A stretch of DNA of 64,000 nt from an uncultured Eubacteriales bacterium. GTDB lineage: Bacteria; Bacillota; Clostridia; TANB77; UBA1234. Below the pieces are notes generated by a model. The model saw nothing but the letters and a program-made list of their open reading frames with translations. It made no database searches and was not told where the DNA came from. The DNA lies in assembly GCA_949283575.1 (NCBI GenBank), contig CASDSU010000028.1, positions 1 to 64,000 on the forward strand, written 5' to 3'. The position numbers and the translations under genes were made by a program. Of the stretch, positions 1 to 64,000 are shown one piece after another (within the stretch, counting starts at the first letter, position 1; every line of letters begins with the position of its first letter).

Positions 1-122
1 AAGTCATCTGTGTGCATATGCACAGACTTTTCCAAATCTGATTCTTTTGCAACAGCAGATGCCGTTGTAGTTTTTCCTGTCCCCGGCGCACCTGTGATTA
101 CAATAATTCTACCTTGATTCAT
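1..122 (-). CDS. P-loop NTPase/kinase-like protein (partial, 3' end outside window)
   Basis: Only the first 40 codons lie in the window. They begin at an ATG (122-120) with a GGAGGTA ribosome binding site at 137-131. The N-terminus is a beta-strand followed by Walker A GAPGTGKTTT at about residues 10-19, as in small AAA_33-type kinases and zeta-toxin-like P-loop proteins. The visible part cannot separate a nucleoside or metabolite kinase from a toxin-type kinase. It faces away from the element scar that follows. Confidence 0.75.
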   Translation of the reverse strand, partial: MNQGRIIVITGAPGTGKTTTASAVAKESDLEKSVHMHTDD

Positions 123-262
123 CTATATTTTACCTCCACAACTACCGATTTATCTCTCTAATGAGTGAAAATATTGTACCACATTTTTGTGAATTTTTCA
201 ACTTGCCCACTTCGACTGCACTTCCGACTTAATAACTTCTTGAACACTTGCCGAAAAAGAAA

Positions 263-296
263 AACTGCCATCACTTGACAGCAGTTCTCTTTCGGG
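263..296 (-). terminator. Terminator of the tnpV remnant
   Basis: On the minus strand an ACTGCTGTCA/TGATGGCAGT hairpin with G-U pairs is followed by TTTTTC, just past the tnpV stop codon. Confidence 0.55.
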
Positions 297-306
297 TAGT
301 ATTCTG

Positions 307-639
307 TTATGAATACACAATATCGTTTAATACGATTTCATCAACGCAGGAACGAATGTTATTCATCAATCCTATCCATCTCATCATATCCACAGCCTTT
401 AATTGCTCGGTAACACTTTGTTTTTTTGCCATTTCCTTTATGAGATATTCAGCCATATCACAAGCCGAAGTGTCAATCTCGGCAAGATGTTCATATAACT
501 TTCCGCTTGTCAGCAGAGTGTAATATAAAACTCGTTTGTGTTCTTTCAAATATCGCTCTCGCATTCTTCCGTACTTTGAGAGCAAAGGCTTTTCTTCTGC
601 GGTCAGGCAGGGGTAGTAATAGTTGTTAGTGCTAATATA
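307..639 (-). pseudogene. tnpV: TnpV-like transposon protein, missing its start
   Basis: The reading frame matches the small TnpV protein of Tn4451-type mobilisable elements: KYGRMRERYLKEH, then SGKLYEHLAEID, then the C-terminal pattern EIVLNDIVYS. TnpV function is not established; it travels with transposon resolvases. The frame stays open upstream through NNYYYPCLTAEEKP, which is still TnpV-like, but no ATG is found. A 15-bp inverted repeat (625-639) sits exactly where the first residues should be. The best internal start (TTG, 585) would lose the conserved N-terminal strand. I read it as a nearly full-length gene that lost its start when the element broke. Confidence 0.75.
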
Positions 640-702
640 TCTATGTTGGAAAACCTACATTTTTATTTAATCATTTTCCTACATTTTTATATTAGCACTA
701 AC
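625..702. repeat. 78-bp segment bounded by a perfect 15-bp inverted repeat
   Basis: GTTAGTGCTAATATA at 625-639 is the exact reverse complement of 688-702. Between the arms CCTACATTTTTAT occurs twice as a direct repeat. Both neighbouring frames are cut at the arms: tnpV loses its start at the left arm, and the LtrC-like frame ends with a TAG inside the right arm. It looks like a miniature inverted-repeat element or the fused ends of a deleted element. Confidence 0.7.
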
Positions 703-1048
703 ATGGCTCTATACTCCATTTTTTAGGTAATGTTTTATTATTTCCCCAAGTTTGTGAAACATCGAAAATATACTTTATTTTAATGTCATTTTCGTCATCA
801 GAAATGGCTTTTATACTCTTTTCTCCCCTCTTTACCATTCTATCTATACTATTCCATTGTTCAATGGTCGCACAAGCCGTTACATTAGGATTTTGAGCAT
901 ATATTAGCAATGTTTCTGCAAATGAATATTTATAAAAATTACTTGCAAAATCTAAATACTGTTTCCATTCTATACTATTTTGTCGAATTTTATCTAATTG
1001 CGTATCATAAATCTCTTTTGCAAATTTAAGACTCTCTTTGTAAGACAT
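698..1048 (-). pseudogene. LtrC-like integrative-element protein, N-terminal fragment
   Basis: The 116 residues match the N-terminus of the large LtrC/ArdC-type proteins of Bacillota conjugative elements, which are normally many hundreds of residues long. The recognisable stretch is WKQYLDFASNFYKYSF, then LLIYAQNPNVTACATIEQWN, then a basic RMVKRGEKSI segment. The start (ATG 1048) has a GGAGGGAGAG ribosome binding site. The frame stops inside the right arm of the 78-bp inverted-repeat segment, so the rest of the protein has been lost. It is a relic of an element related to the tnpV remnant beside it. Confidence 0.75.
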
Positions 1049-1104
1049 ATCTCTCCCTCCTTATTAAGTTTTCAATGTACTTTTTTCAATTTAATGATAT
1101 ACCA

Positions 1105-1508
1105 TTAAGTTTCATAAAGTCCACCCTCGCTTATATCAAGTATTTGCTCGATATATTCTTGTCTATTTGAATACTTTTCAGATAGTTTTTTGTTGTTAAT
1201 TAGGTACTTTGCAACACTATCTGCAAAATCTTCAGAATAATTATTTTTTTCTATAATATATTTCTTTGAATAACTTGATATATAGTTATTATCCTCTTTT
1301 ACAGCCTTTGCATAATCTGTATAATGATAATCTAGTACCTTATACTGCATTAGCTTATTGCCCCAAATATGTGCGAATTCGTGGCAAATTATATGCTTCT
1401 GCGTAGCAACGCAATAAGTTCCAATTCATTTTGAACTGGAACTTTTCCTATAACACTATTATTAATAATTAGAATCATCATCAAATAAACAATATATATA
1501 TTCTTCAT
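1105..1508 (-). pseudogene. Signal-anchored HExxH metallopeptidase-like gene, frameshifted
   Basis: An ATG at 1508 with ribosome binding site AAGGAGATAAG opens a frame with a hydrophobic N-terminus (MKNIYIVYLMMILII) that stops at 1389. A second frame then runs to 1105. It reads QKHIICHEFAHIWG, a HEFAH zinc-binding motif, then SEDFADSVAKYL, which resembles the third-ligand region of phage/ICE-type zinc peptidases (E-D-F-A-x-S). The two frames overlap near 1389-1430, where a hairpin with AGTTCC arms (about 1418-1444) also lies. A frameshift or recombination joint has separated export signal from catalytic domain. The ATG at 1350 alone would give an 81-residue protein without the HEFAH motif. 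Family assignment is tentative. Confidence 0.5.
1404..1416. repeat. 13-bp direct repeat, copy 1 (possible att remnant)
   Basis: TAGCAACGCAATA here recurs at 1744-1756 inside the last codons of rlmD. Read on the minus strand both copies can encode I-A-L-L, so the upstream copy may be a displaced piece of an rlmD 3' end. Confidence 0.5.
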
Positions 1509-1532
1509 CTTATCTCCTTATTATAATTAAGC

Positions 1533-1569
1533 ATAAAAAAACAAAGTACATTTTTATCTGCACTTTGTT
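1533..1569 (-). terminator. Terminator downstream of rlmD
   Basis: On the minus strand an 11-bp stem (AACAAAGTGCA with TGTACTTTGTT, one G-U pair) is followed by TTTTTTTAT. It would end the rlmD transcript. The 1570-1731 stretch between it and rlmD is AT-rich with no supported gene. Confidence 0.75.
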
Positions 1570-1731
1570 GGTTATTATTCGTGATTAACTTTTTTCTGAC
1601 GTGTCTACCTTATACCAGGTTATTTTTAGTTTTCCATTTTATTACAGCATTTTCTCTATTTTTGTATTTTTTATTAAAATTTAATGATTTTAAAAAAATC
1701 AAAAATCCTTTGTTTTCAATGCTTTGAGGCA

Positions 1732-3072
1732 CTATTCACGACATAGCAACGCAATAGTCTCCACGTGGCACGTCTGTGGAAACATATCCACCGGCTGAAC
1801 CTTCTTTATCTCATACCCATTATCCGTCAAATACTTCAAGTCTCTCGCTAGCGTCGCTGGATTGCAGCTTATATACACAATCTTCTTAGCTTTCATTTCT
1901 TTAAGCGTTTCTAGAAGCTTCATATCACAGCCTTTTCTTGGTGGATCTACAAATACTACGTCTGCCGTCTTTCCTTCTTTATACTTTTCAGGTATAACTT
2001 CTTCTGCTTTTCCGCATATAAAATCTACGTTTTCTACATTGTTTATTCTTGCATTTTCCTTTGCATTTTCGATTGCTTCTGAGACTATTTCTACACCAAA
2101 AACATTCTTTGCTTGATCTGCAACAAATATTGAAATTGTTCCAATTCCACAATATAAATCAAATACGTTTTCTTCTCCAGTTAGCTCTGCAAACTCTTTA
2201 GCTGTATTATATAAAACTGCTGTTTGAAGTGGATTTACTTGATAGAACGATAATGCAGATATTTTAAATCTATATCCTTCAAGTTCATCTTCTATATAAT
2301 CCTTACCATACAATGTTTTGCAAACTTTTCCTAAAATCACATTCCCATTTTCTTTATTCACATTTTGTACAATTGACTTTATTGTTGGATACATATCCAC
2401 AATTTCTTCAACAATCTCTTTTGCATGTGGAAACTCTTCTCCGTTTGTAACAAATGTTAGCATTATTTCGTTCGTATTAACACCAACTCTTGTTATTATA
2501 TGTCTTAGAAGCCCTTCTCCTGTTTTTTCGTTGTATGTAGAAACTTCATACTTTTGAGTAACTTTAAACGCATCTTTTGCAAGTCTATCTGTCAAAGTGT
2601 TTTGTATATAACATCTTTCATTCTCAATTAATGAATGGGTTCTTCCAGCATAAAAACCTATCTTTCCATTTGATACTGGATATTGTGCTTTATTTCTATA
2701 ATTGTATGGAATAACCATTCCTATAATATCTTCAACTAATGGTTCGTATCCTAACGATTTCTTTAATGTGTTTCTTACTAGATTTGTTTTTAGCATCATT
2801 TGCTCTTCATATTTCATATGTTGTAGATTACATCCGCCACATCTTGAAAAAACTTCACATTTTGGCTCTTCTCTTTTTTCGCTAGGTTCAACAACTTCCA
2901 AAAGCTTTGCAAATCCATAATCTTTATTGGCTTTTAGCATCTTTATTTTAGCTTTTTCACCTTTAAGTGCACCCTTTATAAAAGTGGTATAACCATTTAT
3001 TTTAGCAATACCCTCACCTTCGAATCCCATGTCCAAAATATCAACTTCAAACTCTTCATTTTTTTGTATCAT
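1732..3072 (-). CDS. rlmD: 23S rRNA (uracil-C5)-methyltransferase, RlmD/RlmCD family
   Basis: SAM-dependent methyltransferase forming m5U in 23S rRNA. The 446 residues show an N-terminal TRAM RNA-binding domain (about 1-58) and iron-sulfur cysteines C72, C78 and C81 in the CxxxxxCGGC cluster. The SAM-binding motif is DLYCGIGTIS, followed by DPPRKGCD and the catalytic-loop SCNPATLARDL. Length is normal for the family. It starts at ATG 3072 after AAGGAG. Gram-positive members may modify one or both of U747 and U1939, and sequence alone does not decide this here. Its 3' end (HVETIALL) is a known type of insertion target for integrative elements, and element debris lies directly downstream. Confidence 0.93.
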   Translation of the reverse strand: MIQKNEEFEVDILDMGFEGEGIAKINGYTTFIKGALKGEKAKIKMLKANKDYGFAKLLEVVEPSEKREEPKCEVFSRCGGCNLQHMKYEEQMMLKTNLVRNTLKKSLGYEPLVEDIIGMVIPYNYRNKAQYPVSNGKIGFYAGRTHSLIENERCYIQNTLTDRLAKDAFKVTQKYEVSTYNEKTGEGLLRHIITRVGVNTNEIMLTFVTNGEEFPHAKEIVEEIVDMYPTIKSIVQNVNKENGNVILGKVCKTLYGKDYIEDELEGYRFKISALSFYQVNPLQTAVLYNTAKEFAELTGEENVFDLYCGIGTISIFVADQAKNVFGVEIVSEAIENAKENARINNVENVDFICGKAEEVIPEKYKEGKTADVVFVDPPRKGCDMKLLETLKEMKAKKIVYISCNPATLARDLKYLTDNGYEIKKVQPVDMFPQTCHVETIALLCRE

Positions 3073-3160
3073 AAGTTCACTCCTTAAAGAAATTATTTAT
3101 ATTACAAATATATTTTCACACACTTGAAATTTTTGTTCAAATTTTTCGATTGAGCTTTTT

Positions 3161-4003
3161 CTACAAAATTATTTCACGCTTCAATCTTTTTCCTTTAACC
3201 TTGCCTATTCCAAGGTATTCTTCTGCATACAAGTTATACAAGCCATCTTCTAAATCGACTTTAATTTCTTCGCCATTTATCAGCTTTTTGAGAACATTTT
3301 TAACATCAATTTTTTTGTCGAAAAGTTTTTCCATTGATATAATTTTTTCTTCTGAAATATCTTCTATTTTTATAGAAGCTTTTAAATCAAATTCACCCGT
3401 AACAGTTCTTCTAAGATTTGTCATAGTTCCGCATGTACCAAACTTTTTAGCAATATCTTCACACAAACTTCTAACGTATGTGCCCTTTGAACATGATACT
3501 GTAAATTTCAAAATATCATTTTCAAAAACTACATTATTAATTTCATGAATTTCAATATCACGTGCTTCACGCTCTATCTCAATACCTTCACGAGCAAGTT
3601 CATATAGCTTCTTTCCATTCACCTTAATTGCAGAATACATTGGTGGAACTTGCTTTTGTGCCCCAATAAAAGTTTTCAAAACCTCATAAATTTTATCTTC
3701 ATTTAATTCATGTAAAACTTTATCAATGTTCAAATCTGTTTCAATAACACTACCAGTAATATCCCCTGTATCTGTTTTCAAACCTAGTTTCATTTGAACA
3801 TCATAAGTTTTATTCTCACACGTCAAATATTGAACAAGCTTAGTTGCCTTCTCCACACAAACAACAAGCACACCAGTAGCTAGAGGATCTAAAGTACCAG
3901 TATGTCCAACTTTTTTTGTATGTAAAGCTTTTCTAACCTTCGCAACAACATCATGTGAGGTCATACCTTCAGGTTTATCAATAATCAAAATACCACTTTG
4001 CAC
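3161..4003 (-). CDS. truB: tRNA pseudouridine-55 synthase TruB
   Basis: Converts U55 to pseudouridine in the T-loop of tRNAs. The 280-residue protein opens with the conserved GILIIDKPEGMTSHDVV. It carries the catalytic-aspartate motif GTLDPLATG near residue 39, then YDVQMKLG and the SKGTYVRSL motif. The C-terminus resembles a short PUA-like tail. The start is GTG 4003 with an AGGAGGAG site seven bases upstream. It follows nrnA in the usual infB-rbfA-nrnA-truB order. A REP-like half-site (GGAACCGTCCCC) lies in the 70-bp gap before it. The ribF gene often found next is absent. Confidence 0.96.
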   Translation of the reverse strand: MQSGILIIDKPEGMTSHDVVAKVRKALHTKKVGHTGTLDPLATGVLVVCVEKATKLVQYLTCENKTYDVQMKLGLKTDTGDITGSVIETDLNIDKVLHELNEDKIYEVLKTFIGAQKQVPPMYSAIKVNGKKLYELAREGIEIEREARDIEIHEINNVVFENDILKFTVSCSKGTYVRSLCEDIAKKFGTCGTMTNLRRTVTGEFDLKASIKIEDISEEKIISMEKLFDKKIDVKNVLKKLINGEEIKVDLEDGLYNLYAEEYLGIGKVKGKRLKREIIL

Positions 4004-4073
4004 TTAAAACTCCTCCTTCTTTTTTGTCTATTTTCGAAAAAGGAACCGTCCCCACTTGTCCAAAAAAAGCAGC

Positions 4074-5030
4074 TTAGTCTTTTAGCTGCTTTTTGATTTC
4101 TGCAAGTACAGTTTCTTTAGCTTGCTCTAATGGTCCTGGCACTGAAAAACCAGATGCTCTAAGATGTCCACCACCTGCATATTTCGACGCTATAATCGAA
4201 ACATCTACGTAATCATTTGAACGAAGACTTACCTTATATTGTCCATCTTTTTCACGAAGCATGATTGAAACTTCAACACCTTCAATATTACGACCGTAAT
4301 TGACTATATTTTCATGGTCTCCATCCTGATTTTCGAATTCATTCCAATCCTCTACTGTTACATATGTAAAGGCTACTTTTCCATTTTCTAAAATTTCAAG
4401 TCTTGACAAAGCTCTTCCAAGCAATCTTGTTCTAGCTTCTGTTGTCAAATCAAAAACATTTCTATAAATCTCAGCTATATTTACTCCAGCCTCCATCATC
4501 ATTCCAGCAAATTCAAATGTTTCAGATTGAACATTATGTCTAAAGCCACCTGTATCTGTAAGCATACCCGTATAAATGCATGTAGCCATATCTTTATTTA
4601 TTGCAACCTCCATTGCAGCTAAGACAACAATAATATTTTGGCAAGTTGATGATGCAACCGCATTAACGTAGTTTGCATCACCAAAATTTTGGTTTGTAAT
4701 ATGATGGTCGATTACTATTGTATTCTCAATCTTCTCAAACCACTTTCTTCCTTCAGCCAAACGCTCTAAATCACTGCTGTCAAGAGCTACACACAAATCA
4801 TAAGAAGCATCATCTGGCAACTCATTTTTTATTAAATCGAAACCTGGCAAAAAACTAAACATCTTATTAACTCTTGGTATATAAACATCTACATTTTTTT
4901 CAAGTTTTAAAAGACCATGCATAAATCCAAGAGAACTACCAACAGCATCCCCATCAGGATTTTCATGAGTAATTATCAAAATTGATTTAGCTTTTTGAAC
5001 CATTTCTCTTATGCTATCTAAAACTGACAT
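4074..5030 (-). CDS. nrnA: DHH-family phosphoesterase, NrnA type (nanoRNase/pAp phosphatase)
   Basis: Degrades 2-5-nt RNAs and dephosphorylates pAp in the cytoplasm in characterised relatives. The 318 residues show metal-binding NPDGDAVGSSLG near the N-terminus, an ALDSSD motif, and IDHHITN, the DHH signature, near residue 107. The DHHA1 substrate domain ends in KYAGGGHLRASG, the GGGH motif that binds the nucleotide. Start ATG 5030 follows AAAGGAG. It sits between rbfA and truB with short gaps, the usual Bacillota order, so it is probably cotranscribed with the translation genes. Confidence 0.94.
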   Translation of the reverse strand: MSVLDSIREMVQKAKSILIITHENPDGDAVGSSLGFMHGLLKLEKNVDVYIPRVNKMFSFLPGFDLIKNELPDDASYDLCVALDSSDLERLAEGRKWFEKIENTIVIDHHITNQNFGDANYVNAVASSTCQNIIVVLAAMEVAINKDMATCIYTGMLTDTGGFRHNVQSETFEFAGMMMEAGVNIAEIYRNVFDLTTEARTRLLGRALSRLEILENGKVAFTYVTVEDWNEFENQDGDHENIVNYGRNIEGVEVSIMLREKDGQYKVSLRSNDYVDVSIIASKYAGGGHLRASGFSVPGPLEQAKETVLAEIKKQLKD

Positions 5031-5048
5031 ATAAAAAACTCCTTTATC

Positions 5049-5426
5049 TTAAAAATCGCTTTCATCAGCAGATTCATCTTCTTCAATTGGTTTAATATCT
5101 AATGAATTAATTATACCTTGAATCTTTTCGCCATAAGCCATCGAATCATCCATTTCAAACTTAACTTCAGGTGTTGAATGCATTCTAATGTTATTTCCAA
5201 TTTCTCTTCTTACAAAACCAGCAGAAGACTTAAGTGCAGCCATTGCCTCTTTCTCATCAGCAGTACCAAGCATACTTACGAAAATTTTACAAAACTTCAA
5301 ATCTCTCGAAACATACACTTTAGTAACACTAATAATACCTGTAAGTCTAGGATCTTTCAATTCTTGATCAATCAAACGACCAGCAATCTTTTTAATTTCT
5401 TCTTCAATTCTTTCAGTTCTTTCCAT
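5049..5426 (-). CDS. rbfA: 30S ribosome-binding factor RbfA
   Basis: Small KH-like protein that helps mature the 5' end region of 16S rRNA on the 30S subunit. The 125 residues show the typical pattern RTERIEEEIKKIAG at the start, DPRLTGIISVTKVYVSRDL in the middle, and the helix-loop segment GFVRREIG. An acidic tail (EEDESADESDF) ends the protein. Start ATG 5426 follows AAAGGATG. It is separated from infB by a 210-bp gap holding a long composite hairpin, which is unusual because these genes are normally packed tightly. Confidence 0.95.
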   Translation of the reverse strand: MERTERIEEEIKKIAGRLIDQELKDPRLTGIISVTKVYVSRDLKFCKIFVSMLGTADEKEAMAALKSSAGFVRREIGNNIRMHSTPEVKFEMDDSMAYGEKIQGIINSLDIKPIEEDESADESDF

Positions 5427-5501
5427 TAAATTTCATCCTTTCAAAACAGTATAAAACTACTATTCTTATACGTGTACTTTAATTTTACACTATCTTATGC
5501 A

Positions 5502-5605
5502 GTAAGTTTAATAATTCTTTTTTGTCGCCGAGTTCTCATTTTCATTGCACGATGTTTGCAATGAAAGTGAGTTGTCTGAGGCTAAAAAAGAATTATTGAA
5601 CTTAC
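5502..5605. repeat. Composite hairpin repeat, copy A (between infB and rbfA)
   Basis: About 104 bp. Outer arms of 22 bp (5502-5523 with 5584-5605) are complementary except one position. The inner stem joins CTCATTTTCATTGCA with TGCAATGAAAGTGAG. The flanking GTCGCCGAG and TCTGAGGC are shared with copies B and D, but the outer-arm sequence is different from theirs. In the transcript it would fold into one long two-part hairpin in the rbfA leader. Confidence 0.85.
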
Positions 5606-5635
5606 ATATATTATTATTTAAGTATGGTATAGATT

Positions 5636-8600
5636 TTATTGTTTAATCTCTTCCATTATGAAAGATTCCAATTTATCTCCAACTTTAATATCTTCATAAT
5701 TTTCAACTTGAACACCACATTCATATCCTTCAGCAACTTCTTTAGCGTCATCTTTCATTCTCTTAAGTGATGCAAGTTTTCCTGTATGAATTACAACATT
5801 ATCTCTAATTACACGAAGACCAGAATTTCTAACAATCTTACCATCTAATACGTAGCATCCAGCAATCATACCAGCGCCAGTGATTTTAAATGTTTGTCTA
5901 ATTTCAGCAGTACCTTGAATAACCTCTTTATATTTAGGTTGTAACATACCTTTAAGTGCAGCCTCAACATCATCAAGAGCATTGTAAATAACTGAATATA
6001 ATTTAACTTCAACGCCTTCTTTTTCTGCCATAGTCTTAGCATTAGCTTCAGCTCTAACATTAAATCCGATGATAATTGAGTTTGTAACTTTTGCAAGAGT
6101 AACATCAGATTCAGTGATACCACCAACATTGCTATGAATAATTCTAACTCTTGCTTCTTCATTTCTAATCTTCTCAAGAGAAGCTTTAAGGGCTTGAACA
6201 GAACCTTGAAGGTCAGCTTTAACAATAATATTTAAGTCCTTTAACTTACCTTCCTCAATTTGATTAAATAAATTGTCTAAAGTAACTGGAGAAGATTTTC
6301 TAATCATTTCTTCTCTTTGTTTACGTTTTCTCTTTTCAATCAAATGCTTAGCAACTTTCTCGTTTTCAACTTCATAGAAAGTTTCACCAGCTTCTGGAAC
6401 TTCTGGAAGACCAATTACTTCAACAGGTGTAGAAGGACCCGCAACTTTAACTTTTTGTCCCTTATCATCTGTCATACCTCTAATCTTACCAATTACGCTA
6501 CCAACAACGATTGTATCACCAATATTTAGTGTTCCTCTTTGTACTAATAATGATGCAGTAATACCAGTATTTTTATCAAGCCTTGCTTCAATTATTGTAC
6601 CTTTGGCTTGTTTGTTTGGATTAGATTTTAATTCTTTCATATCTGCAACAAGTAAAACCATTTCTAAAAGTGAATCAATATTTTTATTGAACTTAGCAGA
6701 TATAGGAACGCAAATAACATCTCCGCCCCATTCTTCAGGAACCAAACCATACTCCATAATTTCTTGTTTAACTCTATCAATATTTGCGCCTTCTCTATCA
6801 ATCTTGTTAATTGCAACGATAATTGATACGCCAGCAGCTTTAGCATGGTTAATAGCTTCAACTGTTTGTGGCATTATACCATCATCGGCAGCAACAACAA
6901 TAATTGCAACGTCAGTAACTTGAGCACCTCTAGCACGCATCGCTGTAAACGCTTCGTGACCAGGAGTATCAATAAATGTAATCTCTCTTCCATTAATCTC
7001 AACTTTGTAAGCACCAATATGTTGTGTAATTCCACCTGCTTCTCTCTCGATAACATTAGTAGCTCTAATAGCATCAAGTAAAGAAGTCTTACCATGGTCA
7101 ACGTGACCCATAACAACAACTATTGGAGGTCTTGGCATTAAATCTTCTTCTGCATCGTCTGTATCATCAAATAAAATATCTTCATCAGACACAACTTCTT
7201 TCTTGTGAGCTGTAACACCAAATTCAGTAGCAACTAAGAAAGCTGTATCAAAATCTAATTCATTATTTAAAGTAGCAAGAATTCCATAACCCAATAACTT
7301 TTTAATAACTTCACTAGCTTGTTTCTTTAACTTCTCAGCTAAATCTTTAACCGTAATTATTTCTGAAATATCGATATCAGTAAGCTCGAAAATCTTTTGA
7401 TCAATATGTTCTTTACTTTCAGTAGGTTTTTTCTTGTTCTTTCTATTACCTTTTCTTCTTGATAAATCATAATAGTCAAACATTTTACTTTCAGTATCAT
7501 TAAACATATTAGAGAAATTACTTTCAGATTGGATATCCTTTAACTTGCCAATGTTAATATCATCCCCTCTGTTTTCATTTCTTCCCTTACCTTTATTTTT
7601 CTTTGTTGACTCTTCAAACTTTCTATTATCTTTTTCTTTATCTTTATAACCAGTTCTAACATTTTCTCTAGCTGTTTCCTTTTGAAAAACTTCAGTACTT
7701 GCAATTATTCCCTTAATATCTTTTTCTACTTTGTTTTCTCTAGTTTGTGGCTGTCTATTATTAAATTTATTATCTCTATTGCCACCATCTCTATTTTGAA
7801 ATTTATTATCTCTGTTTCCATCTCTATTTTGGAACCTATTATCTCTATTGCCATCTTTGTTTTGGAATCTGTTGTCTCTATCGCCGTTTTGATTTCTATT
7901 GTCATATCTTGGTTTTTGACCATCAACAAATCTATTATTATTGTTATATTTTTGATTTTGAGAATCATGACCTTGATTTCTATTATCAAATTTTCTTTGA
8001 TTGTTATTTACATTTGTTGGTGTAACTTGTGATGAAGTAACATTTTCTTTAACTTCTTTATTAATATTCTTTTCATTTTCAACACTTGGAGCTTTAACTG
8101 TATTTTGTTTTTCCTCTTTAACTTCAACTTGTTTTTTTACTTCTTCTTTAATTTCTGGCTTTACTTCTTTCATACTTACTTCTTGCTCAACCTTCTTAAC
8201 TTCTTTTACTTCTTCAACTTTTTGAACTGTCTTTATCTCTTCTTTTACAGTCTCTTCTTTCTTTGGTTCTTCTTTCACAGTTTCAATTTGAGGTGTAATC
8301 GTTCCTATTTTTCTTGGAGGAGTTCTATATTTTATATTCATTGAAGCATCTGTTCTTCTTTGAACAACTCCCAAATCATTTCTAGTTTCTCTATTCGTTT
8401 CAACTTTTTTTACTTCCGGAACAGTCTCGATTCTTGTAACTTCTCTTCTAATTATAACTGGTGCAATTGGCTTCTTTTCTTTTTTAGTAGCTTTTTCAAC
8501 TTTAGGAGCTACATCTGCACTTTTTCCTTTTAATTGTTTGCGAATTTTTTCAACATCGCTGTCTTCTAAAATTGATAGATGACTTTTAATGTCATATTTC

Positions 8601-8680
8601 AATTTAATTAATTTATCAACTAGCTCTTTACTTGGCATATTAAGTTCCTTAGCTAGTTCATGTACCTTCATTTTTCCCAT
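5636..8680 (-). CDS. infB: Translation initiation factor IF-2
   Basis: GTPase that delivers initiator tRNA to the 30S subunit and promotes subunit joining. The 1014 residues begin with an IF2_N domain ([16 protein letters not shown]). A long low-complexity stretch follows: charged K/E/V repeats, then Asn/Arg/Asp repeats of the type [10 protein letters not shown] around residues 260-320. A second IF2_N domain comes next, then the G domain from about residue 515 with [16 protein letters not shown] and NKID. The beta-barrel and C-terminal IF2 domains are complete. The start follows AAGGGGGC four bases after ylxQ. The N-terminal extension is longer than in many Bacillota. Confidence 0.97.
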
Positions 8681-8684
8681 CTTA

Positions 8685-8999
8685 TTAAATAGCCCCCTTT
8701 AATTCTTCTACCAATTCTATTATCTTCTTACTAAATCCTTCATCCAAAATAGTAAAAATCGCTTTATTATCTTTTCCTATTGCTTTACTCAAGCCATCTA
8801 TTTCCCCGCATACAACAAGCTTTATATCATATTCTTTCGAAAAATATTCGAATTTTTCTAGAGTTTTAGGCGATGCATCCTCTGCAACAATAATTAAAAA
8901 CGCACTTCCTTTTTTTATGTTTTCTATACAAACGTCTGCTCCACTAGCCACTTTTCCAGCTCGCATACAGAGCCCCAAAATAGAATAAATTTTATTCAC
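8685..8999 (-). CDS. ylxQ: L7Ae-family ribosomal/kink-turn protein YlxQ
   Basis: Small RNA-binding protein of the L7Ae/L30e family, which recognises kink-turn RNA. The 104 residues show the family pattern [17 protein letters not shown] at the start and [11 protein letters not shown] in the central strand. The GTG start (8999) overlaps the end of ylxR by eight bases, so the two are translationally coupled. It stands between ylxR and infB, the standard nusA-infB operon position. Its exact role in ribosome function is not settled. Confidence 0.92.
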
Positions 9000-9249
9000 T
9001 TATCTCTCTCCTTAAATTTGAATATATTTCATCTGAAATTTCAGTCTCAAATTCTCTTTCAAATTTCTTTGCTTTTATGGCCTTTTCTAAGCACTCGATG
9101 TTATAACAAATATATGCACCTCGTCCATTAATCTTTCCTGTTTTATCTATGCAAATATCTCCATCCGTCTTTTTTACAACTCTGCAAAGTTCAGCTTTTG
9201 ACTTTGATTCATAGCATCCAATGCATCGTCTTAGTGGAACCTTTTTCAT
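8992..9249 (-). CDS. ylxR: YlxR-family nucleic-acid-binding protein (RNase P modulator RnpM)
   Basis: The 85 residues carry the YlxR signature: PLRRCIGCYESKSKAEL near the start, then GRGAYICYNIECLEKA, the conserved GRGAY(I/V)C strand-helix. YlxR/RnpM binds RNA and has been reported to modulate RNase P in Bacillus subtilis. It lies 17 bases after nusA and overlaps ylxQ, matching the conserved nusA-ylxR-ylxQ-infB cluster. Confidence 0.93.
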   Translation of the reverse strand: MKKVPLRRCIGCYESKSKAELCRVVKKTDGDICIDKTGKINGRGAYICYNIECLEKAIKAKKFEREFETEISDEIYSNLRREISE

Positions 9250-9266
9250 TTATTCACCCCTATAAA

Positions 9267-10322
9267 TTACTGAATATTCATTTCTTCCTTTATTTGACTT
9301 TCACTCTTAATATCAATCTTCCAACCTGTAAGTTTTGCTGAAAGTCTAGCATTTTGTCCATCTTTACCAATTGCAAGTGATAATTGATTATCAGGAACAA
9401 CTACTTTTGATGTCATTTCTGCTTCATTTATATCAACTGCAAGAACTGTCGCAGGACTAAGAGCCGATGCAATGTATTGAACTGGATCTTCGCTCCATTC
9501 AACAACATCAATTTTCTCATCTCTTAATTCATTTAAAATATTTTGAATTCTGATTCCTCTTGGACCAACGCAAGAACCAACAGGATCAATATTCATATCT
9601 TTCGAGAAAACTGCGATTTTAGTTCTTGAACCAGCTTCTCTTACAATATTTTTAATTTCTATTAAACCTTCATAAATTTCAGGGATTTCAAGTTCAAACA
9701 ATCTTCTAACAAAACCTGGATGTGTTCTAGAAATAAGCATTTGTGGAACACCTTTAGCATTCTTTTGAATCTCCAAAACATATGCTTTAATTTTGTCATT
9801 CACTTGGTAGTTTTCACCAGCAACTTGCTCATTCATTGTCATAATTCCTTCAATTCTACCAAGATCAACTATCATAATATTTTTTTCAACTCTTTGAATT
9901 AGTCCACTAACTATTTCACCTTGTCTATCTGAATATTCTGTAAAAACAATCTCTCTCTCTGCTTCTCTAATTTTTTGAACTATAACTTGTTTAGCTGTTT
10001 GAGCTGCAATTCTTCCAAAATCTTTTGGAGTAATTTCAACTTCAACAATATCTCCAATTTCGATTTTTTTTCTGCCTTTTTTTACCGCATCAATAGCAAT
10101 TTCTATAGCTGGATCGTAAACTTCTTCAACAACTTCTTTTAATGAATATATTTTTATTGAAGCCTTTTCTTCATCAATCACAATCTTTACGTTTTCTTGT
10201 GAATTGAAGTTTTTCTTATATGCTGTAAGTAAAGCCGATTCTATTGCATCTAACAAATACTCCTTACTTATTCCCTTCTCAATACTTAACTCCTCTAGTG
10301 CTTCAAAAAATTCCTTATTCAT
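9267..10322 (-). CDS. nusA: Transcription termination/antitermination factor NusA
   Basis: Binds RNA polymerase and nascent RNA and controls pausing, termination and antitermination. The ATG at 10322 is chosen because it gives the standard N-terminus NKEFFEALEELSIEKG and overlaps the rimP stop as ATGAATAA. A longer frame reaching 10424 lies wholly inside rimP. The 351 residues include the N-terminal RNAP-binding domain, an S1 domain around 130-200, and KH1/KH2 with DPVGSCVGPRGIRIQ and LAIGKDGQNARL. There is no C-terminal acidic repeat, as usual in Bacillota. Confidence 0.96.
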   Translation of the reverse strand: MNKEFFEALEELSIEKGISKEYLLDAIESALLTAYKKNFNSQENVKIVIDEEKASIKIYSLKEVVEEVYDPAIEIAIDAVKKGRKKIEIGDIVEVEITPKDFGRIAAQTAKQVIVQKIREAEREIVFTEYSDRQGEIVSGLIQRVEKNIMIVDLGRIEGIMTMNEQVAGENYQVNDKIKAYVLEIQKNAKGVPQMLISRTHPGFVRRLFELEIPEIYEGLIEIKNIVREAGSRTKIAVFSKDMNIDPVGSCVGPRGIRIQNILNELRDEKIDVVEWSEDPVQYIASALSPATVLAVDINEAEMTSKVVVPDNQLSLAIGKDGQNARLSAKLTGWKIDIKSESQIKEEMNIQ

Positions 10323-10791
10323 TTTCCGATTCCTCCCAATCAAATAATATTTTTGCGTTTGAAATGTTATCAAAACTAATTCTTTCTTCCGTACCTTCAT
10401 CAGTGCAGATTGTAATTTCCACATCTGTAACTTCTTTTAGTATTCCTGAAATTGTCTTACTTTTATTTATAGTTTTAAACAATTTTATTTCAACATTTTT
10501 CTCAAGTGCAGCTTCAAAATGTTTCTTTTCTCTAAGTCTTCTTTCTAAACCACAAGAAGAAACTTCAAGTAAATAAGCTGTAGCTATTGGATCAACTCTG
10601 TCTAATTCTTCACCAACTGCATCACTTACCTTCTCGCAATCATCTAAATTAATTCCATTTTCACTATCAATATATAATCTTACATACCAATCTTGGCCTT
10701 CCTTTACATACTCTATATCATAAAGTTCGTAGCCTAATTTTTCTGTAACCGGTAATATGATTTTTTCTAGCTCTTTTTCTTGTTTTGTCAC
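10315..10791 (-). CDS. rimP: Ribosome maturation factor RimP
   Basis: Required for efficient 30S subunit assembly. The 158 residues show LGYELYDIEYVKEG in the N-terminal alpha/beta domain, LDDCEKVSDAVGEELD, and YLLEVSSCGLERRLR (usually EVSSPGLDRPL, so a cysteine stands where proline is common). The C-terminal Sm-like barrel follows. The GTG start at 10791 has AGGAGG at the right distance. It heads the nusA operon and overlaps nusA by eight bases. Confidence 0.94.
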   Translation of the reverse strand: MTKQEKELEKIILPVTEKLGYELYDIEYVKEGQDWYVRLYIDSENGINLDDCEKVSDAVGEELDRVDPIATAYLLEVSSCGLERRLREKKHFEAALEKNVEIKLFKTINKSKTISGILKEVTDVEITICTDEGTEERISFDNISNAKILFDWEESENE

Positions 10792-10807
10792 CTAATTACC
10801 TCCTTTA

Positions 10808-10846
10808 AACATAACGAAAGAGTGAGGCTTGCCTCACTCTTCATGT
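10808..10846 (-). terminator. Terminator between the 10916 gene and rimP
   Basis: AGAGTGAGG/CCTCACTCT forms a perfect 9-bp stem with a four-base loop. The minus strand then reads TTTCGTT. It insulates the rimP-nusA operon from the upstream GC-richer gene. Confidence 0.7.
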
Positions 10847-10915
10847 CGTTTTTATTATGCTACGCATATTTTACCAGTTTTCTCAATGAAAATCAAGCAT
10901 TTGCGTGCATTTTTG

Positions 10916-11368
10916 TTAAAAAAGTTCCAGCTCGACGGTAATCCTATATTGATCCATCGAGTTTTCTCCAAAGATTTTCGGAGAAATCTGTATATCGCCG
11001 TCATACGTAGCGATATACTCGGCATTGACATCATAGTCGTTTCCGACATTCAACTTGCCAAGCCGGTGAGCAATCATGGTTTTCGCGTACTGTGCAACTC
11101 GCTGAAGCGAAATGCAAGTAATATGATTCACCTCGACAATGCTCTCCATTTTGATTACCGGAAAATACCCATCGCGAAAAATCATTTCATCGGCATTGTC
11201 GAAAAATTCGTCGACGAGCAACTCAGCCTCACGCCGCTGCTTCTGATTCAATTCCTTCCGCTGTACTTGCATAAGCTGTTCATATTCCTCAACCGAAGTT
11301 GTAGAACAGATACTCTCAACGCCTTGACTCCTCAGATATTCTTGAAACTTCTCTCTAAAAGTAGCCAC
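10916..11368 (-). CDS. Unknown protein, GC-richer single-gene cassette
   Basis: I do not recognise this 150-residue soluble protein. The GTG at 11368 is chosen because AAGGAGGA lies eight bases upstream; the ATG at 11386 precedes that site. It is rich in Gln/Glu in the first half (YEQLMQVQRKELNQKQRR) and ends in a beta-rich segment (DQYRITVELELF). Codon use differs from its neighbours, with CGN arginine and GTC/GCC codons. It has its own promoter (11414-11442) and its own terminator. A longer antisense frame exists but lacks such signals. Confidence 0.7.
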   Translation of the reverse strand: MATFREKFQEYLRSQGVESICSTTSVEEYEQLMQVQRKELNQKQRREAELLVDEFFDNADEMIFRDGYFPVIKMESIVEVNHITCISLQRVAQYAKTMIAHRLGKLNVGNDYDVNAEYIATYDGDIQISPKIFGENSMDQYRITVELELF

Positions 11369-11413
11369 AATAGTGTCCTCCTTCATCTCTTGTTTTTCAG
11401 AGTTACGGGACTT

Positions 11414-11442
11414 ATTTTAGCATATTTTACATAAAAAGTCAA
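11414..11442 (-). promoter_or_regulatory. Sigma-A-type promoter of the 10916 gene
   Basis: On the minus strand TTGACT (11442-11437), a 17-base spacer containing ATGTAA, and TAAAAT (11419-11414). Confidence 0.7.
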
Positions 11443-13184
11443 CTTTTCCTAATATTAATTTCGTTTCTTATAATATTAAGATTCTGATTTTCAATCTCAC
11501 TTAATTCAGCCGTTGATACTGTTCTTCCATATACTGGTCTATACCACAAACAACCTATGAAATATTCCCTCAAGTCAAGGCTTTTAAAGTCATGACCATG
11601 CCTTGCAAAAATTTCATTATATGCAATATTAAGTTCATCAATGGTTAACCCCCTTAACATTTCCGGTGTTACCAATTCTTTATGACTATCAATTAAATAA
11701 AAATCATTTTCCATATCACTGTTATCTCTATTTGGATAATAATAATATGGTCCCGAATAAACATACTTAATCCCCAATTCATTCAACACATTCACCGAAA
11801 CAATTCCATCTTCTTCATCACCATACCACATCCAATCTGGCTTAAAAGTCTTAAGTATTGCATCCTTATTTTTCTCAAATTCATCTTTATCCATTTCAAC
11901 TTTCACAGAATTTGCATAATAATCATCTTCTGACTGAAGTCCTAAAATATACATTTTATTCGGATTTAATAACGCATATTCCTTGGCAGACGCAATTTTA
12001 TCTTCAACAGATTGTCTATAGTAATTTGGAGAGCTTGCATTATCGCTAACGTACTTATAACAGCTCAAAAGTAGATTATCCATTATTTTTTCCGCTTGCA
12101 TATACTCATTATTTATTGAAAATCCACACATTCCTTCTTCTGCAACTATATGCTTATTATCAAAAATAGTTTCATCTTTCATAAAACGTTTATATAACGC
12201 AAGACTTTCCAAGTTATTTCTCAAATCAATATTATAATAAAATGTATCATTTGAAATCAAAGATATAGAATATTGATCAACATAAAAATCTATATCTCCC
12301 TTTGAAACTTCATACATTACTTTTGCTGCATTTTCTTCAAAATTACTCTTTATAAACCAACTTTCCCATTCATCATAAGTCATAAGGCCCCATTTTTTCA
12401 ATTCTTCATCACGAGTATTATAATCATAGTCATAAAGTTTTTTCCCTGTCTTATTAAAAACATATTGTTCATATTCCCACCAGCCTTCTGAATATTGCTG
12501 ACCAGAATATATGCAATCTGATAATATATTTTTTATACTAACACCATCTAAGAATAATTCTTCTAATTTAATATCATTTCCGGTACTCAAATCTATATTT
12601 AAATATTTTCTACCATAAGTATAATTATCCTCATACGTTCTATCATTAAAGAAACGATAATAAATTTGCAATGATAATATATTTGAAAAGTTAGCATATG
12701 AATACATACCTACAGTCTTGATTTTATGTTCGTCTTGTATTGCAAGCATTTCAAATACTTCATCTCGTATTCTTTGATTTATTTTTTTCTCTACTTCCTC
12801 ATCTTTTAGTCCATCAATTTGCATATACGTAGCATTTTCTTCATAATACTTCGTATCTCCATATGTTTCTTTCTTTATAAAATCACCACTTATATAGTTC
12901 TTCTCTGATATCTCTATATTATTTGTGAAATACATTTCATCATATTCTACGGCATATTTTTTATCTATTGTAGCAATTGGTTCTTCTATTATTTCACCAC
13001 TTTCACCAGAAGTATTAGGTAATATAACTTCATTGTTTAAATCACCATTTTTATTTTTCACATAAGTTGCATACATTGATGTTGCTGTAACAGCAACTAT
13101 TCCAAATATAATAAGAAATATTACTATACCTTTGTATGATTCTACATTTGTTTCATTAACTTCTTTTGTTTGATTTTCTTCCAT
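11439..13184 (-). CDS. Membrane-anchored extracytoplasmic protein with C-terminal YARHG domain
   Basis: The 581-residue protein has one N-terminal membrane segment (about 20-42, IVIFLIIFGIVAVTATSMYA), a polar linker and a large outside part. The last 80 residues fit the YARHG domain: AYNEIFARHGHDF, then REYFIGCLWYRPV. YARHG domains occur in secreted or anchored Bacillota proteins and their role is unknown. The middle is homologous over its length to the 14305 protein (shared YYFTNNIEI and IDGLKDEDVE/IDGLKDEEVE patterns). It is the last gene of a minus-strand group, ten bases after the PstS-like gene. No enzymatic motif is visible. Confidence 0.75.
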   Translation of the reverse strand: MEENQTKEVNETNVESYKGIVIFLIIFGIVAVTATSMYATYVKNKNGDLNNEVILPNTSGESGEIIEEPIATIDKKYAVEYDEMYFTNNIEISEKNYISGDFIKKETYGDTKYYEENATYMQIDGLKDEEVEKKINQRIRDEVFEMLAIQDEHKIKTVGMYSYANFSNILSLQIYYRFFNDRTYEDNYTYGRKYLNIDLSTGNDIKLEELFLDGVSIKNILSDCIYSGQQYSEGWWEYEQYVFNKTGKKLYDYDYNTRDEELKKWGLMTYDEWESWFIKSNFEENAAKVMYEVSKGDIDFYVDQYSISLISNDTFYYNIDLRNNLESLALYKRFMKDETIFDNKHIVAEEGMCGFSINNEYMQAEKIMDNLLLSCYKYVSDNASSPNYYRQSVEDKIASAKEYALLNPNKMYILGLQSEDDYYANSVKVEMDKDEFEKNKDAILKTFKPDWMWYGDEEDGIVSVNVLNELGIKYVYSGPYYYYPNRDNSDMENDFYLIDSHKELVTPEMLRGLTIDELNIAYNEIFARHGHDFKSLDLREYFIGCLWYRPVYGRTVSTAELSEIENQNLNIIRNEINIRKS

Positions 13185-13193
13185 AAGTTCCTC

Positions 13194-14186
13194 CTACATT
13201 CCAACGTATCCAACTGCTTCTGCTGCTTTTTGTCCATTTTCTCCAAGCATAGCTTCAACTAATTTTCTTACAGGTCCATTTTCAGGCTCAGCTTTATTTA
13301 TTACGATATAGTAATTTGTTGTAAGAGGATATGAGCCATCTTTTATTGTTTTATTGTTAGGTTCCACACCATCTACACCAAGCAAATGAATTCTATCCGC
13401 AACTTCTTTATCAATAACATCATACATTGTTGTAGCATAATAATAATATGAATATCCTATTGAATTCTCTCCATTATCATAATTTGAAACAAGTCCAATA
13501 ATCGCGATCATACTTTCAATTATATCTTCTTTTGGAGGTTCCATTAATTCTAAACCTTTCATTACCAACTTCAACATTCCTGTTTGACTTCCTGAATTAG
13601 GTTCTCTTTGGAACGCTTTGATTGTTGCGTCATTTCCCCCAACTTTAGACCAATTTGTTATTTCTCCTGTATATATTTTCTGAATTTGTTCTAATGTTAA
13701 AGATTTAACAGGGTTTTTTATGTTTGTATAAAATACAAAAGCCTCATTTACTACTGGAATTACTTCAAGTTCAATTCCTGCTTTTTTTGCAAGTTCTAAT
13801 TCTTCATCAGATGGTTGTGTAACTAAAATCAAATCAGCATCACCACTTATTAAATTTTCATAGGCATAGTGAGTTGTATTATGCTTAACCTCTGCCTCTT
13901 CAAGTGGAATACCTAAGAACTCTGCTTTAAATGCTTCTGACAATGGAATTGTTGCTGTTGAGCCATCAATTCTTGGATAAGTTTCTTCTGTAAAGATTGC
14001 TTCTCTTTCACCAATTACAAATTCTTCAACAATTTGTTCACCTGATAGTTGTTCTCCGCTTTCTGTTTCAATGTTTGGATTATCAAGTTCACTATTATCT
14101 TTCGTCATGATTTTAAATAATCCAAAACATACTGCTAAAATTGCTACCACACCAAAAACTAAAACTGCTATTTTCTTTCCGTTCAT
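13194..14186 (-). CDS. PstS-like phosphate-binding (PBP superfamily) protein, membrane anchored
   Basis: The 330 residues have an N-terminal hydrophobic segment (about 6-26) and then a PBP_like fold. RIDGSTATIPLSEAF matches the start of PstS-type domains, where the Ser/Thr bind the oxyanion. IYTGEITNWSKVGG and FQREPNSGSQTG are diagnostic of PstS. There is no clean lipobox (LAVC lacks the small residue at -1), so it may be a transmembrane-anchored rather than lipid-anchored protein. No pstC, pstA or pstB lies nearby. It stands between two related YARHG-type proteins, suggesting a binding or sensing role rather than classical uptake. Confidence 0.8.
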   Translation of the reverse strand: MNGKKIAVLVFGVVAILAVCFGLFKIMTKDNSELDNPNIETESGEQLSGEQIVEEFVIGEREAIFTEETYPRIDGSTATIPLSEAFKAEFLGIPLEEAEVKHNTTHYAYENLISGDADLILVTQPSDEELELAKKAGIELEVIPVVNEAFVFYTNIKNPVKSLTLEQIQKIYTGEITNWSKVGGNDATIKAFQREPNSGSQTGMLKLVMKGLELMEPPKEDIIESMIAIIGLVSNYDNGENSIGYSYYYYATTMYDVIDKEVADRIHLLGVDGVEPNNKTIKDGSYPLTTNYYIVINKAEPENGPVRKLVEAMLGENGQKAAEAVGYVGM

Positions 14187-14207
14187 TTTAATTCCCCCTT
14201 AATATTT

Positions 14208-14304
14208 TTAATTTTGATTTTTTAATTCATTAATTCTATTTTGTATAATTATTCTATTTTGATTTTCTATTTCAGATAGTTCATCTATTGATACAGTTTT
14301 TCCT
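14208..14304 (-). pseudogene. Out-of-frame remnant of a YARHG-protein C-terminus
   Basis: Directly after the stop of the 14305 gene a different frame reads GKTVSIDELSEIENQN and ends at 14208. It matches the final residues of the 11439 protein (GRTVSTAELSEIENQN). The YARHG core between is missing. The 14305 gene therefore once had the same C-terminus and lost it by an internal deletion plus frameshift. Confidence 0.75.
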
Positions 14305-15495
14305 TTAATAGTCTTGATCATATAAAGAATCATCACTCAAACTCGCTTCTATATATAGCAAAATATTATCTTCTATCCAACCTGATTTAAACTTATCTGT
14401 TTCATAAATTTTATATTGTCGCTTAATTGCATTATCATATTGGTTCGTATATATACTTTCATACGTAACATATTTTTTATATAAAGTTAAATTATCAATA
14501 TTAGGCAGTAAATGTACTTTAGCAGAAACATCGTCTACATCTACTGTAATATACCTGTCTGATACTGAAAAATTATACTTACCTTTTTCAAAACTTTGCA
14601 TTACTTGCATTTTCTTTTCTTCGCGCGCACTACGATAGTACCATTTTTTCCAAGAAGCTTCATCCATTATTTTTCCTTCATCTACAGCCTTTTCAATTTC
14701 TTCCGATTTTTCACCAAATCTAAGTGTCCATTCCTCATAATTTCTATCAAGTTGTTTGTTCACATATTCAATATATTTAGGTGTATACGTATCTCCTTCT
14801 GTCACGGGTTCATCCCAGAGATATTGTTCTTCAGCAGTAATATTAATCTGATTCTTAATTGGATACATTGACGTAAATAATTCATCTAGTTCAATCTGCT
14901 CGCCCTTTACAAGATTATAATTGAAGTATTTTTGCTCATAATCTGTTTTCCAATAATCATATTCATTTTCGCTTTGATAATACCATGTTGTACTAATCGT
15001 AAACGATAATATATTTGCATAATTGCCAGAAATGTTATATTTAACCACTTTACCTATACAATTATTATCTTTCTCTAGATTTTTCTCAAAAGCGGCTTGT
15101 ATTATTTCTTCATTTATTTTTCTTTCAACATCCTCATCTTTCAAGCCATCAATAGAGAAATAAGTTATATCAAGTTCTTTTTCATCAAGTGTAGTATAAC
15201 TAGATTTTATTTTGTCTCCTTCTTGATGCTTTTGTTCTTTAATTTCTATATTATTGGTAAAATAATATCCATCCATATCTTCAACAATATATTTTTTCTT
15301 ATCTTTATCTTCATCTTCTTTTAGTTTTTCTGTGCTATCTCCTTCACTTATCATTATGCTAGTAGAGTCATTTACATTATCATTTGAATTCTTATTAATC
15401 TTCTTCGCTACGCAAAAAGTTGTAACAACCGCTACACAAGCAAATAATAATAAGAATACAAAAATACCTTTATAAGAATTTTTCTTATCCTCCAA
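14305..15495 (-). CDS. Membrane-anchored protein, YARHG-family paralogue lacking the YARHG domain
   Basis: The 396-residue protein has an N-terminal membrane segment (about 9-30, GIFVFLLLFACVAVVTTFCV), a charged D/E/K linker and an outside domain homologous to the 11439 protein (YYFTNNIEI, IDGLKDEDVERKINEE, LTLYKKYVTYESI). It starts at TTG 15495 after AAGGGGGCC. It stops in LYDQDY, short of the YARHG region, and an out-of-frame tail remains downstream. The shortened product could still be made and anchored. It opens the envelope gene group that continues with the PstS-like gene. Confidence 0.75.
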   Translation of the reverse strand: MEDKKNSYKGIFVFLLLFACVAVVTTFCVAKKINKNSNDNVNDSTSIMISEGDSTEKLKEDEDKDKKKYIVEDMDGYYFTNNIEIKEQKHQEGDKIKSSYTTLDEKELDITYFSIDGLKDEDVERKINEEIIQAAFEKNLEKDNNCIGKVVKYNISGNYANILSFTISTTWYYQSENEYDYWKTDYEQKYFNYNLVKGEQIELDELFTSMYPIKNQINITAEEQYLWDEPVTEGDTYTPKYIEYVNKQLDRNYEEWTLRFGEKSEEIEKAVDEGKIMDEASWKKWYYRSAREEKKMQVMQSFEKGKYNFSVSDRYITVDVDDVSAKVHLLPNIDNLTLYKKYVTYESIYTNQYDNAIKRQYKIYETDKFKSGWIEDNILLYIEASLSDDSLYDQDY

Positions 15496-15509
15496 TAGCC
15501 AGGCCCCCT

Positions 15510-15893
15510 TTATTCACCTAATTCAACACACATCTTTAACACTTCATCTAATCTTTCTTTTTGCTCCGTCAAATGTAAAAAACCGATTAATGCCTCAAAG
15601 CCAGTTGCATACTTATATTCAACAATATCTGCATTTTTTGCTGTTGAATGTGGATTTGCATTTCTTCCTCTTCTCACAATATCTTGTTCCTCTTCTGTAA
15701 GTTTTTCCTCCAACTCTTTTAGGATTCCACATTGAGCCTTAGCGCTTACAAATTTAATACTCTTCTTATGTAGCAAACCATTCTTACAAAGGCCTTGATT
15801 TATCACATATTCACGAATATACATTTCATAAACCGCATCCCCCATATATGCCCACACAAGTGGTGAATATTGCAAAGCATCTTCTTTCTTCAT
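15510..15893 (-). CDS. mrnC: Mini-ribonuclease III (MrnC), 23S rRNA maturation
   Basis: RNase III-type nuclease without a dsRNA-binding domain that trims 23S rRNA precursors in Bacillota. The 127 residues show LVWAYMGDAVYEMYIREYV, the RNase III signature with catalytic Asp. VRRGRNANPHSTAKNAD and ATGFEALIGFLHL complete the catalytic helix region (E-A-L-I-G-x-L). Length is normal. It follows rbgA with a three-base gap, so ribosome GTPase and rRNA nuclease are made together; in many relatives mrnC instead follows cysS. Confidence 0.93.
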   Translation of the reverse strand: MKKEDALQYSPLVWAYMGDAVYEMYIREYVINQGLCKNGLLHKKSIKFVSAKAQCGILKELEEKLTEEEQDIVRRGRNANPHSTAKNADIVEYKYATGFEALIGFLHLTEQKERLDEVLKMCVELGE

Positions 15894-15896
15894 ACA

Positions 15897-16772
15897 TTAC
15901 TTCCTTTCCGGAGCACTTTCTAATGTTATATTACCAATCTTTCCCGTTCTAAACTCATCAATAATTATATTAGCAACTTTTGTATAATCAATCTCTCCAC
16001 CCTTAACTAAACAGCCTCTTTTTCTTCCAATCTCTTCAAGAACTTCAAGTGGCATTTCATATTCAAAATTAGAATCAATTTTATATCTTTCAAACAACTT
16101 TTCTTTATTTTCTACAAGTAATTCCTCAACCAAAAACAACGACAATTCTTCAACATCCATAATAGTGTCTTTTATTGTTCCTATATATGCCAAATGACGC
16201 GCTGTTAATTCATCATCAAATTTTGGCCAAAGCACACCAGGTGTATCTAAAAGTTGAATTTTTTCATTCAATCTTACCCATTGATTTCTCTTTGTAACAC
16301 CAGGTTTATTTCCTGTTTCAGCTGTAGATTTACCAGCAACTTTATTTATAAAAGTAGATTTACCAACGTTAGGAATACCAACTATCATAGCTTTAATTGA
16401 TGCACCCACCATACCTTGCTTTTCTTTTCTCTCAAGCTTTTCTTTCATAAGTTCATAAGCAGCATCAACAACTTTTTTCATTCCTAAACCTTGATTTGAA
16501 TTAGTTTCAATTGCAACTTGATTTTTAGTTTTAAAATAATTAATCCACTTTTGATTTTCTATTTTGTCCGCAAGATCAGCTTTGTTCAAAACTATTATTC
16601 TTGGCTTGTCTGCAATTATTTCATTCAAAATAGGATTCCTACTTGATTTTGGAATCCTAGCATCAACAAGTTCGATAACAACATCAACTTGCTTTACAGC
16701 TTCTCCAATCTCTCTTCTAGCCTTAGCCATATGACCAGGATACCATTGTATTTGATTTTGATTGCTTCCCAT
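15897..16772 (-). CDS. rbgA: Ribosome biogenesis GTPase RbgA (YlqF)
   Basis: Circularly permuted GTPase needed for late 50S assembly. The 291 residues start with IQWYPGHMAKARREI, the RbgA hallmark. The G motifs appear in permuted order: G4 LNKADLAD near 60, G1 GIPNVGKSTFIN near 130, then G3 DTPGVLWPK. The C-terminal ANTAR-like RNA-binding domain ends in FRTGKIGNITLE. Start ATG 16772 follows GGAAG. It is closely linked to mrnC downstream. Confidence 0.95.
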   Translation of the reverse strand: MGSNQNQIQWYPGHMAKARREIGEAVKQVDVVIELVDARIPKSSRNPILNEIIADKPRIIVLNKADLADKIENQKWINYFKTKNQVAIETNSNQGLGMKKVVDAAYELMKEKLERKEKQGMVGASIKAMIVGIPNVGKSTFINKVAGKSTAETGNKPGVTKRNQWVRLNEKIQLLDTPGVLWPKFDDELTARHLAYIGTIKDTIMDVEELSLFLVEELLVENKEKLFERYKIDSNFEYEMPLEVLEEIGRKRGCLVKGGEIDYTKVANIIIDEFRTGKIGNITLESAPERK

Positions 16773-16787
16773 TTTTACACTTCCTTC

Positions 16788-17129
16788 TTATTCTTCTATT
16801 GCTTCCAAATAATTAACCTTTTTTCCTTCTTTTTTAGCATACTCAATTTCAGATTTTGTACTATCACCTATATATCCATTAACATTTATAACAAAAATTT
16901 CATCGCACATATCTATCTTTCGTTTATGCATATCGTCTAACATTTCTTTCGTTTTTGTCAAAGTTCCCTCATCCATGTTCTCCCACACTTCAGAATCACC
17001 CGAATGACCAAATAATCCAACTGAAATCACTATGTTACCTTTCAAGGTTAAATCTTTTTGAACTTTATAAAACTCATCTTTAAATCTTGTAGAACCACAT
17101 AATGTAATAACCTTATAATCTTTAACCAT
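16788..17129 (-). CDS. Nucleoside 2-deoxyribosyltransferase-like / DUF4406-like protein
   Basis: The ATG at 17129 is chosen because AAAGGAG lies just upstream; a longer frame begins upstream of that site. The 113 residues read VITLCGSTRFKDEF at the N-terminus, the glycine-rich strand-loop of the deoxyribosyltransferase/DUF4406 Rossmann-like superfamily. CDEIFVINVNGYIGDST and SEIEYAKKEGKKV complete the same fold pattern. Substrate is unknown; candidates are nucleosides or nucleotide second messengers. It precedes rbgA by 15 bases. Confidence 0.65.
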   Translation of the reverse strand: MVKDYKVITLCGSTRFKDEFYKVQKDLTLKGNIVISVGLFGHSGDSEVWENMDEGTLTKTKEMLDDMHKRKIDMCDEIFVINVNGYIGDSTKSEIEYAKKEGKKVNYLEAIEE

Positions 17130-17335
17130 ACTAATTCTCCTTTTTAACAAGATTCCGCGCTTAATATTTCGTAAACCATTATACCACTTGCTTCCATAAA
17201 AAGCTAGTGTAAATGCGCATTAGAGATATTCGTTAAATGTTCAAAGAAATCCATATTTTGCTTAATACTCCAACATTTGTGGGTTTACCCTACAGCTATT
17301 CATCTCTTATAATTAGTGTAAGGAGGTGATTTCAC

Positions 17336-18436
17336 TTGCGTACACTCAAAATATTTTTACTTAGTATGCTAAGCATCTTCTTTTTAAGCAATTTTTCTTT
17401 TTCATACGCAGCATACACTAGTAATTATGCAGAGCCCACTATCTTAATAAAATATGGCTCTACAGGAACAGGCGTTAAATGGGTTCAGGACTTGCTAAAA
17501 CAAAATGGCTACACAATAGAAATAGATGGTTCATTTGGAAATATTACCAAAAATGCAGTCATACATTTTCAAAGATATAATAATTTAGATACAGACGGAA
17601 TTGTTGGACCAGCAACAAGAACTGCATTAAAAAGGGCAATAGGGAATTTAACAAATTCTACAAGCTCTAGCTCCACAAACTCATCAAACTCAACAATAAA
17701 CGCTTATAGATATACCACTGCTAACGTTAATTTTAGAACTGGACCTGGAACAAATTATTCATCAAATGGAATTCTTACCAAAGATACAAAAGTGTATGTT
17801 TATCAAAAAAGAAGTAATGGTTGGGCATATGCAAAATATAACAACAAATATGGATACATATCCGCAACCTACTTAACAACTATTGTTCCAAGCACAACTA
17901 CAGCAAATACGTCTACCTCTTCACTGCCAATATTTAATAGAAACTCTTCTAATCTACTTACTATTATTCAAAACTGCAAATCATACTATGCAAACAACAA
18001 TTTTTACTATAGCTTAGCAAATGGAGTTAGAACAATTCCTGCAGATCAAAGCAAAACATATAATTCAAAACGCTATGTTGATTGCAGTTCATTTGTAACA
18101 TGGGCATTATATGAATACGCCAGAGCAAACAATCTTACAAATATGATGAACTATTTTAGCTACCAAAGAAATAGTGCAACATTCGCTTCAATCGGTACCT
18201 CAGGTGGAAACAATTATTTACAAACAGTTAGTTCATTAAATAATGCAAAACCAGGAGACATCTTAGTAACACCTGGACATGTAGAATTCTTTTCATCATA
18301 CGTAAAGAATTCAAACGGTACATGCACAATTAAAGTATACAATTGTGGTTCAGATTCGTGCATAAAAAATCCAGGAATAACAACATCAGCAACAAGATAT
18401 GAATCAAAAATAACATGTATTTTAAGGGTTAAATAA
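17336..18436 (+). CDS. Secreted cell-wall hydrolase: PG-binding + SH3b + NlpC/P60-like domain
   Basis: Starts at TTG 17336 with AAGGAGGTGAT. The 366 residues have a signal peptide ending near SYAAYTSN. A PG_binding_1 domain follows (about 35-98; WVQDLLKQNGY, IDGSFGNITKNAV, DGIVGPATR). Next come a Ser/Thr linker, an SH3b domain (about 122-182; ANVNFRTGPGTNYSS) and a C-terminal cysteine-peptidase-like domain. Its likely nucleophile is in YVDCSSFVTWALYEY, with histidine in TPGHVEFF. The same catalytic domain ends the 46034 protein. Probable role is peptide cleavage in peptidoglycan during growth or separation. It is monocistronic. Confidence 0.85.
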   Translation: MRTLKIFLLSMLSIFFLSNFSFSYAAYTSNYAEPTILIKYGSTGTGVKWVQDLLKQNGYTIEIDGSFGNITKNAVIHFQRYNNLDTDGIVGPATRTALKRAIGNLTNSTSSSSTNSSNSTINAYRYTTANVNFRTGPGTNYSSNGILTKDTKVYVYQKRSNGWAYAKYNNKYGYISATYLTTIVPSTTTANTSTSSLPIFNRNSSNLLTIIQNCKSYYANNNFYYSLANGVRTIPADQSKTYNSKRYVDCSSFVTWALYEYARANNLTNMMNYFSYQRNSATFASIGTSGGNNYLQTVSSLNNAKPGDILVTPGHVEFFSSYVKNSNGTCTIKVYNCGSDSCIKNPGITTSATRYESKITCILRVK

Positions 18437-18471
18437 AAATTGGGACAAAGTTCTCCGTGTCCCAATTGTCC
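18436..18471. repeat. REP-like palindrome
   Basis: AATTGGGACA and TGTCCCAATT form an inverted repeat around TTCTCCG. It lies between the convergent hydrolase gene and rplS and belongs to the GGGACGGTTCC-related family. Confidence 0.7.
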
Positions 18472-18480
18472 ACACAAAAA

Positions 18481-18509
18481 ACTCAGCCCTATTGGACTGA
18501 GTTTTCTTT
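18481..18509. terminator. Bidirectional terminator at the rplS 3' end
   Basis: ACTCAGCCC/GGACTGAGT stem, with runs of A before and T after, so it can act for the rplS operon and for the convergent hydrolase gene. Confidence 0.85.
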
Positions 18510-18512
18510 TAA

Positions 18513-18887
18513 TTATTCAGCTGATTCAGTTTTAGTTTCTTTAGAAGTAATTTTTTCTTTAACTTTAGTAGCTTTACCTACTCTATCTCTTAGATAATAA
18601 AGTTTAGCTCTTCTAACTTTACCAGCTCTAACGATTTCAACTTTTTCAACCTTTGGAGAGTTTACTAAGAATGTTTTTTCAACACCTACGCCGTATGCAA
18701 CTCTTCTAACTGTGAAAGTTTCGTTTGCTCCGCCGCCTTGTTTTTTGATGATAGTACCTTCAAATACTTGAATTCTTTCTTTGTTTCCTTCTTTAATTTT
18801 TGCGTGTACTTTAACTGTATCACCAATATTTAATACAAGCTTGTTCTCTCTAAGTTGTTCGTTCTCTATAGCTTTAATTTTATCCAT
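18513..18887 (-). CDS. rplS: 50S ribosomal protein L19
   Basis: The 124 residues contain [44 protein letters not shown] and [14 protein letters not shown], all diagnostic of bL19, which sits at the 30S-50S interface. The C-terminal tail ([15 protein letters not shown]) is slightly extended. Its start overlaps trmD by eight bases. It is the last gene of the ylxM-ffh-rpsP-khpA-rimM-trmD-rplS operon and is followed by a strong terminator. Confidence 0.97.
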
Positions 18888-19575
18888 TTGTTTGACTCCT
18901 TTCTTCTTTAATTAAATCAGGACGCTTACGCTTCGTAATTTCAATCGATTGTTCACGTCTCCATTTTTCAATATTTGCATGATGTCCAGAAAGCAATATA
19001 TCTGGAACTTTTCTACCTAAAAAAACTTCTGGTCTAGTGTAATGAGGATATTCAAGATACCCATCACTAAAAGATTCATCTTCGACAGATTCATCTTTTA
19101 TGACCCCTTTAACATTTCTGCTAACTGCGTCAATTAACACCATTGCTGGAAGTTCTCCACCTGTAAGTACATAATCACCAATAGAAATTTCTTCATCTAC
19201 AATCTCATCCAAAACTCTTTGATCAATGCCTTCGTAATGACCACAAAGTAAAATTAGATGATTTTCTTTAGACAAATCTCTTGCAATCTGCTGAGTAAGT
19301 ACTTTTCCCTGTGGAGACATGTAAATTACTTTAGGTTTATAATCTAAATCATTTACAATTGATTTATAGGCATCATATACAGGCTCCGGTTTTATAACCA
19401 TTCCTGCACCGCCACCATAAGGGCAGTCATCTACATGCTTTTGTTTGTCTGTAGAAAATTCTCTAAAATTAATTAAGTTTAGATCAATTAAGTTGTTGTT
19501 CATCGCTCTGCCAACAATGCTTGTTTTAACTGCATCAAACATTTCTGGAAAAAGCGTTAATACATCAAACCTCAT
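18880..19575 (-). CDS. trmD: tRNA (guanine37-N1)-methyltransferase TrmD
   Basis: SPOUT-class, trefoil-knot methyltransferase that makes m1G37 next to the anticodon and prevents +1 frameshifting. The 231 residues start with [24 protein letters not shown] and [11 protein letters not shown] are knot motifs for SAM binding, followed by [11 protein letters not shown] and YTRPEVF. Length is normal. It overlaps rimM upstream and rplS downstream, so the three are translationally coupled. Confidence 0.97.
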
Positions 19576-20077
19576 CGTCTTCTAACCCCCTAGGAATTTC
19601 TACATCAATTCGTCTGTTAACAACATCTACATTCTTTATAACAGAAGCTATTGCAGGAAGAAGTAAGTCTTTCTTACCTTTTCTTTTTATAACATATACA
19701 TCACTTGCACCAGCTGTAAATACATCATCGATTACTCCTAATAGTTCATCTTGATATACTTCACACCCGATTAAATCAGCAATAAAAAACTCATTATCAC
19801 TGGTTTCTTTTGCAAGTTCTCTAGGTATCTTTATGTATCTACCTTTTAGTTTTTCAGCCTCTTCGATGCTTTCAACACCTTTTAATTTTAAAAGCACTAT
19901 ATCTTGCTGATATCTTACAGATTCAATAGTATATTCTCTAAACTCACCGTTTATGTCGACAAGTATATTTTTCAATTTTTCATAATCTTTTTTATTAGAC
20001 GTAAATGGCCTTACTTTCATTTCACCTTTCAGACCATGCGTATTAGAGATATGACCAATCTCAAAATAATCTACCAT
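19565..20077 (-). CDS. rimM: 16S rRNA processing protein RimM
   Basis: Binds ribosomal protein S19 and helps mature the 30S head. The 170 residues begin with EIGHISNTHGLKGEMKVRP, the RimM signature, followed by a beta-barrel. The PRC-barrel half contains LIGCEVYQDE and KKDLLLPAIASVI. The C-terminus is acidic (PRGLEDDEV). Start ATG 20077 follows GGAGG. It overlaps trmD by 11 bases. Confidence 0.95.
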   Translation of the reverse strand: MVDYFEIGHISNTHGLKGEMKVRPFTSNKKDYEKLKNILVDINGEFREYTIESVRYQQDIVLLKLKGVESIEEAEKLKGRYIKIPRELAKETSDNEFFIADLIGCEVYQDELLGVIDDVFTAGASDVYVIKRKGKKDLLLPAIASVIKNVDVVNRRIDVEIPRGLEDDEV

Positions 20078-20094
20078 TTAAATTCCTCCGATTA

Positions 20095-20325
20095 TTAGTC
20101 TAAAATTTCAACACTAACTTTTTTACCTACTTTTGTAGCATATGCTTTCATAAGCACTCTAATAGCTTTAGCAATTCTACCTTGTTTACCAATGATTTTT
20201 CCCATATCTGATGGATCAACTCTAATTTCAAGAGTAACATCATCGCCGTTTTCTTTTTCTGTTATTTCAACATTTTCTGTATTGTCAACTAAGCTTTTTA
20301 CTAACATTTCTAACGTTTCTTTCAT
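20095..20325 (-). CDS. khpA: KH-domain RNA-binding protein KhpA (YlqC)
   Basis: Small KH protein of the KhpA family, which partners with KhpB/Jag in Bacillota to bind RNA and influence cell elongation. The ATG at 20325 is chosen because GGAGG sits seven bases upstream; an ATG two codons earlier lies too close to that site. The 76 residues contain IRVDPSDMGKIIGKQGRIAK, the GxxG RNA-binding loop, then AIRVLMKAYAT. It stands between rpsP and rimM, its standard location. Confidence 0.94.
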   Translation of the reverse strand: MKETLEMLVKSLVDNTENVEITEKENGDDVTLEIRVDPSDMGKIIGKQGRIAKAIRVLMKAYATKVGKKVSVEILD

Positions 20326-20359
20326 TTTCATACCTCCGTATATTTAGATATTAAACTAA

Positions 20360-20596
20360 TTAGTTAGAAACTTTTTCAAATAGTTTTTTAACTCTGTCTG
20401 TTGGTTGTGCTCCATTTTTAATCCAAGTTTCATATTTTTTTACATCGATTTTGATGATAGCTGGATCTTTCATTGGATCATAAACACCAATCTCTTCGAT
20501 GAATCTGCCATCTCTAGGGAATCTAGAATCAGCAACTACTACTTTATAGTAAGGAGCTTTTTTAGCACCATCTCTTCTAAGTCTGATTTTTACCAT
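20360..20596 (-). CDS. rpsP: 30S ribosomal protein S16
   Basis: The 78 residues from ATG 20596 read [20 protein letters not shown], then [18 protein letters not shown], then [13 protein letters not shown], all diagnostic of bS16. An upstream TTG frame would place the AAGGGGGTGA ribosome binding site inside the gene, so the ATG is preferred. It follows ffh in the usual operon. Confidence 0.97.
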
Positions 20597-20652
20597 GTAT
20601 TTCACCCCCTTCAAATTTCCTATTTATATCATTTAATGTTGATAACCTCGAA

Positions 20653-22092
20653 TTATTTATTTAGATTCTTTCTGAATTTTTCTAAATCTTCAATGCTATT
20701 TATATTTTTTATGGCTTCCATATCTTCTTTTGATACTTTATCCATATCTAATTTTTCAGCTTCTTTCATGATGTTTTTCATCATCTTATTCATTGGACCC
20801 TTGCCACTCATCATGCTTTTCATAAGAGCTCTTGTATCTGAATATTGCTTAATAAACTTGTTAACCTCTTGCACTGTTGTACCAGCACCATCAGCAATTC
20901 TTCTTCTTCTCTTACCATTTAGAATCTCGACATCTTCTCTTTCTTCCATCGTCATAGATTGAATAATTGCTTCTATTCTAACAAATTGCCTTTCATCTAC
21001 TTTAGCTTCTTCGATAGCTTTTTGATCAATTCCAATCATGCCTAAAATCGATTTAATAGAACCAAGCTTCTTAATTTGTTTTAATTGATCTAAATAATCT
21101 TGAAGAGTAAACTCTTGTTTTCTAAGTTTCTTTTCAAGTTTTATTGCTTGCTCTTCATCAAAAGCTTCTTCAGCTTTTTCAATAAGAGAAAGAACATCCC
21201 CCATTCCAAGAATTCTTTTAGCCATTCTATCCGGATGGAAAACTTCTATATCATTTAGTTTTTCACCTGTACCAGAAAATTTAATAGGCTTTCCTGTTAT
21301 TGCTTTAACTGAAAGTGCCGCACCACCACGAGTATCACCATCAAGTTTTGTAATTGCAACACCATCAATCTCTAATTGTTCATTAAAACTTTGCGCAACA
21401 TTTACAGCATCTTGACCAGTCATCGAATCAACAACTAATAATATTTCATGTGGTTTGATAGAAGATTTTAATCTTCTAAGTTCTTCCATAAGTTCTTCAT
21501 CAACATGAAGTCTACCAGCTGTATCTACAATAACTACATCATTTAATTTTGAATTAGCTTCTTTCAAAGCTCTATTTGCTATATCAACAACATCTTTTGA
21601 TTCTTTGTCAGAATAAACCGGAATGTTTAGTTGTTTTCCTAAAACTTCTAATTGATCTATAGCCGCAGGTCTGTAAACATCACAAGCAACCATTAAAGGT
21701 TTCTTTCCTTTTTTTCTAAGCATGTTAGCAAGTTTAGCTGCCATAGTAGTTTTACCAGAACCTTGTAATCCAGCCATCATAATTATTGTTGGTGGATTAG
21801 GTGAAATATTTAAACCAACTTCTTCTGTACCCAACAAGTTAACTAATTCTTCATGAACTATTTTTATAACTTGTTGTCCTGGAGTTAAACTTTTTAAAAC
21901 ATCTTGTCCAAGAGCCTTTTCACTAATTTTTGAAGTGAAATCTTTAACTATTTTGTAGTTAACGTCCGCCTCAAGTAAAGCAAGTTTAACTTCTCTTGAA
22001 ATCTCTTTTACATCTTCTTCAGTAACACGAGCTTTTCCTTTTAGTTTGTTTATAACACCTTGAAGTTTTTCACTTAAACTTTCAAAAGCCAT
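20653..22092 (-). CDS. ffh: Signal recognition particle protein Ffh (SRP54)
   Basis: GTPase that binds signal sequences and 4.5S/scRNA and targets ribosomes to the membrane through FtsY. The 479 residues comprise the N domain, the G domain and a methionine-rich M domain. G-domain motifs are GLQGSGKTTMAAKLA near residue 108, DVYRPAAIDQL, VDTAGRLHVD and TKLDGDTRGGAAL. The M domain carries RRRRIADGAGTTVQEVN and repeated MMS/MMK runs near the C-terminus. It lies 13 bases after ylxM. Confidence 0.97.
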   Translation of the reverse strand: MAFESLSEKLQGVINKLKGKARVTEEDVKEISREVKLALLEADVNYKIVKDFTSKISEKALGQDVLKSLTPGQQVIKIVHEELVNLLGTEEVGLNISPNPPTIIMMAGLQGSGKTTMAAKLANMLRKKGKKPLMVACDVYRPAAIDQLEVLGKQLNIPVYSDKESKDVVDIANRALKEANSKLNDVVIVDTAGRLHVDEELMEELRRLKSSIKPHEILLVVDSMTGQDAVNVAQSFNEQLEIDGVAITKLDGDTRGGAALSVKAITGKPIKFSGTGEKLNDIEVFHPDRMAKRILGMGDVLSLIEKAEEAFDEEQAIKLEKKLRKQEFTLQDYLDQLKQIKKLGSIKSILGMIGIDQKAIEEAKVDERQFVRIEAIIQSMTMEEREDVEILNGKRRRRIADGAGTTVQEVNKFIKQYSDTRALMKSMMSGKGPMNKMMKNIMKEAEKLDMDKVSKEDMEAIKNINSIEDLEKFRKNLNK

Positions 22093-22105
22093 TATACGAA
22101 CCCCT

Positions 22106-22411
22106 TTATAATAAATTTGTTAATTTTTTCACAATATTTTTATCGTTTGTATTCACAATAATATCCTCTATTATTTTCTCACGTCTTTGTTTTTCTTTAA
22201 AAAAGCCTAGTTTTTCTTCAATATCTAGAAGTTTTTTTTCTCCATCTACCAAGCTTTTTCTAACACCTTGACGAGTAATATCTAGTTCTTCAGCAATTTC
22301 ACCTAAAGACAAATTTTGATTGTAATATAGATCAATTACATCTGCTTGTTTATCTGTAAGCAATTTGCCATACATTTCAAGCAACATACTAACATGAATG
22401 TTTTTATCCAT
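22106..22411 (-). CDS. ylxM: YlxM-family helix-turn-helix protein
   Basis: The 101-residue protein is a sigma-70 region 4-like HTH (DKQADVIDLYYNQNLSLGEI, then AEELDITRQGVRKSL). It belongs to the UPF0122/YlxM family encoded just before ffh in Bacillota; in streptococci the homologue influences SRP function. The N-terminal VSMLLEMYGKLLT is typical. Start ATG 22411 follows AGGGGG. It heads the ffh-rpsP operon. Confidence 0.93.
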   Translation of the reverse strand: MDKNIHVSMLLEMYGKLLTDKQADVIDLYYNQNLSLGEIAEELDITRQGVRKSLVDGEKKLLDIEEKLGFFKEKQRREKIIEDIIVNTNDKNIVKKLTNLL

Positions 22412-22483
22412 ATGCTACCCCCTGTAAACCGAAAACAGTTTACAACGCAACCAGCCTTTTGTCAAGTATTTTAATAAAACTTC

Positions 22484-22512
22484 TTGAATTTATTATGTAA
22501 CAATGATAAAAT
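22484..22512 (+). promoter_or_regulatory. Promoter of the 22551 gene
   Basis: TTGAAT, 17-base spacer containing ATGTAA, TAAAAT. Confidence 0.65.
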
Positions 22513-22550
22513 GCACTTGCTTGAGACTAAAAAGTCAGGAGGGATTTAGC

Positions 22551-22895
22551 TTGGAAAACAGATTAAAAATACTAAAGATGTTATCAACTACCAGTAATTC
22601 GAGTTGGAAAATCGGTAAATCAGATACATATATAAAAGCTGTTTCAGCAAAAATGGGGACTCTTCCTGCTGAAGTTTTCAATGGTTTTTACATAGATGAT
22701 GCTAAAACAAAGAAAATTTCAACTGTAGATTTTGCGCTTATGACCTATGATATGGCTCCAGCTGATAGAAAGAATTTAATGGAATTATATGGAATACACT
22801 CAGATACAATCAGCGAAATATTAGCAGTTGCTGATGAAATTGCACAAATAGTTGATGTTGATACAGATAAAAAACCAGAACCAGTTGAGTTCTAA
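22551..22895 (+). CDS. Unknown 114-residue protein
   Basis: I do not recognise it. The TTG at 22551 is chosen for its AGGAGGG site; the upstream extension has none. The protein looks soluble and helical, with a central SWKIGKSDTYIKAVSAKMG and a C-terminal helix (EILAVADEIAQIVDVD). Codon use is native. It has its own promoter and a strong terminator, and faces away from ylxM. Confidence 0.7.
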   Translation: MENRLKILKMLSTTSNSSWKIGKSDTYIKAVSAKMGTLPAEVFNGFYIDDAKTKKISTVDFALMTYDMAPADRKNLMELYGIHSDTISEILAVADEIAQIVDVDTDKKPEPVEF

Positions 22896-22900
22896 AAAAA

Positions 22901-22932
22901 ACTCTAGTATAAATTCATACTAGAGTTTTTTA
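22901..22932. terminator. Bidirectional terminator
   Basis: Perfect ACTCTAGTAT/ATACTAGAGT stem with A-run before and T-run after. It serves the 22551 gene and the convergent 22930 gene. Confidence 0.9.
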
Positions 22933-23637
22933 TTTAACTTTACTTTTTATAAACATATTTTTTAAGTTTTTTATAAAACCAATCTGATTTCCCCAAAAGT
23001 TTCTAAGCTTTGATGGCTTTGTAAGAGCTAATTCCTTTGGAATAGGCCTAAAATCAATAACTTGTGAAGTTCTCGTTTCTTTTAAGATATCAGACATTTG
23101 ATACGTATTATAAGCTATCGGAGTAATTTCAATCTTACTTATAACCTCTATATTCTTAGTTCTCGTTATATTTATTACATCATTAAAATCATTATTCTTA
23201 ATTGCCCTACCTAATTCATATGTGTTATCCACAATATTGTATGGTTTAGCTAGTGGATTTTCCACAAATTCACGTCCCCCATTTGCAAAAGCAATTCCTC
23301 GAACTACACTTGCAGAGCTCATAGAGTAATTATAAACATTCTTTCCTAACGGATTATCGTCATTAACACCAAACGGTTTATACAAGCCAGCACCGGTAAA
23401 ATTAGGATTATTGTAATAATTATTAAACGTGCTTTCAGATTTATTTGAAGACCATCCAATTTCATCATCAAAACTAGAAATTCTTGCAAAATTGGCAAAG
23501 GCACCTTTTTTATTTTCATGTTTTTCACTAACTTTATTAGCCATATTTTTTGAATCATCAAAAGAATACAATGCGCTATTTGTAACAACTGATGCATTAT
23601 TACTTATTAAATTATCATTACCTTGTGGTGAAAACAT
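22930..23637 (-). CDS. Unknown 235-residue protein
   Basis: I recognise no domain. The protein is Asn/Ser-rich, without a signal peptide or membrane segment. It contains a glycine/asparagine region (GAGLYKPFGVNDDNPLGKNV) and a more ordered C-terminal half with basic residues at the end (FIKNLKNMFIKSKVK). ATG 23637 follows an AGGAGG-type site (AAAAGGAGGTG, 23649-23639). It is monocistronic, ending at the shared bidirectional terminator. Composition suggests a structural or partner protein, but function is unknown. Confidence 0.65.
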   Translation of the reverse strand: MFSPQGNDNLISNNASVVTNSALYSFDDSKNMANKVSEKHENKKGAFANFARISSFDDEIGWSSNKSESTFNNYYNNPNFTGAGLYKPFGVNDDNPLGKNVYNYSMSSASVVRGIAFANGGREFVENPLAKPYNIVDNTYELGRAIKNNDFNDVINITRTKNIEVISKIEITPIAYNTYQMSDILKETRTSQVIDFRPIPKELALTKPSKLRNFWGNQIGFIKNLKNMFIKSKVK

Positions 23638-23768
23638 GAAAACACCTCCTTTTATCCTGTGTACTATTTAATTTTAGTACTTATACCAAATTAATACAAT
23701 TACATTTATGTTACAAATAAATTTCTTTATTATTACAAACAAAAAAATTGGGCTAGTTACTTTTTTTA

Positions 23769-23792
23769 GAAAGGAACCATCCCAATTTTGAA
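23769..23792. repeat. REP-like half-site
   Basis: AAAGGAACCATCCCAATTTT, a variant of the GGAACCGTCCCAATTT family, just past the 3' end of the FAD oxidoreductase gene. Confidence 0.6.
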
Positions 23793-23794
23793 AT

Positions 23795-25768
23795 TTATTC
23801 ACTTATTTTCAATATTTCATCCTTTAGCAACGTAGCAATTTCATAGACCCTAACTAACGTTAACTCCTCTTTTCCAACAGGCATTACTAAGTTAATATAT
23901 TCTTCTATTTCACCTTTTATTTCGTCATCTGTTATGTTATACGTTGTTATATCTGCCATTATTTCTCTTGCCCTATTTGGCGTTATTGGCTCTTCACTTG
24001 CATCAAGCAGATTTATATGCTCTGTTTTCCAGTATTCTTCAGGTATAAAACTTCTCTTCAAATATGTTTCTAAAAATACAATAAACTCTCTTTCAGACAT
24101 TTTTTCTTCTGGATTGAAAGTATTACTATAACCCAAACTCAATATACCTTTTTCGCACATTTCAATTATAAAGTCATAATATCTTCCATCTACTTCAACA
24201 ACTGGCTTAGATTCTTTGCTTAAATACATTCCTTGCAAATTCATTCTTTTTTGCACATCTTTTATAGTAGAAAGGTCTTTCAAAATTTCTTGAAAATCCA
24301 TATTTTTTTCGTTTGAAAGTGCAGCCATTATTCCAGCAGCTTCTCCAAGAGTCATACCCGTAGGAATTACCCTTGCAGATCCTGCAGCAATTGAAGTATA
24401 TGAACCTGATCGACCTATTGTAAGAAGATTTGTAAATCCTTTTGGAATTATTGTTCCCATAGGAATCGAATACTGTATTGGAGCACCAATTATATATCCA
24501 TAATCATAAATACTTGTTGTTTGAACATCGATTGGATAACATGCATGTCCTATAGTATTTGTAAATGTTGTTGACTCTAATATATCTTTTACAGTCAATC
24601 TATATTCTCCAATTATATGCCTTGTTTCTCTAACGTAAAGTTCTGGAGCTACTCCAACTAATTTTGATTTTTCAAAACCTGGAACATTGTCTTTCAAAAA
24701 TTCTGCAACATATTTGGCTTCCTTTACACATTTATCATATGCTCTCTCTTTTGCATCCTCATCAAGCATATTTGCATTTATTATTTGAAGAGAATTTATA
24801 AGAACACTTCCATCGTTTTGTCTTCCAATGTTTAAAGCTTTTAATCTCATGTTAGTTTGCTTTGGAACATAAGTCTCTGTAATATTTCCAAATGCCCAAA
24901 TACTATCATCAGAATAGCCTGTATTTGGTCTAGCTTCTACTCTAATTGTCTCACATGCTTTATCCCAGTCTACGTTATCCATATGTATAACTAAAGTAGC
25001 TGACATTATTCTGTTTTTTTCATTTACATCTTCCCAGCCAACAACATATTCAGCACCCGCAGCAACAGTTATATCAGCATCCTGAGTACAATCAATGTAT
25101 GTATTCGCAACATATTTTTCACCATCAATAATTGCATACTCAATTTCAGTTCCTGTTGATCCAACAGTATATTCTTCAACTTCATACATTACGGTAATCT
25201 TTTCTTCTTCATTAAGCATTTCCTCAAAAGCTTCTTTTGCAAGCTCTACGTCAAAAGATTCATTATTGCCAATCTTTTCATAAAATTCTTCAAAAATTCC
25301 TTTACTTAAAAGCTCACCATACACATTTTGATTCATATCAATTGTATTAAGCATTGCATACGTCATAAGCCCTCCAGGGCCATCTCTTTTTTCAACTAAT
25401 AACACATCTAAATTATTTCTAGCTGCCGAAATTGCTGTAACAATACCTTCTGGCTCTGCGCCAAAAACTATTACATCATATTCAGCTTTCACTGGCATTT
25501 CAACTTCTTCTGGAACTTTTGTAACCTCTTCCTTTTCTATAACTGATGGAGCAATCTCCCCACTATTAACGAATTCCGCATCACCCGAAATCGTATCCTC
25601 TCCCAAAGTTTCACTATTTTCAGAATTTATAACATCATCCGAATTATTTATTGGTAGATTATTTTCAAAACCACTCTTACCCTTAATCAAAAAATATAAA
25701 TTACCTGCTAAAAGTACAATTATCGCAACCATCAAACATATAATCAGTTTTTGACTCTTCATATCCAC
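23795..25768 (-). CDS. Membrane-anchored FAD-dependent oxidoreductase with SLH-like C-terminus
   Basis: The 657 residues have one N-terminal membrane segment (about 6-29), an acidic/Ser linker, and then an FAD_oxidored-type domain. YDVIVFGAEPEGIVTAISAA is the dinucleotide-binding GxGxxG-like loop, with VEKRDGPGG after it. YIDCTQDADITVAAGAEY and TNLLTIGRSGSYTS match the family core. Residues about 545-610 resemble an S-layer-homology repeat (YDFIIEMCEKGILSLGYS, then FNPEEKMSEREFI). It is probably exported or surface-attached. Substrate is unknown. The NTG start (25768) lies within the row of hydrophobic-anchor genes typical of this genome. Confidence 0.8.
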   Translation of the reverse strand: MDMKSQKLIICLMVAIIVLLAGNLYFLIKGKSGFENNLPINNSDDVINSENSETLGEDTISGDAEFVNSGEIAPSVIEKEEVTKVPEEVEMPVKAEYDVIVFGAEPEGIVTAISAARNNLDVLLVEKRDGPGGLMTYAMLNTIDMNQNVYGELLSKGIFEEFYEKIGNNESFDVELAKEAFEEMLNEEEKITVMYEVEEYTVGSTGTEIEYAIIDGEKYVANTYIDCTQDADITVAAGAEYVVGWEDVNEKNRIMSATLVIHMDNVDWDKACETIRVEARPNTGYSDDSIWAFGNITETYVPKQTNMRLKALNIGRQNDGSVLINSLQIINANMLDEDAKERAYDKCVKEAKYVAEFLKDNVPGFEKSKLVGVAPELYVRETRHIIGEYRLTVKDILESTTFTNTIGHACYPIDVQTTSIYDYGYIIGAPIQYSIPMGTIIPKGFTNLLTIGRSGSYTSIAAGSARVIPTGMTLGEAAGIMAALSNEKNMDFQEILKDLSTIKDVQKRMNLQGMYLSKESKPVVEVDGRYYDFIIEMCEKGILSLGYSNTFNPEEKMSEREFIVFLETYLKRSFIPEEYWKTEHINLLDASEEPITPNRAREIMADITTYNITDDEIKGEIEEYINLVMPVGKEELTLVRVYEIATLLKDEILKISE

Positions 25769-25854
25769 ATATATCCTCTCTATAATATTTTTTGTTCCAT
25801 AATTATAGTATCACACATAAGACAATTTGAAAACTAGAGACAGAACGTTTTTAG

Positions 25855-26045
25855 AAATTGAGACGGTTCCTTTTTCAAAAAACGCAAAGTATTTTAGACA
25901 ACGAAAAAAGTATTGTTTTTGTCGCCGAGTTCTCACTTTCATTGCATCATGTTTGCAATGAACAATGAGTTATCTGAGGCTTAAAAACAATACTTTTTTT
26001 CGTTGTCAATTTTTAAATTTTGAAAAAGGAACCGTCTCAATTTCC
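25855..26045. repeat. Nested palindrome: composite hairpin copy B inside REP arms
   Basis: Outer REP arms (about 25855-25880 and 26019-26045, GAGACGGTTCC and GGAACCGTCTC) enclose copy B of the composite hairpin at 25898-26008. The copy has AAAAAAGTATTG/CAATACTTTTTT-type arms and the conserved core with GTCGCCGAG, CATTGCA/TGCAATG and ATCTGAGGC. The whole gap between the divergently placed clpC 3' end and the FAD gene 5' side is this structure. No gene lies in it. Confidence 0.9.
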
Positions 26046-26049
26046 AATT

Positions 26050-28476
26050 TTATTTTACTTTCACACTGACTTTTTCATCCACAAAATCTATCACCACATT
26101 GTTTCCATTTTGAACTTTTCCATCCAAAATTTCTTCTGCTAATGTGTCTTCGATTAGTGATTGTATCGCTCTTCTAAGCGGTCTTGCACCATATGCTGGA
26201 TCAAATCCTTTTTTAGCAATGTGTTTTTTCATTGCATCTGTAACTTCAATAGTAATGTTTCTTTCAGCTAGTCTTCCTGTAGAATTTCTTATCATTATCT
26301 CTACAATTTTCTCTATTTCCATTTCATCCAAAGGCTTGAATACTATTAATTCATCAATCCTATTTAAAAATTCAGGTCTGAATGCTTTTTTCAATTCTGA
26401 CATTACATCATTTTTTATTTGCTCATAATTTTTTTCTTTATTTTCCGCATTATTAAAACCTATTGTTTTTTGCTCTGTAATGTTTCTTGCTCCTACATTT
26501 GACGTCATAATTATAACTGTATTTTTAAAATCAACAAGTCTTCCTTGAGAATCAGTTAATCGTCCGTCTTCCAAGATTTGAAGTAATATATTGAATACAT
26601 CTGGATGCGCTTTTTCAATTTCATCAAATAAAATTACTGCATAAGGTTTTCTTCTAACTTTCTCCGTTAATTGACCACCCTCTTCATAGCCAACATATCC
26701 AGGAGGTGAACCTATAAGCTTTGCAACTGTGTGCTTTTCCATATATTCAGACATATCAATTCTTATCATTGAATTTTCGTCACCAAATAAACATTCTGCA
26801 AGAGCTTTACAAGTTTCAGTTTTACCAACACCTGTTGGCCCAAGAAAAATAAATGAACCAATCGGTCTCTTTGGATCTTTTAGACCAACTCTTCCTCTTC
26901 TTACAGCCTTACTAACTGCAGTGATTGCAACCTCTTGACCAATTACTCTTTTATGAAGTTCTTCCTCTAGATTCTTAAGTTTTGCGGTTTCAGCTTCAGT
27001 AAGCTTATTTACCGGGATATTGGTCCATTTTGAAATTACTTCTGCAATTTCGTTTTCAGTAACATTTGTAGTTGCAATTTGATTTTTCTGTGTCCACTCT
27101 AATTTTACTTTTTCTAATTTTTCTTTCTCTTTTTGTTCCTTATCTCTAAGTTTTGCAGCTTTTTCAAAATTTTGAGTGTTTATTGCATCCTCTTTTTCTT
27201 TTACAATTTCAGCAATTTTTTCTTCAATTTTCTTAACTTCTTTTGGAGCAGTAAGAGATTGCAATTTCACTCTTGATGCAGCTTCATCCATCAAATCGAT
27301 TGCCTTATCTGGCAAATATCTATCATTAACATATCTTGAAGATAACTCAACCGCAGCTTTTATAGCATCATCCGTTATTTTCACTTTATGGTGCGCTTCG
27401 TATTTATCCCTTATTCCAGCCAAAATTTGAATTGCCTCTTCTGTAGTTGGTTCTCCAACTAATACTGGTTGAAATCTTCTTTCCAAAGCCGCATCCTTCT
27501 CAATGTATTTTCTATACTCATTTAAAGTTGTTGCACCAATCACCTGAATCTCAGCTCTTGCAAGTAAAGGCTTTAAAATATTAGCAGCATCAATTGCCCC
27601 TTCTGCAGCACCAGCACCAACAATCGTATGAATTTCATCAATAAATAAAACTACATTGCCAGCTTTTTTTATTTCTTGAAGGCACTTCTTTAGTCGTTCT
27701 TCAAAGTCTCCTCTATACTTTGCGCCAGCCACAATTGAAGAAATATCTAACGTTACTACTCTTTTATTTTTCAAATTTTCAGGAACTTCTCCAGCAACAA
27801 CTTTTTCAGCAAGTCCTTCTACCACAGCTGTTTTACCAACACCAGGTTCACCAATCAAACAAGGATTATTCTTTGTTCTTCTACTCAAAATTTGAATAAT
27901 TCTATCAATTTCTTCTTCTCTTCCAATTATCGGATCAAGTTTTCCCTCACTTGCTTCAAAAGTCAAATCTTTTCCAAATTGATTTAATGTTGGAGTTTGA
28001 TTATTAGGATTCTTCTTGTGAGTTATTGTATTACCACTCTTTTCGTCTGTTAGCATTTTTATTAAAGTCGAAAATAGTTTTTGAATATCAACACCAAGTT
28101 CTGCAATAATTCTAGAAGCTACGCTATCCCCTTCTTTTAAAATTCCAAGAAGTAAATGTTCTGTACCAATAAAATTATTATTAAGTCTTTTAGCTTCGAT
28201 AAAACTCGTTTCAAAAACCCTTTTCGTCCTTGGCGTAAATCCATCAGGCGGAATACTTAAAGGCTCATCTCTACCAATCAACTCTTCTATCAACTCTTCT
28301 ATTTTTTCTTCAGTTACATTTTGCTCTTCAAGAACTTTATACGCAAGTCCAGTTCCTTCTCTTACAAGACCACAAAGCAGATGCTCAGTCCCTACATAAT
28401 TGTGACCAAACTCGCCTGCAACCTCCTGCGCCAGCGCAATCGCTCTCTCAGCTCTATTCGTAAACTTATAAACCAT
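26050..28476 (-). CDS. clpC: ATP-dependent Clp protease ATPase subunit ClpC
   Basis: HSP100 unfoldase that feeds substrates, including arginine-phosphorylated proteins, to ClpP. The 808 residues show two Clp_N repeats (about 1-140) and D1 with Walker [14 protein letters not shown] near 211 and Walker B LFIDEIH. A UVR segment lies near 425-455 and D2 has [14 protein letters not shown] near 545. A C-terminal D2-small domain ends the protein. The UVR/M domain marks ClpC rather than ClpB or ClpA. Start ATG 28476 follows AAAGGAGG. It is the last gene of the CtsR operon. Confidence 0.97.
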
Positions 28477-28497
28477 ACAAAACCTCCTTTTTCTAAT

Positions 28498-29499
28498 TTA
28501 TCTCTGTATTATTTTCTGAATCAACTCAGCTCTTTTTATATCTAATTCTTTAGCACTTACAGTTTCTTTTATGCATTTCTGAAGTGTTGCCGATTTTGAA
28601 ATAACATTAATTTCATTAATTTTTCTGGAATCTATTTCAGTTATTATTCCCATTGAAACTCCAAGTTTCACCATTGAAATTAATTTTTCACTTTCAGCAT
28701 AAGTAAGTTTTTTAGCACATGATAATGTTCCAAAATCTCTGTAAAGTTTATCTTCAAACTCTATTCCTCTTGATTTCAAAAATTCACGTGCATTTCTTTC
28801 TTGTTCAATCAATTTATATACTACTGACTTAACATTATTAATTATTTCCAAATTTGTTAATCCTAAACTTATTTTATTTGAAACTTGATACATATCACCA
28901 ATAGCTTCTGTTCCTTCTCCGTAAACTCCCCTTACATTTATATTAACTTTATTTACTACATCTATTACTTTACCAATTTTTCTAGTTATTCTAAGCGCAG
29001 GCAAATGAAGCATTACAGATGCTCTAAGTCCTGTTCCTATATTTGTCGGACATGTTGTTAAGAATCCGTATAAATCGCTGTATGCATACTCTAATTTTTC
29101 ATCTATTTCATCATCTATTTTTTGAGCATCATTCAAAGCATTTTCTAACTCTAAACCTGGCTTCAAAACTTGAATTCGTATATGATCTTCTTCATTTAAC
29201 ATTACACAAACATCCTCTGCTGTATTAAGTAAAACAGCAGCATCTTTTTGCTTTAGCATATCTCTACTAATTATATGTTTTTCAACTAAACTCATTCTCA
29301 TAAGTTCATCTAACTCGTCAAGTTTAATATATTGAAGCCCTGAAACAATACCATTTCCTTTAAAATTTTCTAAAACTCTTTTTAGTTCTGTCTCATCCGC
29401 TACCGAAGTAAATTTATAACCTCTCAAATTTCTTGCAAATCTAATTCTTGTACTAACTACAACATCTGATTCTGGACCATTTTCAAAATACCAACTCAT
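28498..29499 (-). CDS. mcsB: Protein arginine kinase McsB
   Basis: Phosphorylates arginine side chains, marking proteins (including CtsR) for ClpCP degradation. The 333 residues have the guanido kinase fold: VSTRIRFARNLRGYKF at the N-terminus and FLTTCPTNIGTGLRASVMLH with the conserved catalytic-site cysteine. RGVYGEGTEA is the phosphoarginine-related loop. Start ATG 29499 lies two bases after mcsA. Its activator McsA and target regulator CtsR are encoded immediately upstream. Confidence 0.97.
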   Translation of the reverse strand: MSWYFENGPESDVVVSTRIRFARNLRGYKFTSVADETELKRVLENFKGNGIVSGLQYIKLDELDELMRMSLVEKHIISRDMLKQKDAAVLLNTAEDVCVMLNEEDHIRIQVLKPGLELENALNDAQKIDDEIDEKLEYAYSDLYGFLTTCPTNIGTGLRASVMLHLPALRITRKIGKVIDVVNKVNINVRGVYGEGTEAIGDMYQVSNKISLGLTNLEIINNVKSVVYKLIEQERNAREFLKSRGIEFEDKLYRDFGTLSCAKKLTYAESEKLISMVKLGVSMGIITEIDSRKINEINVISKSATLQKCIKETVSAKELDIKRAELIQKIIQR

Positions 29500-29501
29500 G
29501 T

Positions 29502-30044
29502 TTATTCACCTCTTTCTCTTTCATTTAATGATTTTTCTAAAATTTTTATTTTATCTCTTAGTATCGCAGCTTGCTCATAATCTTCATTTCTAATACATTT
29601 TTCAATCTCTTCTTTTAATTTTGCGATTTCAGATTTTATATCCGTATCTTTATCTTTTTGCCTTGCAGCACCATGTCTTTTATAATGAGCAGATTCAACA
29701 TGACGATTACTTCCATGAAGTCTTTTTATAACATTATCTAATCTCTTACTAAAAACTTTATAACAATTTTCACAACCAATTAATCCATTTGTCGCAAAAT
29801 CATCATATTTCATTCCACACACATCACATGACAATTCATCAGAAAGCTCTATAGGCTTAACTATAGTTTCACCACCAAATAGTGATGAAAAGATATTATC
29901 AAATCCGAAATGCATATCAAAATTCATATCAATTTTCATATCTTTTGCACATTTTTCACAAAGATACATTTCATCTTTTTCTCCATTTATCATTTGCATA
30001 TACTTAATATTTGCTTCATGTTCTCCACAATTTTGACATTTCAT
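29502..30044 (-). CDS. mcsA: McsB activator McsA (zinc-binding, UVR domain)
   Basis: Activates the McsB kinase and assists ClpC/CtsR control. The ATG at 30044 gives the standard start KCQNCGEHEA. A GTG three codons upstream is too close to the AGGAG site. The 180 residues have CxxC zinc motifs (CQNC, CEKC, CDVC, CENC) and a C-terminal UVR domain (AKLKEEIEKCIRNEDYEQAA, then ILRDKIKILE). It is placed between ctsR and mcsB. Confidence 0.95.
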   Translation of the reverse strand: MKCQNCGEHEANIKYMQMINGEKDEMYLCEKCAKDMKIDMNFDMHFGFDNIFSSLFGGETIVKPIELSDELSCDVCGMKYDDFATNGLIGCENCYKVFSKRLDNVIKRLHGSNRHVESAHYKRHGAARQKDKDTDIKSEIAKLKEEIEKCIRNEDYEQAAILRDKIKILEKSLNERERGE

Positions 30045-30061
30045 AAAAATCACTCTCCTAC

Positions 30062-30508
30062 TTATATTAAATTTATCAACATATTTTTAAAAATTCGTGT
30101 CCTAACTAAATCTCTGTATTCTCTAGGAAGACCTAGAACTTTATCGTTCGTTGCAACTTTAAGAAGCTTAGCAGTCTTAGCGTCAATTACATTATAATCC
30201 ACCATATTATTAATAATTATTCCCGCTTCTTGTTGAGATAAACTTTCTTCAAGGGAATTTATTAGATGCATTATATATCTATCTTTTGTAATATCAATTC
30301 TTTTAATTTTGATATTACCTCCACCACCTCTTCGACTTTCTACATAATACCCTCTTTCAGGACTAAACCTTGTGCTTATTACATAGTTAATTTGAGACGG
30401 CACACAATTAAAATATTCTGCAAGTTCATTTCTGCCAAACTCTACAAAATCATCGCTATCAGCAATTAATTCTTTGATATATTCTTCTATCACTTCAGAT
30501 AATCTCAT
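30062..30508 (-). CDS. ctsR: Heat-shock/stress repressor CtsR
   Basis: Winged-helix repressor of clp genes in Bacillota. The 148 residues from ATG 30508 show MRLSEVIEEYIKELI at the start and GRNELAEYFNCVPSQINYVI, the helix-turn-helix. SPERGYYVESRRGGGGNIKI is the DNA-binding beta-wing with its glycine-rich tip, which McsB and heat affect in homologues. It is the first gene of ctsR-mcsA-mcsB-clpC and is preceded by a perfect CtsR operator, so it is almost certainly autoregulated. Confidence 0.96.
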   Translation of the reverse strand: MRLSEVIEEYIKELIADSDDFVEFGRNELAEYFNCVPSQINYVISTRFSPERGYYVESRRGGGGNIKIKRIDITKDRYIMHLINSLEESLSQQEAGIIINNMVDYNVIDAKTAKLLKVATNDKVLGLPREYRDLVRTRIFKNMLINLI

Positions 30509-30527
30509 CACATCACCTCGTTTTAAC

Positions 30528-30544
30528 TTTGACTTTCTTTGACC
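30528..30544 (-). promoter_or_regulatory. CtsR operator (direct heptad repeat)
   Basis: The minus strand reads GGTCAAAGAAAGTCAAA, a full match to the CtsR box RGTCAAANANRGTCAAA. It lies about 20 bases before the ctsR start. Confidence 0.92.
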
Positions 30545-30590
30545 TTTAGTTAGATTTTATCACTATATTTTTATTTGTCAAGAAAATTTA

Positions 30591-30619
30591 TTGAAAAATT
30601 ATGTAAATTGTGTTAAAAT
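30591..30619 (+). promoter_or_regulatory. Promoter of the 30662 gene
   Basis: TTGAAA, 17-base spacer with ATGTAA, TAAAAT. Confidence 0.7.
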
Positions 30620-30661
30620 TTCAAATGTGCATAATTCACTATACAAAGGAGGTCACTATCA

Positions 30662-31105
30662 ATGGCCATAGAAACCCACGTTTTGACCGAAACTGCCATT
30701 ATATATGGCTGGAACTCTCTTTGCTCTGAGCATTCCCGCTTTTGCAAAGAAGACGCATGCAAGCACGCATATTTCAACGGTACAGAGCTTGTAATCGACA
30801 TTATGGAAGAGAAAACTTCTGAAGGAACATCTTACCGGATGCTCGCACCTACGCCGCAAAAATGTCCCGTTACCATGGACGAAATCAAAGAAATGGTCGA
30901 AGAAAATGACCTGATCTTCGTACATGAAATTGTGGATGCACTTCGCAAAGGCTACCGAAACGAGTGGTTTTCTGAAATCTGCAAACAGAACGACATTACC
31001 GACTACCTTCCCTATGTGTTTTATAACAATGGACTACTGGAACTTCATATCGCAGAGTTCAAGGCACCTTCTGGGAAGCGTAAATTTATCATGTTGCCTC
31101 ATTAA
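30662..31105 (+). CDS. Unknown 147-residue protein, GC-richer single-gene cassette
   Basis: I do not recognise it. Start ATG 30662 follows AAAGGAGGTC. The protein is soluble, with several cysteines in the first third (LCSEHSRFCKEDACKH) and an acidic central helix (MDEIKEMVEENDLIF). Codon use stands out: CGC/CGG/CGT for arginine, GAC/ATC/TTC rather than the A/T-ending forms of its neighbours. It is flanked by its own promoter and a strong terminator, with no operon partner. Foreign origin is inferred from composition. Confidence 0.7.
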   Translation: MAIETHVLTETAIIYGWNSLCSEHSRFCKEDACKHAYFNGTELVIDIMEEKTSEGTSYRMLAPTPQKCPVTMDEIKEMVEENDLIFVHEIVDALRKGYRNEWFSEICKQNDITDYLPYVFYNNGLLELHIAEFKAPSGKRKFIMLPH

Positions 31106-31113
31106 TCAAGAGG

Positions 31114-31434
31114 TCACACTCCCAACACGCTCTTGTGTTGGGGGTTTTTTTTAGACTCGGGGACGTCCATTGCCTTCTTCGCGATGTAGCCATACTTGAT
31201 CTTTCTGAAATGCTCCGGATGCGTGGTATTGTATCCTTTTGCATCAGTTCGGCATTCATTCAGCAAGTAACCAACTGCGCCGATACGGCCATTCTCGATG
31301 TCATCAGCATCGCTGATAATCTCGATATACTGACGCGCAACAGCCGGAACGCCATTCGTACCAATAAGTGCAAGTCGACCATGAAACATCATGACTGCAG
31401 CACCCTACCGTCATTTCTAACCACAGTCCTTTCT
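31114..31434 (-). pseudogene. Broken GC-richer gene, unknown product
   Basis: A GTG at 31434 with AAAGAAAGGA upstream opens VRNDGRVLQS and stops at a TGA near 31400. A second frame continues as FHGRLALIGTNGVPAVARQY, then IGAVGYLLNECRTDAKGYN, and runs into the terminator hairpin of the neighbouring gene. The protein-like composition and CGN codons suggest a real gene that has lost its frame and its 3' end. The plus-strand frame over the same stretch starts inside the terminator and is less likely. Function is unknown. Confidence 0.45.
31121..31152 (+). terminator. Terminator of the 30662 gene
   Basis: CCCAACAC/GTGTTGGG stem followed by eight T. Confidence 0.9.
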
Positions 31435-31487
31435 TTTACAAAATGAGTATGAAACCGTACTAATTACGCCATATTTTATGTAAATAT

Positions 31488-32990
31488 TCAATTAAAAATT
31501 TGCTGATTAAACATAAACAATCCTCTTCTTCTCTTGTTTCCAAAATTATTAAAATGATCTATTTTAAGATTCTTTAAAAACTCTGCATAATCCTCAAATT
31601 TATTTTCAAAATAAAATTTTGCTAAGACGTCAAACCATTCTTCCGCGCTTATTTTTCTATCCATATATCCATTTTCTTTAGCATACACCGAAAGCTCAAA
31701 ATAAAATTCAAATGGAGTATCAAATTTCTCCTCAACAAATTTCAAAGAATTTTTGTATCTAGCAGAATTATAAAAAATATCAACCATTTCTTCTACATTT
31801 TTTAGCTTTGTTATTTCCTCAAATGAAATAAATTTATTCTCCAAAATTTCATACGGCGGATAACTCGTATACTTATAGTCATAAAGCTCCTTTTCATTTG
31901 TAATTTGACAGCCGCTAAGTAATTTCAAAAAGCCAAGTTGCAATTCTGTAGGTCTTAAATCATACACATCATTAAAAGACTCTTTAAACCTTTCATATCC
32001 CTCAAAAGGAAGACCTGCAATCAAATCCAAATGCGTAGTTATATTATTTTTTTGCATAATTCTTTTTGTAACTTTCGTAATCACATCAAAATCAGTATTT
32101 CGATTTATTGCCTTTATCGTTTCAGGATTTGTAGATTGTACACCAATTTCTAATCTAAAAGTATTTTCTGGAACAGTGTCAAAAAATTCTAAAATCTCAT
32201 CATCAATCAAATGAGCTGAAATTTCAAAATGGAACTCCGAAGATATATTATTTTCAAGTAAAAATCTCCAAATCTCAAGAGTACGTTTTTTATCATAATT
32301 GAAAGTTCTATCCACAAATTTCACTAATCTCACTTCAGCCTTCATCAAGATCAAAAGTTCTTCTTTTACTCTATTCATCTCAAACGGACGAATTCCCTTT
32401 ATCGTTGAGGATAAGCAATAGCTACAATTATATGGACAACCTCTAACAGTCTCAATATAAACAATTCTGCCATCATAATCTTCCACTATTTTATTTGCAA
32501 TTCGAGGAATTTTTTTTGTATCACAAACAATACCAATTTCACCAACATTAATTTCATCATTTTCCCTGTATGATACGTGTTTTAAAAACTCTTTATCATC
32601 TGAATCTAATTTTTCAATAAAATCAATAAGTTTCGGAAAAGTTTCCTCACCTTCACCAACAATAACATAGTCTACAGATGTATTTTCTCTTAGAACTTTT
32701 TCACTTTGATATGTAACCTCAGGTCCACCAAGAATTATCTTTACATTAGAATTTATCTTTTTAATATTCTCAGAAAGCTTCAAAATTTCTTCAATATTCC
32801 ACAAATACACACTAAATGCAATCACGTCCGCTTTTTGTGGAACAATTTCCCTTAGAATCTTCCCAAGTGGTTCATTAATTGTAAACTCTTTTAGCACGGC
32901 ATCTTTTTCATTTATCGTTTCGTATAAATATTTCAAGGCAATATTGGTATGCACATATTTTGTATTCAAAGTTGTTAATAAGATTTTCAT
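31488..32990 (-). CDS. B12-binding-domain radical SAM protein (DUF4080 family)
   Basis: The 500 residues from ATG 32990 (site AAGGAG) have an N-terminal cobalamin-binding-like Rossmann domain (about 1-135; LGGPEVTYQSEKVL, VDYVIVGEGEETFP). A radical SAM core follows with RGCPYNCSYCLSS, the CxxxCxxC iron-sulfur cluster motif, near 187. LEIGVQSTNPETIKAINRN is the Elp3-like segment. The C-terminal region fits DUF4080. Members probably modify tRNA or a small molecule, but no substrate is established. It is monocistronic. Confidence 0.87.
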   Translation of the reverse strand: MKILLTTLNTKYVHTNIALKYLYETINEKDAVLKEFTINEPLGKILREIVPQKADVIAFSVYLWNIEEILKLSENIKKINSNVKIILGGPEVTYQSEKVLRENTSVDYVIVGEGEETFPKLIDFIEKLDSDDKEFLKHVSYRENDEINVGEIGIVCDTKKIPRIANKIVEDYDGRIVYIETVRGCPYNCSYCLSSTIKGIRPFEMNRVKEELLILMKAEVRLVKFVDRTFNYDKKRTLEIWRFLLENNISSEFHFEISAHLIDDEILEFFDTVPENTFRLEIGVQSTNPETIKAINRNTDFDVITKVTKRIMQKNNITTHLDLIAGLPFEGYERFKESFNDVYDLRPTELQLGFLKLLSGCQITNEKELYDYKYTSYPPYEILENKFISFEEITKLKNVEEMVDIFYNSARYKNSLKFVEEKFDTPFEFYFELSVYAKENGYMDRKISAEEWFDVLAKFYFENKFEDYAEFLKNLKIDHFNNFGNKRRRGLFMFNQQIFN

Positions 32991-33176
32991 CAATTTCTCC
33001 TTATAATCCTAGATTTTCAGCAATTATATCACATCTAAAAACTTTTACGTTTAATTTTTTAATTTCGTTATCAATTTTAAATCTAATGCATATCATGTTA
33101 TTAGAATGTGCCTATTTATTAGAATAAAACTTTCTTCTAATAACTTAATATTTCTAAATTTAAGGAGGAACTTTTA

Positions 33177-33506
33177 ATGTTTGAGAATGACAAAAATGAA
33201 ATTTATGAATGTGACCAAAAATATTGTTCAATAATTGAGAAATTTTTAACAATTTGCCTTCCGGTCACAACAACACCAAATGTTTCTGTAGGTAGAATCA
33301 GAACAGAATGTTGTGGAAATCCAATAATTTCTCTAAAGAGACCTGATAATTGCCATAAAGATATGAATGATTGTCACTGCAAATTTACTATTGTTCAAAA
33401 GATGAAAGTTGAAATACCTATTGATTTCTCAGCGGATACTCATATTGATGATTTATTCGTTGATTGTGAATTAAAACCAGATTGCAGAGAATGCGATTGT
33501 AATTAA
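33177..33506 (+). CDS. Cysteine-rich 109-residue protein of unknown function
   Basis: Start ATG 33177 follows AAGGAGGA. About twelve cysteines are spread in pairs and CxC/CC arrangements (YECDQKYC, TECCGNP, NDCHCKF, CRECDCN). There is no signal peptide or membrane helix. It may be a metal-binding or disulfide-linked structural protein, possibly of coat type, but no family is recognised. Codon use is native. Composite-hairpin copy C follows it. Confidence 0.75.
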   Translation: MFENDKNEIYECDQKYCSIIEKFLTICLPVTTTPNVSVGRIRTECCGNPIISLKRPDNCHKDMNDCHCKFTIVQKMKVEIPIDFSADTHIDDLFVDCELKPDCRECDCN

Positions 33507-33529
33507 AATCTTTTAGATAATGAAAATTA

Positions 33530-33585
33530 GCAACCAAAAAAGTATTGTTTTTAAGTCTCAGACAATACTTTTTTGTTGTTTTAAT
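33530..33585. repeat. Composite hairpin repeat, copy C (inner stem deleted)
   Basis: Arms AAAAAAGTATTG and CAATACTTTTTT match copies B and D, but only TTTTTAAGTCTCAGA remains between them. The short form is a plausible terminator for the cysteine-rich gene. A REP half-site (AGAAACGTCCCATTC) follows at about 33604. Confidence 0.8.
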
Positions 33586-33656
33586 TAGTTTATATCTTTA
33601 AGAAAGAAACGTCCCATTCTTCAAAAATTTTATTTTCTCTTTTTCTTCAAATTTTC

Positions 33657-33785
33657 TAAATGCTGCGCCCTTTTCTTTTGTTCTTCTGGCGTCATCCACG
33701 CGTCAAATGTTGCTATAAATTCACCATATTCTGTTGCATCTTCAACTATTCCCTTTCCCTTTGTCCTAAAAATTTTTTCAGACAT
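33657..33785 (-). CDS. Small 42-residue protein
   Basis: ATG 33785 follows a perfect AAGGAGGTGA site at 33799-33790. The protein reads SEKIFRTKGKGIVEDATEYG, continues with EFIATFDAWMTPEEQKK, and stops at a TAG. It is charged and soluble, without a membrane segment. The ribosome binding site and native codon use make it credible despite its size. Function is unknown. Confidence 0.6.
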
Positions 33786-33836
33786 AACTATCACCTCCTT
33801 TTTATTTTATGGCAATATTTATTTTTTATTCTTTTA

Positions 33837-33865
33837 TTTACATTTAACTTTTAGGTTGATATACT
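33837..33865 (+). promoter_or_regulatory. Promoter of the AAA-CYTH gene
   Basis: TTTACA, 17-base spacer, TATACT. Confidence 0.55.
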
Positions 33866-33904
33866 TTGCCTGTAAAAATAACTTTTTAGGAGGGAAGCCT
33901 TAAA

Positions 33905-35017
33905 ATGAAGAACATCTATCGAATCGTTGCTACAGGCGGACCGTGTGCGGGTAAAACAACTGCTTTCGCACGTGTCGAACCGGAGCTTTCTGCTCTTGGT
34001 TTCAAAGTTTTCATCGCACCTGAAAGTTTTACCTTGCTTTATGGCTGTGGCATCAAGCTGCGTGAATATCGCAATGTGGAATTTCAGGACATGCTTTTCC
34101 GGACGCAACTTCATATGGAAAACCTCCTTAATGAAGCTGCTGAAAAGTGTGAAGAAGAAAATGTTCTCATCATTTACGACAGAGGCCTGCTCGATGGATT
34201 TGCGTACACCGCTCCCGACGACATCGCAGAAATTTTGAGAAGAAATGGTCAAACTATTAACTCTCTTATGAATCGCTACGATGCCGTAATTCATTTGATT
34301 ACCGCAGCTGATGGTGCAAAAGAAGCTTACCTTGCTAACATGAAAAGTAACAAGGCTCGTTATGAAACCGTCGAAGAAGCTATCGCTACTGACCGAGCTC
34401 TCATGAAAGTTTGGACTGGTCATCCTCATCTTAGAATCGTCGATAATAGTACTGACTTTTCCAAAAAAATCACTCGTTTCATTGCTGAAATCTGCGCTGT
34501 AATTGGTAAACCGGCTCCGCTGGAAATCGAAAAGAAGTTTCTTATCAAGCGACCCGACATTGATGAACTTGCTAAATTTGTCAACCTTTCTAAGTCCGAA
34601 ATCATCCAGACCTACCTCTGCGACGATGGTTCTGGCTATGAACGTCGGCTTCGCATGCGTGGTATTGACGGTGACTATACCTTCTTCTACACTGAAAAGC
34701 GTACCATTCTTAAAGGTGTTAGAATTGAGAATGAACGAAAAATTTCTGCAAAGGAATACTTTGACCTGCTAATTCAAAGCGATTGTCGTAAACGTCAGAT
34801 TCAGAAGACTCGTTACTGCTTCATTCACGACAATCTCTACTTTGAACTCGATATTTATCCCTTTTGGGAAGGTGTCGCAATCCTCGAAATCGAACTCACA
34901 TCTGAAGCTTCCAAGTTCAGAATTCCTGATTTCATTAATGTTTTGCAAGACGTAACTAACGACATTCATTACAGCAATTACCGTCTTGCGAGCGTTATTC
35001 CTGATGAAAATCTGTGA
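33905..35017 (+). CDS. P-loop NTPase fused to a CYTH-like domain (Ttd14/NadR-type AAA)
   Basis: The 370 residues begin with a P-loop domain of the AAA_28 (NadR/Ttd14) type: VATGGPCAGKTTAFARVEPE is Walker A, with IIYDRGLLDG downstream. From about residue 205 a CYTH-like triphosphate-tunnel domain follows: PLEIEKKFLIKRP is the ExExK signature, then ERRLRMRG and FELDIYPFWEG, which supply the basic and acidic tunnel residues. This architecture is known from insect Ttd14 and scattered bacteria, with a nucleotide or polyphosphate ligand likely. Codon use is GC-richer than the surroundings. It has its own promoter and terminator, and start ATG 33905 follows AGGAGGG. Confidence 0.82.
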   Translation: MKNIYRIVATGGPCAGKTTAFARVEPELSALGFKVFIAPESFTLLYGCGIKLREYRNVEFQDMLFRTQLHMENLLNEAAEKCEEENVLIIYDRGLLDGFAYTAPDDIAEILRRNGQTINSLMNRYDAVIHLITAADGAKEAYLANMKSNKARYETVEEAIATDRALMKVWTGHPHLRIVDNSTDFSKKITRFIAEICAVIGKPAPLEIEKKFLIKRPDIDELAKFVNLSKSEIIQTYLCDDGSGYERRLRMRGIDGDYTFFYTEKRTILKGVRIENERKISAKEYFDLLIQSDCRKRQIQKTRYCFIHDNLYFELDIYPFWEGVAILEIELTSEASKFRIPDFINVLQDVTNDIHYSNYRLASVIPDENL

Positions 35018-35044
35018 TACTATTGAATTTCGTTCACAAACATA

Positions 35045-35075
35045 AAGAGACGACATGAAATTGTCGTCTCTTTTC
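35045..35075 (+). terminator. Terminator of the AAA-CYTH gene
   Basis: AAGAGACGACA/TGTCGTCTCTT stem followed by TTCTTCTT. Confidence 0.85.
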
Positions 35076-35090
35076 TTCTTATTATTAATT

Positions 35091-35723
35091 TTATAATTTT
35101 CTAAAAACACCCGCAACCTTGCCAAGAATTGTACATGTTGGAACCAATATAGGTTGCATAAACTGATTTTGAGGTTGAAGCCTTATAAATCCTTTTTCTT
35201 TATAAAACTTTTTAACTGTAGCTTCATCTTCAATTAAAGCAACAACAATGTCACCATTTTGTGCTGTATTTTGCTTCTTAACTAACACTAAATCTCCATC
35301 TAAAATTCCCGCATCAATCATGCTATCTCCTCTAACTTTAAGCATGAACGATTCTGAATTTCCAACAAAATCAACTGGAAGTGGAAAACTATCTTCTATA
35401 TTTTCAACAGCAAGTATTGGCATACCAGCTGTAACTTTTCCAACTATAGGCACATCAACCATTTCTTTTGAAGTATAAAAACCTTTTTCCTCGTCGTCAC
35501 CAGCAGCACCAACAATTCTAAGAGTTCTAGGTTTAAGCGCAGCTTTCTGAATTAATCCCTTCTTCTCAAGTCTAGCTAAATAACCATGAACTGTTGAAGT
35601 AGATTTTAAATCTAAAGCTTTACAAATCTCTCTAACAGAAGGAGCATATCCATCTTTCTTTATTTGTTCTCTAACATAATCAAGCACTCTTTGTTGTTTA
35701 TCAGTAGCTTGTGTTTTTTTCAT
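35091..35723 (-). CDS. lexA: SOS response repressor LexA
   Basis: Represses DNA-damage genes and self-cleaves when RecA is activated. The ATG at 35723 is chosen over the longer frame because [16 protein letters not shown] is the normal start and AGGGGG precedes it. The 210 residues have the winged-helix DNA-binding domain ([20 protein letters not shown]). The cleavage-site Ala-Gly is in [10 protein letters not shown], catalytic Ser in RGDSMIDAG and catalytic Lys in EDEATVKKF. Two SOS-like boxes overlap its promoter region. Confidence 0.96.
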
Positions 35724-35758
35724 ATTATTCCCCCTAAAAACTCTTGTATTCTGAAAAA

Positions 35759-35809
35759 AGACTACCACAAATGTTTGTTCTTGTCAATAAAACTACGAAC
35801 AAAAGTTTG
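35759..35809 (-). promoter_or_regulatory. lexA promoter with two SOS-like boxes
   Basis: On the minus strand TTGACA (35787-35782), 17 bases, TAGTCT (35764-35759). CGAACAAAAGTTTG at 35796-35809 and AGAACAAACATTTG within the spacer match the Gram-positive LexA box CGAACRNRYGTTYC at 12 and 11 of 14 positions. Confidence 0.75.
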
Positions 35810-35823
35810 AATATTATTAATTC

Positions 35824-35852
35824 TTGCATTCTATTCAACATTATGTTAATAT
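35824..35852 (+). promoter_or_regulatory. Promoter of the 35936 gene
   Basis: TTGCAT, 17-base spacer, TAATAT. It lies 14 bases from the upstream SOS-like box. A leader of about 75 bases with the palindrome AAGTGCATGCACTT follows. Confidence 0.6.
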
Positions 35853-35935
35853 CATGTTGGTTTTATTTGGATTCTGTTCTCCGAAGTGCATGCACTTTAA
35901 CCATTTCAACAAATAATTTTAAGGAGGCTACAATT

Positions 35936-36568
35936 ATGAGAATAACCCTGGACTACTGTCGGAAATGCTATGGAATATTCAATAAGATAAACTCTTATCT
36001 ACATCTCATCTTCATTGAGTACGGCATCATTTCTTGGCTACTCGTTGCTATCATCATAGCTTCAGCTGGTTTTCTTCACTTTGAAGCAAGCATCAAAGAA
36101 CAACTTGTGTATCCGACAGAAGCGTATAATGAACTACAAGAATTTGCTGTATCTCACGCACAAAACCATCAGGCTTTCACTGATTTCTCTGATTTTCCTG
36201 AAAATCTTGACTACACATGCTACATTGACCAAGACAAAATTACGTCTACTTATTCCATACCCGCAAACATCAAATTTTTCTTCAATTACATTGTGACAAT
36301 CGAACAAAGCGGTGAAAATTTCAGTGAGATGAGTATTTCTAGAAACTTCGAAGAAGAAAATTTCGTCTCTGAGTTTAGAAAACTCTTCATAATGATTTTT
36401 TCGATCATAATGTTTATTATCTCACTTGGAGTTGTAGGTTTTCTCATGCTCCTCACAAGTTTGCTTAATAGGATTGGACTTGAAGAACGTCGAAAGAAAT
36501 ACTTTGACCTTTACTATCGCTCGCACGACGATACAAAGAAAGAGTCTAAAACTTTTGATGATGAATAA
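35936..36568 (+). CDS. Two-helix membrane protein of unknown function, GC-richer cassette
   Basis: ATG 35936 follows AAGGAGG; an upstream in-frame extension to 35744 lacks a ribosome binding site. The 210 residues have one membrane segment near 30-50 (ISWLLVAIIIASAGFLHF) and a second near 150-175 (MIFSIIMFIISLGVVGFLML). Between them lies a soluble loop of about 100 residues, probably outside. The C-terminal tail is charged (ERRKKYFDLYYRSHDDTKK). No domain is recognised. It is divergent from lexA and shares that SOS-box region, so damage control is possible. Confidence 0.65.
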   Translation: MRITLDYCRKCYGIFNKINSYLHLIFIEYGIISWLLVAIIIASAGFLHFEASIKEQLVYPTEAYNELQEFAVSHAQNHQAFTDFSDFPENLDYTCYIDQDKITSTYSIPANIKFFFNYIVTIEQSGENFSEMSISRNFEEENFVSEFRKLFIMIFSIIMFIISLGVVGFLMLLTSLLNRIGLEERRKKYFDLYYRSHDDTKKESKTFDDE

Positions 36569-36575
36569 TAACAAA

Positions 36576-36614
36576 AAACTTGGAAAAAGAATAATTCTTT
36601 TTCCAAGTTTTTTT
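36576..36614 (+). terminator. Terminator of the 35936 gene
   Basis: AAACTTGGAAAAAGAAT pairs with ATTCTTTTTCCAAGTTT, followed by T-run. Confidence 0.85.
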
Positions 36615-36624
36615 ACTATTTTTT

Positions 36625-36816
36625 CTATCCCCCAAATGACTTTGTGGTATATTTCTTAATATTTGTTACATTTTCACCAATAATTACAGTTTCTAATTCA
36701 GTATATTGCTCTCTATAATCTCCACCAAAAGCCCAAGATTCAATAGTTGTAACACTCTTTAATAACTCACTATCATCAAATGCATAAGAACCATAATTTG
36801 ATATTCCTTTTCCCAT
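36625..36816 (-). pseudogene. BspA-type leucine-rich-repeat fragment
   Basis: The 63-residue frame reads SYAFDDSELLKSVTTIESWAF and LETVIIGENVTNI, the LRR_5 repeat pattern of large surface BspA-like proteins. There is no signal peptide and only two repeats, so it is probably a leftover of a large gene. A GTAACAATG start context gives no strong ribosome binding site. Confidence 0.4.
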
Positions 36817-36884
36817 TGTTACCCTTTATCACCTAGTATTTTTATTTTTAGTATGTTAGACTATTTTTACAAGGGGGAATACTT

Positions 36885-37961
36885 TTGAAAACAACTATAA
36901 AAGAGAAAAAAAATATACAAAAAGATGTAGCTCTTATCAAAAATCCTAATAAAAAAGACCGTATTTTGGGTCTTGATATTTTGAGATTACTTGCTATCCT
37001 TTTTGTTTTTATAACACATAGCATTAACTTACGTGGAGTAATGAATGTCGATCAGTTGTCATTTAAATGGACAATCTATATGATTTTCAGATTTCTAGCA
37101 ATGACAGCAGTTCCACTATTTATGTTACTTACAGGATTTTTAAATAATAAAAAAGAAGTTTCAAAAAAATATTATAAAGGTATTATTCCTTTGATTTTTT
37201 CTTACGTTGCAATTTGTGTTGTAGAAATTATTGCAACTGCAATTTATAGCAAAACACCTATAAACATTGGACTTTCAATTATCAAAATTTTGAATTTCAG
37301 TGCAAATGGATATGCTTGGTATTTTGAAATGTATATCGGATTATTCTTGCTGATTCCATTTTTAAATATTTTGTATGACAATTTAAAAGATAAAAAATAT
37401 AAACAAATTTTGGTTGGAAGTTTAGCTTTTTTAACATTTCTTCCACAGGTTGCAAAAACCTTTCAAGCATATGGAATGTGGCTAGATATTACACCAGATT
37501 ATTGGCAAATTGCGTATCCACTAACCTACTTTTTTATCGGAAAATATATACATGAATTTAGACCAAATTTGAAATTATATCAAAGAATTTTGTTGCCTCT
37601 GACATCTCTTGGATTAACTTGTTTATCTTGCTACATCTTATCTACACCAGAGCAATATGCATGGTTCAACTTCAATGGTTTTGAAGCTTTACCAACTGCA
37701 CTTACTGCAACATTTATCTTTTTAGCATTTTATGATTTAAACAAAAAAATTCCTGTTGTCGGAAAAATAATTTCAGAAATTTCAATTTGCTCTTTTGAAA
37801 TGTATTTGATTTCAAGCATTACCGACAAAATGATGTATATGTATTTGGATTATCACATGATAATCATGATTTTAATAACAATAGTACTTACATATGTTTC
37901 AGCAAAACTACTAATTTTAGTTCGAGACTTTTTGCTAAAACCAATTCTAAAAAAGACGTGA
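36885..37961 (+). CDS. Integral-membrane acyltransferase (acyltransferase family 3)
   Basis: Starts at TTG 36885 after AAGGGGG. The 358 residues contain about ten membrane helices. RILGLDILRLLAILFVFITH at the N-terminus carries the conserved Arg and His of OafA/WecH-type acyltransferases, which O-acetylate or O-acylate surface glycans. LLTGFLNNKKEV and YAWYFEMYIGLFLLIPFL match the family. Substrate is unknown. It is monocistronic and ends at a strong terminator. Codon use is native. Confidence 0.85.
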   Translation: MKTTIKEKKNIQKDVALIKNPNKKDRILGLDILRLLAILFVFITHSINLRGVMNVDQLSFKWTIYMIFRFLAMTAVPLFMLLTGFLNNKKEVSKKYYKGIIPLIFSYVAICVVEIIATAIYSKTPINIGLSIIKILNFSANGYAWYFEMYIGLFLLIPFLNILYDNLKDKKYKQILVGSLAFLTFLPQVAKTFQAYGMWLDITPDYWQIAYPLTYFFIGKYIHEFRPNLKLYQRILLPLTSLGLTCLSCYILSTPEQYAWFNFNGFEALPTALTATFIFLAFYDLNKKIPVVGKIISEISICSFEMYLISSITDKMMYMYLDYHMIIMILITIVLTYVSAKLLILVRDFLLKPILKKT

Positions 37962-37985
37962 GGATTTCTCCTCACGCCTTTTTAT
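37955..37985. terminator. Terminator of the acyltransferase gene
   Basis: GTGAGGA/TCCTCAC stem, extended by CG, followed by CTTTTTATTTTAT. Confidence 0.85.
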
Positions 37986-37986
37986 T

Positions 37987-38662
37987 TTATTCATTGTCGT
38001 CAAAATCGTCGTCATCATCAGATTCAGCAGTGCCCTGCATCTGACCAACAATCGACTTTACTGCACCTTCGAGATTCTGTGCCTTGCCACTCGCCTTACC
38101 GGTAAAATAACCGGCAAGCAACTGTGCAATGTCGAGACCAGTCGAGCCCTTGATACCTTCCAGAACCTGATTGGTATTAACCATCATTTCCTGGACCAGC
38201 TTGGTGCTGTTACCATCACCATACATGGTAATCTTGTCAACACCAGCCAGCGGAGAAGCAACAGCTTCAGCAATCTGAGGCAATGTTCGTATCCGCTTCA
38301 ATTTCAGCAGCACGAGACGCTTCACGCGCAGTAGCCTGAGCCTTGGTGATTTCCTTTTCAGCAGCCGCTCTCGCAATCGCAGCATCCTTCTTGACCTTGA
38401 CTTCATTTTCAGTACCAAGAGCATCGATGACACCGTTGTTGTCCTTAAAGCTCTGCACATTAAAAGTCAAGAGCTCAATGCCCATCTTGCGAAGATCGGG
38501 AATGGCATTCTCGCGAACCTTCTCAGCAAAGGTCTTACGATTCTTCACCATTTCCTCAATCGACATCTGAGCAATGATTTCACGCGCGTTACCCTCGAGT
38601 ACGGGCGTAGCCTGCATCGTAACAACGCCATCAGTTTTGCTTTTGCCAAAATTTTCGTCCAA
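37987..38662 (-). pseudogene. Flotillin-like gene, N-terminally truncated with internal deletion and frameshift
   Basis: Two overlapping frames make one broken flotillin (FloT/YuaG). The upstream frame reads LEGNAREIIAQMSIEEMV, DLRKMGIELLTFNVQSF and NEVKVKKDAAIARAAAEKEI, then EIEADTNIA. The downstream frame resumes at QIAEAVASPLAGVDKITMYG and continues to an acidic tail. The Ala/Glu-rich coiled coil normally between them is gone, with the joint at ATTGCC near 38280. The N-terminal membrane hairpin and much of the SPFH domain are also missing. GC-richer codons mark it as foreign. Confidence 0.85.
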
Positions 38663-38804
38663 CTAAATCAATTAAACCACCCCATTCGTTGTCGTCCATT
38701 AACCAAGTCCATTTGAAACATCGACATTCTAGCATCGTATTTCATTGATGTCAAGGAAGTTTTATCTAGCAAATTTAGAGAAAAAAATATCCAATTTTCC
38801 AGAT

Positions 38805-38833
38805 TTGACTTAAAAATTTTTATATGATAAGAT
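38805..38833 (+). promoter_or_regulatory. Promoter of the 38888 gene
   Basis: TTGACT, 17-base spacer, TAAGAT. Confidence 0.65.
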
Positions 38834-38887
38834 TTTTTCGTATCAATGTTAACCAAACGACTACTAAGAAATAGGAGGTAGAAAACT

Positions 38888-39667
38888 ATGAAGAATCGGT
38901 CGGCTAATGCTCAGACTCTTCAAACCATGGGGCATAAGTACAGAGAACAGCTTAAGAAAGCTATTCTGTTTTGCCTCGCGCTGATTCTCTCTTTCTCGTT
39001 CTGCATTTGCAATATTTCTCCTTCTACTAATGAAGGTGTTCTTGCATGCGAAAACGAGCTTAGAGAGTACATCGACAACCCTGCTAACGGCATCGATACC
39101 TCGATGTATAAGCTTGGAATCGAGGGTTCTGTCGTAAAGCTATCGACTCACTCCACGTTTGAAAGTGCCACGGCAACTCTCAAATCTGATGGAACGTATC
39201 ACTTTAAATCCGATAAAGGATTGCTCAAATACTACATAGCTTTCATTGTAATTTGGGCAGTTGCAGGCATTTTGCTCTACTACATCTTCTATGGCATTCT
39301 TTATCTGATTATCAAAGGTATTGCAAAGGTATTGGAACGCATCAGAAATCTTCGTCAAGAGTACAATACTACGAAGAATATGGCCATGTTCAATATTTCT
39401 CAGGAAGATGCTGAAGAATATCCCGATGCAGCCCGCCTGAAAGAAGCTTATGACGCAGGATTCAAGAAAGGATATGATGAAGGTTTCCAAGAAGGCCGCG
39501 CTGCTGGCTTCGAACAAGGCATGGATGACGCATATGACGCTGCTTTTGATCAAGGTCATAACTGTGGCTATGTCAATGGCGTAAATCATGCGATGGAATC
39601 CCTGCACAAAGGAGAAATTCCTGAAGTAGACAGTGTTCCCGACTACACCGAAGATACTGCGGAATAA
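38888..39667 (+). CDS. Membrane protein with Yae1-like glycine/glutamate repeats, GC-richer cassette
   Basis: ATG 38888 follows AGGAGG. The 259 residues have a hydrophobic segment near 21-42 (AILFCLALILSFSFCICNIS) and a second near 115-145 (YYIAFIVIWAVAGILLYYIF). A cytoplasmic tail follows in which AYDAGFKKGYDEGFQEGRAA and related xxxGxxxG/D units repeat every four residues. These resemble Yae1/FliH-type GxxxG helical repeats. The outside loop of about 70 residues is unrecognised. It has its own promoter and terminator. Function is unknown; a scaffold or membrane-assembly role is only a guess. Confidence 0.68.
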   Translation: MKNRSANAQTLQTMGHKYREQLKKAILFCLALILSFSFCICNISPSTNEGVLACENELREYIDNPANGIDTSMYKLGIEGSVVKLSTHSTFESATATLKSDGTYHFKSDKGLLKYYIAFIVIWAVAGILLYYIFYGILYLIIKGIAKVLERIRNLRQEYNTTKNMAMFNISQEDAEEYPDAARLKEAYDAGFKKGYDEGFQEGRAAGFEQGMDDAYDAAFDQGHNCGYVNGVNHAMESLHKGEIPEVDSVPDYTEDTAE

Positions 39668-39679
39668 CTATTCCCTTAC

Positions 39680-39716
39680 AGACTGCTTGCACACCAATGT
39701 GCAGGCAGTCTTTTTT
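39680..39716 (+). terminator. Terminator of the 38888 gene
   Basis: AGACTGCTTGCACA/TGTGCAGGCAGTCT stem followed by TTTTTT. Confidence 0.9.
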
Positions 39717-39827
39717 ATGGACAAAGGTACGGGGCTTTTGTCTATTTTCCTTGACTCAACAAGTTAATTTCTCCTCTAATCGGTTCTTTGTTACTTGCAA
39801 TGCCATGGTATCTAGCCAAAGCATTTT

Positions 39828-40154
39828 TTACCTCATCCATACAGCGATTTCAAACGTGATGAAATCGGCATCATCTTGTATTGCCTGCGTGAGCTTATTT
39901 ATAAACTCATCAAGACTAAGACGATATGAGGTAAACGCTATCCGGCCAAAACCACAGGGACTCTCAAAATCCAGAAATACAACTGAATCATCATTCCACG
40001 GCTTGATGTGAAGATAGTATCGGTCGCCGAAACTAACCGTGTTTTCGCCGAAAAACGGTTTATCTCTGGCATTCTGACGATTGAATTCATTGTAGCCATC
40101 AAAATGATAGCTCTTCGGAAAGGATGAAGTTGTTACTCCTAATATTGTTATCAT
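39828..40154 (-). CDS. Unknown 108-residue protein, GC-richer
   Basis: ATG 40154 has GGAGG only three bases upstream, closer than ideal. The protein is unrecognised: NEFNRQNARDKPFFGENTVS, then a beta-rich middle (YYLHIKPWNDDSVVFLDF) and an end without membrane segment. Its first codons overlap the open frame of the broken hydrolase on the other strand by 44 bases, so its own 5' end may lie on a rearrangement joint. Strand choice rests on composition and the ribosome binding site. Confidence 0.42.
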   Translation of the reverse strand: MITILGVTTSSFPKSYHFDGYNEFNRQNARDKPFFGENTVSFGDRYYLHIKPWNDDSVVFLDFESPCGFGRIAFTSYRLSLDEFINKLTQAIQDDADFITFEIAVWMR

Positions 40155-40656
40155 TTACCTCCATGGAGATGGAAACAATGGAAGCAGTAATATAAACGAC
40201 CTTTGGGTAATGGCGAAAGTCAATCATCCACTAAAATATGCAAAGGAGGAAACGTTGGCAATTACTGACGAAGTCTTGATTATCTGTCCGCAATCACGGG
40301 GAAATGCTCAATTTCGCAATCAGCAAGAGAATCTTGCAAATATGATTGCAGAAATTCAAGAACAGTATCCCGATTCACTGCTTCTTCTCGCAGGCCATTC
40401 AAATGGCGCAATCGCAGCATATAAAGTTGCTATTGCTGAAAATCCCTATATCGATGGATATGTTTTCATCTCTGGAAACAAGCCCGCGGAGTCTCCTAAG
40501 CTTCAATTCACAAAAAACTGTTTTGTTGCTTATGGAGAAAACGACAGCATTCACAGACGTTCAGACTTCAGTAGCCTGTTTGATATTGATATTTCAAACA
40601 GTAAGTATGCAAAAAAATGTCAAGTTACAGATGGCATAACCCAAAATGCACATTAA
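40111..40656 (+). pseudogene. Alpha/beta hydrolase, 5'-truncated
   Basis: The frame is open from 40111 after a TAG and reads VIIYLHGDGNNGS, the oxyanion-hole HG motif. LLLLAGHSNGAIAAY is the nucleophile elbow GHSNG, GENDSIH carries a candidate acid, and QNAH at the very end may hold the catalytic histidine. The only ATG with a plausible context (40210) would remove the oxyanion hole. The TAA stop lies inside the terminator stem at 40649. GC-richer codons place it with the foreign set. It is probably non-functional. Confidence 0.65.
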
Positions 40657-40680
40657 GGATGTCCTTAATGTGCTATTTTT
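40649..40680 (+). terminator. Terminator overlapping the hydrolase stop codon
   Basis: GCACATTAAGGA/TCCTTAATGTGC stem followed by TATTTTT. Confidence 0.85.
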
Positions 40681-40683
40681 AAG

Positions 40684-40712
40684 TTGATATTTTATGTAAA
40701 TTATTATATACT
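40684..40712 (+). promoter_or_regulatory. Promoter of the 40748 gene
   Basis: TTGATA, 17-base spacer with ATGTAA, TATACT. Confidence 0.7.
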
Positions 40713-40747
40713 TTATTAGTAAATTATTCTTGCAAAGGAGACTTGTT

Positions 40748-41572
40748 ATGGCGAACAATAAACACGTCCGAGAAGCCGAGTCCAACCGGGATGGAATCAT
40801 TTTTCACTCCAACACAGTTCAAGGAATGGGGGTCAAAACCTACTTCAACGATAGAAACGAGATTTGTAGCATAACGGCACCAATACAATTTCTACACGGA
40901 ATTGAACGCTCAGAAATTGCCAAAACATTCAAGACTTCTGACAAGAAGATTTTGATACCACTTGGTGGATTGACAATCATTCTTGGCATACTTTCTGGTA
41001 GCATCAACGGTTTCTTTATCGCACTCTTCTTCACCTTCTTCGCACTGCCGATTCTGACAACATTCTTCCGAGTTTTGTACATGTACAAGCGGAAATCAAG
41101 TCCGTTCTATACAGTTTCGCAATTCCACTCTGCAGAACATATGGTCATTAACGCATACAAAAAACTCCAGCGAATTCCGACATTTGAAGAAGTAAAAAAA
41201 TCTTCAAGAATTTCCAAGCATTGTGGATCAAATTTAATGTTTGTCAGACTAATCTACGGTGTCACTTTGTGCATCCTCTACGCACTCTTTGGAGGCTCAG
41301 GCACACTGGCATATCCAATCAGTCTGGGTATCTTGCTCTTCTTCTGCTTCCTCTGCTCGAAATACCAAATTCACAGAGGCATGCAATACTTAATCCTTTC
41401 TACACCCACAGATGAACAACTGCACTTATCGATTGAAGCACTTAAGAACTTCGAAATCATGGAAGAACGAGTCGAAAATGGCGGAATAGACGCCATACTC
41501 GAAAGCTTCATGAACGCTCTCCCCACAATGTTAGGACACATCATCGCATTCGAACCAGATGATGAACCCTGA
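40748..41572 (+). CDS. DUF1385 (YqhQ-like) membrane protein, GC-richer cassette
   Basis: ATG 40748 follows AAAGGAG. The 274 residues contain the DUF1385 core: FHSAEHMVINAYKKLQRIPT, then SSRISKHCGSNLMFVRLI, where the family usually has YHGAEHK and HPRCGT. About four membrane helices lie around 75-110 and 175-215. YqhQ-like proteins are membrane proteins of unknown biochemical role. This copy is unusual in its N-terminus (VQGMGVKTYFNDRNEICSI) and its higher GC. It stands alone with its own promoter, so it is probably not the native Clostridia yqhQ, which normally sits near prfA or rpmE. Confidence 0.8.
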   Translation: MANNKHVREAESNRDGIIFHSNTVQGMGVKTYFNDRNEICSITAPIQFLHGIERSEIAKTFKTSDKKILIPLGGLTIILGILSGSINGFFIALFFTFFALPILTTFFRVLYMYKRKSSPFYTVSQFHSAEHMVINAYKKLQRIPTFEEVKKSSRISKHCGSNLMFVRLIYGVTLCILYALFGGSGTLAYPISLGILLFFCFLCSKYQIHRGMQYLILSTPTDEQLHLSIEALKNFEIMEERVENGGIDAILESFMNALPTMLGHIIAFEPDDEP

Positions 41573-41775
41573 TACTAAAAATTTGGAAATTTGGATGTTT
41601 CCTTTTTCCAAGTTTAACTAAGAGACAACAAAAAAGTATTGTTTTTAAGCCTCAAACAACTCATTATTCATCGCAAACACAATGCAATGAAAATGAGAAC
41701 TCGGCAACAAAAAACAATACTTTTTTCTTGTATTAAATATTTTACTTTTTGGAAAAAGGAACCGTCCCGTTTATC
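41573..41775. repeat. Composite hairpin copy D flanked by REP-like arms
   Basis: Copy D occupies 41624-41731 and lies in the opposite orientation to A and B: AAGCCTCAAACAAC, then CTCATTATTCATCGCA and TGCAATGAAAATGAG, then AACTCGGCAAC. Arms of the AAAAAAGTATTG/CAATACTTTTTT type bound it. A degenerate arm at about 41583-41612 and GGAACCGTCCCG at 41757-41769 enclose it. It fills the gap between the DUF1385 gene and the Fe-alcohol dehydrogenase gene. Confidence 0.85.
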
Positions 41776-41785
41776 CACACAGCTA

Positions 41786-42940
41786 TTACATAGCAGCTTT
41801 ATATAAATTTTTCAAATCTTCAACGCTTGCTGTTCTTGGGTTTCCACCATAGCAAGGATCAACAAATGCTTTCTCTGCAAGCATATCTAAATCTTCTTCT
41901 TTTCCACCAACTTCTGAAACCGTTTGTGTAACGCCAACTTTTTCAGAAAGTTCTCTTATTTCAGAAACCATTCTTGAAATTAATTCTTCTTTGCTCATTT
42001 CTTTAGCTTCGGCAATTCCAAGCCCTAACAAGATTTCTCTAAATCTTTCATAGCAAACTTCACCATTAAATTCCATTACGTATGGAAGTAAGATTGCGTT
42101 TGCAATTCCGTGAGGTGTATCATAAACAGCACCAAGTTGATGTGCTAGTGAATGAACTATTCCAAGACCAACATTTGAAAAGCCCATACCTGCGATATAT
42201 TGAGCATATCCCATTTTTTCAACAGCTTCTGAATTTTTCTCGTTTACAGCAGCGGGTAAATTCTCAAATATTAATTGTATAGCCTTCATATGGAACATAT
42301 CTGACATCAAATTTGCACCTTTTGTGATATATCCTTCAACAGCATGTGTTAATGCATCAAGACCAGTTGCAGCAGCAATTGATTTTGGCATAGTTTCCAT
42401 TAATTCTGTATCAACAATTGCAAGAACAGGGATATCATGTGGATCGATACAAACCATTTTAACATCTCTTTCTTCATCTGTTATAACATAGTTAATTGTA
42501 ACTTCTGCAGCTGTACCAGCTGTTGTAGGAAGTGCAATTATTGGAAGCCCATGATTTTTAGTTTCAACAACACCATTCAAAGAAACTACATCAGCATGCT
42601 CTGGATTTGTCATTATTATAGAAATACCTTTTGCAGTATCGATTGCAGAACCACCACCAACAGCAACAATAACGTCAGCCTCAGCTTTTTTACAAGCTTC
42701 AACTCCGTCTTGAACATTTTTAACAGTTGGATTTGGTTTTAATTCTGAAAAAACTTCATAAGCTATTCCAGCATTATCAAGTTCAGCTGTAACCTTTCCA
42801 GCAACACCACACTCAAGTAATGTTTTATCTGTAACAACTAAAACTTTGTTAAATCCTCTATTTTTAATTTCCGTGCTAAGAACTTCTCTAGCACCTCTGC
42901 CAAAATAAGATGTTTCATTTAAAATAAATCTACTTGCCAT
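41786..42940 (-). CDS. Iron-containing alcohol dehydrogenase
   Basis: NAD(P)-linked group III alcohol dehydrogenase. The 384 residues show the nucleotide-binding VGGGSAIDTAKGI near residue 97 and ITDEERDVKMVCIDP. Metal ligands lie in GLDALTHAVEGYI and HSLAHQLGAVYDTPHG (His residues with the upstream Asp bind Fe2+). It resembles FucO/1,3-propanediol-type enzymes that reduce small aldehydes in fermentation; exact substrate cannot be read from sequence. Start ATG 42940 follows GGAGG. It is monocistronic. Confidence 0.92.
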   Translation of the reverse strand: MASRFILNETSYFGRGAREVLSTEIKNRGFNKVLVVTDKTLLECGVAGKVTAELDNAGIAYEVFSELKPNPTVKNVQDGVEACKKAEADVIVAVGGGSAIDTAKGISIIMTNPEHADVVSLNGVVETKNHGLPIIALPTTAGTAAEVTINYVITDEERDVKMVCIDPHDIPVLAIVDTELMETMPKSIAAATGLDALTHAVEGYITKGANLMSDMFHMKAIQLIFENLPAAVNEKNSEAVEKMGYAQYIAGMGFSNVGLGIVHSLAHQLGAVYDTPHGIANAILLPYVMEFNGEVCYERFREILLGLGIAEAKEMSKEELISRMVSEIRELSEKVGVTQTVSEVGGKEEDLDMLAEKAFVDPCYGGNPRTASVEDLKNLYKAAM

Positions 42941-43016
42941 TAAAATAACCTCCTAAAAATTTTTCTTCAAAATTATTTTAGCATTATAAATTTTCATGTA
43001 CAACTAAAAAATTTAT

Positions 43017-43694
43017 TCACTTTATTTTTATCTCTTGAATAAACATATCTCCCTTTGAAGTAAATAATTCTAAAGATTCTGAACGTTTCAAAATCTTTTT
43101 CACATTCCAAAGTCCAAAACCATGTTCTTTAGAATTTTCGCTTCTCGTAGTATAACCTTTTTTATATAATTTATCGAAATCAATTTTTGTCTCTTTATAA
43201 GTATTTTCAATTATTATATATGTATATTTTTGATTACTATCTTCAGAAAAAGTAATATTAACTTCCTTTTTGTCACTGAATTTTGCCGCTTCAATTGCAT
43301 TATCTAAAAGTTCTGTAAAAACATATAAAAATTCTTCATCACAAACCTTGGCTCTCACAGTTTCAAAATCAATCGTAGACTCCAAATTAATATTTATACC
43401 ATATCCTTTTGCAGTAAAAAATTTACTCACAATTATGTTATATATTATAGGGTTATTTATACGCTCAGGGGTGAGCATTCCCATGTTATTAACATCTCTG
43501 TAACTCAATTTAGCTTTATTACACAGTTTCTTAACACCTTCCATACTATTCATTTTACTATAACCATCAAGAATTTGAATAAAATTCCCATAATCATGTT
43601 TAAATTCTCTAACATTTTCATACATATTTAATAAAATTCTATTTTGTGACTCTAATTGTTCAATTTTTAATTTCAAACTTTTTATAGTCTCCAA
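43017..43694 (-). CDS. AgrC-like GHKL histidine kinase without sensor domain
   Basis: The TTG at 43694 is preferred because AGAGG precedes it; the frame can extend to 43712. About 225 residues hold a coiled-coil start (LKIEQLESQNRILL). The phospho-acceptor follows in VREFKHDYGNFIQIL, as in AgrC/SpoB-type kinases. The GHKL ATPase has LLDNAIEAAKF (N box) and HGFGLWNVKKIL (G box). The membrane peptide-sensor domain of AgrC is absent, and no response regulator is adjacent. It may be a soluble kinase or a 5'-truncated gene. Confidence 0.75.
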   Translation of the reverse strand: METIKSLKLKIEQLESQNRILLNMYENVREFKHDYGNFIQILDGYSKMNSMEGVKKLCNKAKLSYRDVNNMGMLTPERINNPIIYNIIVSKFFTAKGYGININLESTIDFETVRAKVCDEEFLYVFTELLDNAIEAAKFSDKKEVNITFSEDSNQKYTYIIIENTYKETKIDFDKLYKKGYTTRSENSKEHGFGLWNVKKILKRSESLELFTSKGDMFIQEIKIK

Positions 43695-43827
43695 TTCACG
43701 GCCTCTTCTCAAATTTATTTACGCGACTTTCTTAGTTTACTAACATTTAATCTAGATTTCAATTACTTTTGCTCGCTATTTTTCGACAAACATAGTCATA
43801 TATTTAACTTCTAAATCGTTTCACATA

Positions 43828-43855
43828 TTGATTTTATGTAAATTTATTGTATAAT
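43828..43855 (+). promoter_or_regulatory. Promoter of the AI-2E-type permease gene
   Basis: TTGATT, 16-base spacer with ATGTAA, TATAAT. Confidence 0.65.
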
Positions 43856-43882
43856 AATACCATATGAAAGGATGTGAATATC

Positions 43883-45019
43883 TTGGAAAAAAATAAAGAG
43901 GATTTGAAAAGAATATTTAAAATTGTATTTTTTGCAGCAATTATTTTTTGGGGTGTAAGTAATATTGATATCGTAATGGGATTTATAAATAATTTCTTAG
44001 AGATTATTTCTCCATTTATTGTAGGTGGCTTCCTTGCTTTCATCATTAATATTCCGATGGCAGCAATTGAAAAAAGAATGCTTAAACCTAGAAAAAATAA
44101 GAAAACAGGAAAAGAATTTCAACTAAATAAGAAAATAGCTCGTGCTTTTTCTTTACTATTTTCACTTATATTCATTGCATTTATATTGTTTGGAATAGTT
44201 ACACTTGTTGTGCCAGAACTTATAAATGTAATTAAATTATTAATTGAAAAAGTACCATATTATGCAGAAAAAATGCAATTCTTCTTAGAAAATTCAGATG
44301 AAACAGGCAAATTTATTGAAGAAATTTTGTCTAATATTGAAATAAATCAAGACTCAATAAAGAATGACCTTCTAAAAGTAGTATCAGGTGTTCTTAGTTC
44401 TTCTGTTTCATTTGTTGGAGCAACTTTGGGAGTAATAATTGATTCTATAATTTCAATCGTTTTCGCTGCATATATTTTAGTAAGCAAAGAAAAACTATTA
44501 AACCAATTTGATCGATTATTTAAAGCATATCTTAGTCCAAAATGGTACAAAAGAATTACAAAAGTTTCTAATTTAACTAAAAATACATTTTCAACATTCT
44601 TCTCTGTACAATGCTTTGAAGCTACAATTTTAGGCCTACTTTGTGTTCTTGGAATGCTAATTTTAAAAATTCCTTATGCCGTTACAGTTGGTGTTTTTGT
44701 TGGTGTTACAGCTTTAATACCTGTAGTTGGTGCTTTTATTGGAATCATAATTGGTGCGATTTTGATAGTTTCAGTAGAACCACTTAAAGTAATCACATTT
44801 ATAATTTTTGTACTTATTCTTCAACAAGTTGAAACAAATCTAATTTATCCTAAAGTTGTTGGTGACATGATTGGTCTTCCAGGCATTTGGGTTCTTGTTG
44901 CAGTCAGCGTTGGTGGAAGCCTATTCGGCTTTGTGGGAATGCTTTTAGGTGTACCTGCAACATCAGTTGTTTACTCACTTCTAAAAGAAAACGTAAGTGA
45001 GCGATTAGGTGAAAAATAA
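43883..45019 (+). CDS. AI-2E family transporter-like membrane permease
   Basis: The 378 residues from TTG 43883 (GTG 43874 is an alternative nine bases upstream but crowds the AAAGG site) contain about eight membrane helices. The family pattern is clear: IISPFIVGGFLAFIINIPM near the start, YLSPKWYKRI in the middle, and QVETNLIYPKVVGDMIGLPG with LLGVPATSVVY near the end. Members have been linked to autoinducer-2 export or sodium-proton antiport, so a substrate should not be assumed. It is monocistronic, and a REP half-site follows the stop. Confidence 0.88.
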   Translation: MEKNKEDLKRIFKIVFFAAIIFWGVSNIDIVMGFINNFLEIISPFIVGGFLAFIINIPMAAIEKRMLKPRKNKKTGKEFQLNKKIARAFSLLFSLIFIAFILFGIVTLVVPELINVIKLLIEKVPYYAEKMQFFLENSDETGKFIEEILSNIEINQDSIKNDLLKVVSGVLSSSVSFVGATLGVIIDSIISIVFAAYILVSKEKLLNQFDRLFKAYLSPKWYKRITKVSNLTKNTFSTFFSVQCFEATILGLLCVLGMLILKIPYAVTVGVFVGVTALIPVVGAFIGIIIGAILIVSVEPLKVITFIIFVLILQQVETNLIYPKVVGDMIGLPGIWVLVAVSVGGSLFGFVGMLLGVPATSVVYSLLKENVSERLGEK

Positions 45020-45040
45020 AAAGGAACCGTCCCAATTTTC
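45018..45040. repeat. REP-like half-site
   Basis: AAAAAGGAACCGTCCCAATT immediately after the permease stop codon. Confidence 0.65.
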
Positions 45041-45118
45041 ACTTCGGTTGATTTTGTACGCGTTTTATGTTGACATATAAGAGTAAACCCTAAAAATTTT
45101 TTCAAGGAGGATTCCACT

Positions 45119-45571
45119 ATGTCTCCCAACACCAAGTATGTCCGTTATCCCCACACTCCCACCCTTTCCAAGAAGGAACGCGACGAAGAACAGCTTAGTA
45201 AGATGACGAGACGTGAAAGGCGAGAACTGTTTGCACAGTTTCAAGTTGCCCGTTGGATTATCAACTGCGGTCTAGGCTTCTTCCTTACAGTGATGCTTTT
45301 GACCTCGTCTTTCATGGGCGAAGTTCTGGTTGATCTGTATCCTGACACCTATGCCGGACTACACGATGCTGCCGAGATTATCCTCGCAGATCCTGACGCA
45401 TCTGACAAATTGCCGGCTGGCTACTGGATTGATGAAAACAAGACCACTCAGCGTATTCTATGTCTCAAAGCATGGGATGGTTCCTGGATGACGTGGTCTT
45501 GGAGCTCTTCTCATCCTTGGATGGAGCTCGACCAAGGCTCTGGCGATTCAGCGAATTTGCGTAACTTTTAA
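45119..45571 (+). CDS. Unknown 150-residue membrane protein, GC-richer cassette
   Basis: ATG 45119 follows AAGGAGGA. It has a basic N-terminal half (TPTLSKKERDEEQL, RRERRELFAQFQ), one hydrophobic segment near 47-67 (WIINCGLGFFLTVMLLTSSF), and an outside C-terminal part rich in Trp and Asp (AWDGSWMTWSWSSSHPWMEL). No family is recognised. Codons such as CGC, CTG and ACC contrast with native neighbours. Single-gene unit: promoter-like TTGACA at 45070 upstream and a perfect terminator after it. Confidence 0.65.
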   Translation: MSPNTKYVRYPHTPTLSKKERDEEQLSKMTRRERRELFAQFQVARWIINCGLGFFLTVMLLTSSFMGEVLVDLYPDTYAGLHDAAEIILADPDASDKLPAGYWIDENKTTQRILCLKAWDGSWMTWSWSSSHPWMELDQGSGDSANLRNF

Positions 45572-45620
45572 AACCTTTGGCATGTTCACACTATAGGTGT
45601 TCGTGCCAAAGGTTTTTTAT
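45570..45620 (+). terminator. Terminator of the 45119 gene
   Basis: AAAACCTTTGGCA/TGCCAAAGGTTTT stem with a bulged loop, then T-run. Confidence 0.9.
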
Positions 45621-45692
45621 TTTCTATCTAAAATATTCTAATTGAACTTTATTTTTTTATAATATACAATATTGTAAAAAGGAGGATTTTTC

Positions 45693-45932
45693 ATGAATAA
45701 TTTAACTTATATAGTAATCGAAAAAGATGATGAAAATCAAATGGCAGAAAAAACCTTTGAATCAAATAAAGAAGATGCACTTACCTATTTTAAGTCAAGA
45801 TGCGATATTCTTTCCAAAGAATTAAAGGATTGGAAAATGGAACCTGGTATTAACTCATGCATTTGGAGTAAAAATGACAACTACAAATTAATATATGTTC
45901 AAGTTAACGGTATCGAAAACCAGGAATTTTAA
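45693..45932 (+). CDS. Unknown 79-residue soluble protein
   Basis: ATG 45693 follows AAAAAGGAGG. It is acidic, without a membrane segment. EKTFESNKEDALTYFKSRCD and DNYKLIYVQVNGIE suggest a small alpha/beta protein with a beta-strand at each end. Codon use is native. No family is recognised and no partner gene is adjacent apart from the following secreted hydrolase, which has its own promoter. Confidence 0.62.
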   Translation: MNNLTYIVIEKDDENQMAEKTFESNKEDALTYFKSRCDILSKELKDWKMEPGINSCIWSKNDNYKLIYVQVNGIENQEF

Positions 45933-45955
45933 ATAAAATTGGCTCATCCTATGAT

Positions 45956-45984
45956 TTGACCATCTTTACATAATGTGGTAAAAT
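45956..45984 (+). promoter_or_regulatory. Promoter of the 46034 secreted hydrolase
   Basis: TTGACC, 17-base spacer with TTTACAT, TAAAAT. Confidence 0.65.
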
Positions 45985-46033
45985 ATAATTAGTATGAGCT
46001 TTTTACATATTTAGCTATAAAGGGGCTGATTTT

Positions 46034-47809
46034 ATGGAAAGATTTTTTAAGAAAATACTCTTATTGTCAATTCTGTTGATTTCCTGCTCATCTGCGATCT
46101 TCGCAGCAACAGGTAATGAACTTACTAACGTTACAGAGTTTAAAAACGATACATTTATTGTAAAATACGGTAGTATACTTAGTTTAAGACAAAGTGGTAC
46201 TCTTACAAGTAATGATACAAATAAAGCTGTCGTGAAAAATAATTCTTTATTCATTACTGGTACCGGAAATTTTTCAGTTAAGTTTACACCAAAAGGATTG
46301 CCAGAAGCTAGTGGCGAACAACTAAATTTTTACTCTTGGAATGCCACCGTAGATAACGGTAGATATTGGGTATACACAGATTCTGCACTAAGAAACAAAG
46401 AATCTATTTTATATCCTAAAACATATTTAGAGCTTGCTGATGGTATTTCTGGTGAAAGTTTTAAAGTTGTTTCTAATGTATTCTCGTCAGGAAAATATTC
46501 TAAAGAATTGGCTGGAAAATATATAGAAAATCGTGCTAATGATCTATCTTATTATAATTATTCTTTTGAAAAGGGATTTAATGATGCGTTTGAACCAATT
46601 GCATTGCCAATTAAAACTAATACGCCAGATATAACAGGAAATGAGTTCTCAAATATAACTAGATTTTATAATAATACATACATCGTAAAATATGGAACTG
46701 TTCTTAGATTAAATGGAGGCGGAACAATAACAAGTAGAGATACCAGCAAAGCTGAAATTAAAGAGTCAGATCTTGTATATATAAAAGGAACTGGTAGTTT
46801 TAAAATAACTTTAGTCAAAAATGGTAAAACCATGGATTTAAACTTCTTTGCTTGGAATGCATATATGCAAAAAGGTTCACACACAACATACTTAGATGTG
46901 AATAAAAACCAAGCAGATTCAAAACTATATTCAAAAGTTTATTTAGCTTTAGCTACAACAAGTAATTCTGACACATTTAAAATAAATGATCATCTTTTTA
47001 TCGATGGACATTGTGAAAGAACTGTAAATGGAAGATACTTAAAAAGTTATTTAAATAATCCTGGTTCATATTATATTTATGCTTTTGATACAAATTATGA
47101 CAATATACCTCCAAAACCTGTAATAGCTCCATCTACACCATCTACACCACCGGCAGACTATTTCTATGACCCAGAATATGAAGATTATAATCCATTTGCA
47201 CCACCATCATCATCACCTTTGAATGATAAATTTTTACCTTTGGCTAAAGAATGTATCACTTGGCTTTCTAGAAATAGATACCAATATGTACAAGGAAATA
47301 GAATTCCTTTATATTCTTCAGGAGGACTTCATTCTTCATCATGGGTGCCAAAAAGAGCTAGAGAGGTTGACTGTTCTGCTTATGTGAGCTGGGTTTTATA
47401 TGAGTATGGTAGAAGGAACAATGTTCCTGAACTAACAAACGCTTTTAGCGGTTATCAAAAAAATTCAGGTTGGTTCCATTCTTTAGCAAAAGCATTAGGT
47501 AAAGGAAAGACTAATGGATATAGACAATATTTTGAATTAGTTTGGCTTAGAGGAAAACACACCACTGATCGTTCTAGAATCAAATCACTTTGCAAACCTG
47601 GTGATATATTTATATATAGAGAAGGTGTAGGTCACGTAGAGATATTCGTTAGTGGTTGGTCTGGAAATAGTTGTAAGATATATAATTGTGGAATTGCACC
47701 TAGTGGAAAATATGATTCAGGAGCTCCAAGAAGCAGAAATATGGGAAGTTCTTCTGGTCATGGTTTTTGGGATTTATCAGCTGTAATTCGTTTAAAAGGT
47801 ACTATATAA
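46034..47809 (+). CDS. Secreted protein: two tandem unknown domains + NlpC/P60-like catalytic domain
   Basis: The 591 residues have a signal peptide (about 1-25, ending SAIFA|ATGN). Two copies follow of a roughly 150-residue domain starting GNELTNVTEFKND (near 27) and GNEFSNITRFYNN (near 198); both share FIVKYG/YIVKYG, SL/DTSKA and WNA patterns. A Pro-rich linker (PSTPSTPPADYF) leads to a cysteine-peptidase-like domain. REVDCSAYVSWVLYEYGRRN carries the nucleophile and GVGHVEIFVSG the histidine. That domain is shared with the 17336 protein. The tandem domain is unrecognised and may bind the wall. Start ATG 46034 follows AAAGGGG. Confidence 0.82.
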   Translation: MERFFKKILLLSILLISCSSAIFAATGNELTNVTEFKNDTFIVKYGSILSLRQSGTLTSNDTNKAVVKNNSLFITGTGNFSVKFTPKGLPEASGEQLNFYSWNATVDNGRYWVYTDSALRNKESILYPKTYLELADGISGESFKVVSNVFSSGKYSKELAGKYIENRANDLSYYNYSFEKGFNDAFEPIALPIKTNTPDITGNEFSNITRFYNNTYIVKYGTVLRLNGGGTITSRDTSKAEIKESDLVYIKGTGSFKITLVKNGKTMDLNFFAWNAYMQKGSHTTYLDVNKNQADSKLYSKVYLALATTSNSDTFKINDHLFIDGHCERTVNGRYLKSYLNNPGSYYIYAFDTNYDNIPPKPVIAPSTPSTPPADYFYDPEYEDYNPFAPPSSSPLNDKFLPLAKECITWLSRNRYQYVQGNRIPLYSSGGLHSSSWVPKRAREVDCSAYVSWVLYEYGRRNNVPELTNAFSGYQKNSGWFHSLAKALGKGKTNGYRQYFELVWLRGKHTTDRSRIKSLCKPGDIFIYREGVGHVEIFVSGWSGNSCKIYNCGIAPSGKYDSGAPRSRNMGSSSGHGFWDLSAVIRLKGTI

Positions 47810-47818
47810 AATTTTATA

Positions 47819-47846
47819 CTCGGGAATAATTCCCGAGTATTTTTTA
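47819..47846 (+). terminator. Terminator of the 46034 gene
   Basis: ACTCGGGAA/TTCCCGAGT stem followed by ATTTTTTA. Confidence 0.9.
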
Positions 47847-47878
47847 TGGACAAATTTCTCCGTCCCATTTGTCCATTT
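47847..47878. repeat. REP-like variant
   Basis: GGACAAATTT and ATTTGTCC surround CTCCGTCCC, a variant of the dispersed GGGACGGTTCC family. Confidence 0.55.
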
Positions 47879-47916
47879 TTTATGCTATAATTTTGTCGAT
47901 TGAAAGGAGTGATTTT

Positions 47917-49042
47917 ATGAATGCACTTTATGCTTTTTCAGGTGATCCGATTACAAAAGGACATCTTGATTTAATTGAACGTGCTTATCGCCTATTTCCT
48001 AATTTAATTATCGGCATTGGTGTTAATCCTGAAAAGAAATATACTTTTACTCTTGATGAAAGATTAGATATGGTAAAACATTGTACTAAACATTTACCAA
48101 ACATTAAAGTTGTAAGCTACACCGGACTATTAATTGATTTTGTTTATGAAAATGATATAGATGTTGTTATTAGAGGAATAAGAAATTCTAAGGATTTAAA
48201 TGATGAATACACTTTGCATCTTGCCCAAAGAAGTCAGGGCATGCAGTTTGAGACTGTTCCTCTTTTCACCGCACCTGAGCTTTCACATATAAGTTCTAGT
48301 GTTGTAAAGGCCATGACAAAGGAACAAGGAAAACTTATCCCTTTCGTACCAATGTATGTTAAGAAAAAATTAGAAGAAAAAATGCTTGGACAATACATAG
48401 TTTCAATCACTGGTACTATAGGTTCAGGCAAATCTTATGTGACTGAAAAATTTGTAGAACTTGGAAAAGCAAAAGGAATTGAAGTTCATAATATTGATTT
48501 AGATAGAATTTCGCATGATATTTTAAGTACACTTAAAGAACCAAAATATGTGCAACTTAGAGAAACGCTTATAGAAACTTTTGGAGAAAAAATAAAAAAC
48601 TCAGATGGAAGTATAAATAGAAAAAAACTTGGTGAAATTGTTTTTAACAGTCCCGATAAATTAGCAATATTAGATGAACTTATGCAAAATCCTATAGAGG
48701 AACGCATGCGTCGCGAGATGTATAACAAAAAAGGATTAGTTTTAATTAATGCAGCACTTCTCTTAGAAAAAGGACTTCTTCATTACAGTAATAACAATAT
48801 CCTTATTATAACTGTAAATGAAGAAAAACAGCGTGAACGCCTTAGCTCTCGCGGTCTAACAGAAGAACAAATTTTGCATCGCACATCTTCTCAACTTCGG
48901 TAATGATTCAAAAATTAAATTAGCTCAAAATATTATACATGCTGATGGTGAAGGAACTTTATGGACACTTGATACAAGTAATGAAAACCCTACAGAAATA
49001 GATGATATATTTAACAAAATAACTAAATTCATTGAAATATAA
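47917..49042 (+). pseudogene. CoaD-CoaE fusion (phosphopantetheine adenylyltransferase + dephospho-CoA kinase), frameshifted near the end
   Basis: The first frame (ATG 47917, AAAGGAG) runs to a TAA at 48901. Residues 1-160 are CoaD-like: GDPITKGHLDLIERA carries the TxGH motif, then VVIRGIRNSKDL and HISSSVVKAM. Residues about 168-329 are CoaE-like with P-loop SITGTIGSGKSYVTEKF. These catalyse the last two steps of CoA synthesis. The CoaE C-terminus continues in the +1 frame after 48890 as NFGNDSKIKLAQNIIHADGE and ends at 49042. A one-base shift could be a mutation, an assembly error or recoding. The fusion order matches eukaryotic CoA synthase and is unusual in bacteria. The normal SFDP is replaced by SGDP. 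Confidence 0.8.
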
Positions 49043-49127
49043 ATAATTTGCTGATATAATTCTGAGGAATTTAGTTATCTTTTTCTTCACGTATACAATT
49101 ACATACATGAATAAGAGGTAAACAGCA

Positions 49128-49794
49128 ATGTTAGTAAAAGTTCTGGGAACACAGTCTCCTTACAGTAAAGGAAATCATCACTGCCCCGGATTTTTGGTAA
49201 AGGATGGTGAAAGTAAAATTTTATTTGCATCGTGACCACTACAATGATGTATTTATATTCCAATATGCATCACATGTTTTCCGGAAATTAGGGCGCATCA
49301 AGAGACCTATTTACATCTACCTTCCCGCATGGCCGCTGGCAATATCTCGTGATATTCGTTCCGAAATAAATGCATTCGCAGAGTATCATGAACTAAAGGA
49401 AGATATCAAACTATACATTGACAATTTGGAAATCAGCTTTTGTAAAACAGATCATCCCATTTCAACATTCGCAGTCAAAATACAGTCTGACAAATCGACT
49501 CTTGTTTACACAAGTGATACATCATTCTTAGCCAAGGATAAAATCGCAACTTTTGCTCAGAATGCAGACTTGCTTATCTGCGAGTCAAGCTTACTCGAAT
49601 CATATGGCTATCCTGAAATTAACACACATTTGACAGCCAAACAAGCTGGAATCATTGCACTCGAAGCAGGTGTCAAAAAACTGGCACTCACCCATTTCTG
49701 GCCCGAAGAAGACGTAAACAACTATGTGCGAGAAGCAAGCACTGTTTTCGGAAATACAATAGCACTCTATGAAGGTCGCATTTTGACCATTTGA
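49128..49794 (+). pseudogene. Metallo-beta-lactamase-fold hydrolase with internal deletion and frameshift, GC-richer
   Basis: ATG 49128 opens LVKVLGTQSPYSKGNHHCPG and FLVKDGESKILFAS, then stops at 49233. In the +1 frame LHRDHYNDVFIFQYA resumes and continues to 49794, with DTSFLAKDKI, LLICESSLLE and LTHFWPEEDV. The missing piece would contain the usual D-x-G turn and the first HxH of the HxHxDH metal motif, so the product should be inactive. The deletion removed roughly 30-40 residues. Codon use is GC-richer. Confidence 0.8.
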
Positions 49795-49836
49795 TCCTAT
49801 TTTTCAATTCAACATCAAATTAAATGAGGTGATATT

Positions 49837-50244
49837 ATGGCATGGTTCGACAAACCTTCTAGTAAGCCGCAGTACCAGTTCCTTTTCGCCATCACGCGTA
49901 GCCGGTCTGGTTTTTGGGGAGGCATGGGTGATTACACCTACTCCGCACGTGGACCTGAGCTTAAACGTATGAGTGGTATTCTTCGTCAGTTTCTGAGTGA
50001 ACTCGACTCCGAAGAAGAGCTCGTACAGATGATGAAACCTGAACACGAAGAAGATCCTACTCCTGCAAGTCAAAGAAGAGTCGGCGGTCCTATTCATACA
50101 TCCGAACAAATCCTTTTTGCCGCACTTAAAGAAGATCTTCCGAACCTCTGCACCGACAAGCCCGTTCATTTTGTGTGTTCCACCGAAATCGGACTCGACG
50201 ACAAAGATGAATTCATCAGAGTCATTAATTTTTTCGTAGACTAA
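49837..50244 (+). CDS. Unknown 135-residue soluble protein, GC-richer cassette
   Basis: ATG 49837 follows GAGGTGAT. It starts MAWFDKPSSKPQYQFLFAIT, includes a Gly-rich turn (SGFWGGMGDYTYSARG), an acidic helix (LSELDSEEELVQMMKPEHEE) and a C-terminal beta-rich part. No family is recognised. CGC/CGT/CTC codons place it in the foreign-looking set. It begins 42 bases after the broken metallo-hydrolase and may share its transcript. A long antisense frame has no start signals. Confidence 0.65.
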   Translation: MAWFDKPSSKPQYQFLFAITRSRSGFWGGMGDYTYSARGPELKRMSGILRQFLSELDSEEELVQMMKPEHEEDPTPASQRRVGGPIHTSEQILFAALKEDLPNLCTDKPVHFVCSTEIGLDDKDEFIRVINFFVD

Positions 50245-50254
50245 AAATTTAGAA

Positions 50255-50296
50255 ATCGGGACGGTTCCTTTTTCAAAAAAGAACCGTCCCAATTTC
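50255..50296. repeat. REP-like palindrome (best-preserved copy)
   Basis: AATCGGGACGGTTC and GAACCGTCCCAATT form an inverted repeat around a T-run/A-run centre. It separates the convergent 49837 gene and the phosphoesterase gene and could act as a bidirectional terminator. Confidence 0.85.
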
Positions 50297-50806
50297 CAAA
50301 CTTTTTACAACTTTTCCATCCAAAGTTTTTAAGTATATTTTTTCCTCATCAATCAACACATAACATCTTAAATCTGTCCCTCTTGGTCTACTTACAGAAC
50401 CAGGATTTGCAAATATTCTTTTATTTATCACTTGAAGAATTGGAACATGAGTATGTCCTTGAATAAAAATATCTCCACAATTTTCAGGTATATTATACAT
50501 ACTATAATAATGCCCATGAGTAACCGTAACAAACTTTCCATTAACATACAAATTATCTAGACTATAAATCTCAAACTCTAATAATTCTTCAAATCTTCTT
50601 GTATCACAATTTCCACGTATAACATCAACTTTCTGCTTCATGCTATTTAAAATTTCTGCAATCTCTTCATCACAATTCTTACTATAATCAGAAGACGTAT
50701 CACCTAGCAAAACAAGTCTATCCGCGTTTTCATTTTAAAAGATTTTAACAATCTCTTTAAATCTTTCGACATCTCCATGAATGTCAGAAACAAAAATATA
50801 TTTCAT
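50273..50806 (-). pseudogene. YfcE/MJ0936-type metallophosphoesterase with in-frame stop codon
   Basis: ATG 50806 reads KYIFVSDIHGDVERFKEIV, the metal-binding DIHGD start of small calcineurin-like phosphoesterases. A TAA at 50737-50735 (codon 24) interrupts the frame, which continues unbroken as RLVLLGDTSSDY, IRGNCDTRR, VTHGHYYSM and IFIQGHTHVP, the remaining metal ligands, to 50273. Restart at ATG-like codons downstream would lose the first metal ligand. The last nine residues (SLEIGTVLF) are encoded by the REP palindrome. It overlaps the corA region by position, following it closely. Confidence 0.8.
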
Positions 50807-50819
50807 TCTTTAATCACCA

Positions 50820-51767
50820 TTAAAACATATCTTTCTTCTTCAATATTAACCACGAAACAAACGAAACTACACCTGTAAACACAAGAACAATCCAAAATCC
50901 ATAAGGACTTTCAGCAAAAGGTAATCCTTTTACATTCATACCCCAAAGTCCACCAATTATCGTAGGAATTGACATTACAATTGTAACTGATGCTAAGAAT
51001 TTCATCACTAAGTTCAAGTTATTCGAAATAATTGATGCATACGCTTCCATAGTACCATTTAAAATGTCTCTATAAATTGTACCCATCTCTATAGCCTGTC
51101 TATTTTCGACAATTGCATCTTCTAATATATCTTCATCTTCTTCATACATCTTAATACATTTTGTACGAAGAAGCTTTTCCATAACTATTTCATTAGATTT
51201 CAAAGAAGTTGTAAAATAAACCAAGCTGTTTTCTAACTCTAACAACTTAATAAGTTCTTTATTTTTCATTGTTTTTTGAAGCTTATGTTCAGCCTTATCA
51301 GTCTCACGATTAATATATTTTAAATATCTTAGATAGTATGTAGCAATTTTCAATAATATTTGCAAAACAAAACGAGTCTTTTTGTATGTAAAAAAGTTTT
51401 TTACACGACACTCAACAAATTCATTTATAATAGGTGTTTCTTGCGTACAAACCGTAATAAAATAATCATCTCTAACAACAATCATACCAAGTGGGATTGT
51501 TGAAAATCCATTTATTCCGTCTTCGTTTTTTTCAACTATCGGTACGTCAATAAGAATAAGAGTTTGATCATCTTCAATATCAATTCTGGCTCTTTCTTCT
51601 TGATCTAATGGATATCTTATAAAATCTTCCATAACACCGACACTATTGGCAATTGTATTTATTTCTTGGGTGGTGGGATTCACGAGATTTATCCAACAAC
51701 CTCGTTCCAGTTTTGTAGTCTCTCTAAATAGTCCTTGTTCATCTACTGTTTTATATATTTTCATCAT
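50820..51767 (-). CDS. corA: CorA-family divalent cation transporter
   Basis: Pentameric Mg2+/Co2+ channel of the membrane. The ATG at 51767 follows GGAGGG; an upstream NTG extension precedes that site. The 315 residues have the large cytoplasmic domain (ERGCWINLVNPTTQEINTI), a long helix region (KAEHKLQKTMKNKELIKL), and two C-terminal membrane helices. The signature GMNVKGLPFAESPYGFW (GMN motif) joins the two helices. The C-terminus is basic (LKKKDMF), as in CorA. The substrate is probably Mg2+, inferred from the GMN motif. Confidence 0.93.
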   Translation of the reverse strand: MMKIYKTVDEQGLFRETTKLERGCWINLVNPTTQEINTIANSVGVMEDFIRYPLDQEERARIDIEDDQTLILIDVPIVEKNEDGINGFSTIPLGMIVVRDDYFITVCTQETPIINEFVECRVKNFFTYKKTRFVLQILLKIATYYLRYLKYINRETDKAEHKLQKTMKNKELIKLLELENSLVYFTTSLKSNEIVMEKLLRTKCIKMYEEDEDILEDAIVENRQAIEMGTIYRDILNGTMEAYASIISNNLNLVMKFLASVTIVMSIPTIIGGLWGMNVKGLPFAESPYGFWIVLVFTGVVSFVSWLILKKKDMF

Positions 51768-51884
51768 ATATAAATCCCTCCATTTCCATTTTATTTTTTG
51801 CATTTAAAAGTGCTTAATGAATCGTTTGTTATCAATTAAGCACTTATAAAATCTAAATTTATTTTATAAATATTTTATCAATCA

Positions 51885-52628
51885 TTAATTTTTAACTTTA
51901 TATACCTTCCAATCTCTTCTACCTAATTTCCATGCAAAATCTTTGTCAAAAACTGCATAGTCAAATCTATATTTCCCTTTTACTGCATTTCCAGTATCCA
52001 TGGCAACCACATAGCCAAGACCCTCTATATAAAACTCTGTTCCAAGCTTCCAATAATCTGTATCAACAGCAATTGAAACGCCTGCAACTATTGGCTTTCC
52101 AGAAGCAGTAAAACCTAAATTATTACTACATTCTTCTGGACTTGGTGTATACGCAGTACCTTCAAATTCACCAATATATTCAAGCTTAGTATAATCTACA
52201 ACCGTATCAGCCTTTTCAGCTTCATCAAAGTTTTGAGGAGTTATTCCAACAGAAGCAGCCATTTTCAAAGTATCTTGAAGTCTCATATTTTCCTCAATTA
52301 TACTCTGATTGTTTTTGGCAAGTTGTTCAGATGTTATTGCAAGTTCTTCTTCTCTTTCTTGAATATTTTGTTTTTCTTCTTCAATAGCTTTTTTTTCATC
52401 CTCAATTATTTTTTGTTCAGATTCAACTTTCTTAATATCTTCATGTAGATCAACCGTTTTTTGATTATAATCAATCACAGTTTCTTGCGCATATGTATAT
52501 ACGCATGCAGCAAAAACAAGCGTCAAACATAGAACAAAACATATTATCTTTAATCTTCTTTTTTCTTTAATTCTATCTTTTTTTCTAGATAACATACCTT
52601 TCATTAGAAGAGCCCTATCTGCACTCAT
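51885..52628 (-). CDS. Membrane-anchored protein with coiled coil and C-terminal 3D domain
   Basis: The ATG at 52628 is chosen for GGAGG upstream; the longer frame to 52805 runs into the ssrA gene. The 247 residues have a membrane segment (about 27-48, IICFVLCLTLVFAACVYTYA) and a Glu/Lys coiled coil (about 65-115). A 3D domain follows: YIGEFEGTAYTPSPEEC, then VAMDTGNAVKGKYRFDYAVF with its conserved aspartates. 3D domains of YabE/YocH-type proteins resemble lytic transglycosylases, so a cell-wall role outside the membrane is likely. Confidence 0.85.
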   Translation of the reverse strand: MSADRALLMKGMLSRKKDRIKEKRRLKIICFVLCLTLVFAACVYTYAQETVIDYNQKTVDLHEDIKKVESEQKIIEDEKKAIEEEKQNIQEREEELAITSEQLAKNNQSIIEENMRLQDTLKMAASVGITPQNFDEAEKADTVVDYTKLEYIGEFEGTAYTPSPEECSNNLGFTASGKPIVAGVSIAVDTDYWKLGTEFYIEGLGYVVAMDTGNAVKGKYRFDYAVFDKDFAWKLGRRDWKVYKVKN

Positions 52629-52698
52629 AACAACTACCTCCGTAAGGTTTTTCTCAGTAGTATTATAACATAAAGAAAAAATTGTGTACACAAAAAAA

Positions 52699-52727
52699 TT
52701 GCAATTATACACAATTTTTGTTATAAT
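52699..52727 (+). promoter_or_regulatory. ssrA promoter
   Basis: TTGCAA, 17-base spacer, TATAAT, ending 18 bases before the mature tmRNA 5' end. Confidence 0.8.
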
Positions 52728-52745
52728 ACAATTGATTCTAAACAT

Positions 52746-53099
52746 GGGGATGTAAAGGTTTCGACGGATATTTAGAAGGATGAATAGCGAGTGATGGATT
52801 CTCACTTGGCCATCTAAAAAATGTGAGAATTATAAATAATTAACAACAATAGAGTTGCTTTAGCTGCCTAGTTGCAGCTACGTTTGTCTTTTTGTGCCAC
52901 TTTCATTAAGAACAAGCGTCATCTAAAGTGGAAACAAAACTATCAAAACTTTGAGATAGTGGGTATTTATCAAGTTACTAATTTTAAAAGCCTGTTTATC
53001 GGCGCTTAAAATTTAGGAATCTAAAAAGATAAACTGCACTCGGAGAAGTTCATGTGGAAGAATTTTCGGACAGGAGTTCGATTCTCCTCATCTCCACCA
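52746..53099 (+). ncRNA. ssrA: Transfer-messenger RNA (tmRNA)
   Basis: The 354-base RNA starts GGGGATGTAAAGGTTTCGAC and ends with a T-arm GGAGTTCGATTCTCC and acceptor ATCTCCACCA. The two ends pair as a tRNA-like domain; CCA is encoded. It rescues stalled ribosomes and tags nascent proteins. The tag reading frame, read back from the TAG at 52868-52870, ends NNNRVALAA (possibly preceded by I); the exact resume codon is not certain. A hairpin TAGCTGC/GCAGCTA overlaps the stop, as in other tmRNAs. Confidence 0.95.
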
Positions 53100-53107
53100 A
53101 AAACAAA

Positions 53108-53134
53108 CCGCCTGTATTACTAGAATACAGGCGG
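53108..53134 (+). terminator. Hairpin after ssrA
   Basis: CCGCCTGTATT/AATACAGGCGG stem; the following run ATCTATTTA is only weakly T-rich. Confidence 0.6.
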
Positions 53135-53157
53135 ATCTATTTACAAAGGAGACCATT

Positions 53158-53922
53158 ATGTTCAAAATAGTTTTATGTTTTTTATCAGGTATTGCAGCTG
53201 GCCTTGGAACAGGTTTTGCAGGTATGAGCGCTGCTGCAGCAATAAGTCCAATGCTTATAACTTTTTTGGGAATGCCTGCCTATGAGGCTGTAGGAATTGC
53301 GCTTGCAAGCGATGTTTTAGCAAGTGGAGTGAGTACATATACATATAAAAAGAATAAAAATTTAGATATAAAAAACGGTATTGTTATATTAATAACAGTA
53401 TTAATTTTTACCGCTATTGGAAGTCTAATAGCAAGCAAAGTTCCAAACACAACAATGGGAAGCTTTTCTGTATTTATGACTTTAATTTTAGGTATTAAAT
53501 TCATAATAAAACCTGTAATGAACACAAATAAAAATCTTGATTCAATGTCAAAATCTAAAAGAATTCTATCATCTATTCTGTGTGGAATTTTAATTGGATT
53601 TATTTGCGGTTTCGTTGGTGCTGGTGGTGGAATGATGATGCTTCTTGTCCTTACAACTGTGTTAGGGTACGAACTAAAAACAGCTGTTGGAACTAGCGTA
53701 TTTGTAATGACATTTACAGCTTTAACTGGTGCTATTAGTCACTTTGCAATTGACGAAATTCCAGATTTATCTTGCTTAATAACATGCGTACTATCTACAT
53801 TGTTGTGGGCTAGAATTGCAGCGAAAATTGCTAACAAATCAGACGCTCTTACTTTAAATCGCATTACAGGAGTTATATTAATTATTATAAGTATTTCTAT
53901 ATTATCCGTTGAGCTTTTCTAA
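53158..53922 (+). CDS. TSUP (TauE/SafE) family transporter
   Basis: The 254 residues contain about eight membrane helices with the family duplications: AAGLGTGFAGMSAAAAISPM near the start and CGFVGAGGGMMMLLVLTTVL near the middle, the TauE/SafE motifs. Family members move sulfite, sulfonates or organic acids; no substrate can be read here. Start ATG 53158 follows AAAGGAG. It is monocistronic, 60 bases after ssrA. Confidence 0.9.
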   Translation: MFKIVLCFLSGIAAGLGTGFAGMSAAAAISPMLITFLGMPAYEAVGIALASDVLASGVSTYTYKKNKNLDIKNGIVILITVLIFTAIGSLIASKVPNTTMGSFSVFMTLILGIKFIIKPVMNTNKNLDSMSKSKRILSSILCGILIGFICGFVGAGGGMMMLLVLTTVLGYELKTAVGTSVFVMTFTALTGAISHFAIDEIPDLSCLITCVLSTLLWARIAAKIANKSDALTLNRITGVILIIISISILSVELF

Positions 53923-53952
53923 ATTAGGCAGCTTAACAAGATCTTCATAAAT

Positions 53953-54006
53953 CTGGGACGATTCTTTTTTCTAAATTCAAAAAAGAAAACGTCCCTCTTG
54001 TTCAAT
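53953..54006. repeat. REP-like palindrome
   Basis: GGGACGATTCTTTTTT and AAAAAAGAAAACGTCCC arms around CTAAATT, lying between the convergent TSUP and acetyltransferase genes. Confidence 0.75.
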
Positions 54007-54014
54007 TTTCCTTT

Positions 54015-54392
54015 TTATTCACAATCAAACACACCGTCAAAAGGTGATCCAACGTGCACAATATACTTAGTAAACTGATTATTTTTAGCCGTTTCAAATC
54101 CATTTACATCTTCAATTATTTTTAACATTGGAATATTATTATTCGAGACCATGAGGTTTACATCCTCATATCCCATATCCATTGCAGTTTTCAATAAACT
54201 ATGAAACATTTTCTTTCCATACCCATTGCCTCTGCACTCTTCTTTAATGTAAACCGTCAACAAATTTTTATCATCTTTATTTATTGTCCCATAACCAACA
54301 AGTTCATTTTCATCATATATTTCATATGCTTTTACGGGCTCAACTCTAAATTCTTTTTTTATATCATCATTAGATTCTTTTATATCAATCAC
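54015..54392 (-). CDS. GNAT-family N-acetyltransferase
   Basis: The GTG at 54392 is chosen for GGAGGT seven bases upstream; earlier starts lie within that site. The 125 residues show VYIKEECRGNGYGKKMFHSL, the acetyl-CoA-binding RxxGxG loop with its following helix, and a beta strand (VNLMVSNNN) before the C-terminal helix. The acceptor substrate is unknown. Convergent with the TSUP transporter gene. Confidence 0.85.
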   Translation of the reverse strand: MIDIKESNDDIKKEFRVEPVKAYEIYDENELVGYGTINKDDKNLLTVYIKEECRGNGYGKKMFHSLLKTAMDMGYEDVNLMVSNNNIPMLKIIEDVNGFETAKNNQFTKYIVHVGSPFDGVFDCE

Positions 54393-54561
54393 AATTATAA
54401 CCTCCATCAATATTTTGATACCTTTAGTATATATATTTTCTTACATTTATATACATTTTTTAAAATTTCTATTGCATATTTAAAAAATATGGTAAAATAT
54501 TTGTGTAGGTCACAAAAATTTTTTGTGACTATTTTAAACTGTTATACATAGGAGGAATTTT

Positions 54562-55149
54562 ATGAAAAAGAAAACCCTGATACTAGCAGGAGTTTTAGCC
54601 ATAGTTGTGGCTATAATTCTCTTCGTGCTTTTATCAAATAATACCAACATAAAGGATGAACAAATGCAGAATACTTTAAAAGATGAGCTTGATTTAGACA
54701 TAGTTATAAATTTAGGAAAATATTCTTCAGAGGAATATGATGAATCAAAGCTTCTTGATGTGGCTATGCAACTTGCTACAAAAAAAGGATTACTTCAGGA
54801 ATACAATGATGAAAATATTTATTTCGAATATGTTCCAAAAGACGACTTACATTCAATAATTTTAGATCTTACAGGAATTACAGTTGAAGCACCTATTGAA
54901 ATAGAAGATTTTTATTATTTATATGATAGTGAAAATGAATATTATTATTATAGACCTTCAACACCTTCATATTATCAAATTGATCAAATTAATTCATTAA
55001 AAGAAACTAAAAATGGATATGAAATTAATTGTTCAATTGTAAAAAATATTGATACCGAAGTTTTAAAAGTTGAAGATGTTAGCATAGAATTAACTTCAAA
55101 GCCAGAAAATTCAATTATTAAATATATGGTTAATGAAATTTCATTTTAA
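54562..55149 (+). CDS. Unknown membrane-anchored 195-residue protein
   Basis: ATG 54562 follows AGGAGGAA. It has an N-terminal membrane segment (about 5-27, TLILAGVLAIVVAIILFVLL) and an outside domain rich in Asp, Glu and Tyr (YSSEEYDESKLLDVAMQLAT, IEDFYYLYDSENEYYYY). No family is recognised. A promoter-like TTGCAT/TAAAAT pair lies 60-90 bases upstream, and a strong hairpin follows. Codon use is native. Confidence 0.68.
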   Translation: MKKKTLILAGVLAIVVAIILFVLLSNNTNIKDEQMQNTLKDELDLDIVINLGKYSSEEYDESKLLDVAMQLATKKGLLQEYNDENIYFEYVPKDDLHSIILDLTGITVEAPIEIEDFYYLYDSENEYYYYRPSTPSYYQIDQINSLKETKNGYEINCSIVKNIDTEVLKVEDVSIELTSKPENSIIKYMVNEISF

Positions 55150-55153
55150 GATG

Positions 55154-55191
55154 AAAAAAGAGCTGTAAAATTTTTCACAGCTCTTTTTTTT
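55154..55191. terminator. Bidirectional terminator between convergent genes
   Basis: AAAAAGAGCTGT/ACAGCTCTTTTT stem; the last codons of pgeF run into it. Confidence 0.85.
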
Positions 55192-55993
55192 GTATTATCG
55201 CACTTCCAAGTCCATAATCTATTCCATCTGCTCTTCTTGAATGAATTTTTTCATGAGCACAAACACTACAAATTCCTGAATCTATAATGTTTTCTTTTTT
55301 AACACCTAAATCTTGTAAAATAATTTTGTTTATTAAAATTGTATCTATGAAATATTTCTGCTTTCCTTCTTTTATTTCTCCATCTTGAATTATTTCATCT
55401 AGTCTATTTGTATACGAAAAAATTTTTTCAAATTCTTCTTTCACATCAACATCTACCTCAAAATGACATTTTCTAATACTTGGACAAATACAAACCGTTA
55501 TGTCTTCTGATTTCGAACCATACTCATTTATCATCTTCTTTATTGCAACTTCTACTATTTTTGCAAAAGTTCCACGCCATCCAGAATGCACATTTGCAAT
55601 AATTTTGTTTACCGGATCATAAATTAAAAATAAAATACAATCTGCATTTGTTGTAGCAAGAGTAATTTCAGATTTATCAGTTATCACACCATCCATATTT
55701 TCTAAATATTCCATATTAATATCCGGTTTATTTTTATTCTTCTTTTCACGAATGCCAAGTACGTTATTCGTATGTTTTTGATGTGGTCTCAACAATGTTT
55801 CAATTCTTAAATTTAAATCTTCAAAAATAACATTATAATTTTGGACAACATCATTTAAGTTATGACTTCTCAAGTCTATCGGTTTCAAAATGTATGCATG
55901 AGAAATTTCAGGATATTGGTTTAACCTTTTGAACTGCAAATATTCAATTTCATCATGCTTAATATGTATAACATTTTCATTAGATAAATCCAT
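55175..55993 (-). CDS. pgeF: PgeF/YfiH-type multicopper-like laccase-domain protein
   Basis: Members are reported as purine-nucleoside phosphorylases/adenosine deaminases (YfiH/LACC1 relatives) or peptidoglycan-editing factors; E. coli PgeF edits muropeptide precursors. The ATG at 55993 is chosen for GGAGGAAAG; the upstream frame overlaps truA. The 272 residues show THNNVLGI-like MRPHQKHTNNV, TNADCILFLIYDPVNKI, NVHSGWRGTFAKI, and ICPSIRKCHFEV with HSRRADG near the end, the zinc-coordinating His/Cys residues. Confidence 0.9.
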   Translation of the reverse strand: MDLSNENVIHIKHDEIEYLQFKRLNQYPEISHAYILKPIDLRSHNLNDVVQNYNVIFEDLNLRIETLLRPHQKHTNNVLGIREKKNKNKPDINMEYLENMDGVITDKSEITLATTNADCILFLIYDPVNKIIANVHSGWRGTFAKIVEVAIKKMINEYGSKSEDITVCICPSIRKCHFEVDVDVKEEFEKIFSYTNRLDEIIQDGEIKEGKQKYFIDTILINKIILQDLGVKKENIIDSGICSVCAHEKIHSRRADGIDYGLGSAIIQKKEL

Positions 55994-56006
55994 CTTTCCT
56001 CCACAT

Positions 56007-56750
56007 TTAAACATCATACTCAACTTCTAACAAATACAATCCATGAGGTGGCAATGTTTTTCCCGCCCTCGTTCTGTCTTTTGATTCAATAATTTCAGGA
56101 ATATCATCTGCGTTTATCTTGCCTAAACCAACATCAACAATAGTTCCTGCAATTATTCTAACCATATTATATAAAAAACCATTTCCAGTAAGTTCAATAA
56201 AAATGCGTCCATTATTTTCTTTAAGAATAGCTTTTGTAATCGTTCTTACGGTAGTCTTCTTTGCATTTCCACCTGAAGATTTGAATCCTTTAAAATCATG
56301 CTCACCTTCAAAATAGTTCAATGCCTTTTTCATATTTTCAATGTCTAATTTTATAGGCATATGATATTCACGATATCTCTCAAGCGCTGATGGAAATTCA
56401 GAATTATTAACGATATATCTGTATGTTTTTAACTTACAATTATACCTAGAATGAAATCTCTCCTCCACCTCTTCAGCTTTCTTTATAACAATACTCTTCG
56501 TAAGTTTTGAATTAATTGCATATGGAATTTTTTCAATTTCAATATTTGTATTTGTATGAAAATTTGCAACCTGTCCAAGAGCATGAACCCCTGCATCAGT
56601 TCTGCCAGATGCAGTAATTTCAACCTCTTCACCAGTTATTTCTTTGATAGCTTTCTCAATTTCAGATTGTATACTTACCTTTCCAGGCTGCGACTGCCAT
56701 CCTGCAAAATTTTTTCCATCGTACTCAATTGTCAGCTTAATATTTCGCAT
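56007..56750 (-). CDS. truA: tRNA pseudouridine38-40 synthase TruA
   Basis: Makes pseudouridine at positions 38-40 of the anticodon arm. The 247 residues begin RNIKLTIEYDGKNFAGWQSQ and carry the catalytic Asp in ASGRTDAGVHALGQVANF. FNYF-like LNYFEGEHDFKGFKSSG and GNGFLYNMVRIIAGT follow. Length is normal. It is 13 bases before pgeF, so the two are probably cotranscribed. Confidence 0.96.
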   Translation of the reverse strand: MRNIKLTIEYDGKNFAGWQSQPGKVSIQSEIEKAIKEITGEEVEITASGRTDAGVHALGQVANFHTNTNIEIEKIPYAINSKLTKSIVIKKAEEVEERFHSRYNCKLKTYRYIVNNSEFPSALERYREYHMPIKLDIENMKKALNYFEGEHDFKGFKSSGGNAKKTTVRTITKAILKENNGRIFIELTGNGFLYNMVRIIAGTIVDVGLGKINADDIPEIIESKDRTRAGKTLPPHGLYLLEVEYDV

Positions 56751-56762
56751 AAAACCTACTTC

Positions 56763-57392
56763 CTATTTTATTAAAATTTTTACTTCTTTATCTATAACTA
56801 AATTTGCAAATTTTTCCGCATCTTCTTTTTCACCAATAATACATCCATAATGAGTTGGAACAACAATTTTGGCTTTTATAGTATTAGCAAGATCAGCAGC
56901 CTCTGCATACCCCATTGTATATTTACCGCCAACAGGAATAAAAGCAACATCACATTCAATATTATGAAGTTCTTTAATATTATCCGTATCACCTGCAATA
57001 TAATATTTAACGCCATCAAGTTCAATAATATAGCCTACCCAATTTTCTTTCTTTGTATGATATAATGTCTCTTTATTGTAAGCATATGTTGTAGAAAACT
57101 TAATATCTCTAACTTCGTATTCTTTATCAGGTTCAACAATAGCAACACGTTCTCTATCTTTCGTTAAATCACACGCAAGTTCTCTAGATGAATCTGGTGT
57201 AACAATAATTGTATCTTCTTTCAATAATTTTTCGATATCCTCTTCTGAAAAATGGTCATAATGCGTATGAGTTGAAAAAATATAATCTGCATCATGAAAA
57301 TCATTTTCAATTTTAAAAGGATCAATATATATAACCTTAGAACCACTAATTTTTATACTATTGTGGCAAAAAACTTCAACATTCTCTAACAT
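56763..57392 (-). CDS. Metallo-beta-lactamase-fold hydrolase (UlaG-like)
   Basis: The 209 residues contain IFSTHTHYDHFSEEDIEKLL, the metal-binding HxHxDH motif, AGDTDNIKELH with the bridging aspartate, and VPTHYGCI with the last histidine. The pattern fits the UPF0173/UlaG-type metal-dependent hydrolases of small molecules. Start ATG 57392 follows AAGGGGGAC. It stands just upstream of truA on the same strand, possibly cotranscribed. Confidence 0.9.
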   Translation of the reverse strand: MLENVEVFCHNSIKISGSKVIYIDPFKIENDFHDADYIFSTHTHYDHFSEEDIEKLLKEDTIIVTPDSSRELACDLTKDRERVAIVEPDKEYEVRDIKFSTTYAYNKETLYHTKKENWVGYIIELDGVKYYIAGDTDNIKELHNIECDVAFIPVGGKYTMGYAEAADLANTIKAKIVVPTHYGCIIGEKEDAEKFANLVIDKEVKILIK

Positions 57393-57534
57393 AAACTTAA
57401 GTCCCCCTTATCCACGAAACCTTCTAAATTTTCAAACTATTCTGTCACAATCTTAACATATTTTTTGCATATTGCAAAATTTTTTTAATATTTATATAAT
57501 GGCTCTATAAACTACATAAAGGAGGTTTGATTTT

Positions 57535-58785
57535 ATGAAGACGTTTCTTAAAAATTACAAGCAAACGCTCATCTTGTTAGCAGCTATAATTATAGGTGCT
57601 ATCGCGGGGTTGATTTTCAAGGAAGACGCAGCTGTGCTTAGTCCACTTGGAAATTTATTCATAAACTTAATGTTTATAATAATCGTTCCACTTATTTTCC
57701 TTACAATATCAACTTCTATTTCAAAAATCAGTCAACCTAAAAGAGTTGGCAAAATACTAGGTACAATTGTACTCGTATTCGTAATAACATCACTTGCCTC
57801 AGTGGTAGTTGGACTTTTAGCAGCATATCCTGTTAAACTAGTTTCTGGTCAAGATATTGAAATCATAAAAGAAACTCTAGCAGAAGAAACTGTAACAGAT
57901 TCTTCAGAGTCACTTTCAATTCTTGATAGAACAGTCAGTGTTCTAACAGTTAATGATTTTTCAGGACTTTTCTCTAGAGATAATATCGTTGCAATCATTG
58001 TATTTGCAATTTTGTTTGGTTTAGCAATGAGAATGTCTGGCGAAAAAGCAAAACCAGTTCTTAACCTTTTAGAAGCTTTAACTGACGTAATAATGTCACT
58101 TCTTAAAATCGTTATGTGGTATGCTCCAATCGGTCTTGGATGCTATTTTGCAGCTTTAATAGGAACCTTTGGTTCATCAATTGCTGTAGGATATTTGAAA
58201 ACATTTATCATTTATACAATCGCATGTTTATTTGTTTTCTTCATCTTATATACACTATACGCATTTATCGCTGGTGGCACGCTTGGAGTAAAAAGATATT
58301 GGTCAAATATCTTGCCTGCTACATTTACAGCACTTGCTACATGTTCTAGTGCAGCATCAATCCCTGTAAATCTTCAGGCAGCTAAAAATATAGGCGTTTC
58401 AGATGACATTGCAGAAACATTAATTCCACTTGGAACAAGCTTTCACAAAGACGGTTCAATTATCGGTTCTGTCTTCAAAGCAATGTTTTTAGTATGTTTA
58501 TTCGGTACAAATGTTTATTCACTTGTTGGAATCGGTCAGATATTTTTAGTTTCGCTAATCGCTACACTATTTGTTACTGCAGTTCCAATAGGTGGTGGAA
58601 CAATTTCAGAAACTATGATTATAACAATGTTAGGATACCCACTTACTACCCTACCTATTCTTACAATCATAGCAACAATAATTGACGCTCCAGCAACAGT
58701 TCTAAACGTAGTTGGAGATTCAGCATCATCAATGCTTGCAGCAAGAATTATAGACGGGAAAAATTGGATGAATAAACAAAAATAA
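57535..58785 (+). CDS. Dicarboxylate/amino acid:cation symporter (DAACS family)
   Basis: The 416 residues contain about eight membrane helices and two re-entrant loops: TCSSAASIPVNLQAAKN carries the Ser-rich hairpin HP1, PLGTSFHKDGSIIGSVFKA follows, GGGTISETMIITML is HP2, and GDSASSMLAARIIDGK the final helix with conserved Asp. Members co-transport glutamate, aspartate, serine/threonine or dicarboxylates with Na+ or H+. Start ATG 57535 follows AAAGGAGG. It is monocistronic with a REP site after the stop. Confidence 0.93.
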   Translation: MKTFLKNYKQTLILLAAIIIGAIAGLIFKEDAAVLSPLGNLFINLMFIIIVPLIFLTISTSISKISQPKRVGKILGTIVLVFVITSLASVVVGLLAAYPVKLVSGQDIEIIKETLAEETVTDSSESLSILDRTVSVLTVNDFSGLFSRDNIVAIIVFAILFGLAMRMSGEKAKPVLNLLEALTDVIMSLLKIVMWYAPIGLGCYFAALIGTFGSSIAVGYLKTFIIYTIACLFVFFILYTLYAFIAGGTLGVKRYWSNILPATFTALATCSSAASIPVNLQAAKNIGVSDDIAETLIPLGTSFHKDGSIIGSVFKAMFLVCLFGTNVYSLVGIGQIFLVSLIATLFVTAVPIGGGTISETMIITMLGYPLTTLPILTIIATIIDAPATVLNVVGDSASSMLAARIIDGKNWMNKQK

Positions 58786-58795
58786 AATATTTTTG

Positions 58796-58872
58796 TAATT
58801 GGGACGGTTCCTTTTTGGAGTCGTCCCAATTTCGAAAAAAAAAATGGACAAGAGAAACGTCCCCTTGTCCCG
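58796..58872. repeat. Two REP-like palindromes in tandem
   Basis: AATTGGGACGGTTCC with GTCGTCCCAATT, then GGACAAGAGAAACGTCCCC with TTGTCCC, fill the gap between the convergent symporter and phosphoribosyltransferase genes. Confidence 0.75.
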
Positions 58873-58884
58873 ATTCCTTTTTAT

Positions 58885-59361
58885 TTAAATTTTCTTTTCC
58901 CACGGAAATACTATCCATTTCTTTGTTTCCATCGTAGCGCCAACTATAAATTTATCTTCATCATCAACTTTAGCGAAATTATATATTACTGCAATGTGAA
59001 TACTTGCTGGTTCTAACTTTTTTAACTCTTCTATAACGAATTGCATTGTTACACCTTTATCCAGCATATCGTCTACCACTAAAATGTTTTTTCCTTTGAT
59101 AGCTTCTGTATTAGTTATTCCTTTAAGTACTGGAGCGCCAAGAAAAGCATTAGTCTCATCACTTACACTTCTTCTAACATGAATATATGAAATCTCAGTT
59201 CCAGGCATATTACAACTCAAAATACCGCCAAGAGGTGCTCCGCCTCTCAAAATTGGAACTAACGTATCAATTTTTATTTCTTTCTCATATATCTGCTTCA
59301 AAATTTCATGAGCACCATTCTCTAATTCTTCCCAAGTCATATTATATAATTTTTGTTCCAT
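58885..59361 (-). CDS. Phosphoribosyltransferase-family protein (purine salvage or regulator)
   Basis: The ATG at 59361 follows GGAGAG; an upstream extension is unlikely. The 158 residues show the PRPP-binding loop ILVVDDMLDKGVTMQFV (the DDxxDxG pattern), LVPILRGGAPLGGIL, and a hydrophobic hood near the N-terminus. It may be a xanthine/hypoxanthine-type phosphoribosyltransferase or a regulatory relative; the substrate-specificity region is not recognisable. It overlaps no neighbour but lies 15 bases after the 59377 gene. Confidence 0.85.
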   Translation of the reverse strand: MEQKLYNMTWEELENGAHEILKQIYEKEIKIDTLVPILRGGAPLGGILSCNMPGTEISYIHVRRSVSDETNAFLGAPVLKGITNTEAIKGKNILVVDDMLDKGVTMQFVIEELKKLEPASIHIAVIYNFAKVDDEDKFIVGATMETKKWIVFPWEKKI

Positions 59362-59376
59362 AGCAACTCTCCACAT

Positions 59377-59985
59377 TTAATAATTTTGATAATCATATCT
59401 AATTAAAGCTGTTGAAGTATCAGGATAAAACTTTATATCAACAACTATATTCCCCTTATTTGCAGCTCTATATAAAGTCTCAGAATGTCTTGAATATAAT
59501 TCTCTAGAAAAATCATCTTCAATGCTTTTTACATACTTTTTCAAGTCTTTCTCTGTAACTTTTTCAAGATTAATTGATAAATAAGTTTCACCTACTTCAA
59601 CCAAATATATATCCAATTCAGGCTCAACAACCATATTAGTAAAAGGTGTATCAGGCCATATATCTGTCACAAGTCTATTTTCCTCATCATCATTTAATGC
59701 ATATATATATAAGCCATCTTCATTAAAAATAGTATTCCCTATTCCATATCTTTCATCAACAGCGGCCCTTTCATCATCAGTAGGATTTAAATAATCTTGT
59801 ACCATCTTTCCATTATCATAATTTGATGCATTAAATGGAGTTTCTGTAGAGATGCCTTCTTCGTCATTATTTTTGTTGCCATTTTCTTTATTCATATTAG
59901 GTAGAACAAAGAAAGCAACCACAAATAAAATAATTAATAATACAACTATTATTTTAGCTAATTTTTTATATTTTTCTATTTCCAT
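59377..59985 (-). CDS. Unknown membrane-anchored 202-residue protein
   Basis: ATG 59985 follows GAGGTGAT. The N-terminal membrane segment (about 11-30, IIVVLLIILFVVAFFVLPNM) is followed by an Asn/Glu linker and a soluble outside domain (DEERAAVDERYGIG-type turn, then WPDTPFTNMVVEPELDIYLV). No family is recognised. It is placed between the 60008 gene and the phosphoribosyltransferase gene on the same strand. Confidence 0.65.
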   Translation of the reverse strand: MEIEKYKKLAKIIVVLLIILFVVAFFVLPNMNKENGNKNNDEEGISTETPFNASNYDNGKMVQDYLNPTDDERAAVDERYGIGNTIFNEDGLYIYALNDDEENRLVTDIWPDTPFTNMVVEPELDIYLVEVGETYLSINLEKVTEKDLKKYVKSIEDDFSRELYSRHSETLYRAANKGNIVVDIKFYPDTSTALIRYDYQNY

Positions 59986-60007
59986 CAAATATCACCTCAT
60001 AAAAACT

Positions 60008-61456
60008 CTAATTATTATTTGAATCAAATGGACCTCTTCTTTCACCAAAAGAATCATTCTCAAGAGCATTTTCTAACGCTTGTCTAGCAATAGCCATGCA
60101 CGCCGTTCTTGCAAACGACGAAGGATCAACCATTCCAATTGCTCTGTCGTACCCAAGTAGCATCAAAGCTGTACCAACAGCTTTTCTTTGTTCTTCTGGA
60201 ACCGCCGACAACATATCTGGTGGATACGCAACTCCATTTATATCATAAAACATCGAACGTGGTGGCATTCTTTCAAACAAATTAATTTCAGTAGGATTTC
60301 CAGCACTCTGATTATCAAGTTCTTCCTCTATATCAGGTTTTTCTTCTACAATAGCTCCACCACTATTTGTATTAGTCTCTAATCTTTCCATATCATCTAT
60401 ATAGAAAGAATCTTCTACATTAGCACCTACTCCAAACTCCGTAACACATGTAACAACTGTTCCCTCGATATTAATCGATTTTTGACGTGATAAAACATCT
60501 GCTACATCAAAAATCATTACACCGCGTTCATCATACAATTCTTGTTCGTTAATTGTATTACCATTTTTTACGCCTTCTATTGATGAACCATTAAGCACAC
60601 CATCTTGAGAATAATTAAGATTTCTAGAATACTTATTAAAAGCACCTGCATCTTTTCTTTCTAACTCAACTTCTTTTTGTGCTCCTTCTAGCCCCATCTT
60701 GGCAGCATTAAACTCTGCCGTTATAGAATTTCTACTTGCTTCAAATTGATTTTCTAAACCTTGAATTTGATTTGCAAGACCTTGAATTTCTTGTTTTAAT
60801 ATTTGAACAGACATATCATTCTCTTTTGCGCCAGCAGCAACTCTTTTAACAAGTTCAATCTTAGCTTGTTCCATTTGCATCATTAATCTATACTTTCTAG
60901 CAACATGAACAGCAGCATTCATATCCATTCTATCTTTCACAGCTTCTAACGAAACTCTAGCCTCTAAAAGTTTTTTAGCCGCAACATCACGTCTCATTAA
61001 GTTTTCTTTTGTTGCAGCAACTGCAGCTCTAATTCCTGGATTTTTTGACTTTTCTGGATCTTGAGTTTTCTTAGAATCCATTTCGTCACCATAAAGCATA
61101 TTGGTAACCTGCGAATGCTCATTTGAAACCTTTGAAAGCTCATCACTTGTCTCATTGATATCTTGTTCATTTTCATTTTGTTTTTCAGGTCTCTTCTCAC
61201 CAAAATAAACTTCACCAGTTTCAGGATCAAATTGAACCCCAATCGCAGAAGCAAACTTTTCTATTGCTTGTTGTATCTTTTCAAGTTTAGAAATATCTTC
61301 TTTCTCTAGAGCTTCTAAATTTTCTTGTCTTTGTACCAAATCACCAAAAGTCTTCTCTTTACCAACTTTCTGACGAAGCATATACCATTCTTTTAACTTG
61401 TCTTTCATTCCTTGAGGTTGTATTTCTTGGATTGGCCCCTCATTATATTGTTCCAT
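60008..61456 (-). CDS. Unknown 482-residue coiled-coil protein
   Basis: I do not recognise it. The N-terminal half is Gln/Glu/Lys/Met-rich and predicted coiled coil (QENLEALEKEDISKLEKIQ, RMDMNAAVHVARKYRLMMQM, NQIQGLENQFEASRN). The C-terminal part includes EGTVVTCVTEFGVGANVEDS and PPRSMFYDINGVAYPPDMLS. There is no signal peptide or membrane helix. Start ATG 61456 follows GGAGG. It lies between recR and the membrane-anchored 59377 protein, so a chromosomal or envelope role is open. Confidence 0.6.
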   Translation of the reverse strand: MEQYNEGPIQEIQPQGMKDKLKEWYMLRQKVGKEKTFGDLVQRQENLEALEKEDISKLEKIQQAIEKFASAIGVQFDPETGEVYFGEKRPEKQNENEQDINETSDELSKVSNEHSQVTNMLYGDEMDSKKTQDPEKSKNPGIRAAVAATKENLMRRDVAAKKLLEARVSLEAVKDRMDMNAAVHVARKYRLMMQMEQAKIELVKRVAAGAKENDMSVQILKQEIQGLANQIQGLENQFEASRNSITAEFNAAKMGLEGAQKEVELERKDAGAFNKYSRNLNYSQDGVLNGSSIEGVKNGNTINEQELYDERGVMIFDVADVLSRQKSINIEGTVVTCVTEFGVGANVEDSFYIDDMERLETNTNSGGAIVEEKPDIEEELDNQSAGNPTEINLFERMPPRSMFYDINGVAYPPDMLSAVPEEQRKAVGTALMLLGYDRAIGMVDPSSFARTACMAIARQALENALENDSFGERRGPFDSNNN

Positions 61457-61481
61457 TAAACTAACCTCCTAAATAAAAATT

Positions 61482-62078
61482 TTATAACGTTGTTCTGTTC
61501 TCCAAAGCTTTCGCAAGAGTAACTTCATCAACATATTCTAAATCCCCACCAATAGGAATTCCATGAGCAATTCGAGTTGTCTTAATATCAAATGGCTTAA
61601 CAAGCTTCGAAATATACATCGCAGTAGCCTCACCTTCAACATTAGGATTTGTAGCAAGAATAAGTTCTTTAACTTCACCAGAGCCTATTCTTGTCATCAA
61701 CTCTTTCAACTTAATATCATTTGGTCCAATTCCATTCATCGGAGAAATAACACCATTTAACACATGATAAACACCATTGTATTCATGAGTTTTTTCAATT
61801 TGAACAATGTCTCTAACATCTTCTACAACACAAATCACTTCTTGATTTCTCTTTGTATTAGAACAAATCGAGCAAGGATCTGTGTCTGTTATATTGTTGC
61901 AAATTGAACAATATTTCAAATTTTTCTTTGTTTCAACAATTGTTTTTGCAAATTGCTCACACTCTTCTGTCGAAGAATTAAGCATATGAAAAGCTAAACG
62001 TACAGCGGTTTTATGACCGATGCTAGGCAATTTTTCAAACTCCTCTATCAACTTTTCAATTGATGCACTAAACCCCAT
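61482..62078 (-). CDS. recR: Recombination mediator RecR
   Basis: Loads RecA with RecO and RecF in gap repair. The 198 residues contain [15 protein letters not shown] (helix-hairpin-helix region), the four-cysteine zinc finger [16 protein letters not shown], and the Toprim domain [38 protein letters not shown] and [17 protein letters not shown] complete the family pattern. It follows ebfC in the conserved dnaX-ebfC-recR order. Confidence 0.96.
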
Positions 62079-62099
62079 TTTTAAAACCCCTTATTTATA

Positions 62100-62447
62100 T
62101 TAAAGTAATGAATTTAAACCAGTAGGAATATTAAATTTCTTCATTTCTTCTTCCATTAAATTCTCAGCTTTTTTAATACCTTCATTAACAGCTGTCATTA
62201 TTAAATCTTGAAGCATTTCAACATCATCTTTATCCATTACATCTGGACTAATTTTAATAGCCTTAATTGTTTTTTTACCAGTCATAGTAACAGTAACAGC
62301 TCCACCACCACTTGTAATATCAAACTCTTTTGCTTCTATCTCAGAATGAGTTTTCATCATATCCTCTTGCATTTGTTTTGCTTGTCTTAAAAGTTGATTC
62401 ATGTTGTTTCCTCCACCCATTCCTGGATAACCATTAAATCTTGCCAT
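62100..62447 (-). CDS. ebfC: Nucleoid-associated protein YbaB/EbfC
   Basis: The 115 residues begin RFNGYPGMGGGNNMNQLLRQ, then AKQMQEDMMKTHSEIEAKEF, and include a GGAVTVTMTG beta-hairpin with a DVMDKDDVEMLQDLI helix, typical of the YbaB/EbfC DNA-binding dimer. It lies between dnaX and recR, its standard place. Confidence 0.96.
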   Translation of the reverse strand: MARFNGYPGMGGGNNMNQLLRQAKQMQEDMMKTHSEIEAKEFDITSGGGAVTVTMTGKKTIKAIKISPDVMDKDDVEMLQDLIMTAVNEGIKKAENLMEEEMKKFNIPTGLNSLL

Positions 62448-62496
62448 TTTTATCTCTTCCTTTCAAATATATATTTTATTTTATAGTAATCTTGCT

Positions 62497-63915
62497 TTAA
62501 AAAACATACTTTATCTTCATTTCTTTATTGAACGCTTTCTTTATCATTTCTTTAATAACAATCTTGCTTTCATCTTTTTGCATATATTGTTTATTCACTT
62601 CATCAAGCGTTTTACTAAAAATAATATGAACTAAATCTTCATCAACTTTCTTGATTTCTGCATTTTTTAATATCGTATGCATAATCATTTTGCGATTTTC
62701 TTTAAGTAAATTAAGAACTTCTTCTTTATTCTTGTCATTTGCTGAAAATACTTTTTCTGAAGGAACTGCAGATGTAGTAACATTACTAGCATTTTGATTT
62801 GAGACTTGTTTAACAACCGAATTCGTATTATTTAAAGTAGTACTTAAAGTTATTCTAATAAGTCCCGTTTCAAATATAACTTCCTTATCAGTTGCCCATT
62901 TCATACTATTTTGAAGCAAAGAAATTTCTGTTATCAATTCAAGCAATCTTTCCTTTGTACAATTATTAATTAAAGCTTGCATTTTAGCTTTTTCCTCATC
63001 CTTGTACACTACTAAATTATCAGAAATCTGAAGCATTAGCAAGTCTCTTATAAATTTAATTAATTCCCATGTAAAAACATCCAAATCTTTACCTGAATTG
63101 ATCAAATTTTCTGAATCTTGCAATACCTTAGCCGCATCCATATCTAATATATTTTTTGTAATTTCCAATAAATAATCAATCTCTGGAATTCCAACCAATT
63201 CACGAATTTGATCTTCACTAATTTTTTCACTTCCATCAGCAATACATCTCTCTAAAATACTTATCGCATCACGCATTGCACCATCAGACATTTTAGCAAT
63301 TATTTTAAGCGCTCCATCCTCAATTTCAATATTAGACTCGGCACAAATAATTTTTAATCTTTTGATAATATCATCTATCGATATTCTTTTAAAATCAAAT
63401 CTTTGGCATCTTGAAAGAATTGTCACTGGAAGTTTCTGTGGTTCCGTTGTAGCAAGTATAAAAATAACATGCTTCGGAGGTTCTTCCAAGGTCTTAAGAA
63501 GCGCATTAAATGCTCCTGTAGATAGCATGTGTACCTCGTCTATTATATATACTCTATATTTTCCACTTGTTGGAATAAATTCAACTTCTTCACGAATATC
63601 ACGAATATTATCAACACCATTATTTGATGCAGCATCAATTTCGCTAATATCAATCAAAGAACCCTCCAACGCCTGCTTACAAATTTCACACTCATTACAA
63701 GGTTCTCCATCAATTGGATTTAAACAATTAACCGCTCTTGCAAGAATTTTAGCGGTCGTGGTTTTCCCACTACCTCTTCCACCGCTAAACAAATAAGCAT
63801 GTGCAACCCTTGAATTTTTTATTTGATTTTTTAATGTTTTTGTAATATGTTCTTGTCCCACCATATCTCTGAAATTATGTGGTCTAAATTTTCTGTATAA
63901 TGCGACATATGCCAA
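62497..63915 (-). CDS. dnaX: DNA polymerase III subunit gamma/tau
   Basis: Clamp-loader ATPase of the replication complex. The TTG at 63915 is chosen because AGGAGG lies eight bases upstream and AYVALYRKFRPHNFRD is the normal start; a GTG three codons earlier is within that site. The 472 residues show Walker A GGRGSGKTTTAKIL, the zinc-binding CxxxxCxxC region (EPCNECEIC), DEVHMLSTGAFNALLKTLEE, and the sensor-1/SRC segment ILSRCQRFDF. The C-terminal tau part is short. It is the most upstream gene visible at this end. Confidence 0.96.
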   Translation of the reverse strand: MAYVALYRKFRPHNFRDMVGQEHITKTLKNQIKNSRVAHAYLFSGGRGSGKTTTAKILARAVNCLNPIDGEPCNECEICKQALEGSLIDISEIDAASNNGVDNIRDIREEVEFIPTSGKYRVYIIDEVHMLSTGAFNALLKTLEEPPKHVIFILATTEPQKLPVTILSRCQRFDFKRISIDDIIKRLKIICAESNIEIEDGALKIIAKMSDGAMRDAISILERCIADGSEKISEDQIRELVGIPEIDYLLEITKNILDMDAAKVLQDSENLINSGKDLDVFTWELIKFIRDLLMLQISDNLVVYKDEEKAKMQALINNCTKERLLELITEISLLQNSMKWATDKEVIFETGLIRITLSTTLNNTNSVVKQVSNQNASNVTTSAVPSEKVFSANDKNKEEVLNLLKENRKMIMHTILKNAEIKKVDEDLVHIIFSKTLDEVNKQYMQKDESKIVIKEMIKKAFNKEMKIKYVF

Positions 63916-64000
63916 CTTGTTCACCTCCTAAAAATAAGCTCAAAATTAGAGCTTTGCACCAATTAATATGCAAAAAAATACCATAAACTATGCTTATATG

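Follow-up and report, generated by a model that had tools for sequence, protein, structure and literature searches.

A nested palindrome dispersed behind genes in a gut Clostridia bacterium: a probable REPIN-like mobile hairpin with a structure-conserved core

A long palindrome at about 25850-26047 of the window (the whole stretch of 64,000 nucleotides analysed here) raises the question of what kind of element it represents and by which route its relatives came to be distributed. An earlier note on this DNA had suggested either a small element that targets hairpin or terminator loops, or a structured RNA family carried with REPs. In the current work the locus was compared with the window's own genome (G000, 1.80 Mb), a sister species (G005), a more distant congener (G002) and further relatives, all of these genomes being draft assemblies.

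The element is a layered palindrome of ~190 nt, in which REP arms enclose spacers, the spacers enclose AT-rich middle arms, and these in turn enclose a core hairpin. The outer arms correspond to a repeat named REP1 (GGAAATTGGGACGGTTCCTTTTTCC). Its left copy (AGAAATTGAGACGGTTCCTTTTTCAAAA; 25850-25880, + strand), representing the same repeat that flanks a Y1 transposase gene in G005, is across 30 nt (25851-25880) 97% complementary to the right arm, an inverted REP1 (TTTTGAAAAAGGAACCGTCTCAATTTCCAA; 26018-26047, - strand) that is also identified by repeat counts. Next to the left arm lies the left spacer (consensus aAAnTAnAAACTATTTAAnA; 25881-25895, +), which is homologous among REP1-ended copies in end-to-end alignments, followed by the left middle arm (AGACAACGAAAAAAGTATTGTTTTT; 25896-25920, +). 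The latter pairs with the right middle arm (AAAAACAATACTTTTTTTCGTTGTC; 25983-26007, +), with compensatory changes in other copies, and the right spacer (26008-26017, +) was delimited by alignments. The core itself consists of the 5' side of the conserved internal loops (GTCGCCGAGTT; 25921-25931, +), the GAGTT of which is retained in five G002 copies with differing stems, an inner hairpin (CTCACTTTCATTGCA-TCATGTT-TGCAATGAACAATGAG; 25932-25969, +) indicated by folding and covariation, and the 3' side of the loops (TTATCTGAGGCT, family form TTGTYTGAGGCT; 25970-25981, +). The canonical order is REP1 (GGAAATTGGGACGGTTCCTTTTTCC), left spacer, AAAAAAGTATTGTTTTTT, GTCGCCGAGTT, inner stem-loop, TTGTYTGAGGCT, AAAAACAATACTTTTTT, right spacer and inverted REP1, with a middle-arm pairing that extends outward by bases differing per copy (CAAC/GTTG, AACC/GGTT, GCAAT/ATTGC). 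All three layers of the nested palindrome that the earlier note had described for the 25898 copy are present; it had also placed the core rightly, although the whole element is longer than this core.

Within the core, the helices covary, while the GAGTT/TGTYTGA internal loop and the C-G pair that closes it are invariant. Thirteen of 25 pairs were found to be changed on both sides, with 96% of cells paired, a value as high being reached in 0 of 500 shuffles, which overstate independence because the sequences are related. When only the core helices of the five G002 copies and six others are considered, 98% are paired, with 15 double-changed cells versus 3.2 in shuffles; the arms thus carry the compensatory changes on which the earlier proposal depended. 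In the G002 copies both the inner and the outer stems are rewritten, the middle pair of a 3-bp GC helix is flipped in two of them, and GAGTT, TGTYTGA and the C-G closing pair are unchanged. With a tandem G-A beside the C-G pair, the loop might also be read as a kink-turn. The core in G002 sits in unrelated arms without REP1, a second REP type (REP2-type, AGGGACAGCCCTTTTT) supplies the outer arms of three further copies (L018, L019, L061), and in L019 and the copy at 5519 the middle arms are of other sequence, yet still complementary. It is conceivable, if doubtful, that the core is an unnamed, shape-defined mobile module, i.e. a double internal-loop hairpin (C-GAGTT / TGTYTGA-G) with free helices, which either moves by itself or is passed between REP families. 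Other such cores occur in G001 (CCGRAGG/TTGAGGA loop) and G005 (L248), and species of the genus may therefore possess several structure-defined palindromes that can replace one another and are read by one single-stranded DNA (ssDNA) enzyme. The G005 example (L248; G005:C28:4250-4780), a palindrome about 360 nt long, ends in REP1 and encloses a structured core of its own (GGCGTTAAGA / TTAGCCGAAAGCC). In G001, other long nested palindromes (L420:1500-1589, L421, L422) have their own conserved internal loop (CCGRAGGCGTGCTRTTGCACGTTGAGGA) and helices that differ yet remain complementary, one of them occupying the same intergenic gap as the window copy at 5519.

The four copies listed in the earlier note (5502-5605, 25898-26008, 41624-41731 and the deleted 33530-33585) were all recovered at those positions. 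The first, spanning 5457-5626 (+) with its palindrome at about 5502-5605, is a core copy without REP arms, and it possesses middle arms of its own (GTAAGTTTAATAATTC/GAATTATTGAACTTAC) that are complementary, so that such arms also occur beyond the two copies for which they had been described. The segment at 33523-33616 (-) is a core-deleted derivative (AAAAAAGTATTGTTTTTAAGTCTCAGACAATACTTTTTT), a very similar deletion being present in a second copy (C28:163099). The copy at 41585-41770 (-) is full and in reverse orientation; of the REP outer arms attributed to it the right one is intact, whereas the left one is degenerate (GGATGTTTCC). Sequences matching GGAACCGTC with at most one mismatch number 15 in the window versus 2.0 expected (100 shuffles, maximum 7). 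Between two genes the window also contains a bare, short-looped REP1 hairpin (50248-50301), and elsewhere a REP1 half followed by a palindrome (GGACAAGAGAAACGTCCCCTTGTCC) belonging to another REP type (58791-58868).

Beyond the window, the covariance model search that the earlier note had proposed for the genome and its relatives retrieved 20 full cores in G000, 14 in G005 and five, with different stems, in G002, and the element is consequently far from restricted to the copies originally listed. Two of the 14 G005 cores (C43, C48) are identical in core and near flanks and perhaps represent an assembly duplicate. The model found no core in three other congeners and seven other family members, and no further real core was obtained among 385 genomes of the order searched with model R1; three extra weak R1 matches in these genomes correspond to other hairpins. 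Among 44 stretches from a pattern scan of genome contigs, those outside G005 and G002 contigs read as chance matches, mostly GC-rich, and a scan of viral contigs with three patterns gave no match convincingly retaining both helices. In the gut Clostridia bacterium G000 the element has reached about 20 sites immediately downstream of genes.

With regard to genomic context, the 37 distinct copies occupy 17 convergent, 18 co-directional, one divergent and one undetermined gap, while the window gaps of at least 30 nt, according to a crude gene call, comprise 22 co-directional, 11 divergent and eight convergent ones. Among these 37 copies the intergenic-only placement and the use of both orientations hold as first described. 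Typically, about 70 nt separate the core from the gene end, which places the outer arm close to the stop codon. This position some 70 nt behind stop codons, with 17 of 37 gaps convergent and a single divergent one, together with the A-tract/T-tract arms, is what would be expected if the hairpin were kept as a structured RNA or bidirectional terminator, i.e. a 3' UTR terminator or transcript stabiliser for which the REPs are bystanders; G005 indeed has terminator hairpins at the site of L017 and, beside a REP, at the 41624 site. We nevertheless regard such a function as improbable: both orientations are in use, the orthologous genes at 5519 manage without the element in G005, G003 and G004, and a simple terminator scan of 25700-26200 returned nothing. 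Moreover, core mispairs amount to eight G·U versus 14 A·C, and strand-specific RNA selection is not supported because G·U is not in excess, which leaves the suggestion of a strand-specific structured RNA family without its expected signature. In Rfam, no family reached the cut-off (gathering score and E-value), the sub-threshold matches being mostly of miRNA type and from long hairpins, in keeping with the earlier statement that no named family has this layout. A constant target-site duplication of the MITE style was not seen, the only candidate being a 5-bp GTATA at 5519, with none in the other site alignments, and literature searches for GGGACGGTTC or nested palindromes in Clostridia returned nothing relevant by title.

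How the layers came together can be approached by comparing copies from end to end. A search of the whole of G000 with the 191-nt query produced about a dozen other near-full-length matches of 82-90% identity, plus partial ones. Since REP-ended copies align over their full length, spacers included, the composite seems to be propagated as a whole. An alternative is insertion of the core into the loops of REP or terminator hairpins already present, which would generate the concentric layers. This accords with the presence of the core in REP1 arms, REP2-type arms (AGGGACAGCCCTTTTT: L018, L019, L061) and the unrelated G002 arms, with the REP1 hairpins that stand bare at some of the orthologous sites in G005, and with the existence of other concentric REP nests; yet the spacer outside the core is common to REP1-ended copies, pointing to descent from one composite, and several G005 absences retain REP1 or spacer remnants, as after deletion. 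Loop insertion is unlikely to account for the element, and it is not supported as the main spreading route because REP-ended copies share non-REP spacers and align end to end. The first proposal of the earlier note is consequently supported as regards a small mobile, REP-associated element and not as regards loop insertion as its principal route, although loop targeting may explain how the core was first captured and how other concentric nests arose.

If the composite moves as one unit, its REP1 ends are of particular relevance. REP1 (15-mer, at most two mismatches) occurs 57 times in G000 and 110 times in G005, with 0-3 occurrences in other congeners, and is therefore abundant solely in the two genomes that have REP1-ended cores. 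One Y1_Tnp gene was found in each of them. The G005 gene, encoding a Y1/HuH RAYT-like transposase, has REP1 on both sides in inverted arrangement, and its product matches PF01797 (E=7.8e-16) and REP_Tyr_transpos NF047646 (72.5 bits, versus a curated cut-off of 80). Both Y1 proteins, which share 46% identity over 170 aa, are nearest to this REP-associated tyrosine transposase model, slightly below its cut-off. The G000 gene is bounded on both sides by a different repeat (AGACTTGGGGACGTCC..AAGTCT), as several Y1 genes of relatives are likewise bounded by repeats other than REP1, and the REP1 copies of G000 may thus be orphaned. A RAYT-type transposase with matching repeats, as envisaged by the earlier note, hence exists in the sister species, while the only Y1 gene found in G000 has other flanks. 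In the G005 locus (L152:1441-2316), the C-terminus of the transposase frame (...WKKEPSQIPKWKKEPSQFPK...), i.e. its last codons, is encoded by two REP1 copies, ahead of which there is a weak, below cut-off helix-turn-helix match (PF01381).

What lies between inverted REP1 copies varies in G005 and G000: there may be no content, leaving a bare hairpin, or else short palindromic spacers, other REPs or a different structured core. The core described here is thus one among several contents that a REP1-ended unit can have. At L240, L247 and L252 of G005, other GGGAC-type REP palindromes lie exactly concentric within REP1 pairs. The reverse view, in which a second HuH-type or other candidate transposase acts on the core, which moves on its own, its association with REP1 being one of hitch-hiking, draws on the REP-less gain at 5519 (absent in G005, G003 and G004), the REP-less copies dispersed in G002, and the conserved internal loop with free helices, which is what a structure-reading ssDNA enzyme needs. 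We consider it rather unlikely, as no gene with core copies on either side turned up, including near the Y1 genes, and the congener Y1 genes are bounded by other repeats.

The turnover of copies can be followed as presence or absence between the sister species G000 and G005, which align collinearly, with about 90% identity, across much of the first 30 kb of the window. Only three of the 20 full copies of G000 (L012, L015, L019) are common to the same G005 site, the other 17 not being at the orthologous site. Even shared copies vary: the core of L015 has the opposite orientation in its counterpart (L228; G005:C29:27440-28180) with an identical truncated right flank, and L019 has different outer arms in each species. 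L026, internally deleted in G000, is intact in G005. The REP-less 5519 copy looks like a gain of the G000 lineage because G005, G003 and G004 have a short gap there, and the 41624 copy is absent from its orthologous site, where G005 has a terminator hairpin beside a REP. Elsewhere G005 carries a bare REP1 hairpin at the 25898 and L005 sites and remnants of one at L004; L006 and L013 correspond to half a REP1 with a different palindrome behind it, L011, L014 and L018 to a different palindrome, and L017 to an ordinary terminator hairpin. The bare REP hairpins, seen at 25898 and at two or three further sites, are compatible either with centre deletion in G005 or with core insertion in G000, of which deletion is favoured because of the spacer remnants at L006 and the existence of core-deleted derivatives; some G005 absences can accordingly be deletions rather than G000 insertions. 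Judged from the site comparisons, copy gain and copy loss both appear to occur, single sites being not always polarisable.

Among known systems, REPINs, defined as inverted REP doublets with a spacer forming a hairpin in which compensatory changes are common (Bertels and Rainey 2011, PMC3116915), offer a close parallel: two inverted REPs around a spacer, a single long hairpin, compensatory changes, extragenic location, a non-autonomous nature and, in G005 of the same clade, a matching RAYT-like gene. In contrast to these, REP1 (GGAAATTGGGACGGTTCCTTTTTCC) is without the GTAG/GTGG head that is the hallmark of classical RAYT-REPs, and the interior is long, with a conserved structured core that also occurs without REP1; the REPINs of SBW25, by contrast, have REPs that are better conserved than their spacer (PMC3116915). 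TIRYT/TIRtron systems, as far as described in the available part of Di Nocera et al. 2013 (PMC3733652), similarly combine a Y1/HuH gene (here in G005, not G000) with long inverted non-GTAG repeats dispersed as dimers or clusters. Some TIRs carry, according to the same part, a GGGGWSAS motif resembling the GGGGAC motif found here, to which REP1 (TTGGGACGG) is a partial match only; by eye, GGGGACAA near L159 fits 7/8 and GGGGACGT near L153 6/8, REP1 fitting less well. That part of the account describes no structured, exchangeable core for TIR dimers. BIMEs share the alternating inverted REPs, inter-REP modules and position downstream of genes, but are mosaics of short linker motifs rather than concentric layers with a covarying core (PMC2817692).

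From the anatomy, the copy numbers, the presence and absence between species, the matching REPs at the G005 Y1 gene and the covariation, as observed above, the element is probably a mobile hairpin resembling REPINs and BIMEs, non-autonomous and spread by a Y1 (HuH) transposase, in whose interior a core conserved in structure has been captured. We infer transposition by an enzyme of the G005 type, its ssDNA route and the role of the core. The unit would be bounded by the two inverted REP1 copies, which a Y1 (HuH) transposase of the RAYT/TIRYT type would recognise in their folded, single-stranded form, and the whole REP1-spacer-core-spacer-REP1 unit would be copied or moved to just downstream of genes, with divergent (promoter) positions avoided. 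The core would be an older palindromic module under selection that fixes the shape of the internal loop and leaves the helices free in sequence, presumably captured inside REP1 ends in the G000/G005 ancestor and then spread along with them; its role would most likely be that of a folded single DNA strand recognised by a protein. Long palindromes may later be lost through centre deletion, other palindromes replacing them. The copies without REP1 (5519; G002) require another explanation of spread. We regard the element as a new REPIN-like form with an unnamed structured core.

The copies represent a REPIN-like population in uncultured Clostridia whose ends are of a non-GTAG type, whose interiors can be exchanged and which turns over fast between sister species; the cited REPIN/RAYT papers deal mainly with proteobacteria. 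The core, in which five plus seven loop bases are fixed while both adjoining helices are rewritten, constitutes a natural covariation experiment on the features by which a hairpin is recognised.
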